Shown: in pieces, positions 1-35,220 of the stretch
Numbering within the stretch: position 1 is the first letter of the stretch
Layout of the letters: every line of letters starts with the position of its first letter
Assembly: GCF_937872355.1 (NCBI RefSeq)
Contig: NZ_CALMSV010000212.1
Span: forward strand, 1 to 35,220
Reading direction: 5' to 3'
DNA length: 35,220 nucleotides
Source of the DNA: an uncultured Sphingorhabdus sp.
GTDB lineage: Bacteria > Pseudomonadota > Alphaproteobacteria > Sphingomonadales > Sphingomonadaceae
Made by a program: the position numbers and the translations under genes
Notes under the pieces: generated by a model
Told to the model about the DNA's origin: nothing
The model's input: the letters and a program-made list of their open reading frames with translations, nothing else
Databases searched by the model: none

Positions 1-1096
1 TATCCGAAATCAACTGCGCGACTGAAACTGTACCGCCTTCGAGGTGCAGGTTCGACGGGCTGGTTCCCGGCGCTCCGCTGCCGCCCCGGCTGGCGTGGCC
101 GGTCGGCTTTAGTCCCAATTGACGCGCGGCTGCACTGTCCATCATCCAGCCTGTGAGCACACCCTTGTCGATGATCGCCGTCCGCAATGTCGGAAGACCC
201 TCTCCATCAAATGCCCGGCTGCCGAGGCCGCGCGGACGCAACGGATCATCGATGATGCTGATTGCGCTGTCGAACAATGCTTCGCCCAGCGCATCGAGCA
301 GGAAGCTCGTTTTGCGCGCAATCATGCTGCCGCCAATCGCACCCATCAGATGGCCGACGAGCGAGCTGCCAATGCGCGGGTCAAAGATCACCGGCATCGA
401 ACCGCTCTTCACAGAACCGGGGTTGACGCGGCGCACGGCACGCTCGCCTGCCCGTTTACCGATCGCTTCTGCGCTATCGAGGTCCGCGCGATGACGGGCT
501 GAGCGCCAGTCATAGTCGCGTTCCTTGGCATCACCTTCGCCGGCAAGAACGCTAGCCGAAACGCCATAACCGGAAGCATGGTTGGCGCCCGCAAATCCAT
601 GGCTGGTGGCGAGCGCGAAAATCGAACGGCCTGCGCTTGCACCAGCGCCTTCGCTGTTGGTAACACCCTTGACAGCCCTGGCTGCATTTTCACAGGCAAG
701 CGCAACCTCGCGCAATGATTGCGGATCGGGATCTGCACCGTCGTCGCTGTCGACATCCGGAACCGCACCTTTGAGAAGCATCTCAGCTGGGGCAAGGCCT
801 GCATATGGATCCTCGGGTGCCTCGCGTGCCATATCCAGAGCGCGGGCAACCAGCCCCTTTAAAACGTCCGGATTCATGCTCGACGATGAAATGGTGGCGG
901 AGCGCTGGCCGAGAAAAACCCGCAGGCCTATTTCTTCGCCTTCCGACCGAACAACATCTTCCAGCGCGCCAAGACGCACCTGAACTTCGGTAGAGGCATC
1001 GCAATGATAAACAGCGTCGGCAGCGTCAGCGCCTGCCTTTTTGGCCTGTTCGACAAGATTTACGGCGCGCTCAAGCGCCTCATTGGGTGTCAGCAT
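1..1096 (-). CDS. pmbA: TldD/PmbA family protein, PmbA (TldE) type; 3' end cut by the window edge
   Basis: The frame from an ATG at 1094-1096 (protein begins MLTPNEALERAV) stays open to the window edge, giving 365 codons. The family is usually about 450 residues, so roughly the last 80 are missing. The N-terminal part (EIGLRVFLGQRSATISSSS) and the later part (GTSPSNLHLEGGTVS) match TldD/PmbA proteins. The TldD zinc motif HExxxH is absent in the visible part, which fits the PmbA/TldE partner. In the known family, TldD and TldE form a cytoplasmic heteromeric metalloprotease that trims small peptides such as microcin precursors and helps degrade CcdA. The partner TldD is not in this window. The gene lies 35 bp downstream of a small membrane protein gene on the same strand, with only a weak ribosome binding site (GCGGG). 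Confidence 0.85.
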   Translation of the reverse strand, partial: MLTPNEALERAVNLVEQAKKAGADAADAVYHCDASTEVQVRLGALEDVVRSEGEEIGLRVFLGQRSATISSSSMNPDVLKGLVARALDMAREAPEDPYAGLAPAEMLLKGAVPDVDSDDGADPDPQSLREVALACENAARAVKGVTNSEGAGASAGRSIFALATSHGFAGANHASGYGVSASVLAGEGDAKERDYDWRSARHRADLDSAEAIGKRAGERAVRRVNPGSVKSGSMPVIFDPRIGSSLVGHLMGAIGGSMIARKTSFLLDALGEALFDSAISIIDDPLRPRGLGSRAFDGEGLPTLRTAIIDKGVLTGWMMDSAAARQLGLKPTGHASRGGSGAPGTSPSNLHLEGGTVSVAQLISD

Positions 1097-1131
1097 ATAA
1101 CCCGCTTAGGCGCGGGTCCGATTCCGGTCAA

Positions 1132-1482
1132 TCAGGGTATGATGATGATGATCGCCATCAAGGCAGTCGGAATCCCGATCGCAGCACCCCATAATTTGAA
1201 CAGGTCCTTGCGGAATGCGCCTTCGACATCGTCTTCATGACGGGCATCGATCAGCTGCCATTTCCGTTCAAGGTTGCGGCACGGCAGGATCACCAGGGCG
1301 ACTAACACGACAAGAAGGAAATAAGGCCAGATGGCCATTCCCGAACCCTTGACCTGAGGCGACACCTCAAAAATCAAAAGCATTGTATAAACGACCAACG
1401 CATAGGCGATATGCGTGCTCATCTTCTTGGCATGGTCGATATATGTTGCGCCATGCGACGCCAATTGGGCTTTGGAAGCCAT
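1132..1482 (-). CDS. small integral membrane protein, unknown function
   Basis: This is a 116-residue protein with three hydrophobic segments at about residues 25-40, 49-68 and 97-116. The last segment runs to the C-terminus with a string of isoleucines. A charged stretch (RNLERKWQLIDARHEDDVEG) lies between helices 2 and 3 and is probably cytoplasmic. The start is supported by GGGGAG about 6 nt upstream. I do not recognise a family. The gene lies between queE and pmbA on the same strand. Its upstream region carries two copies of TGTCACC, 11 bp apart on the plus strand, which could be a regulator site. It could be cotranscribed with pmbA 35 bp downstream, but nothing in the sequence links the two functions. 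Confidence 0.75.
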   Translation of the reverse strand: MASKAQLASHGATYIDHAKKMSTHIAYALVVYTMLLIFEVSPQVKGSGMAIWPYFLLVVLVALVILPCRNLERKWQLIDARHEDDVEGAFRKDLFKLWGAAIGIPTALMAIIIIIP

Positions 1483-1559
1483 AGCACTCTCCCCTGCTAC
1501 TCTCCGGGGAAGAGATTGTCACCAAAGTGTCACCGAGTCAAAGGGGTTTACCAAGGACT

Positions 1560-2198
1560 TTAGGGTAGACCTAAAAGCTTGTGATTCTGAAGGCTTAGGC
1601 GCCATTTTGGGTGGCTGTCGACGAATGCGATCGCGGCAGCGCGGTTCGCCTGATTCGCTTCGGCATTTCCGCCATCCATCGGCTGGATCAGGAAATGATC
1701 GAAAGCCCAGCTCTCCATCACCTCTGTATCGCTGCCGGTCTGCGGCCAGACGAGCTTGAGTTCGTTACCCTGACGCTGCACGACCTCGCTTCCCGCCTTG
1801 GGGCTGATGCACACCCAGTCGATACCGGGATGGGTCGCGATGGTACCGTTGCTTTCGATCGCGATGGTAAAGTCTCGCGCGTGCAATGCCTCAACCAAGG
1901 TGTCGTCGACCTGCAGCATCGGCTCCCCACCGGTGATTACAATATAGCGGTGCTCGCCTCCCTCGCCCCAAAGCTCTGCCGCCTTGGTGGCGAGTTCGGA
2001 AGCCTCATATCGCCCGCCATTTTCGCCATCCATACCGACGAAATCGGTGTCGCAAAATTGGCAGACAGCGGAGGAGCGATCCCGCTCCAGCCCGCTCCAC
2101 AGATTGCATCCGGCAAAGCGCAGGAACACCGCCCGTCGTCCGGCGTGCACCCCCTCACCTTGCAAGGTCAGGAAGATTTCCTTGACCGCGTAGCTCAT
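1560..2198 (-). CDS. queE: 7-carboxy-7-deazaguanine synthase QueE
   Basis: QueE is a radical-SAM enzyme that converts 6-carboxy-tetrahydropterin to 7-carboxy-7-deazaguanine in queuosine precursor synthesis. The 212-residue protein has the QueE-type cluster motif C31-x14-C46-x2-C49, which differs from the classical CxxxCxxC. It starts with the conserved VKEIFLTLQGEGVHAG and contains ITGGEP (SAM-binding glycine motif). Length fits the family. The start codon overlaps the queC stop by 4 bp (ATGA), so translation is probably coupled and the pair forms one operon. QueC, the next enzyme in the pathway, is encoded directly upstream. QueD and QueF are not in this window. Confidence 0.95.
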   Translation of the reverse strand: MSYAVKEIFLTLQGEGVHAGRRAVFLRFAGCNLWSGLERDRSSAVCQFCDTDFVGMDGENGGRYEASELATKAAELWGEGGEHRYIVITGGEPMLQVDDTLVEALHARDFTIAIESNGTIATHPGIDWVCISPKAGSEVVQRQGNELKLVWPQTGSDTEVMESWAFDHFLIQPMDGGNAEANQANRAAAIAFVDSHPKWRLSLQNHKLLGLP

Positions 2199-2878
2199 GC
2201 GTAAACCGTTGGGTCTGGTAGGCCCGCATCGATAAAGCCCTTGGCGCGCAGGCGGCAGCTGTCACATTTCCCGCAGGCCTTATTATCGGGCGTCGGATCA
2301 TAGCAAGTCCAGCTCATCCCCGCATCGAGGCCCAGCCGGTGCGCTTCGCGCGCAATATCGGCCTTGGTCATGTACTGCAGTGGGGTATGCACAGTGAAGC
2401 GGTCACCCTGCACGCCCGCCTTGGTTGCCAGATTTGCCATATCCTCAAATGCGCGGATGAATTCCGGACGGCAATCGGGATAGCCCGAATAATCGAGCGC
2501 ATTGACCCCTATAAACAGGTCACGCGCGCCGCGGGCTTCGGCCAGGCCAAGGCAAAGCGACAGAAAAATTGTGTTGCGCGCCGGAACATAGGTCACCGGG
2601 ATAGCGCTTTCGTCAACGCCTTCTTTCGGAACATTGATATCGGCGGTGAGCGCGGAGCCGCCAAAACGGCGCAGATCAAGCGGCAACACAATATGTTCAG
2701 CCGCGCCAAGATGCGCGGCGATACGTGCAGCACTGTCGAGCTCGATCCGGTGGCGCTGATTGTAGTCGATAGTCAGCGCGTGGATCGCATAGCCTGCCTC
2801 ACGGGCAAGCCCGGCAACGACCATCGAGTCGAGACCGCCCGATAACAGGACGACTGCGGATTTAGCGTTTGAGGACAT
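2195..2878 (-). CDS. queC: 7-cyano-7-deazaguanine synthase QueC
   Basis: QueC uses ATP and ammonia to convert 7-carboxy-7-deazaguanine to preQ0, the precursor of queuosine in tRNA. The 227-residue protein has the PP-loop ATPase motif SGGLDS at residues 13-18 and a zinc site made of C192, C202, C205 and C208 (pattern CGKCDSC near the C-terminus). It is the first gene of a queC-queE pair overlapping by 4 bp. Its start lies only 35 nt after the 3' end of tRNA-Arg on the same strand. The upstream sequence has no strong Shine-Dalgarno, so start strength is uncertain. No preQ1 riboswitch is recognisable in the short leader. Confidence 0.95.
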   Translation of the reverse strand: MSSNAKSAVVLLSGGLDSMVVAGLAREAGYAIHALTIDYNQRHRIELDSAARIAAHLGAAEHIVLPLDLRRFGGSALTADINVPKEGVDESAIPVTYVPARNTIFLSLCLGLAEARGARDLFIGVNALDYSGYPDCRPEFIRAFEDMANLATKAGVQGDRFTVHTPLQYMTKADIAREAHRLGLDAGMSWTCYDPTPDNKACGKCDSCRLRAKGFIDAGLPDPTVYA

Positions 2879-2913
2879 TATTTTGGGGCTACTCTCACAC
2901 GGGGAGAGGAAAA

Positions 2914-2990
2914 TGGCGCACCCAGAACGATTCGAACGTCCGACCCCCAGATTCGTAGTCTGGTGCTCTATCCAGCTGAGCTATGGGTGC
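2914..2990 (-). tRNA. tRNA-Arg (anticodon ACG)
   Basis: The minus strand gives a complete 77-nt cloverleaf with encoded CCA. The acceptor arms are GCACCCA and TGGGTGC, the D-loop has AGCTGGATAGAGC, the anticodon stem is CCAGA/TCTGG around loop CTACGAA, and the T arm has GTTCGAATC. The anticodon at loop positions 34-36 is ACG, which reads CGN arginine codons after A34-to-I34 editing. The 3' end is followed by a TTTT tract. It is transcribed toward queC, 35 nt away. Its promoter must lie in the 54-bp gap or in the 3' end of the DUF1254 gene. Confidence 0.97.
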
Positions 2991-3044
2991 GTGGAGCGGT
3001 GCCAATAGGCCTGCGCTCCGGGATTCGCAAGCCCTATTTTGCGC

Positions 3045-3596
3045 TCATTTCTCGAGCAATTTGGCGCTGACCGTGCGGCACTTCGATTTGCGACGTATTG
3101 CGTCGATTTGCTCAAATTCGGCCGGGTCGGAGAGCAAAATGCGGATCAAGGCGATACCCCGGTCGTAACCCAGTTCGACTGCTTCATAGCCGGCTGGTGC
3201 CTTTTGTCCTTTGCGCAGCAACGCCAATCGCGCCGTTTTGCCACCTGTATCGCGATCACTTCGGACGGCAGCGACATCGGTTCGTGCGTCGAAAATGCTG
3301 ATCGACCAATAGTGTTCAGGAACTGGTTCGACATCGACCAGCACACCCCCCTGCGACAGATCGAACACGCAAGATGAATAGACAAGGTCGGGGCTGGGAC
3401 GCACAATCGGTTGGCGATCCGCCGTTGCCATCGGGCCAAAAGCGAACACATTGGCACGGCCATTGCCGTCGGCATTGCCGATCCGCTTCATGGCAGCGGA
3501 CATCAGGACATAAGGTGTTGCGACCAGCGTGCCATGCCAGGCGATAGCAGCAGCGGCGAGGCCAGCGAGCAGCGGGAGCAGCCATTTGCGGATCAT
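3045..3596 (-). CDS. DUF1254 domain-containing protein, membrane-anchored
   Basis: The 183-residue protein has an N-terminal hydrophobic segment (residues 4-22) that should act as a signal anchor, followed by a domain resembling DUF1254 (NVFAFGPMATADRQPIVRPS, then a beta-rich stretch with HYWSISIFDARTD). In many bacteria DUF1254 and DUF1214 are fused in one exported protein of unknown function. Here they are on two adjacent genes overlapping by 4 bp (ATGA at 3593-3596), with DUF1214 first. GGGAG lies about 8 nt before the start. The split arrangement suggests the two products work together in the periplasm or at the inner membrane. The biochemical function is not known to me. Confidence 0.8.
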   Translation of the reverse strand: MIRKWLLPLLAGLAAAAIAWHGTLVATPYVLMSAAMKRIGNADGNGRANVFAFGPMATADRQPIVRPSPDLVYSSCVFDLSQGGVLVDVEPVPEHYWSISIFDARTDVAAVRSDRDTGGKTARLALLRKGQKAPAGYEAVELGYDRGIALIRILLSDPAEFEQIDAIRRKSKCRTVSAKLLEK

Positions 3597-4168
3597 GCGC
3601 AGGTCTCCCTTTTGATGGTGGGCAGCTTTGCCTTGGCCGGATCATTGAGCAGCGCACCCTTTGGATGGTAGGTGCGCAGAGTAAGGTCGAATTGCGGCGT
3701 CCGCCCTGTTGGCAGCCACACTCCATCCACAGATTGCGGGGAAACGGTGAAGGACCAGTTGCCGTTTGCATCGCGTTCAGGCGCATTCCCGCCCACCGAC
3801 CAGCGATTGGCTTCATTCTTCACCAGCCAGCCTTCGCCTTTGTAGAGGGTGATACTCCACCAGCGCGCATCAAGTTCGCCGCCGTTGACCGTGTAAATAC
3901 ACCGACCATCAAGAGGCTTACCCTCACTGTCGGTGCGGGCGATGAAATACATCGCTTCCTTCGCCGGCAGCGCCAGCAGGCCGAACAGCGCCACACGCGC
4001 CCGCGTCAATGCAGACGCATCAGCCGTTCCCTGATCGGTGTTGGCGCTCCAGGGCCCGTTGGTCACCTGCCGACCCATATCGGCACCGCGCACCTGGTGG
4101 ACTGCGTAAACCGTTCCGCCCGCTAGCCCCAACAGGATGCAGATCGAATATCGCAACCATGGCTTCAT
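3593..4168 (-). CDS. DUF1214 domain-containing protein, membrane-anchored
   Basis: The 191-residue protein has an N-terminal signal anchor (about residues 6-24) and a DUF1214-like domain. The features seen are PLDGRCIYTVNGGELDARWW, SITLYKGEGWLV, and FTVSPQSVDGVWLPTGRTPQ followed by a C-terminal beta segment, typical of this family. AGGGAGAG lies 5-8 nt upstream of the ATG. The gene overlaps the DUF1254 gene by 4 bp and starts 35 bp downstream of the ppdK stop codon, so it could receive read-through from the glyQ-glyS-ppdK transcript. Function of the family is unestablished. Confidence 0.85.
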   Translation of the reverse strand: MKPWLRYSICILLGLAGGTVYAVHQVRGADMGRQVTNGPWSANTDQGTADASALTRARVALFGLLALPAKEAMYFIARTDSEGKPLDGRCIYTVNGGELDARWWSITLYKGEGWLVKNEANRWSVGGNAPERDANGNWSFTVSPQSVDGVWLPTGRTPQFDLTLRTYHPKGALLNDPAKAKLPTIKRETCA

Positions 4169-4203
4169 GAAATCTCTCCCTAAAAGAAGAGACTAAACGA
4201 AGC

Positions 4204-6855
4204 TCAAGCCTTGCGCAACGCAGCCTGCGCCGCCGCCAGCCGCGCAATCGGCACGCGGTAGGGGGAGGCGCTGACATAATCGAGGCCGGTCTGCTCGCAG
4301 AAGGCGATAGAGGCAGGGTCACCGCCATGTTCGCCGCAAATGCCAAGCTTGATGTCAGGCCGCGTCTTGCGGCCCTTGTCCGCGGCAATCTCGATCAACT
4401 GGCCGACGCCTTCGACATCGAGCGACACGAACGGATCAGTCGCATAAATGCCCTTGTCGACATAATGGATCAGGAAGCGCGCGGCATCGTCGCGCGAGAC
4501 GCCCAGCGTTGTTTGCGTGAGGTCGTTGGTACCGAACGAGAAGAAGGCCCCCACCTCGGCGATTTCGTCTGCCATCAGGGCGGCGCGCGGCAGTTCGATC
4601 ATCGTGCCGACCAGATACTCAATCCGCTTGCCCTGTTCGGCAAAGACCGCCTCGGCGGCCTTGTCGACTACATCCTTCATCAATTCGAGCTCGCGGCGCG
4701 TGCCGACCAGCGGGATCATGATTTCGGGGACCGGTGCAGTGGGAAGCGCACAGGCCGCCTCGAAAATCGCCCGCGCCTGCATCTCGTAGATTTCGGGATA
4801 AGTGACGCCCAGTCGGCAGCCACGATGGCCGAGCATCGGGTTGAACTCGTGCAGTTCGGATGCGCGCTGCTTCAGCACTTCGATGCCCACGCCTGCGGCC
4901 TCGGCAACCTCGGCAAAATCGGCCTCCTGCGTCGGCAGGAATTCGTGCAGCGGCGGGTCGAGCAGGCGGATGGTGACCGGCAGTCCAGCCATCACCTCGA
5001 ATATCGCGACAAAATCCTTGCGCTGCTCGGGCAGCAGCTTGTCGAGCGCAGCGCGGCGACCGCGTTCATCCTCGGCCAAAATCATTTGGCGCACGGCAGT
5101 GATGCGCGACGCATCGAAGAACATATGTTCGGTACGGCACAGCCCGATGCCCTCAGCCCCGAAATCACGCGCGGTTTGCGCATCAAGCGGGGTTTCGGCA
5201 TTGGCGCGCACCTTCATCCGGCGCGAACCATCAGCCCATTCCATCAGGGTGCCGAAATCGCCCACCAGCTCAGGCTGCAGCGTGGGGACAGCACCGGCCA
5301 TCACTTCTCCGGTCGCGCCATCGATGGTGATGACATCACCTTCGCGGAGCTCACGGCCTGCAACGCGCAGCACCTTCGCAGCATTGTCGATGGCAAGGCT
5401 GCCCGCACCCGAAACGCAGGGGCGGCCCATGCCGCGCGCAACCACTGCCGCGTGGCTGGTCATGCCGCCCCGTGCGGTCAAAATGCCGCGCGCTGCGTGC
5501 ATGCCGTGAATGTCTTCCGGGCTTGTTTCAACGCGGACGAGGATCACCGCCTCGCCGCGATCATTCCATTTCTCCGCCGTGTCGGCATCGAAAACGATCT
5601 TGCCCGAAGCCGCACCGGGCGAAGCCGGAAGGCCCTTGGTCAGCACATCGCGCGGCGCCTGAGGGTCAAGCGTCGGGTGGAGCAACTGGTCAAGCGCCAT
5701 CGGATCGACGCGCAGCACCGCTTCCTCACGCGTGATCAGCCCCTCAGCCGCCATGTCGACCGCGATCTTGAGCGCCGCTTTGGCGGTGCGTTTGCCCGAA
5801 CGGGTCTGCAGCATCCATAACTTGCCGCGTTCGACGGTGAACTCGATATCCTGCATGTCGCGATAATGCCGCTCCAGCGTGTCGAACACGGCTGCCAGCT
5901 CGGCATAGGCCTCTGGCATTGCCTCTTCCATGCTGAGCGGCTTGGCGCCTGCTACCTCGCGCGCTGCCTTGGTCAGATATTGCGGGGTGCGGATACCGGC
6001 GACGACATCCTCGCCCTGCGCATTGATCAGATATTCGCCATAATAGGCATTTTCGCCGGTCGCCGGGTCGCGGGTGAAGGCAACGCCCGTTGCCGAAGTG
6101 TCGCCCATATTGCCGAACACCATCGCCTGCACATTGACCGCAGTTCCCCAGTCACCGGGGATGGAGTTGAGCCGGCGATAGACCTTGGCACGATCCGATT
6201 CCCAGCTGGCAAACACCGCGCCGACCGCGCCCCAAAGCTGTTCGTTCACATCCTGTGGGAATGGCTTGCCCCATTCACCCTCGACCAGCTTCTTATATTC
6301 GGCGACCAGTTCAATGAGGTCGTTGGCTTCCAGTTCGGTATCGAGAAAATAACCGCGATCTTCCTTGGCAATCTCCAGCGCATCTTCGAACGCATGATGA
6401 TCGAGACCCAACACGACATCGGCGTACATCTGGATGAAGCGGCGATAGCTATCCCACGCAAAGCGCGCGTCTCCGCTCGAAGCTGCGAGGCCTTCGACGG
6501 TTTTGTCGTTAAGCCCCAGATTCAGAACGGTATCCATCATCCCCGGCATCGAAACCCGCGCGCCCGAACGCACCGAGACGAGCAGCGGATTGGCGGGATC
6601 GCCAAAGCGTTTGCCGGTAACGCCCTCGATATGCGCAATGCCGTTCGCAACCTGTTCTGTCAGGCCATCCGGGAAGGCTTCGCCATTGGCGTAATAGGCG
6701 GTGCAGACCTCGGTCGTGATCGTAAAGCCGGGGGGCACAGGCAGGCCAATCGCGGCCATGCCGTCCAGATTGGCACCCTTGCCACCGAGCAAATTCTTGT
6801 TGCCCGCACCCTTATCGTCAACGCCGCCGCCGAAGCGGTATACATATTGGGTCAC
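4204..6855 (-). CDS. ppdK: pyruvate, phosphate dikinase
   Basis: The enzyme interconverts pyruvate, ATP and phosphate with phosphoenolpyruvate, AMP and pyrophosphate, and lets the cell make PEP from pyruvate. The 883-residue length is typical. The N-terminal ATP-grasp region begins [20 protein letters not shown]. The phosphohistidine domain has [13 protein letters not shown], with the phosphocarrier His at residue 468 and the regulatory-type Thr at 466. The C-terminal PEP-binding barrel has [12 protein letters not shown] with catalytic Cys 840. The start lies 16 bp after the stop of a small membrane protein gene that itself follows glyS, so ppdK probably belongs to a glyQ-glyS-orf-ppdK operon. 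A 497-codon open frame on the opposite strand is a codon-bias shadow. Confidence 0.97.
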
Positions 6856-6871
6856 ATTTACTCCGATTCAG

Positions 6872-7324
6872 CTATTTTAGTGGCTTCGCACGCTGCCATT
6901 GCTCTTGAATTTCCCGGCCCAGCCGTCCCGTTGCCGATATCGGCGGGGTACCGCCTTTCATTTGCAGCTTCACTCGTTTGAACAGAAGGAAGTTGCTTTC
7001 TTCAACCGATTGGACCTGATTCCAACGCAGAAAAAGCATAGGATGGAAAAGCCTGAACATCATCGACGGACGAAGAAACATTCCTTCACGTTCAAACCAC
7101 GCGTTAATACATGAGCCATAGTTGACGGCGAAAAATCCGGGCCCAATTGACATACTCTGCCAAAGCAGGCGCTTTGCGTTTGGCGAAGGATCCGCAACGG
7201 CCAAATGATGTTCTGCAAGAGTCGACCAACCGAATAATGATAGGAATCGTGCGACGATTATCCACATGACGACAAATGCCAGCATGAAAAGCGGGACAAA
7301 CAATGCGGGAGAAATTTGTTCCAT
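6872..7324 (-). CDS. small membrane protein with a possible PH-like domain, unknown function
   Basis: I chose the ATG at 7322-7324 (MEQISPALFV) because AGAGGGAC lies just upstream and because it begins 25 bp after the glyS stop. A longer frame would run back into glyS. The 150-residue product has one clear N-terminal transmembrane helix (about residues 6-28). The rest is soluble, and a stretch with MFLRPSMMFRLFHPMLFLRW followed by alternating beta-like residues resembles bacterial PH-like domains; this is an inference from pattern only. Base composition is lower in GC than ppdK and most of glyS (27 of 60 in 7021-7080 by hand count), which may mean late insertion into a glyQ-glyS-ppdK cluster. 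Function unknown. Confidence 0.75.
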   Translation of the reverse strand: MEQISPALFVPLFMLAFVVMWIIVARFLSLFGWSTLAEHHLAVADPSPNAKRLLWQSMSIGPGFFAVNYGSCINAWFEREGMFLRPSMMFRLFHPMLFLRWNQVQSVEESNFLLFKRVKLQMKGGTPPISATGRLGREIQEQWQRAKPLK

Positions 7325-7349
7325 TGTCCCTCTATTTCGCAGAGCGAGT

Positions 7350-9632
7350 CTAGCCCTCAATCCTGGAGAAATCCGCAACGCGGTGCACCGCATCGCGGAA
7401 CCTTGCCAGCAATCCCAGCCTGAACGCCCGTTTGGCCGGGTCTGGATCATTCACCATCACGCCTTCGAAAAAGGCATCAATCGGCGCGCGGAGCGAGGCA
7501 AGTGCCGCCATGGCGTCTTCGAACTGTTCGGCCTCGATCGCCGCAGCCGCCTTGGGCTCGGCGGCGTCGAGAGCAAGCAACAGCGCTTTTTCCTCCCCAT
7601 CGACTTGCGATGGGGAGGTGGCAGTTGCGCTAGCAACTGACGGAGGGGCCTTCGAGGTTGCAGTCCCCTCCACCACGCCTTCGGCGCGGTCCCCCTCCCC
7701 ATCGCTAGTCGATGGGGAGGGGGATTGAGCCTGCTTCAGGATGTTCGCCGCGCGTTTGTAACCCGCTAGCAGGTTCGCACCCTCATCGGTGCCGACAAAG
7801 CCCTGCAAAGCCTTCACCCGCGCGAGCAGGCGGACGAGATCATCCTCGCCGCCGAGAGCGAATACCGCATCGATCAAGTCATGCCGAACACCAGCCTCGC
7901 GCTGCTGGACTTTGAGGCGGTCAGCGAAGAAAGTAATTAGATCATGTCCCGCCTTTACTGCGGGTGCCACCTGTTCGTCGGGCATATCAAGCAGTCGAGC
8001 ATCTGCGAACGGAATAATTTCTGCCAGTGTGGGAGCGCGCCCCAAAGTTTGCTCTAGGCCATAAAAGACCTCGGCAAACTCTTTACGACGTTCACTTTTA
8101 CGCGCCTGAAGATACCAATGGTAAGTTGCCGTCGCGAGCGCCAATCGAATGGAGACTCGGATTCGGTTATCCAGTATCAATTGGAGAACTCCTAGAGCAG
8201 CCCTCCGCAACGCATATGGATCTTTAGAACCTGTTGGTTTTTCGTCGTTAGCGAAAAAGCAGGCTAGAGTATCCAGCTTATCCGCCAAACTCACGGCCAC
8301 CGTCACCGGAGCCGTCGGCACATCGTCACCCTGACCAACCGGCTTGTAATGGTCGCGCACCGCGTCGGCGACGGCATCCGCCTCGCCCTGCGCGCGGGCG
8401 TAATAGCCGCCCATGACGCCTTGCAGTTCGGGGAACTCACCGACCATGCCGGTGACCAGATCGGCCTTGCACAGGCGGGCTGCGCGTTCGGCGTCGTCAG
8501 CGCTTGCACCCTTGACGATGCCTTCTTCGACCAGCCAGCGGGCAAGCATCGCGACGCGCTCAACCTTGTCGGCAACCGTCCCCAGCTTCTCGTGGAAGGT
8601 AATCTGCGACAGCTTCTTCGCCTGCTCGTCGAGCGGGATTTTAAGGTCCTGCTCCCAGAAGAATTTTGCATCGCTCAATCGCGCCGCGAGCACCTTTTCA
8701 TTGCCCGCCACAATCGCCGCGCCGCCATCATTCGCCACGATATTGGCGGTGCAGACAAAGGCGTTGGCGAGTTTGCCGGCCTTGTCGTGGCAGACGAAAT
8801 ATTTCTGGTTCACCCGCGCGGTGAGCTGGATGACCTCTTCGGGCACCTCAAGAAACGCAGGGTTGAACCGGCCGAGCATCGGCACCGGCCATTCGGTCAG
8901 GCCGCTATTTTCATTGACCAGCCCTTCGTCCGGCACGAGCACCAGCCCCGCATCGGCGGCGGCCTTTTCGGCGCCCGCGCGAATGATATCGCGGCGCTCT
9001 TCCTGGTCGACGATGACATGCGCGGCGCGCAGCTTCATCGCATAGTCGCCCGCATTGCCGATGGTCACCTCACCGCTGTGGTGGAAGCGGTGGCCCTTGG
9101 TCGCCGAACCGCTGACGATGCCGTCAATCTCGCACGGCACCACATCATCACCCAACAGCGCGACAATACCCTGCAACGGGCGCACCCAGCGAAGGCTCTC
9201 GGTCGAGGCTGAAGCCGCGCCCCAACGCTGCGATTTGGGCCATGGGAAGGCGCGGATGATCGCCGGGATCGCCTCGGCCAGCACATCGGCGGTTTTGCGG
9301 CCTGGTTTTTCGACGACCGCAAAATAGACGCCATCGCGTTCGATCAACTGATCCTGCGTCAGGCCGACCTTGCGCAGGAAACCTTCCATCGCCTGCGGCG
9401 GTGCGCCAGCCTTGGGCCCCTTGGTTTCCTCAGACACCGCCTCGGTTTCGAGCGGCAGGCCCTTGGCAATCAACGCCAAACGGCGCGGGGTCGCGAACGT
9501 GATGATTTCGGCAGCCTTGAGGCCAGCCTTGTCGAGTTCGGCGGCAAACAGGCGCGCCAGATCCTCGCGCGCCTTATCCTGCATGCGCGCCGGAATTTCT
9601 TCACTGCGCAGTTCGAGGAGGAAGTCGCTCAT
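7350..9632 (-). CDS. glyS: glycine--tRNA ligase beta subunit, carrying an in-frame repeat insertion
   Basis: GlyS is the beta subunit of the bacterial alpha2beta2 glycyl-tRNA synthetase and holds the tRNA-recognition parts. The start [17 protein letters not shown] is at 9630-9632, where ATGA overlaps the glyQ stop by 4 bp; an upstream ATG at 9668 lies inside glyQ and is not needed. The body is recognisable ([15 protein letters not shown]-type core, [12 protein letters not shown] near the middle, C-terminal [18 protein letters not shown] and RVADFS). The 760 residues exceed the roughly 690 of E. coli GlyS. Part of the excess is residues 637-681, rich in S, P, T, G and E, encoded by a palindromic repeat. 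It sits in a linker between the YKRAANIL helix and the last helices of the anticodon-binding domain. A low-GC stretch is present at about 8041-8280. Confidence 0.97.
7591..7724. repeat. palindromic repeat element inserted in frame within glyS
   Basis: The 134-bp unit consists of two strong hairpins at its ends and weaker ones between. The left hairpin has an 11-bp perfect stem CCTCCCCATCG (7592-7602) and CGATGGGGAGG (7608-7618) with loop ACTTG. The right one has a 15-bp perfect stem (7690-7704 with 7710-7724) with loop CTAGT. Between them are AGTTGC/GCAACT (7623-7628, 7633-7638) and GGAGGGG/CCCCTCC (7642-7648, 7665-7671). In the glyS direction two of the three frames are open, and the frame used encodes two similar peptides, [10 protein letters not shown] and SPSQVDGEE, from the two hairpins. 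The left end matches 16 of 17 bases of the sequence just after clpA. Confidence 0.85.
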
Positions 9633-10501
9633 TCCGCCCATCCGTTCTTGTGCATCCATGCCTCGCATGAACCCTTCGCCAGATCGCGCACGCGGCCGAT
9701 ATAGCTGGCGCGTTCCTGCACGCTGATCACGCCGCGCGCCTGCAACAGGTTGAACAGATGGCTTGCCTCAATCGCCTGATCATAGGCCGCGAGTGGCACG
9801 CCGGCTTCGATGCAGCGCTTGCACTCCGCCTCGGCATGCTGGAAGCCTTTGAAGAGCTGTTCGGTGTCCGCAACTTCGAAATTATATTTCGAATGTTCGC
9901 GTTCATTCTCAAGGAAGACATCGCCATAGGTGACGCCTGCCGAGTTGAATTTCAGATCATATACGCGGTCGACGCCCTGGATGTACATGGCAAGGCGCTC
10001 GAGCCCGTAGGTCAGCTCGCCTGCCACCGGCTTGCAGTCAAAACCGCCGACCTGCTGGAAATAAGTGAACTGCGTCACTTCCATCCCGTCGCCCCAGACT
10101 TCCCAGCCAAGGCCCCATGCGCCGAGGGTGGGCGATTCCCAGTCATCCTCGACAAAGCGGATATCATGTTTCAACGGATCGATGCCGATTGCATCCAACG
10201 ACCCCAGATACAGCTCCTGCAAATTCGCCGGGCTCGGCTTCATGATCACCTGATATTGGTAATAATGCTGCAACCGGTTCGGGTTTTCGCCATAGCGGCC
10301 GTCGGTCGGGCGGCGGCTGGGCTGCACATAAGCGGCATTCCACGGATTGGGGCCAAGCGCGCGCAGCGTGGTCGCCGGGTGGAAGGTGCCCGCGCCCATG
10401 CGCATGTCATAAGGTTGCAGGATGACGCAGCCCTGTTTGCCCCAATAATCATGGAGCGTCAGGATAAGGTCCTGGAAGGTAAGGGGTCCGGATTCAGACA
10501 T
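9629..10501 (-). CDS. glyQ: glycine--tRNA ligase alpha subunit
   Basis: GlyQ is the catalytic subunit of the bacterial heterotetrameric glycyl-tRNA synthetase, activating glycine with ATP and charging tRNA-Gly. The 290-residue protein begins [20 protein letters not shown] and contains the family signatures [36 protein letters not shown] and [15 protein letters not shown]. An ATG 39 bp upstream is possible, but the chosen start matches family length and has AAGGGCG upstream. The stop overlaps the glyS start by 4 bp, which couples synthesis of the two subunits. It is the first gene of the minus-strand run and probably starts the glyQ-glyS-orf-ppdK operon from the 190-bp divergent gap shared with the XRE gene. 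Confidence 0.97.
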
Positions 10502-10625
10502 GGTTCGCCCTTGGCGGATGGACGCCCCTAAATCAAGCATCTGTGCCGCAGCGCAGCAAATGGGCTGCGCAAAGCCCCAGAATTCCTGTCGTTGTCAGGT
10601 GTTGATGGCAATATGTAAGGGGTTG

Positions 10626-10692
10626 TTGACATTGTCAGCGAATCAGTACATATAGTCAGGGTAAGCTGACACATGGACAATAAGAGCTGACA
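10626..10692 (+). promoter_or_regulatory. probable promoter and operator region of the XRE/membrane-protein pair
   Basis: A sigma70-like -35 TTGACA lies at 10626-10631 and a -10-like TATAGT at 10651-10656 (19-bp spacer, longer than ideal). The -35 overlaps a perfect 11-bp palindrome TGACATTGTCA (10627-10637). The half-site TGTCAGC (10633-10639) recurs inverted as GCTGACA at 10665-10671 and again at 10686-10692, where it runs into the XRE start codon. The two downstream copies are 21 bp apart, about two helical turns. This layout fits autoregulation by the small XRE protein, but binding is inferred. Confidence 0.5.
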
Positions 10693-10904
10693 TGAAAAAC
10701 AGACTGAGAGTGCTGCGCGCAGAGCGCCAATGGAGCCAGGCAGAACTTGGCGAAAGGCTCGATGTTTCGCGGCAGGCAGTGAATGCGATCGAGACAGGGA
10801 AATATGATCCCTCGCTCCCGCTCGCGTTCAAGATCGCCCGACTGTTCGACATGCGGATTGAGGAGATTTTCAACGATGGTTTCGATGGAGGCAAAAATGA
10901 CTGA
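10692..10904 (+). CDS. small XRE-family helix-turn-helix transcriptional regulator
   Basis: The 70-residue protein is nearly all one HTH_3/Cro-CI domain. It has WSQAELGERLDVSRQAVNAI as helices 2-3 and TGKYDPSLPLAFKIARLFD after, ending in the typical IEEIF motif. Proteins of this size and sequence form a widespread family of stand-alone regulators often found next to a membrane protein gene. Here the 3' end overlaps the downstream membrane protein gene by 8 bp, so the two are translationally linked. The ribosome binding site is weak (AAGAG). Repeated GCTGACA/TGTCAGC half-sites in the promoter suggest it represses its own operon. The signal sensed is unknown. Confidence 0.9.
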   Translation: MKNRLRVLRAERQWSQAELGERLDVSRQAVNAIETGKYDPSLPLAFKIARLFDMRIEEIFNDGFDGGKND

Positions 10905-11562
10905 AGTGCCTGAACTCGATGGAGCTGAGACCGAAGGTAATGTCGGCAAGTCGCTGGCGTGGATTGCGGTTGCTGGGCTGGCCACCGTGTTTACCGCAGG
11001 CGCGATCGTCGGCGTGATTGCGGCGGCGACCGAATCTGGCGGATCACTGTCCGGGATCGACATTGCCATAGTGGCTGGAATGGTCGCAATCATCGGTGCA
11101 CTGATCTACACGCAATGGAACCTCGCGCGCCGCATCCGCATCGGTGGCGGACCATTGACCATCCGCGAAAGGCTCAATCGCAACATCATGGTGGGCTGTG
11201 GCCTATTAGGTGCAGTGATTGGCGCAACGTTGGTGGCAACCGATGGCGCGATGCCATCCGATCCGCAGACGATTTTCTCAGATAGCCCGCTACCGCTGGC
11301 ACTGGCAGTGTTGCTGGCTGTTTTCTGGGGCGTGATCATGCCCGTCATAGCCTGGTTCTGGCATACCCGCGCCATTGATGAGCAGGAAGCTAATGCCTAT
11401 CGCGATGGTGGCTATTATGCGGCCTATGCCTATCTCATGGGAGCACCGACATGGTGGTTCCTGTGGCGCGGCGGTTTAGCGTCAGAGCCCAACGGCACGC
11501 TGATATTCTGCCTGTTTGCAATCATCTGGACTGCAGTCTGGTACTGGAAGAAATACCGGTGA
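10897..11562 (+). CDS. polytopic membrane protein paired with the XRE regulator
   Basis: I chose the ATG at 10897-10899 because GGAGG lies 6 nt upstream, although the frame is open further 5' through the XRE gene. The 221-residue product has about six hydrophobic segments: two near the N-terminus (WIAVAGLATVFTAGAIVGVI and IAIVAGMVAIIGALIY), two in the middle (VGCGLLGAVIGATLV and LALAVLLAVFWGVIMPVIAW), and two near the C-terminus (around AYAYLMGAPTWWFLW and FCLFAIIWTAVWYW). A conserved-looking soluble loop, THRAIDEQE-like (HTRAIDEQEANAYRDGGYY), faces one side. No enzyme motif is seen. The 8-bp overlap with the XRE gene suggests the membrane protein controls or is controlled by the regulator. 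A TraB/GumN gene follows 47 bp downstream. Confidence 0.85.
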   Translation: MTEVPELDGAETEGNVGKSLAWIAVAGLATVFTAGAIVGVIAAATESGGSLSGIDIAIVAGMVAIIGALIYTQWNLARRIRIGGGPLTIRERLNRNIMVGCGLLGAVIGATLVATDGAMPSDPQTIFSDSPLPLALAVLLAVFWGVIMPVIAWFWHTRAIDEQEANAYRDGGYYAAYAYLMGAPTWWFLWRGGLASEPNGTLIFCLFAIIWTAVWYWKKYR

Positions 11563-11609
11563 AACGGCGCACACTCTCTCCCCAACATTTTCAACGCAAG
11601 GAACGAACG

Positions 11610-12536
11610 ATGAAAAACCTTTTCCTGAACTGTGCCCTTACCACAGTCGCACTCGCGCTCTCCGCCATTGGCACGCCAATGGCAACGCCAGCCCTCGCGC
11701 AGCAGGCCCCGACGGCTGCGGTAGAGACAGTCGATGTCGATCCGGCACTTTGGGTGGTGAAAGATGCCGACACGACGGTCTATCTTTTCGGCACGGTCCA
11801 TATACTCAAGCCGGGCATGGGCTGGTTCGACGAAGCGGTCAAAGACGCCTTCGACAAGTCGGATCGTCTCGTCCTCGAAATGGTCGAGCCTGATGCGGCG
11901 ACCACGCAACAGCTGTTTGCCAAATATGGCCTCGACACCAGCGGGAAGCCGTTAACTTCCAAGATGACGGAAGACGAGAAGGCCATTTACGCCAAGGCGA
12001 TGGAAAAGGTCGGTCTGCCAGTCGCGGCCTTCGAACCTCTCGACCCATGGGCGGCTGCGGTAACGATGCAGATCATGGGCCTGCAAAAGGGTGGCTATGA
12101 TGTGAACAGCGGTGTCGAAACCCAACTGACTGCGGCAGCCAAGGCTTCTGGAAAGCCGATCGCGGGTGTCGAAACAATGGAGTCGCAACTGGCGATATTC
12201 GATACGCTGTCGCAGGAAACGCAGGTCCGCTTTCTGGTCGAATCGGCCAAAACGGTCGATGATATGACAGCCAGCATGGACAATATGGTTGCGCTTTGGG
12301 CGAAACCGGATCCCGACGGCCTCGCGCAGGTTATGAATGAAGGACTTTCCGATCCAAAACTGCACGCAGCGTTATTGACCAACCGCAATGCCAATTGGGC
12401 AGCGTGGATCAGCAAGCAGCTTGAAAAGCCAGGCACCACCTTCATGGCGGTGGGTGCAGGACATCTTTCAGGTTCCACAAGCGTGCCGCATCTGTTGACG
12501 GCCTATGGCATACAGGCCCAACGCGTAGAATATTAA
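11610..12536 (+). CDS. TraB/GumN family secreted protein
   Basis: The 308-residue protein has a Sec signal peptide (MKNLF start, hydrophobic core, cleavage likely after ALA at residue 30). The mature part shows the TraB/GumN signature: VYLFGTVHILKPG with GTVH at residues 61-64 near the N-terminus, a conserved LVLEMVEPD stretch, GVETMESQL in the middle, and GAGHLSG with His 285 near the C-terminus. The two GxxH-type motifs are thought to form a metal site, by analogy to the related Tiki metalloproteases, so a periplasmic protease role is possible but unproven here. AAGGA lies about 8 nt before the ATG; an upstream in-frame start at 11451 lies inside the preceding gene and is rejected. It may share the XRE operon. 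Confidence 0.9.
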   Translation: MKNLFLNCALTTVALALSAIGTPMATPALAQQAPTAAVETVDVDPALWVVKDADTTVYLFGTVHILKPGMGWFDEAVKDAFDKSDRLVLEMVEPDAATTQQLFAKYGLDTSGKPLTSKMTEDEKAIYAKAMEKVGLPVAAFEPLDPWAAAVTMQIMGLQKGGYDVNSGVETQLTAAAKASGKPIAGVETMESQLAIFDTLSQETQVRFLVESAKTVDDMTASMDNMVALWAKPDPDGLAQVMNEGLSDPKLHAALLTNRNANWAAWISKQLEKPGTTFMAVGAGHLSGSTSVPHLLTAYGIQAQRVEY

Positions 12537-12545
12537 GAGTGCTAC

Positions 12546-12581
12546 CCTCCCCGCGCGGGGAGGTTAGCAAGCAACGCTTGC
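12546..12581. repeat. palindromic hairpin after the GumN gene, variant of the glyS repeat or terminator
   Basis: A perfect 18-bp palindrome CCTCCCCGCGCGGGGAGG (12546-12563) starts 9 bp after the stop codon. It is followed by a second hairpin GCAAGC-AAC-GCTTGC (12567-12581). The CCTCCCC/GGGGAGG arms and the order of hairpins recall the left end of the glyS repeat, but the inner sequence differs. There is no T-run, so rho-independent termination is doubtful on its own. Confidence 0.55.
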
Positions 12582-12674
12582 ATTTGTGCGGCTTTCCGCC
12601 TAATGGCGCGCGCTTGCCGTGATGGTCATCCCTGGAGGCGTGGCGGCAAGAATTGAACTTATTGGAGATTTATT

Positions 12675-13289
12675 ATGAGCGATCAGCTGACTCTGTCGGC
12701 CGAGCCGCGCGAACGGGCTGGCAAGGGAGCCTCCCGTGCATTGCGTCGCGAAGGCCGAGTACCTGCCGTGATTTACGGCGACAACAAGGCACCGGAATCC
12801 ATCCATGTCGAGGAAAAAGCCCTCGTCAAGGCACTGATGACCGGCCATTTCAGCAACTCGATTGTTGAAGTCACCGTCAACGGCAAAACCGAGCGGACCC
12901 TTCCCAAGGATGTGGCTTTCCATCCGGTCAGCGACCGCCCGATCCACGTAGACTTCATGCGCCTCGCCAAGGATGCGACCGTGCACGTCGAAGTCCCCGT
13001 GTCGTTCGCAAATGAAGACGCATCGCCCGGCCTGAAGCGCGGCGGCGTTCTCAATATCGTTCGTCACGAACTCGAACTGATCTGCGACGCAGCGAAGATC
13101 CCTGACGAAATCGTCATTGACGTGACCGGTTTCGACGTGGGCGATTCGATCCACATCAGCCATGTCAAACTGCCCGAAGGTTCGAAGAGCGCGATCACTG
13201 ACCGCGACTTCACCATCGCGACCGTCGTTGCTCCGTCTGGCCTGAAGAGCCAGGAAGGCGATACGACCAAGAGCGAAGGCGAAGCTTGA
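12675..13289 (+). CDS. rplY: 50S ribosomal protein L25/general stress protein Ctc
   Basis: L25 binds 5S rRNA on the large ribosomal subunit. The 204-residue protein is the long Ctc form: an N-terminal 5S-binding beta-barrel ([20 protein letters not shown] and [11 protein letters not shown] are typical) followed by the TL5/C-terminal domain ([40 protein letters not shown]). The tail is acidic and probably disordered. GGAG lies 8-9 nt before the ATG. The leader can form a 7-bp stem CTTGCCG (12613-12619) with CGGCAAG (12644-12650). pth lies 122 bp downstream, a common pairing in alphaproteobacteria, separated by a hairpin with a short T-run. Confidence 0.95.
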
Positions 13290-13370
13290 TAGCTTGAAAT
13301 ATTGCGCTGCCCCTGCGATTGCAGGGCGCGCGACTGGTTCTCGCCTGAACGGGCAAAGAACCGCCAGTTG

Positions 13371-13391
13371 CCCCCGCTACGGCGGGGGTTT
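13371..13391 (+). terminator. possible rho-independent terminator between rplY and pth
   Basis: A 7-bp perfect stem CCCCCGC (13371-13377) and GCGGGGG (13382-13388) with loop TACG is followed by TTT and a pyrimidine-rich stretch. Another hairpin, CCCTGC-GATT-GCAGGG (13311-13326), precedes it. The T-run is short, so termination may be partial and allow some read-through into pth. Confidence 0.5.
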
Positions 13392-13411
13392 CCTGTTTCT
13401 GGGAAGGTGCG

Positions 13412-13981
13412 ATGCAAATCTGGGCAGGCCTAGGAAATCCGGGACCGCAATATGCGATGCACCGGCACAATGTCGGCTTCATGGCCGTCGATGCGCTCGC
13501 CGAGTGTTACGACGCCCCGGCACCGACCAAGAAATTTCAGGGATGGATGCAGGAAGTCCGCATCGGCAGCGACAAGATCATCCTCCTCAAGCCCGCTACC
13601 TTCATGAACGAAAGCGGTCGAAGCATACGTGCGGCAATGGATTTTTACAAATTGACGCCGCAGGACGTGACGGTCTTTTACGATGAACTCGACCTCGCGC
13701 CCTTTAAAATCAAGGTGAAGCGCGGCGGTGGTGCCGCCGGACATAATGGCATCCGTTCGACCATCGACCATATCGGCGCAGATTTCCGCCGCATACGATT
13801 GGGCATCGGCCATCCGGGGCATAAAGACCGCGTTACCGGATATGTACTGGGACCATTTTCCAAGAGCGAAATCGATCCGCTTGCCGATATGCTCGGTGCA
13901 TTATCAGCAGAAGCCGATTGGCTTGCAAAGGGTGACGATGCGCGTTTCATGAGCGAGGTTGCGCTACGGCAGCAGGACTGA
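13412..13981 (+). CDS. pth: peptidyl-tRNA hydrolase
   Basis: Pth cleaves peptidyl-tRNA released by stalled ribosomes and recycles the tRNA. The 189-residue length is normal. Active-site residues are in place: N9 in GLGNPG, H19 in HRHNVGF, D91 in YDELDL and N112 in GHNGIRS. The LLKPATFMNESG substrate-clamp motif and GHPGHKDRVTGYVLG are also present. AAGGTG lies about 5 nt before the ATG. The downstream kinase gene starts 3 bp after the stop, so the two are cotranscribed. Together with rplY it forms a translation-related group, and ychF lies further downstream on the same strand. Confidence 0.97.
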   Translation: MQIWAGLGNPGPQYAMHRHNVGFMAVDALAECYDAPAPTKKFQGWMQEVRIGSDKIILLKPATFMNESGRSIRAAMDFYKLTPQDVTVFYDELDLAPFKIKVKRGGGAAGHNGIRSTIDHIGADFRRIRLGIGHPGHKDRVTGYVLGPFSKSEIDPLADMLGALSAEADWLAKGDDARFMSEVALRQQD

Positions 13982-13984
13982 CCG

Positions 13985-14488
13985 GTGGAACGGGTGCTCA
14001 TCGTTGGGCCATGCGGCTCGGGCAAATCGACCCTGGCTTCTGAACTGGGGCCCAAAATAAGCCTACCGGTATTTCACATGGACCAGCTCAACTGGAAACC
14101 CGGCTGGGTGGAAAGCCGTAAGGATGAAATCCTCGAAAAGCTCGCCGCGATAACAACAACGGATCGCTGGCTGATCGACGGCACCTATGGCGGAACGCTG
14201 GCGGAGAGGCTGGAGCGAGCCGACACGGTCATCTATCTCGATTATCCGATCCGACTGTGTGTGAAGCGGCTTTTGCGGCGGATATGGACATTTCGCGGAC
14301 GCGCGCGACCCGACATGACCGCAGGCTGTCCGGAGCGTTTCGATCTGGGCTTCCTGTTTTACCTTTTGCAGTGGAACAGCGGCCCCAAAATTCGGCTTGA
14401 GCGACGACTGAAAGGTCATGAAGATAAGATCGTCCGCTTTAGCGACCCGATACAGCTGAAACGCTGGCTGGACTCGCAATCGGCGTAA
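13985..14488 (+). CDS. P-loop nucleotide kinase-like protein (FlaR/adenylate kinase-related)
   Basis: The 167-residue protein starts with GTG at 13985, 3 bp after the pth stop; no suitable ATG is present before the conserved HMDQLNW. It has a Walker A loop GPCGSGKST at residues 8-16, then HMDQLNWKPGWVE and WLIDGTYGG, a Walker-B-like VIYLDYP, and an arginine-rich lid-like region (RLCVKRLLRRIWTFRGRARP). This pattern is that of proteins annotated as DNA topology modulation protein FlaR or as adenylate kinase-like. The true substrate of such proteins is not known; a small-molecule or nucleotide kinase is the best guess from the fold. The GTG start and tight spacing suggest translational coupling to pth. 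Confidence 0.85.
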   Translation: MERVLIVGPCGSGKSTLASELGPKISLPVFHMDQLNWKPGWVESRKDEILEKLAAITTTDRWLIDGTYGGTLAERLERADTVIYLDYPIRLCVKRLLRRIWTFRGRARPDMTAGCPERFDLGFLFYLLQWNSGPKIRLERRLKGHEDKIVRFSDPIQLKRWLDSQSA

Positions 14489-14522
14489 AGCCAGTTATTC
14501 TGGCAATCGAAGGAGAGCCCAG

Positions 14523-15503
14523 ATGACCGACATGGAACGCCGCACTGTAATCAAAACAGCACTCGCCGCAGGCGCAGCTGCCACTTTACCAGGGACGGCA
14601 TCAGCATCAGACAAACCGCTGGCGGGCAAATCAGTGCTGATCACCGGTGCTTCTTCTGGCTTTGGTTATCTAGGCGCGCTGCATTATGCCCGCCTTGGCG
14701 CAAAGGTTATCGCCACGATGCGCGGGCTGCCGCGCAAGGAAGCGGATGAACTCAAAGCAGAGGCCGCCAAGGAAAAGCTCGACATCCATATCATCCAGAT
14801 CGACGTCACCTCCGACGAACAAGTCGCAAAGGGCGTTGTCGAGGCGGAGAAGATTGCCGGCGGACCTCTCGATATCCTCATCAACAATGCGGGCGTTGGC
14901 TATGCCGGTCCGATCGAATTGCAGGACATGGAGGCAACGCAGCTCATCTTCGACACCAATGTCTACGGCCCGCACCGCATGGCACGCGCGGTTTTGCCGG
15001 GAATGCGCAAGGCAAAGCGCGGCCTCATCTTCAACATTTCCTCGCAGCTGGGACGGGTGATCGTGCCGTCAGCAGGCCATTATTCGCCCACCAAGTTCGC
15101 GCTCGAGGCGATGAGCGAGGCGATGGCGTATGAGCTGGTACCGCACAATATTGAGGTTTGTGTGATCCAGCCGGGCGGTTATCCGACCAAGGTGTGGGTC
15201 AACCGCAATCAGTTGGCGAGCGAATTGAAGTCGCGGCTGACAACCGATCAGGCAGAGGCCTATCCTGCGCTGGTCAATTCGATGGGCAAGGAAGACGGCA
15301 CCCGCCGCAGCGCCGATCCGAGGGCCGTCCCCCGCGCCACCGCCGAAATCGCGGCGAGGCCTGCCGGCACCCGCCCGCTGCGCCGCGCGGTCTATCCGGG
15401 AATGAAACCGCAGGAAGCGATCAACAAGGTGTCTGCGGAGACGCAGGTGGCATGGCTGGGTAATTCGCCCTTTGGGCCTTGGGTGAAGGCTGTTCATGAT
15501 TAG
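14523..15503 (+). CDS. short-chain dehydrogenase/reductase with a Tat-type N-terminal signal
   Basis: The 326-residue protein has a classical SDR core: cofactor loop TGASSGFG at residues 41-48, NNAG at 121-124, and catalytic S174, Y187 and K191 in the S-x12-Y-x3-K spacing. Unlike ordinary cytoplasmic SDRs, it has about 30 extra N-terminal residues with twin arginines (ERRTVIK at 5-11), a hydrophobic stretch and an AXA-like end (TASAS). This is the look of a Tat export signal, and would place a prefolded, cofactor-loaded SDR in the periplasm. AAGGAGAG precedes the ATG by about 6 nt. The substrate is not evident; the C-terminal 80 residues are unusually basic (RRSADPRAVPRATAEIAARP). Confidence 0.88.
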   Translation: MTDMERRTVIKTALAAGAAATLPGTASASDKPLAGKSVLITGASSGFGYLGALHYARLGAKVIATMRGLPRKEADELKAEAAKEKLDIHIIQIDVTSDEQVAKGVVEAEKIAGGPLDILINNAGVGYAGPIELQDMEATQLIFDTNVYGPHRMARAVLPGMRKAKRGLIFNISSQLGRVIVPSAGHYSPTKFALEAMSEAMAYELVPHNIEVCVIQPGGYPTKVWVNRNQLASELKSRLTTDQAEAYPALVNSMGKEDGTRRSADPRAVPRATAEIAARPAGTRPLRRAVYPGMKPQEAINKVSAETQVAWLGNSPFGPWVKAVHD

Positions 15504-15544
15504 AGTATGTGCTGATTTCAGCGCAACGGAGGGCAATCGAATTT

Positions 15545-16387
15545 ATGGAACTGCTGAAATTCATCTTGGGTTGGATGTTGATCATTTTGCTAATGGCGGC
15601 GCCGATTCTGATTCCGCTCATTGTAATCCAGCTATTCTTTGGTGGCATAGCCTCCTTTATGAAAGGCTTAGTGAGCGGGCAGATGTGGAGCGTCGTTTTG
15701 GCCCTCGCAATGCTCACCGTCGCGGTAGGAGGTGGCGTCTACTACATGCGGTGGACGGGAATTGGTCAGGAGGTCAAAGCTCGGTCGACCATTGGCTTTA
15801 TCGAAGGCGCTATTACGCCGGAAATGCTGGCCCGACCGCGCGCCTGGCACGGGCGGTTTGCAACCGGACCCTATGCTGCTGAAGTGGTTGAACATCTTAT
15901 GTTGGATGGCAAGATCGACACGCTGGTGGGCGACCGAAGGTTCTTGCCACTTCAAAGGGAAACACCGGCGCCATCACCAAACTATTGGGACGAAACATAC
16001 CGCCTAAAGCTGAAAAATGCTGAATGCTTTCGACGCCTGATCGGTACGAGCAATGCCAAAGACCAGTGCTTCGAAATCGAGCGCATCGAAGCGCTGCCTC
16101 AGGAACCGCATTTTAGTTTTATGGCAGGACCCAGAGCGTCCCAGAAATCCGAGTATCTCGTATATCGTTCCGGCGCACAGGAAGTCAAAATCGCCACTTG
16201 CACGGTGGAGGTTGATCGGCCGTTATTGCCTACGCCACAGCAATATTTGGATATCTTCCGTGCCCAAGACGCGATCCGAACAGGGAAGATGCGGGTTGGT
16301 CGCCTGAGTCCGCATGACAAAAAGGAGTTTGAGGAACTGCGCGAATGCCGTGTTGAACTGCTGCGCCAGTTTGCCGCCATGATCTAA
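15545..16387 (+). CDS. membrane-anchored protein of unknown function
   Basis: I chose the ATG at 15545 (MELLKFILGW) because GGAGGG lies 11 nt upstream; an in-frame GTG at 15509 would add 12 residues without a better site. The 280-residue protein has two N-terminal transmembrane segments (about residues 4-32 and 45-67) and then a roughly 210-residue soluble domain with scattered cysteines (for example ECFRRL, DQCFEIE, TCTVEVD). I do not recognise a family. Codon use and base composition appear more AT-rich than the neighbouring ychF. It lies 41 bp after the SDR gene on the same strand. Confidence 0.75.
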   Translation: MELLKFILGWMLIILLMAAPILIPLIVIQLFFGGIASFMKGLVSGQMWSVVLALAMLTVAVGGGVYYMRWTGIGQEVKARSTIGFIEGAITPEMLARPRAWHGRFATGPYAAEVVEHLMLDGKIDTLVGDRRFLPLQRETPAPSPNYWDETYRLKLKNAECFRRLIGTSNAKDQCFEIERIEALPQEPHFSFMAGPRASQKSEYLVYRSGAQEVKIATCTVEVDRPLLPTPQQYLDIFRAQDAIRTGKMRVGRLSPHDKKEFEELRECRVELLRQFAAMI

Positions 16388-16469
16388 GTTCGGATGGTCG
16401 TGTGCATCCGCTGGCTTTCTCGCGTCACTCCCGCTAAGGCGCGCGCAATTCATTCCCAAAGAGGATATT

Positions 16470-17570
16470 ATGGGTTTTAAATGCGGTATTGTCGGGCTGC
16501 CCAATGTGGGCAAGTCCACCCTGTTCAACGCGCTGACCGAGACGCAGGCGGCGCAGGCGGCGAACTATCCCTTTTGCACGATCGAGCCCAATGTCGGCGC
16601 GGTTGCGGTGCCCGATCCGCGGCTGCATGTGATTGCCAAAATTGGCGGCAGCCAGAAGATCATCGAAACGCAGTTGAGCTTTGTTGACATTGCGGGCCTC
16701 GTGCGCGGGGCCTCCAAGGGCGAAGGGCTGGGCAACCAGTTCCTCGCTAACATCCGCGAAGTGGACGCCATCGTCCATGTGCTGCGCTGTTTCGAAAATG
16801 ACGATATCCAGCATGTCGATAATAAGATCGATCCGATTTCGGATGCCGAGACGGTCGAAACCGAGCTGATGCTCGCCGACCTTGAGAGCCTTGAAAAGCG
16901 CGTGCCTGCCTTCCAGAAAAAGGCGACCGGCGGCGACAAGGAAGCGAAAATTGCGGCGGCCGTTCTGGGTCGTGCCCTTGATCTGCTGCGCGATGGCAAG
17001 CCCGCCCGCTTGCTGACGCCGAACGATCCCGAAGAAGCCCGCATCTTCCAACAGGCGCAGCTGCTGACGTCCAAGCCCGTCCTCTATGTCTGCAATGTCG
17101 AAGAAGCTTCCGCCGCAAACGGCAATGCGCTGTCCGCCAAGGTGTTCGAAAAGGCCAAAGCCGAAGGTGCCGAAGCTGTGGTCGTTTCCGCCGCGATCGA
17201 GGCCGAAATCTCAACCATGCCGGCCGAAGACCGCGAAGTGTTCCTGTCCGACCTCGGGCTGCACGAAACTGGCCTCGCCCGCGTCATCCGTGCGGGATAT
17301 GAATTGCTGCACCTCATCACTTTCTTCACTGTCGGGCCAAAGGAAGCGCGCGCCTGGACGGTGTTCAAGGGCGCAAAGGCCCCGCAGGCCGCAGGCGTAA
17401 TCCACAGCGATTTCGAAAAGGGCTTCATCCGCGCCGAAACCATGGCCTATGACGATTATGTCCAGTTCAATGGCGAGGCCGGAGCCAAGGAAGCGGGTAA
17501 GTGGCGTTCCGAGGGCAAAGACTATGACGTGAAGGACGGCGACATCATGCTGTTCCGTTTCAACGTTTGA
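16470..17570 (+). CDS. ychF: redox-regulated ATPase YchF (Obg-like)
   Basis: YchF is a ribosome-associated P-loop ATPase of the Obg family that prefers ATP to GTP and takes part in stress responses and translation. The 366-residue length fits. Walker A GLPNVGKST is at residues 9-17, the G3 motif DIAG at 73-76, and the G4 position has NVEE (209-212) in place of the GTPase NKxD, which explains the ATP preference. The C-terminal TGS domain is complete (YELLHLITFFTVGPKEARAW and AETMAYDDY). AGAGGA lies about 5 nt before the ATG. It follows pth on the same strand at a distance of about 2.5 kb; pth and ychF are adjacent in many bacteria, and here four genes intervene in part. Confidence 0.97.
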   Translation: MGFKCGIVGLPNVGKSTLFNALTETQAAQAANYPFCTIEPNVGAVAVPDPRLHVIAKIGGSQKIIETQLSFVDIAGLVRGASKGEGLGNQFLANIREVDAIVHVLRCFENDDIQHVDNKIDPISDAETVETELMLADLESLEKRVPAFQKKATGGDKEAKIAAAVLGRALDLLRDGKPARLLTPNDPEEARIFQQAQLLTSKPVLYVCNVEEASAANGNALSAKVFEKAKAEGAEAVVVSAAIEAEISTMPAEDREVFLSDLGLHETGLARVIRAGYELLHLITFFTVGPKEARAWTVFKGAKAPQAAGVIHSDFEKGFIRAETMAYDDYVQFNGEAGAKEAGKWRSEGKDYDVKDGDIMLFRFNV

Positions 17571-17615
17571 TTTCGCTCAAGGACAGTTCAGCGCGATAGC
17601 TGCATAAGCACGAGC

Positions 17616-18044
17616 ATGAGTGAAGCCGATCCCCAATCCAAACCACAACTCCCGTTCGACCGCATCGGCGGGCGCGAACCGATCGCGCGCATGGTGAACC
17701 GCTTTTACGACCTGATGGAGAGCGAACCCGATTTTGCCGAGTTGCGCGCAATGCACGCGCCCGACCTTGCGCCGATGCGCGAATCGCTCACCGATTTCCT
17801 GATGGCCTGGATGGGCGGGCCGCGCGACTGGTTTGAAAAGCGGCCCGGCGCCTGCATCATGTCCGCCCACCGCGCGCTTGAAGGCATGAATTTTGCGGTC
17901 GCCACTCAATGGGTGCTGGCAATGCAGCAAGCGGCGAAAGAGACAATCCCCGGCGATCCGGATTTCGTGGATTCGATGGTCTCCGCCTTTGCCAGTATGT
18001 CCAAAGGCATGGCCGCCAACGCCGGGAAGAGTGACAACCACTGA
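17616..18044 (+). CDS. group II truncated hemoglobin
   Basis: The 142-residue protein matches the GlbO/trHbII family. FYDLM puts the B10 tyrosine at residue 31, the AWMGGPRDWFEK stretch corresponds to the E-F region, the proximal F8 histidine is H85 in MSAHRAL, and the group II hallmark tryptophan G8 is W99 in TQWVLAM. These proteins bind heme and handle O2, NO or peroxide in the cytoplasm. The gene starts 45 bp after ychF with a weak ribosome binding site. The segment before the proximal histidine (RPGACIMSAH) differs from the usual GHPRLRxRH, so the heme pocket may be unusual. No associated nitrosative-stress genes are visible. Confidence 0.85.
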   Translation: MSEADPQSKPQLPFDRIGGREPIARMVNRFYDLMESEPDFAELRAMHAPDLAPMRESLTDFLMAWMGGPRDWFEKRPGACIMSAHRALEGMNFAVATQWVLAMQQAAKETIPGDPDFVDSMVSAFASMSKGMAANAGKSDNH

Positions 18045-18065
18045 GTGATTGGCTAGGAAAGCGGC

Positions 18066-18383
18066 ATGTTCCGCAACCTGCTGACCCTGTTATTCCTGTT
18101 TGCATTGGCGCTACCAGCGGTCGCGATGCCAGCGCCTGCGGATGATAGCGCGATGGCGATGGCGGAAGACTGTCATGGCATGCCGATGGAGCACGACGAT
18201 AAAGTACCGACAGGCGACCAAGCCATGCATCATGGCTGTATCGGCTGCGTCGCGCCCTATGCACCTGCGATAGCAGAAGTGCGCGCAGCGGTTCTGGTAG
18301 CGCCACCGCTACCCGGGCTGACGGTGGCATTGTCCGGCTTTGCCCCGAAACCGCATGACCCACCTCCGCGAAGCGAAATGTGA
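18066..18383 (+). CDS. small secreted His/Met/Cys-rich protein, possible metal binding
   Basis: The 105-residue protein has a Sec signal peptide (hydrophobic residues 4-20, cleavage likely after AVA). The mature part is rich in potential copper ligands: DCHGMPMEHDD, then MHHGCIGC with a CxxC pair. The tail is proline-rich and has no fold I recognise. Similar small periplasmic peptides occur beside copper-handling genes, so metal binding is a reasonable inference. The stop at 18381-18383 is 38 bp before the start of the outer-membrane protein gene, and the two are probably one transcript. AGGAAAG lies about 5 nt before the ATG. Confidence 0.75.
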   Translation: MFRNLLTLLFLFALALPAVAMPAPADDSAMAMAEDCHGMPMEHDDKVPTGDQAMHHGCIGCVAPYAPAIAEVRAAVLVAPPLPGLTVALSGFAPKPHDPPPRSEM

Positions 18384-18421
18384 CCTTTCACATTTCAACC
18401 AACTTTCACGGGACACTTAAA

Positions 18422-19729
18422 ATGAAGATGTATTTTTCCGGCGCGAGCGCGCTGGCGCTCATTATGTCTGCGCAATCGGCACAGGCGCAAGAGCATGATC
18501 ATTCGCAGATTAAGCAAGAGGACTATGTCGAGGAAACGCTGAATGGTAAGCCGACCGGTGTTGAGCATGGGTATCTTGATGTAGCCAGCACGCCGTCCCC
18601 TGTGATAGGCTCCGGCACTTCGCGCCTCCCCGGCAACGAAGGCGGAATGCATGGCCTCCACATCATGCCCGGCAACGACTGGATGATCATGGCCCATGGC
18701 TATGCCTGGGGCGTTTACACCGACCAGAGCGGCCCGCGCGGCGATGACAAGGCCTATGTCCAGTCGATGGCGATGCTCAATGCCGAGAAGCAAACCGGTT
18801 GGGGCAAGGTGCAACTGAAATCGATGTTCAGCCTCGAACCGCTGATGAAAAATCGCGGCTATCCCAACCTGTTTGCCTCTGGCGAGACTGCGGGTGGCGA
18901 GGCATTGGTTGACCGGCAGCATCCGCACGACCTGTTCATGGAACTGGCCGCGCGCGTCGACTTCAATGTTGGCGCAGACAGCAGCGTTTTCCTCTATGGC
19001 GGCCCGGTAGGTGAGCCAGCACTTGGCCCGAGTGCCTTCATGCACCGTGGTTCGGCCCGCTATAATCCGGAAGCGCCGATCACGCACCATTGGTTCGATA
19101 GCGGCCATATCACCTATGGCGTTGCAACCGTAGGCTTTGCTTCGCGCCAGTTCCAGATCGAGGGATCGATCTTTACCGGTCAAGAGCCGGACGAAGATCG
19201 CTGGGATATCGAAAAGCCCCGCTTTGACAGCTGGTCAGTGCGCGCAACGTGGAATCCTTCGCCAAACTGGGCGGTGCAGGCGTCAACCGGACAGTTGAAG
19301 GAGCCGGAATCACTCCACCCCGGCGAGGACGAGCAGCGCACCACGGCCTCGGTGCATTATGCCGACGGCAAAGGCCTTTCGGCGATACTCGCGTTCAGCG
19401 CGAAGGACCGCAAACCGGGCGAAACGCTGACCGCGTGGATTGCCGAGGCCAATTGGGACATTGACGATCATCACACGATTTTCGGTCGCTTCGAAAATGT
19501 GAAGAATGACGAACTGTTCCCGGATCATGACGATCCGCTGCACGACATGCCGTTTCGCGTGAGCAAGTTTCAGGCTGGCTATGCCTATCGCTTGCCCCTG
19601 GGCGAGCAGTTCAATCTGGCGCTGGGCGGCACGGTATCAGCCTTTGCGAAGCCTGATGTGCTGGACGCGGCCTATGGCAAGAACCCGATGGGCTATACGT
19701 TGTTCGCAAGACTGTCGCTAGGGCTCTAA
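18422..19729 (+). CDS. probable outer-membrane beta-barrel protein, unknown function
   Basis: The start at 18422 gives a signal peptide (MKMYFSGASALALIMSAQS, cleavage likely before QEHDH); the longer frame from a GTG at 18380 would bury it. The 435-residue protein has alternating hydrophobic/polar strands, many W, Y and G residues, and ends in FARLSLGL, a pattern of outer-membrane barrels. The mature N-terminus begins EHDHSQ, and histidine and methionine pairs are frequent (HGLHIMPGNDWMIMAHGY, RQHPHDLFM, THHWF, DDHHTIF). With the preceding metal-ligand-rich peptide this suggests a role in metal (copper) handling, an inference only. The end overlaps the convergent membrane-protein gene by 4 bp. 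No Pfam family is recognised by eye. Confidence 0.8.
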   Translation: MKMYFSGASALALIMSAQSAQAQEHDHSQIKQEDYVEETLNGKPTGVEHGYLDVASTPSPVIGSGTSRLPGNEGGMHGLHIMPGNDWMIMAHGYAWGVYTDQSGPRGDDKAYVQSMAMLNAEKQTGWGKVQLKSMFSLEPLMKNRGYPNLFASGETAGGEALVDRQHPHDLFMELAARVDFNVGADSSVFLYGGPVGEPALGPSAFMHRGSARYNPEAPITHHWFDSGHITYGVATVGFASRQFQIEGSIFTGQEPDEDRWDIEKPRFDSWSVRATWNPSPNWAVQASTGQLKEPESLHPGEDEQRTTASVHYADGKGLSAILAFSAKDRKPGETLTAWIAEANWDIDDHHTIFGRFENVKNDELFPDHDDPLHDMPFRVSKFQAGYAYRLPLGEQFNLALGGTVSAFAKPDVLDAAYGKNPMGYTLFARLSLGL

Positions 19730-20457
19730 TCCGCAGCCAATTTCCGGTAGATCGCGACCGAGAGGGAAACCATCAGGGTCGCGATCACGGCGCCCAATGC
19801 GGCATCTACGCCGGTTTCGACAAAGGGCACGCCTTGCGCCCCGGCAAGCAAACGGCAAACCAGGCCAACGACCATTCCGATTATCATCGCCGTGAGGCTT
19901 GCTACGAGTGCGACCACCAGCGTCAGGAAAAATATTGACCAGCCATTACCGCGGGTCAGATCCCAGGCACGTGTGATGGCGCCTGAAAAGCCGCGTTCGG
20001 TTTCGGCGACAGCCACCACGCCCAAAGGCGTCAAACGGCCAGCAAGATACATTCCGGGCAGGATCAGTGCCAAGAACCCGGCGAGCGTCACCAACCCGCC
20101 GGCAAGCTGGACAATGAAGTAAAAGGGTAAAAGCGCCAAAGCCTTGCCCAGCGCCGAACCGATGGTGGCCAGATCCTTCCGCGTCAGCAGCACATAAATC
20201 GCCACCGCGCCGAAAAAACTGAGCAGACCGGTGGGCAGCAAGGTAAGCCAATTTTCGGCATAATAGACCTGAAACGCGGCGAGTATTTCTGCGGGAGTCG
20301 AGGCGTCGACAAGATCGGGTTGTCCCGCGAACAGGCGCGATACCCAATCCGGCACAAACAGGAACAGCCCCGAAATCGCCCCTACGCCTTCGCGATGGGC
20401 GTTGAGTTGCGCCTGTGTGTCTTTCCAGACGCTGGAATAATCGAGTTTGCGGTTCAT
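19726..20457 (-). CDS. polytopic membrane protein of the glycerophosphodiesterase-membrane-domain/YciC type
   Basis: The start is the ATG at 20455-20457 (MNRKLDYSSVW), with GGAGG about 5 nt upstream; the open frame continues much further 5' but only as a shadow of lipB. The 243-residue protein has a soluble N-terminus and about five to six transmembrane segments (for example LLPTGLLSFFGAVAIYVLL, GGLVTLAGFLALILPGMYLA, and FFLTLVVALVASLTAMIIG). The motif AITRAWDLTRGNGW is typical of membrane domains related to glycerophosphoryl diester phosphodiesterase and YciC. No catalytic domain is attached. It is a single gene between two plus-strand groups, divergent from lipB with an 80-bp gap. Confidence 0.8.
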   Translation of the reverse strand: MNRKLDYSSVWKDTQAQLNAHREGVGAISGLFLFVPDWVSRLFAGQPDLVDASTPAEILAAFQVYYAENWLTLLPTGLLSFFGAVAIYVLLTRKDLATIGSALGKALALLPFYFIVQLAGGLVTLAGFLALILPGMYLAGRLTPLGVVAVAETERGFSGAITRAWDLTRGNGWSIFFLTLVVALVASLTAMIIGMVVGLVCRLLAGAQGVPFVETGVDAALGAVIATLMVSLSVAIYRKLAAD

Positions 20458-20537
20458 GGGGCCTCCGGTTTGTGTACGGGAGTTAGAGGCAAGCCACAGG
20501 GCTGGCAAGCGCCGCTGTGAGGCGCTAAGGCCGCACA

Positions 20538-21227
20538 ATGAAAGCCATAGGCGACATAGATTGGGACGTTTCCGAAGGGCATGTGCCCTATCCCGAAGCG
20601 CTCGCCCGGATGGAGGCGCGGCAAGCGGCCATCCATGAAAGCCACGAACGCGAACTGGTCTGGCTGCTCGAACATCCGCCGCTCTACACCGGAGGCACCA
20701 GTGCCGACCCCGCCGAGCTGTTGAGCCAGCAATTCCCGGTTTACGATACTGGACGTGGCGGACGCTATACCTATCATGGCCCGGGCCAACGTGTTGGCTA
20801 TGTGATGCTCGACCTCGCCAAACGCTGCAAGGATGTGCGCTGTTACGTCCATTCGATCGAAGGCTGGGTAATAAATGCACTAGCCCGTTTTGGCGTAGTG
20901 GCACGGCGCGCGGAAGGACGTATAGGCATCTGGTGCGATACCAGATCGGGGCAAGAAGCGAAAATCGGTGCAATCGGCGTGCGTGTGCGCCGCTGGGTGA
21001 CCGCGCATGGCTTTGCTGTCAACGTCGCGCCCGACCTATCGCATTTTGGCGGCATCGTGCCGTGCGGTATAGCCGAATATCCGGTCACCAGCCTGGCCGA
21101 CCTTGGCATCACCGCCAGCCTTGCGGATTTCGACGCCGCACTAGAGGCGACTTTGCCCGAATTCCTGAACGCGCTTGCAAAAGCCGGAGGCTCTTGCGAC
21201 CTATCGGTCAAAGCTGAAACAAATTGA
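20538..21227 (+). CDS. lipB: lipoyl(octanoyl) transferase LipB
   Basis: LipB moves octanoate from octanoyl-ACP to the lipoyl domains of 2-oxoacid dehydrogenases and the glycine cleavage H protein. The 229-residue protein has the signature [13 protein letters not shown] at residues 72-84, the conserved lysine K142 in AKIGAIG, and the acyl-thioester cysteine C176 in GIVPCGI. It opens a short plus-strand operon: a lipoprotein gene follows after 9 bp and an oxidoreductase gene 8 bp after that. LipA is not in the window. Confidence 0.97.
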
Positions 21228-21236
21228 GAGGAATAT

Positions 21237-21521
21237 ATGCGTCGCGCCCTGATCTTACTGGCATTTGCTTTACCCTCGCTCTCTGCTTGTGGCGGCAATG
21301 ATGCCGACAGCAAAGTTACCGAAACCCGCATGGACGATATCGACAGCGTCGAAGGCACCATCAGCGACGAGATGATCCCGACCGACGAGGTGACCGAAAT
21401 GGCTCCCGTTGAGGCGAGTGCCGCACCAGCCGCTACCGCTCCTAAGGCCGACGACAAACCTGTCGCAGACAAGCCCGCTGCACCGCCGACCACCGAACCA
21501 GCACCCAAGGCAGGCGAGTAA
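21237..21521 (+). CDS. small putative lipoprotein
   Basis: The 94-residue product has a lipoprotein signal: charged MRR, a hydrophobic core and the lipobox LSAC with Cys 18. The mature part is acidic at first (DDIDSVEGTISDEMIPTDEV) and then a low-complexity A/P/K/T stretch that is probably disordered. GAGAGGA precedes the ATG. It sits 9 bp after lipB and 8 bp before the oxidoreductase gene, so it is likely cotranscribed. No function can be assigned; it may be a lineage-specific envelope lipoprotein. Confidence 0.75.
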   Translation: MRRALILLAFALPSLSACGGNDADSKVTETRMDDIDSVEGTISDEMIPTDEVTEMAPVEASAAPAATAPKADDKPVADKPAAPPTTEPAPKAGE

Positions 21522-21529
21522 CTGCAACT

Positions 21530-22828
21530 ATGGCATCCCTACTCGCTGAACCCTTGACGCTGCCCTGTGGCGCGACACTTCCCAACCGTATCTCCAAGGC
21601 CGCGATGACCGAAGGGCTCGCCGATATCTATGGCCGCGCGACCGGTGAACTCGACCGGCTCTATCTGGCATGGAGCGAGGGTGGCTCGGGGATGCTGCTG
21701 TCGGGCAATATCCATATCGATGCCGACCATCTTGAGCGGCCCGGCAACGTCATTATCGACCGCGAGCCTGATGATGATGCCAAGCGCGCGCTGTCGCATT
21801 GGGCAGCTGCTGCAACGCGTAACGGCAACCATTTCTGGGCGCAAATCAGCCATGCTGGTCGCCAGACGCAAAAGGCGGTCAACCCGCATCCCAAGGCGCC
21901 ATCTGCCGTCAAGCTCGGCCTTCCCGGTGGGCAATTCGGCCAGCCCGTCGCGCTGACCGAGGAAGAGATTCTCAACATCATCGCCCGCTTCGGAACGGCG
22001 GCGCGCGTGTGTAAGGAAACCGGCTTTACCGGCGTGCAGATTCACGCCGCCCATGGCTATCTGTTCTCCCAATTTTTGAGCCCGCGCACCAATCTGCGCG
22101 ACGATCGCTGGGGTGGAAGTCTTGAGAACCGCGCACGCATATTACTTTTCACGGTCAACACCGTGCGCACGCTTGTCGGGCCCAGCTTCCCGATTTCGGT
22201 CAAGCTCAACAGCGCCGATTTCCAGAAGGGCGGCTTTGCCTTTGAAGACAGCCTGCAAGTGGCCAAATGGCTGCAGGAAGCGGGCGTTGACCTGATTGAA
22301 ATTTCGGGCGGCACGTACGAGCAACCCAAGCTGCTGGGCATGGAAGGCATCGAGGAACCCGAAGAGCAGAATGTTGCCGCCTCGACCCTGCAACGCGAGG
22401 CCTATTTCGTCGATTTCGCCAAGGCGATGCGCAGTGAAGTCAAAGTGCCGTTGATGGTCACCGGTGGCTTCCGCACCCGCTCCGCAATGGAACAGGCGCT
22501 GAAGCAGGGGGCCGCCGATGTCATCGGCATAGGCCGCCCGATGTGCTATTTCCCTGAAGCAGCCAAAAGATTGCTTGGCGGGATGGAAATGCTGCCGCGC
22601 AAGGAGAATGAGCTGGCGCTGTTTCCGCCGTCGCTGCAATGGCTCAAGCGCTGGAAGGCGATGCGGGCAATCGACAGCTTTGCCTGCCAATATTGGTTCT
22701 ACAGCCAGCTTTACGCTCTGGGCAAAACCGGACGCCCTGCCCCTGACATGACTGTGTTTCAATCAATGCGCGAAGTCGAGAGCACGCATAAGCGTTGGTT
22801 GAAAGAAAGGCGCGCAGCGTTGAGGTAA
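21530..22828 (+). CDS. NADH:flavin oxidoreductase, Old Yellow Enzyme family
   Basis: The 432-residue protein is a single FMN-binding TIM barrel. It begins with LPNRISKAAMTEGLAD (first strand and FMN contacts), has WAQISHAGRQ, the active-site motif HAAHGYLFSQFLSP with H172, H175 and Y177, the LRDDRWGGSLENR signature, and the FMN phosphate site VTGGF followed by GIGRP. It lacks the C-terminal iron-sulfur and NAD domains of 2,4-dienoyl-CoA reductase, so it is the short OYE-like type. Such enzymes reduce activated C=C bonds of enones or nitro compounds; the physiological substrate is unknown. It is third in the lipB group. A REP-like repeat follows. Confidence 0.93.
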   Translation: MASLLAEPLTLPCGATLPNRISKAAMTEGLADIYGRATGELDRLYLAWSEGGSGMLLSGNIHIDADHLERPGNVIIDREPDDDAKRALSHWAAAATRNGNHFWAQISHAGRQTQKAVNPHPKAPSAVKLGLPGGQFGQPVALTEEEILNIIARFGTAARVCKETGFTGVQIHAAHGYLFSQFLSPRTNLRDDRWGGSLENRARILLFTVNTVRTLVGPSFPISVKLNSADFQKGGFAFEDSLQVAKWLQEAGVDLIEISGGTYEQPKLLGMEGIEEPEEQNVAASTLQREAYFVDFAKAMRSEVKVPLMVTGGFRTRSAMEQALKQGAADVIGIGRPMCYFPEAAKRLLGGMEMLPRKENELALFPPSLQWLKRWKAMRAIDSFACQYWFYSQLYALGKTGRPAPDMTVFQSMREVESTHKRWLKERRAALR

Positions 22829-22833
22829 ACCCC

Positions 22834-22923
22834 CGTCGCCCCAGCAAAGGCTAGGACCGCTGGCGGTTTACACTTCAAGCGCAGTTTAAACTTTTGGCGG
22901 CCCCGGCCTTAGCCGGGGCGACG
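22834..22923. repeat. REP-like inverted repeat between convergent genes, probable bidirectional terminator
   Basis: The 90-bp element has perfect 9-bp inverted ends, CGTCGCCCC (22834-22842) and GGGGCGACG (22915-22923). The right arm is a strong hairpin GCCCCGGC (22900-22907), loop CTTA, GCCGGGGC (22912-22919). The left arm (CCCCAGCAAAGGCTAGG) looks like a decayed copy of the same hairpin. The centre is AT-richer. The arrangement, two facing REP-type hairpins, lies exactly between the stops of the OYE and phosphatase genes. Confidence 0.65.
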
Positions 22924-22930
22924 CATGCCC

Positions 22931-24586
22931 TTATTTGCAATTGCTCGCTGCACCAGCCATCAAATCCACACAGCGGCCGTCGATTTCATCCTTGGGCACA
23001 TCCAGCCCGATCAGGCTGGCCAGTGTCGGCAGAATATCTACGGTTTCGATTCCATTGGGCTGTTCGTAGGGCGCGACGCCCTTCCACCAGAACAGGATCG
23101 GCACCCGGCGGTCATAGCCCCAGGGCGAACCATGCGTCGCGACATAGCCGAAGCTGGTGTTGGGGATCGGCGTCACATAGCGTTTCAGCGCGACATAGAA
23201 ATCGCCCGAACGAGAAGGATCGAAATTGGCACGCACGCGCTGGATCAGGCTCCAATCCTCGGGCGGGCCGGAAGGCGATGGGGTAGCGGCAATTTCATCC
23301 TTGGTGATGACGACCTCTACCTGCGGGTGGGTACGATAATGCTTGAGCGCAGCATCGAGCACCGCGGACCGCTTGGCCGCAGGGATTTTGGTCGAAAGAT
23401 ACATGTCGCCAAATGGCGCGTCGCCCATGATGGCCGGCTCGGGCAGGTCAAACGCCTTGGCAAGCGCAGGTCCAACGCCTTGCGGCATCAGCTTGATGTC
23501 CGCGCGCTCAGCCGCAGGCAGCCCCTGAATAACATTGCGTTCAGGCAGGTCATGCCCGCCATGGTCGGCGGTCAGCACGACGACATAGGGTACTTTACTC
23601 TTGTCGAGCACAGCGAACATGCGGCCCAAAGTCGCGTCAAGCGCGGCGATCTGCGTGCAGGTTTCGGCCCCCGCTGTGCCAAAAGTGTGGCCGATATAGT
23701 CGGTCGCCGACAGGCTAATCGCCAGCACATCGGTCGCCGCCCCCTTACCGAGCCCCCTTTCACCAAAAGCAGCCAATGCGAGGTCCATCGTCAGCGCATC
23801 AAATTCGCCCGAGGCGCGGAAGGCACGAGCATCGCCTGCCTTACGCTGCTGGAGTGTACCAACCGTCGCATCTCCACCGATACCAACTGCGCGCGAATGG
23901 GTGGTGCACATGGCGGGCAGTTTCACCTTGGCCGGCTTGTCTATCGCGGCACGTGCCCGGGCGTTTATCATGCTGGTGGCACGTGGATCACCGCCATTGG
24001 CACCGGTCAGATTGCGAAACTGCTTGCCGTCCCACCACATAGTCAGTGATGTATTGTGCCCGCCCATCATCACCGCACCACGATCCTTGCCCGACACGGC
24101 CACTACCTGCGATGCGGGATTCACGGCCCGCATCCGGTCACCCAAAGTGGGGACCTTCAACAATTTGGACGAGACGGTGTAATTGGAACTGTTGCTGCCC
24201 TCTACCGAAGTGTCTTCGGAGCAATAGACGCCATAGTCGGTTTTACCGTCCTTGCCCGCACGACCGGTCGATGGATCGAACCAGCTGTTGGCAATGATGC
24301 CTGTACGTGCAGGGCGGCTACCTGTCAGGATAGTCGAATGGCCCGGACAGGTTTCGGTCGCAGCATGGCTTTGATAGCCGTTGGGAAAGGCGATACCACC
24401 CGCCAGCCGCTTAAGGCCGCCGGTAAAATCCTCGCGATACTCGTTGAACAGATCGGTCGAAAATTGGTCAACCGAGATCGCCACAATCAGCTTGGGCTCC
24501 GGGGCATCTGGCGCACTATCCTCGGCGAAAGCCGAAGTCGAAACCAGCGCGGTCGCGCCGAGCAATAACGCAGTGAATCTGTTCAT
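22931..24586 (-). CDS. phoK: secreted alkaline phosphatase, PhoK-like
   Basis: The 551-residue protein resembles the Sphingomonas alkaline phosphatase PhoK over its length. I chose the ATG at 24584-24586 (MNRFTALLLG) because AGGA lies 8 nt upstream; an ATG 9 bp earlier is also possible. A Sec signal precedes mature EDSAPD. Active-site parts are all present: metal ligand D40 in SVDQF, nucleophile T79 in ATETCPGHS, N100 in IIANSWF, K167 and R169 in SGKDRG, then SATDYIGH, TADHGGHD and VATHGSPW supplying zinc ligands. PhoK hydrolyses phosphomonoesters in the periplasm or medium. The gene ends an apparent MBL-ligase-phosphatase operon. No Pho box was identified. Confidence 0.9.
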   Translation of the reverse strand: MNRFTALLLGATALVSTSAFAEDSAPDAPEPKLIVAISVDQFSTDLFNEYREDFTGGLKRLAGGIAFPNGYQSHAATETCPGHSTILTGSRPARTGIIANSWFDPSTGRAGKDGKTDYGVYCSEDTSVEGSNSSNYTVSSKLLKVPTLGDRMRAVNPASQVVAVSGKDRGAVMMGGHNTSLTMWWDGKQFRNLTGANGGDPRATSMINARARAAIDKPAKVKLPAMCTTHSRAVGIGGDATVGTLQQRKAGDARAFRASGEFDALTMDLALAAFGERGLGKGAATDVLAISLSATDYIGHTFGTAGAETCTQIAALDATLGRMFAVLDKSKVPYVVVLTADHGGHDLPERNVIQGLPAAERADIKLMPQGVGPALAKAFDLPEPAIMGDAPFGDMYLSTKIPAAKRSAVLDAALKHYRTHPQVEVVITKDEIAATPSPSGPPEDWSLIQRVRANFDPSRSGDFYVALKRYVTPIPNTSFGYVATHGSPWGYDRRVPILFWWKGVAPYEQPNGIETVDILPTLASLIGLDVPKDEIDGRCVDLMAGAASNCK

Positions 24587-24607
24587 CTGTTTCATCCTGA
24601 AATCTGT

Positions 24608-26290
24608 TTAAACGCCAACTTCTGCGCGCAACGCCTTGCGGTCGAGCTTGCCGATCATAGTCTTCGGTAAAGCATCGCGCACGACCACGCCCAGCACCCG
24701 TTCATGCTTGCCCAATTGCGGGTTGAGCCAATTGGCCAACTCCTCGTCAGACACCAACTGTCCGCCGTTTAATGTGACAAACGCCTTGGGTCGCTCACCC
24801 GAATACGTATCCGGCACGCCGATCACCAAAGCTTCTTTGACCGCCGGGTGCTTGTATAAAATATCTTCAATCTGGCTTGGGAAAACCTTGAAACCACCAA
24901 CTGCAATCATGTCTTTCAAACGGTCGACGATGAAGATGAAACCGTCTTCATCAATGGTCGCCACATCGCCGGTCCGTAACCAGCCGTCGACAAACACCTC
25001 TGCCGTCGCCACCGGCTTGTTCCAGTAACCGGCCATGATTTGCGGCCCCTTGGCGAGCAATTCGCCCGGCTCGCCAACAGGAGCTGGCTTGCTGGGATCT
25101 TCCTTGTCAGCCAAACGCACGTCGGTTCCGGGAATGGGCTGCCCGATGCTGCCAACCTTGTTCGTCCCTTCATAGGGGTTACACGAAATCACCCCCGAGC
25201 TCTCGGTGAGGCCATAGCCCTCTATCACCGCGGCATGCGATACGCCCTCAAAGCGAGCCTTGAGTTCGGCTGCCAAAGGTGCGCCGCCCGAAATGCAGGC
25301 GCGTAGTGAACTGAAATCCGTGTTGGGCAGTTCGGCATTGTCGAGCAGCGCCTGATACATGGTTGGCACGCCGGGCATCGATGTCACCTTGGTCCGGTTG
25401 ACTGCCTTCAACGCCGCGGCCGCCTCGAAACGGGGAAGCATGACAATCTCGCCGCCATTGTCGATCGTGCGGTTGAGCACAGTGGCATTGGCGAAAACGT
25501 GGAAGAAGGGCAGCACACCCAATATGCGGTCCTCCGCAGGGCTATCGGGCCGGTTGGCGCGACTGTGCGGATCAATGCAGTTGATCTGCCGCGCATTGGC
25601 ACTGATATTCTGATGTGTAAGCATGGCACCCTTTGGCGTGCCTGTCGTGCCGCCGGTATATTGCAACTGCGCGACATCGGTTTCGGGATTGCAGGGCACA
25701 GGTGCATATTGCCCGTCATTCGCCATGAAGCGCGCATAATGGGTTATCCGGCCATCGTCGGGCACCTCGGCAATCTCGCCGCGCTTGAACAGCTTGTACG
25801 CCAGCCCCTTCATTTTCGGCAAAGCCTCGGCCACGCTTCCGACGATCAACTGTTTGAGGCTCGATTGGTTGAGCACTTTAATAGCGGTCGGCAGCAATGC
25901 TGCGGCAGACACCGTCACCAAAATCGAAGTACCGCTGTCGGCCACCTGATGCGACAATTCGTCGACGGTGTAGAGCGGCGAGAAATTGACCACAGTCGCC
26001 CCGGCGGCAAGTGCACCGTAATACGCCGCGATGTAATGCGGAACATTGGGCAGAAACAGGCCGATATGGTCGCCCTTCCCGATCCCCTGCAATTGCAATC
26101 CGCGGGCGAAGCGGCGCACCTGCTCGGCCATCTCGGCATAGCTGAATTTGCGACCCATGAAGTCGGCAATTGCGGCATTGCCACGTCGCTCTGCCGAGTT
26201 AAAAAACATATCGTGCACCGACAATGGTGCAAAAACCTGCTCCCATTTTGAAGGGTGCAGATAATTATTGGCCCAGGGCGTCGCGTTCAT
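24608..26290 (-). CDS. long-chain fatty acid--CoA ligase (FadD-like)
   Basis: The 560-residue protein activates a carboxylic acid as acyl-AMP and transfers it to CoA. It has the AMP-binding P-loop YTGGTTGTPKGAML starting at residue 211, the GYGLTESSG motif at 358, GWLRTGD, DRLKDMI, and the C-terminal catalytic lysine K548 in GKLDRK. The full family length suggests a functional FadD-type enzyme; chain-length preference cannot be read from sequence. It starts 9 bp after the MBL-hydrolase stop and ends about 20 bp before the phosphatase start, so the three genes are probably cotranscribed. GGAGAG lies about 5 nt before the ATG. Confidence 0.93.
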   Translation of the reverse strand: MNATPWANNYLHPSKWEQVFAPLSVHDMFFNSAERRGNAAIADFMGRKFSYAEMAEQVRRFARGLQLQGIGKGDHIGLFLPNVPHYIAAYYGALAAGATVVNFSPLYTVDELSHQVADSGTSILVTVSAAALLPTAIKVLNQSSLKQLIVGSVAEALPKMKGLAYKLFKRGEIAEVPDDGRITHYARFMANDGQYAPVPCNPETDVAQLQYTGGTTGTPKGAMLTHQNISANARQINCIDPHSRANRPDSPAEDRILGVLPFFHVFANATVLNRTIDNGGEIVMLPRFEAAAALKAVNRTKVTSMPGVPTMYQALLDNAELPNTDFSSLRACISGGAPLAAELKARFEGVSHAAVIEGYGLTESSGVISCNPYEGTNKVGSIGQPIPGTDVRLADKEDPSKPAPVGEPGELLAKGPQIMAGYWNKPVATAEVFVDGWLRTGDVATIDEDGFIFIVDRLKDMIAVGGFKVFPSQIEDILYKHPAVKEALVIGVPDTYSGERPKAFVTLNGGQLVSDEELANWLNPQLGKHERVLGVVVRDALPKTMIGKLDRKALRAEVGV

Positions 26291-26299
26291 AACTCTCCT

Positions 26300-27409
26300 C
26301 TAAACGGCGCTATACCAGCCAACCCCGTCGATTGTCTCTACCTTAGCGCGACCGGTTGCGACCAGATGCACCAGATGGGCATGCGATTCCCCGGTGGCGA
26401 GGCCGAAAACGCTCTCGTCAATCGGCCGGTCAAATAGAAGTGCGAAAGTATCCACCGCGCGCATCGGTTTTTCACGCAACGCGACCTCAAGCTTGTCGAG
26501 ACGATCGTGATGCCCTTCAGCGAGCTTGTCGAGGCGCACATGCACACCGCGAAAAGGCGAACCGTGTGCAGGCAACACCAGCATGTCGCCCGGCAACTTT
26601 CGGCGGAATTTGGCAATTGAATCGAGCCATTCGCCGAGCGGATCGGCATCGGGTTCGCTATCCATGATCGAAACATTGCTGGTGATGCGCGGCAGGATCT
26701 GGTCACCGGCAATAATTACGCCATTATGATGGTCGATAAGGCAGGTATGCTCTGGCGTATGACCACCTCCGGTCATCGCCTCCCACACACGGCCGCCGAT
26801 GCGGACATGCTGGCCATCTTCGAGTCGACGGTGGCCAGTCGGCAATTGCGAAACGGCACGGGCAAAACCACCAAAGCCGCGTTTGCGCATATCCTCGACC
26901 TGGGCTTCATTATATCCCTGATACCGCCGACGATCGAGAATCTCCTTGGGCGGCTCATCGCGCTGGTCGGCGGTCAGCATGCGCGCCATCAACCATTCGG
27001 TGCGGTTCATCCACAACTGCACCTTGCAGCGATTGGCGAGCCAGCCTGCGCAACCGACATGGTCGGGATGGAAGTGCGTGACAAAGATGCGCGTCATCCG
27101 CCGGTCGCCCAACGTGCCTTCAAGCAGCTTCTTCCACTCTTCGATCACCACCGGCATGAACAGGCCGGTATCGGCAATGGCAAAGCCCTCGCCCTGCTCG
27201 TCAAGGTCGTCGAGCAGCCAGATGTTGATATGGTTGAGGTTGCCTGGCACCGGCATCCGCGTCCAGCCCATGTCCGGTGCCAGCGGATAGATTTCGCCAT
27301 AGCCGGGCACATGCTCGCCCAGCGGATAGGTCAGCCCTTTGATTTCGATCGGTTCAAAGCCATGGTCGGCGAGCGACATGTCATAAGCGGGCAGGGTTTC
27401 AACAGTCAT
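26300..27409 (-). CDS. MBL-fold metallo-hydrolase
   Basis: The start at 27407-27409 (MTVETLPAYDMS) is preferred over an upstream ATG at 27445, although the ribosome binding site is weak. The 369-residue protein has a metallo-beta-lactamase core: the strand and DTG at D80, the dinuclear metal motif THFHPDH (H112, H114, D116, H117), a further ligand H217 in GGGHTPEH, D236 in AGDQ and H282 in LPAHGSP. A C-terminal helical region of about 80 residues follows, as in many lactonase or thioesterase-like members. The substrate is unknown; adjacency to an acyl-CoA ligase suggests a thioester or lactone. It is 63 bp downstream of trcR on the same strand. Confidence 0.9.
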   Translation of the reverse strand: MTVETLPAYDMSLADHGFEPIEIKGLTYPLGEHVPGYGEIYPLAPDMGWTRMPVPGNLNHINIWLLDDLDEQGEGFAIADTGLFMPVVIEEWKKLLEGTLGDRRMTRIFVTHFHPDHVGCAGWLANRCKVQLWMNRTEWLMARMLTADQRDEPPKEILDRRRYQGYNEAQVEDMRKRGFGGFARAVSQLPTGHRRLEDGQHVRIGGRVWEAMTGGGHTPEHTCLIDHHNGVIIAGDQILPRITSNVSIMDSEPDADPLGEWLDSIAKFRRKLPGDMLVLPAHGSPFRGVHVRLDKLAEGHHDRLDKLEVALREKPMRAVDTFALLFDRPIDESVFGLATGESHAHLVHLVATGRAKVETIDGVGWYSAV

Positions 27410-27472
27410 GACAGACTGCCTGCCCCATACGTCACCACAGCGCAATGGTGACGTTAGGGAAGGTCGGCGAGA

Positions 27473-28180
27473 TTACTCGCCCGATTTCTTGAACAGCGTT
27501 TCCGCAGTGAGTTCCGCAGGCGCTTCTTCTTCGCCATGCAGCGCTTCTTCGGCAGCGCGCTTGGCTTCGTCGCGTTCGTTGCGCAGCTGTGTCAGCAAGG
27601 CTTCCTTGTCGCCAGCGAAACGACTGTCATCTGCAGCCTTGTCTTCAAGGCCGGCCTTTTTGGCGGCACGCGCAACAATCGCGTCCAGCTCGCGCTGCGA
27701 GCACAGCCCGAGCGTCACCGGGTCCTTCGGCTGGATCTCGCTGATATTCCAGTGGCTGCGCTCACGGATCGCCTGGATCGTGTTGCGCGTAGTACCGATG
27801 ATCTTGCAAATCGCACCGTCGGAAATTTCAGGGTGGTTGCGCAGCAGCCAAGCGATGCCATCCGGCTTATCCTGACGCTTCGATACCGGCGTATAGCGCG
27901 GGCCCTTGGTACGGCGCACCTGTTCTGGTCCCTTGCTGATTTTCAGGGAATAGTCGCTATCTGCCTGTCCCTTTTCGATTTCTTCCATCGAAAGTTCACC
28001 CGCACGGACGGGATCGCGGCCGGTATATTTGGTACCCGTCATGTCATCAGCCATCGCCTGAACTTCCAATATGTGCAGGCCGCAGAATTCGGCAATCTGG
28101 TGAAATGCGAGCGCTGTATTGTCGACCAGCCATGCTGCGGTCGCGTGCGGCATCAGGGGAACAAGTCCGTTCTGGGCCAT
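27473..28180 (-). CDS. trcR: cell cycle transcriptional regulator TrcR (DUF1013)
   Basis: The 235-residue protein matches the alphaproteobacterial DUF1013/TrcR family. The N-terminus LVPLMPHATAAWLVDNTALAF is diagnostic, followed by a helix-turn-helix-like region (IAEFCGLHILEVQAMAD) and a second one (ICKIIGTTRNTIQAIRERSHW). The C-terminal 60 residues are a charged coiled-coil-like helix. Members are conserved across alphaproteobacteria as DNA-binding regulators linked to the cell cycle. GGAGA lies 7 nt before the ATG, and a 9-bp hairpin stands in the leader just upstream. The gene is first in a minus-strand run and divergent from the TonB receptor. Confidence 0.9.
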   Translation of the reverse strand: MAQNGLVPLMPHATAAWLVDNTALAFHQIAEFCGLHILEVQAMADDMTGTKYTGRDPVRAGELSMEEIEKGQADSDYSLKISKGPEQVRRTKGPRYTPVSKRQDKPDGIAWLLRNHPEISDGAICKIIGTTRNTIQAIRERSHWNISEIQPKDPVTLGLCSQRELDAIVARAAKKAGLEDKAADDSRFAGDKEALLTQLRNERDEAKRAAEEALHGEEEAPAELTAETLFKKSGE

Positions 28181-28201
28181 GTCTGATTCTCCAATAAATA
28201 G

Positions 28202-28224
28202 GGCCGCCCCTTACCGGAGCGGCC
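28202..28224 (-). promoter_or_regulatory. hairpin in the trcR leader
   Basis: GGCCGCCCC (28202-28210), loop TTACC, and GGAGCGGCC (28216-28224) form a 9-bp stem with one wobble on the trcR strand. It ends 21 nt before the trcR start codon and is followed by an AT-rich stretch and the ribosome binding site. It could be a leader structure, an attenuator or a terminator of upstream transcription. Confidence 0.45.
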
Positions 28225-28285
28225 TGAATATGGCGCCCGCTTAGGCCAAAGCCGCCCTTACGGCAAGCATCATTCGTCGGAAAAG

Positions 28286-28402
28286 TCTGCATTCCTATGC
28301 AGGAAAGGCTTGACTGCATTAATTGCGCACTTAACACTGCGCATTGCCAAAGGTTTGAGGAGACCTTCGAAGACGTAATTTGATTCCACTACATCGTAAT
28401 TT
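28286..28402 (+). promoter_or_regulatory. repeat-rich upstream region of the TonB-dependent receptor
   Basis: Several paired elements stand here. CTGCAT-TCCT-ATGCAG (28287-28302) is a 6-bp hairpin. TTGACT (28310-28315) could be a -35 element. Two copies of the palindrome TGCGCA (28324-28329 and 28338-28343) are 14 bp apart. Two direct copies of CGTAATTT (28374-28381 and 28395-28402) are 21 bp apart, about two helical turns. The gene starts at 28430 with a strong ribosome binding site. These could be operator sites; no regulator is known for them. Confidence 0.4.
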
Positions 28403-28429
28403 CGTAGCAATTCATGAAGGGAGAGGACC

Positions 28430-31375
28430 ATGCGTAAGCTACATTTAGTAAGTACGGCTGCGCTTGTCATTTCAATGGCAATGCCAGCCTATGCGCAAAC
28501 AGCGCCACAGGCCGATGAAGATACCGGATATAATGACGAAATCGTTGTAACCGCTCAACGTCAGGCACAAAGCTTGCAAGACGTTCCGATCGCGGTTTCG
28601 GCATTTTCAACCGAAACGCTTGAGCGGCAGCAAATTGACAATCCGCAGGAACTACAGTTGGCGTTGCCCAGCACGTCTATCACTTACGGTAACTTTTCCG
28701 GCACAAATATCACCATCCGCGGAATCGGTTCGCCCGTAGTTGCGGCATCGGGCGATGCGGGTGTGGCGATCCATTTCAACGATATGCCATTGATCGCCAG
28801 CCGCATATTTGACTCTGAATTTTATGATTTAGAACGCTTGGAAGTGCTTCGCGGGCCGCAGGGAACTTTGTTCGGTCGAAACGCAACAGCCGGAGTATTC
28901 AATATTATCACCGCAAAACCCGACCTCAACGCGTTTGCGGCATCTGGTGAAGCGTCATACGGGAAGTACAATGCACTTCAGGTCAAAGGCATGGTCAATG
29001 TGCCTATCGGTGACATCGCTGGTGTCCGCCTCGCAGGAATGTATCTGAAGCGTGACGGTTATACCAAAAACCTGAACACCGGAAACGACATCGACGGTCG
29101 CGATTATTATTCGTTGCGCGGCTCATTCAAGCTGGAACCGAGCGATAACACGAGATTTACAGTCACTGCGCAGTATTTCAAGGAAGACAGTAACCGTTCT
29201 CGTGGCCAGAAACAATTGTGCGCCACCGACCTGACAGGTATTCTCGGTTGTCGACCTGATCAGGAGGCATTTGGTGCCATCAACGGCGATTCGACCGCAG
29301 TCGGAGTTTTGGCAAGTCGGGAATTTCTCACCATCGCAGGTTTTGGGCCTTTGGCCGCCTTTGCGTTGGGTAGCGTCTATGGCGATGATGGCCATTCCTA
29401 CGACACTTCGATCAATCCGACCAATGTTCGTCAGGTAGCCATCGACTTCGAGCCTTTCTGGAAGTCGGACCAGCTGACCATCAGTGCGGAATTGGAGCAG
29501 CAATTCGGCGATATCACCGCAACGTTAAATGGCGGCTATTCCGAAAACGAATATGCTTCCAGCCTCGACTATAACCTGACTACAACCCGCAGTATCTTAA
29601 ACAATCCCGGCCTTGTGGCGCTGCGCGCAGCCGGTGCGGGCGGCAACCCTATCGCTCAGGCAATGCTGAGTTCAGGTATCTTCAACGGCAACCAAATTTG
29701 CACGTCCTCGTTCGACCCGCTATATTCCGGCTATTTGGGTGGACGCATCAATTCCTGTGGTGACAATACCAATGAATATGATTATTCAGGCGGCAGTAAC
29801 AAACAATGGTCGATCGAAGGTCGCATCGCTTCCGATTTTGATGGCCCATTCAACTTCCTTATCGGTGCACTTTATTTGCAAAACACGGGCCGTAACGTCG
29901 ACTATGCCGTGATGGCATCGGGTTTTGATTATATGTCGACGCTTCTTGGGGCTGTTAATGCCCTTGGTGCCGGGTTGCCGACTGTACGCTATGGGTTGGG
30001 GCCCCCGTTCTTTTTTAGCGACACTAACAAGGGCAAGCTAAAAACCTACGGTATTTTCGGTGAAGTATATGTCGATCTCGCCGATAATTTGAAAGTAACT
30101 GGTGGTTTGCGTTATTCGAACGACAAGAAATATATCCGGGCGCGCCAGCCATTCCTGAATGTCCTCGTTCCATATGGCACCTCCGACGCCGGCACAATTC
30201 TTGCCAATTTTGACGGAGACAGTGCTACCCCCGGGCAGCAGGAATTTGCGGAGCAACGCGGGACCTTTGACGAAATCACCGGACGCTTTGTCGTCGACTG
30301 GCAACCGGATGTGTCCTTCACAGATGACACGTTGGTGTACGCAAGTTACACACGTGGTTATAAGCCCGGGGGTTTCAATCCGCCCTATGATCCCAACTTG
30401 TTTCCACCAATTCCGTTAACATTCGAGGGCGAACTTATTGACGCTTTCGAAATCGGCACAAAAAACAGTTTCATTGGTGGCCAATTGCAGCTGAATGCAA
30501 CTGGTTTCTATTACAAGTATAATGGCTTCCAAGTCAGCCGTATCATCAACCGTACGTCATTCAACGACAATACCGATGCAACAATTTACGGACTGGAATT
30601 GGAAGCGATCATCAGGCCGGTAAGAGATTTCACGGTCAATGCTAGCCTTTCGTATCTGAAGACCGAGATCGCCGATTTTAACACGGTAGACACGCGAAAT
30701 CCGTCCAATGGTCGTAGCGACGTAGTAATAATCAAGGATTTGCAGAGTGCAGCTAACTGCGTCGTTGCCCCAGCCGTTGCTGGAAGCGTGCCAATTGCCA
30801 ACACACTGGCGCTCGTTAACGGATTCAATGCCGTTGCCGGAGGTGGCTTGATCAGGCCTGCTGTACAAGTCCCCGGTACCAATTCTTATGGCGCATTCTC
30901 ACTTTGCGGAGCATTGGGAGCGTTCATCCGTGGCAACACACCAGCTGGCACCTACCTGTTCGACGCCGGTGCCGGCGGTGGCTTCTTCCTTCCCGGAGGT
31001 GTAGAACGCAATCTGAAGGGTAATGAGTTAGCCAATTCGCCAAACTTCAAATTCTCGGTTGGCGCTCAATATGATATCAGAACCAGCAGCGGATGGACGA
31101 TTACTCCCCGTGCTGACCTGTATTTCACTGGCAACGCGTGGGGAAGCAACTTTAATACGATCAGAGACCGAATTCAGTCGTATGAAATTGTTAGCACCCA
31201 ACTGACCGTCTCAGGACCAGAAGACAAGTTCTATGCACGGGCTTTTGTATCGAACCTGTTCAATTCGCAGGCGATCACAGGTAAATATATTACCGACCCG
31301 TCGTCGGGCCTGTTTACCAACATCTATACATTGGATCCGCGCACCTATGGCGTAGCGGTAGGTTTCCGGTTCTGA
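28430..31375 (+). CDS. TonB-dependent outer-membrane receptor
   Basis: The 981-residue protein has a Sec signal (cleavage likely after AYA, residue 22), a TonB box region DEIVVTAQ at 36-43, a plug domain (VPIAVSAFS, ITIRGIG, LEVLRGPQGTLFGRNATAGV), and a 22-strand barrel that ends in the expected aromatic residue (YGVAVGFRF). Such receptors pull large substrates through the outer membrane with energy from TonB-ExbBD. The VTAQRQAQSLQDVPIAV style is typical of the sphingomonad group that imports siderophores, sugars or aromatic compounds; the ligand here is not determinable. AGGGAGAGG precedes the ATG. Two sampled 60-base lines (30301-30360 and 30541-30600) have 54 GC of 120, below the housekeeping genes. 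A terminator follows. Confidence 0.95.
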   Translation: MRKLHLVSTAALVISMAMPAYAQTAPQADEDTGYNDEIVVTAQRQAQSLQDVPIAVSAFSTETLERQQIDNPQELQLALPSTSITYGNFSGTNITIRGIGSPVVAASGDAGVAIHFNDMPLIASRIFDSEFYDLERLEVLRGPQGTLFGRNATAGVFNIITAKPDLNAFAASGEASYGKYNALQVKGMVNVPIGDIAGVRLAGMYLKRDGYTKNLNTGNDIDGRDYYSLRGSFKLEPSDNTRFTVTAQYFKEDSNRSRGQKQLCATDLTGILGCRPDQEAFGAINGDSTAVGVLASREFLTIAGFGPLAAFALGSVYGDDGHSYDTSINPTNVRQVAIDFEPFWKSDQLTISAELEQQFGDITATLNGGYSENEYASSLDYNLTTTRSILNNPGLVALRAAGAGGNPIAQAMLSSGIFNGNQICTSSFDPLYSGYLGGRINSCGDNTNEYDYSGGSNKQWSIEGRIASDFDGPFNFLIGALYLQNTGRNVDYAVMASGFDYMSTLLGAVNALGAGLPTVRYGLGPPFFFSDTNKGKLKTYGIFGEVYVDLADNLKVTGGLRYSNDKKYIRARQPFLNVLVPYGTSDAGTILANFDGDSATPGQQEFAEQRGTFDEITGRFVVDWQPDVSFTDDTLVYASYTRGYKPGGFNPPYDPNLFPPIPLTFEGELIDAFEIGTKNSFIGGQLQLNATGFYYKYNGFQVSRIINRTSFNDNTDATIYGLELEAIIRPVRDFTVNASLSYLKTEIADFNTVDTRNPSNGRSDVVIIKDLQSAANCVVAPAVAGSVPIANTLALVNGFNAVAGGGLIRPAVQVPGTNSYGAFSLCGALGAFIRGNTPAGTYLFDAGAGGGFFLPGGVERNLKGNELANSPNFKFSVGAQYDIRTSSGWTITPRADLYFTGNAWGSNFNTIRDRIQSYEIVSTQLTVSGPEDKFYARAFVSNLFNSQAITGKYITDPSSGLFTNIYTLDPRTYGVAVGFRF

Positions 31376-31400
31376 GCTGAAATCTCGCGAAGAAACGAAG

Positions 31401-31428
31401 AACCCTGGAGGAAACTCCGGGGTTTTTT
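31401..31428 (+). terminator. rho-independent terminator after the TonB-dependent receptor
   Basis: AACCCTGGAG (31401-31410), loop GAAA, and CTCCGGGGTT (31415-31424) form a 10-bp stem with one T-G wobble, running into six T residues (31423-31428). It ends 7 bp before the convergent quinone oxidoreductase stop. The opposite strand lacks a good T-run, so it works mainly for the receptor. Confidence 0.9.
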
Positions 31429-31434
31429 GTTGGG

Positions 31435-32436
31435 TTAAGCGAGCAAGATTATCTTGCCGACAAAATCTCCGCTTTCCATCAGGCGATGCGCGGCAGCGGC
31501 TTCGGTTAGCGGAAATGATTGTGCCATTTCCGGGCGCAGACGCCCCTCAACGACATCAGGCCAGACGTTGCGGTAGATTTCCTGCGCCAGCAGCCCTTTA
31601 AATTCATTGGAGCGCGGACGCAGCGTCGATCCGGTCAGCGTCAGCCGGCGGCTCATCACCTGCGCCATGTTGATTTCGGCGACCAGCCCGCGCTGCACGG
31701 CGATCGTCACATGCCGCCCATCTTCGCGCAGGCATTTGAGGTTGCGCGGAACATAGCTTCCGGCGACCATATCGAGCACCAGATGCACGCCCTTGCTGCC
31801 TGTAATCTTGCCGATTTCCTCAACGAAATCGCTCGCCTTATAGTCGATAGCATGGTCAGCGCCGATGGCCAATGCAGCTGCGCATTTGTCCGCCGAACCG
31901 CAAGTTACAATAACCTCCAGCCCGAACAACTTACCCAGTTTGATCGCCATCGTGCCAATACCACTGGTGCCGCCATGCACCAATATGGTTTCGCCTTCCG
32001 ACGCATAGCCCCGTTCGAACACATTGTGCCAAACGGTCATCAGTGTTTCGGGGATCGCAGCCGCTTCCTCCATCGACAGGCCCGGCGGCACCGGCCAGCA
32101 GACATCGGCGCGGGCGATGCAATATTCGGCATAGCCGCCGCCAGCGACGAGGGCGCAGACTTTCTGCCCCATATGTTCGGTTTCAACCCCGGGTCCTATC
32201 GCCACGACAGTTCCGGAAATCTCAAGTCCCGGAAGATCGCTCGCGCCCGGCGGTGCCGGATATAGCCCCATCCGCTGCACCACATCAGGGCGATTTACGC
32301 CAGCGGCAGCAACTTTGACCAGCACCTCGCCCTCGCCCGGAACAGGGACCGGCCGTTGGCAGGCCACCAATACTTCCGGGCCACCCGGCGTCGAGATTTC
32401 GATTGCAGTCATCATATCGGGCAGAGCCACGGCCAT
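31435..32436 (-). CDS. NAD(P)H-quinone oxidoreductase, PIG3/zeta-crystallin type MDR
   Basis: The 333-residue protein belongs to the zinc-less medium-chain dehydrogenases. It has the N-terminal GroES-like domain (GEGEVLVKVAAAGVNRPDVVQR and LPGLEISGTVVAIG), the nucleotide-binding motif VHGGTSGIGTMAIKLGK, and C-terminal segments typical of PIG3-like quinone reductases. None of the zinc-ligand cysteines of alcohol dehydrogenases is present. It probably reduces quinones with NADPH in the cytoplasm. The ATG at 32436 stands very close to AAGGGGG, so translation may start at the later ATG pair (MMTAIEI, residues 8-9). It is divergent from the DUF1192 gene. Confidence 0.92.
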   Translation of the reverse strand: MAVALPDMMTAIEISTPGGPEVLVACQRPVPVPGEGEVLVKVAAAGVNRPDVVQRMGLYPAPPGASDLPGLEISGTVVAIGPGVETEHMGQKVCALVAGGGYAEYCIARADVCWPVPPGLSMEEAAAIPETLMTVWHNVFERGYASEGETILVHGGTSGIGTMAIKLGKLFGLEVIVTCGSADKCAAALAIGADHAIDYKASDFVEEIGKITGSKGVHLVLDMVAGSYVPRNLKCLREDGRHVTIAVQRGLVAEINMAQVMSRRLTLTGSTLRPRSNEFKGLLAQEIYRNVWPDVVEGRLRPEMAQSFPLTEAAAAHRLMESGDFVGKIILLA

Positions 32437-32507
32437 TCCCCCTTTTGCCGGTCGCTGGAAAACGGCGGCATATTGACAGCGGCGAAGGTCCAGTCAACAC
32501 TGACGCC

Positions 32508-32708
32508 ATGGATATGGATGAGAATTTACCGCTCCGTGGCACCGAGCCTCTCAAGCAATTGCTGCGCGAAGACCTAGACCCCTTGTCGATCGACGAGCTC
32601 AAGGAGCGTATCGAGCAGCTGAAAGGCGAAATCGCCCGCTGCGAATCCAAAATACAGGCTGCATCAAGCCATCGCAGCGCCGCCGATGCGCTTTTTCGCA
32701 AAGGCTGA
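32508..32708 (+). CDS. DUF1192 family small protein
   Basis: The 66-residue acidic protein starts MDMDENLPLRG (a second ATG two codons later is possible). It has the pattern of DUF1192, small alphaproteobacterial proteins: DPLSIDELKERIEQLKGEIA forms an amphipathic helix likely to be a short coiled coil, followed by ESKIQAASSHRSAADALFR. The function is unknown. The 71-bp gap to the divergent oxidoreductase gene must hold both promoters. clpA follows after 156 bp on the same strand. Confidence 0.85.
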   Translation: MDMDENLPLRGTEPLKQLLREDLDPLSIDELKERIEQLKGEIARCESKIQAASSHRSAADALFRKG

Positions 32709-32864
32709 ACCCGGCTGTTAAGGGTTTATCCGCAACATTTCGGCAACCATTTTCGGGAAAATTCACCGACTGTCGCAAGCGCGGTTGAAATGCGCCGTTA
32801 AAAGGGCGACATTGTAACAGCGGGGCAACCGGCGGTCGGCGGCTTCGCCACGGAGTGTATCTGA

Positions 32865-35195
<2,331 letters not shown>

Positions 35196-35203
35196 TTGTT
35201 TCT

Positions 35204-35220
35204 CCTCCCCAACGACTTGC
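35204..35220. repeat. left end of a second copy of the glyS-type repeat, cut by the window edge
   Basis: CCTCCCCAACGACTTGC begins 9 bp after the clpA stop codon and matches the left end of the glyS repeat (7592-7608) in 16 of 17 bases, differing only at one stem position. The right half of the hairpin and the rest of the unit lie beyond the window, so the identity rests on this short match. Confidence 0.55.

Follow-up and report, generated by a model that had tools for sequence, protein, structure and literature searches.

A palindromic element read in frame in glyS of an uncultured Sphingorhabdus and its association with DUF559 genes flanked by inverted repeats

Short palindromic repeats are known from several described systems, which differ in their tags and in the genes that accompany them. 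In REPIN/RAYT systems, GTAG-tagged REP pairs occur together with a Y1 tyrosine transposase, the RAYT, which is thought to move the REPINs; the proposal made below for DUF559 is modelled on that relationship. What moves palindromic repeats without a transposase is an open question, and one class of them is tied here to a small gene for a predicted nuclease. Rickettsia palindromic elements (RPE) are units of about 150 bp that lie in frame in unrelated genes, as the accessible part of PMC10969869 describes them. CGTC-tagged REPs of alphaproteobacteria likewise occur in frame, among other places in the tRNA synthetases of S. alaskensis and E. litoralis, according to the portion of PMC3733652 available. 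In-frame palindromic repeats outside Rickettsia are already known.

The locus considered here lies in a stretch of 35,220 nucleotides, called the window, from an uncultured Sphingorhabdus sp. whose genome is a 3.41-Mb draft of 284 contigs with 98% completeness. This genome is labelled G000, and labels of the type G001-G044 denote the other members of a set of 45 genomes of the genus. A sequence-only reading of the window had suggested that a process like that of the RPE may operate outside Rickettsia. The part of this suggestion that stands is the dispersed palindromic repeat read in frame; the process as such is not new and is in print, as far as the accessible text of PMC3733652 goes.

The palindromic element and its host gene

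The element lies in the open reading frame of GlyS, which is identified by PF02092 (E 2e-187) and TIGR00211 (720 bits vs a cut-off of 300). Translation starts at ATG 9668 or at the in-frame ATG 9632 (MSDFLLE), the latter being closer to relatives, and the alpha-subunit gene at 9629-10540 adjoins glyS. The features are as follows.

7350..9668, minus strand: glyS, glycyl-tRNA synthetase beta subunit, host gene (PF02092, TIGR00211)
7591..7721, minus strand: short palindromic element, conserved core, made of A half, spacer and B half (aligned copies)
7690..7724, minus strand: A-half terminal palindrome, 15-bp stem in the window copy; family core 7694-7720 (sequence)
7672..7690, minus strand: A-half inner hairpin, stem 7672-7679 / 7683-7690 (sequence, aligned copies)
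7622..7639, minus strand: B-half inner hairpin, stem 7622-7628 / 7633-7639 (sequence, aligned copies)
7592..7618, minus strand: B-half terminal palindrome, 11-bp stem; encodes SPSQVDGEE (sequence, frame)
7590..7653, minus strand: 64 bases equal to the right half of the DUF559 long form on contig C56 of the same genome (sequence identity)

The initial description of a 134-bp unit with two perfect stems inside glyS is exact. The terminal hairpins have stems of 11 bp (7592-7602/7608-7618) and 15 bp (7690-7704/7710-7724), the reading frame runs through 7591-7724 without a stop, and the peptides attributed to both hairpins, SPSQVDGEE included, are present in GlyS. Among copies, the conserved core ends at 7721, and the bases up to 7724 extend the stem of the window copy. 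This core encodes residues 650-693 counted from ATG 9668, or 638-681 from the MSDFLLE start, and the latter start at ATG 9632 explains the residue numbers 637-681 given originally. The folding energy of 7585-7730, read on the gene-sense strand, is -99 kcal/mol vs a mean of -55.8 (sd 4.1) in 200 dinucleotide shuffles (z -10.6).

The unit pairs two mutually inverted halves, A and B, each composed of a terminal palindrome, an inner hairpin and AGGGG; the spacer that follows ranges from 0 to about 40 bases. All 15 short-form places in which both halves match the pattern pair A with B (15/15). The ends are TCCTCCCC..GGGGAGGA in the majority of the 21 copies aligned, and a GTAG tag is absent from these hairpin ends. 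On the gene-sense strand, the inner hairpin of the B half is preceded by CGTC, the last base of which lies within the stem, and followed by CCA, while the outer ends of the unit carry no tag; the stem of the A-half inner hairpin contains one G-U pair on the same strand. No known RNA family was matched at the element, the Rfam gathering scan of the window having returned only a tRNA at 2917-2990.

The inner hairpins of both the A half and the B half differ in sequence among copies while their pairing is mostly retained, and the hairpins therefore seem to be kept as structure. Over 21 copies and 11 pairs of the inner stems, 94.1% of cells are paired vs 72.8% after shuffling, both sides are changed in 50 cells vs 15.8 after shuffling, and covariation scores 0.562 vs 0.205 shuffled and at most 0.184 slid; these scores are inflated by kinship, the copies being related and gathered by similarity to the window copy. 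According to RNAalifold, the 7 two-sided pairs all lie within inner stems. The number of pairs with two-sided change (7 vs 6.5 shuffled) and of further pair types (14 vs 16.0) shows no excess over shuffles.

Tolerance of translation had been ascribed to the open frames of the family, and this points in the right direction: three of the six frames of the window copy are open, and 25 full-length entries, some of them near-palindromic copies entered in both orientations, have on average 3.6 of six frames open vs 2.06 in mononucleotide shuffles. Within the draft genome, the window ORF is the sole GlyS match. No second glyS turned up, so the enzyme should function with the 44 extra residues, unless these are removed after transcription. 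The placement of the unit in a linker of the anticodon-binding region agrees with the short linkers of relatives, with a solved GlyS that has 26 residues between the aligned parts vs 54 in the window GlyS, and with a structure model of the C-terminal part (mean pLDDT of the whole model 70.5), in which the insert is a low-confidence coil between two confident helices. In another part of the protein, the region of residues ~510-575 varies from about 14 to 95 residues across 41 GlyS of the genus, as excised, and is not repeat-like; such length variation is unusual for a synthetase.

Dispersed copies and DUF559 long forms

Searches of the genome and the genus at the nucleotide level uphold the earlier view of the unit as a dispersed repeat. 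The window genome holds seven full-length copies, that of the window included, and two half copies, beside which stands a third, more diverged half copy; the remaining match rows of the genome search repeat these places on the opposite strand. Full-length copies elsewhere in the genome have 77-89% identity and one half copy 100%; on the window contig itself, no second copy appeared in the genome search or among the repeats listed (20 of 27 direct families). Across the genus, matches to the unit at E <= 1e-5 come from 24 of the 45 genomes. Three of 21 aligned full-length copies lie in the reading frame of a tRNA synthetase gene (GlyS of G000 and G017, ValS of G040). For the other 18, no spanning gene was recognised in loci that carry partial annotation, and short copies appear to land mostly between genes.

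The two half copies of the window genome lie on contig C56, where they are inverted relative to each other and surround an ORF whose product carries the DUF559 domain (PF04480, E 5e-22), the only DUF559 hit in this genome. A 169-aa open frame runs across both halves. The right half shares 64 identical bases with window positions 7590-7653, and the best of ten other compared copies shares 49.

This arrangement recurs widely. DUF559 is present in 29 of the 45 genus genomes, and 65 domain hits in the fetched loci were reduced to 58 by leaving out three duplicates and four near a contig end; among the 58, one broken gene counts twice, as two pieces, and some loci are orthologous. The left and right flanks are mutually inverted in 50 of these 58 and not in the other 8, inversion being called when the score lies beyond the best of 200 shuffles that preserve base composition only. 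In control comparisons, inversion was found in 0 of 57 pairs of windows placed 400 bp further out and in 4 of 70 pairs of glyS flanks (80 loci). The 50 units have a median inverted repeat of 53 bp, situated 36 and 25 bp from the domain, and a median span of 462 bp (5-95% range 427-594). Beyond the genus, inverted flanks were seen in 22 of 29 loci from other genera of the class, one locus each (control 2/28), and were lacking in 7. A second draw gave 7 of 14 in the same class (control 1/14; 7 without) and 7 of 12 in other classes, covering ten genera (control 0/12; 5 without).

DUF559 similarity tracks the similarity of the inverted repeats (Mantel r 0.515, p 0.0005; 50 loci and 1186 pairs, with pairs of protein similarity >= 0.75 left out), a result that related copies inflate. 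The tie spans many repeat families and more than one class of the phylum, so that the question of the mover becomes testable with one protein and one DNA. By frequency, DUF559 was matched in 43 of 115 genomes of a class draw and in 68 of 200 of a phylum draw, some of these by weak partial matches in long proteins. PF04480 also matches weakly and partially in frames of ~1000-2200 aa that are apparently unrelated to the small element-borne genes.

The DUF559 product is predicted to be a small PD-(D/E)XK-type nuclease with a fold like that of a homing-endonuclease catalytic domain. A structure model built from 25 aligned domains (pLDDT 86) matches 3hrl, an endonuclease-like protein of Neisseria (E 7e-6), 3r3p, the catalytic domain of the homing endonuclease I-Bth0305I (E 1.7e-4), and Vsr (1vsr, E 0.03); the sequence profile likewise matches 3hrl (E 4e-32) and 3r3p (E 2e-4). 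Eight residues are invariant in the 25 sequences (E13, W17, D41, E52, G55, H58, D67 and R70), among which D41, E52, H58 and D67 are presumably the conserved acidic residues and histidine of the EDxHD/Vsr-type active-site region. PADLOC gives a weak match to DpdF (E 2e-5 over 58 residues). I-Bth0305I represents the EDxHD homing family, according to the accessible part of PMC3943268. In Caulobacter, the DUF559 protein VsrA is required for the DNA-damage response in cells without cytosine methyltransferase and is described as a likely mismatch-repair endonuclease, in the portion of PMC12907096 available. A RAYT is not supported as mover in the window genome, as PF01797 gave no match in this one draft genome of 98% completeness (0/1), the controls being positive in 5 of 14.

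Long forms of the window type occur in G000, G023 and G014 at what looks like one shared place; that of G021 is decayed and that of G034 diverged. At the shared place (G000, G014, G023) the gene lies between two B halves. In G034 (L222) the gene is flanked by one B half and one A half, which corresponds to the short form with a gene at its centre. An origin of the short form by plain deletion of the long form of its own genome is not supported, since the halves are A and B in the former vs B and B in the latter. G039 and G040 yield 21 and 23 match rows for the window unit (both strands) and have no window-type DUF559. The flanks of one DUF559 gene of G040 are partly similar to the window type, and in G010 (L241), G023 (L219) and G044 (L217) a DUF559 element of another family (PPRNGEGD..PLPASGED or PLPAGGED) lies directly upstream of glyS.

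No clean empty site corresponds to the C56 element, as the sister genome G007 has other repeats in both gaps, and no target duplication or clean junction was seen at C56 vs G007 or in the GlyS of G000 and G017. In the C56 locus (L258, 500-760 and 2080-2800) compared with that of G007 (L300), the same intergenic gaps hold different palindromic repeats, as the GlyS and ValS loops do.

Recurrent inserts in GlyS and ValS linkers

GlyS was read from 41 of the 45 genus genomes, four of them partial. An insert of the window family is present in two (G000 and G017) and absent from the other 39; with the same DNA repeated elsewhere, the alignment of relatives identifies residues 638-681 as a dispersed repeat and not an ordinary linker, as the sequence-only reading had proposed. 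G017 carries the family at the same linker, which is short in its kin G010, G014, G015 and G024. Both inserts share the loop variant CTAGC, found in few copies, and at both junctions linker bases of the relatives are missing, not just split. They may derive from two events or from one event and a transfer.

Long inserts occur, depending on the genome, in four linkers of GlyS, near residues 200, 294, 385 and 650-690. Dispersed repeats match 32 of 40 long linkers and 0 of 117 short ones when compared with the remainder of the window and 156 loci lacking glyS (~0.5 Mb in all), a set partly selected by the window repeat and DUF559, so that it favours those families. Linker by linker, in the order given, the long ones match in 3/3, 3/3, 8/14 and 18/20 and the short ones in 0/36, 0/35, 0/25 and 0/21, one of the 36 near residue 200 being a misaligned partial row. 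The 385 linker accounts for six of the eight long non-matches. At the window's own linker (650-690), inserts from at least four different repeat families are found across genomes. These varied inserts, the low-confidence coil in the model and the shorter linker in the solved GlyS indicate that the loop is tolerant and is used by different repeats. Two further observations concern these linkers: VQHDG in the GlyS of G003 is apparently the decayed remnant of an insert in the window's linker, and near 385 the GlyS of G027 (L164) has tandem repeat-like peptides in one linker, PAQAGAQ..LDPGLRRG and then VTPAKAG..MDSRLRGND.

ValS is matched in 41 of the 45 genomes, and from 30 fetched loci 29 linkers were read. 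Four contain inserts matching DUF559-flank families, one of which is the window family (G040); 24 are short and one is longer without a repeat match. The ValS of G025, which is not among the 29, also matches over the whole query. At the loop of the G040 insert, L311 (G027), L313 (G006) and L337 (G031) show at least two further DUF559-linked families, and the inserts of G006 and G031 look to be of a single kind, which may be inverted in one of the two. The GlyS and ValS loops are natural replicates of a repeat becoming protein, in which the same loops of different species hold different repeats. This sharing of loops by several families, like the tie to DUF559, was missed by the sequence-only reading.

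Judged by sequence match, the inserts fall into two classes, and the window element belongs to the class that matches DUF559 flanks. Compared with 59 DUF559 loci carrying 62 domain hits, 14 of the 40 long inserts in GlyS find matches in the directly adjoining flanks of 5-28 loci, with 0-2 matches in control windows; the other 26 have no DUF559 link. Insert types HPELVSG..VQHDG, PAQAGA..LRWSD or LRRG, and AEPVEA..LRQAQGER gave no match to the near flanks of the 59 loci, and HPELVSG (7 loci) and PAQAGAH (1 locus) types do occur in control windows 600 bp further out. In appearance, these three types (HPELVSG, PAQAGA, AEPVEA) resemble the alphaproteobacterial REPs with a CGTC tag.

Explanations and comparison with known systems

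The unit in glyS is probably a nuclease-free short form of a REPIN- or MITE-like mobile element partnered with DUF559; the association of such repeats with the gene and the family specificity of that association are observed, and mobilisation by the gene product is what we infer. The short form, of about 130 bp, would be a REPIN-like pair of two inverted halves, each with terminal palindrome and inner hairpin, and the long form, of about 460 bp, would have a single DUF559 gene enclosed by such halves, which serve as terminal inverted repeats. The predicted nuclease may recognise and cut the hairpins at the element ends, or cruciforms. Repair with copying of a break at the element or at the target could then place long and short forms in new positions, with the gene-free short forms using the nuclease in trans. 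Selection would purge most coding insertions and keep in-frame ones that lie in loops. A few such copies may persist in loops of essential proteins, presumably with no function there, the unit being GC-rich and poor in stops and the loop able to tolerate a disordered stretch. Against DUF559 as the mover, it must be noted that no clean empty site or target duplication was seen at C56 or in GlyS, that the nuclease link of the window family comes from few events and that copy number does not follow the presence of the cognate nuclease.

A broader proposition is offered tentatively, at somewhat less than even odds: DUF559 genes across Pseudomonadota could mostly be the nuclease genes of an unnamed class of mobile elements, namely palindromic inverted-repeat transposons with a homing-type PD-(D/E)XK nuclease and no transposase. 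The short forms of such elements would make up much of the palindromic repeat load and would keep writing translated segments into essential proteins at tolerant loops.

The nearest rival to the mobile element partnered with DUF559 holds that DUF559 is a homing-type parasite invading the centre of existing palindromes that spread by other means, so that the long form is the invaded and the short form the empty target. The best solved match after 3hrl is indeed the catalytic domain of a homing endonuclease, the gene sits in the middle of a palindrome pair, and the A-B long form of G034 (L222) fits such an invasion. It is nevertheless an unlikely account: long forms with two B halves (G000, G014, G023) have no counterpart among the 15 short-form places with both halves matched, the parallel between nuclease and repeat similarity (Mantel r 0.515) would need co-evolution of a late invader, and the spread of the short forms is left unexplained, with no PF01797 in the window genome. 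Still less probable is that no dedicated mover exists, the repeats spreading by replication errors, template switching or gene conversion at hairpins and DUF559 being a host repair or defence nuclease that settled beside them by chance. From chance settling, neither the narrow unit size nor the flank enrichment nor the family specificity is expected. Consistent with it are the failure to see a target duplication or clean junction, the mixed half types that suggest exchange between copies, the weak PADLOC match to DpdF and the likely mismatch-repair role of the Caulobacter DUF559 protein (accessible part of PMC12907096).

There is hardly any probability left for the GlyS stretch being an ordinary, fast-changing, low-complexity linker with chance palindromes. 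The linker that holds it is indeed variable, and S, P, T, G and E abound in the stretch, but full-length copies elsewhere in the genome are 77-89% identical and one half copy 100%, long and short linkers contrast in their matches (32/40 vs 0/117), and the fold lies at z -10.6; the dispersed copies and the linker contrast refute this explanation.

A partnership between DUF559 and palindromic repeats was not found in the literature searched, which mostly excluded subscription journals, so that an earlier description is possible. With the RPE, the window family shares its in-frame position, in GlyS (G000, G017) and in ValS (G040). The likeness is one of description, and the genus is different; moreover, the window element has long forms with a nuclease gene, whereas the accessible part of PMC10969869 mentions none for RPE. 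With the CGTC-tagged REPs, the unit shares the in-frame occurrence of alphaproteobacterial hairpins; its B-half inner hairpin has CGTC before it, with a one-base overlap of the stem, and CCA after it, and the outer ends of the unit are without a tag. MITEs resemble the element in having inverted ends and a gene-free short form beside a gene-bearing long form (G000:C56); unlike them, the window element has halves that end in palindromes, and no transposase was seen. A target duplication was not seen either, at C56 or in GlyS, where no clean empty site was found. The predicted fold of DUF559 is that of the EDxHD (I-Bth0305I) and Vsr nucleases, from which it differs as a small single-domain protein, a predicted nuclease, encoded between palindromic inverted repeats and not in an intron. 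In comparison with REPIN/RAYT, the window genome has no PF01797, the GTAG tag is lacking and the partner is a predicted PD-(D/E)XK-type nuclease, whereas both systems have a dispersed pair of inverted hairpin halves and a partner gene flanked by halves of the same kind.
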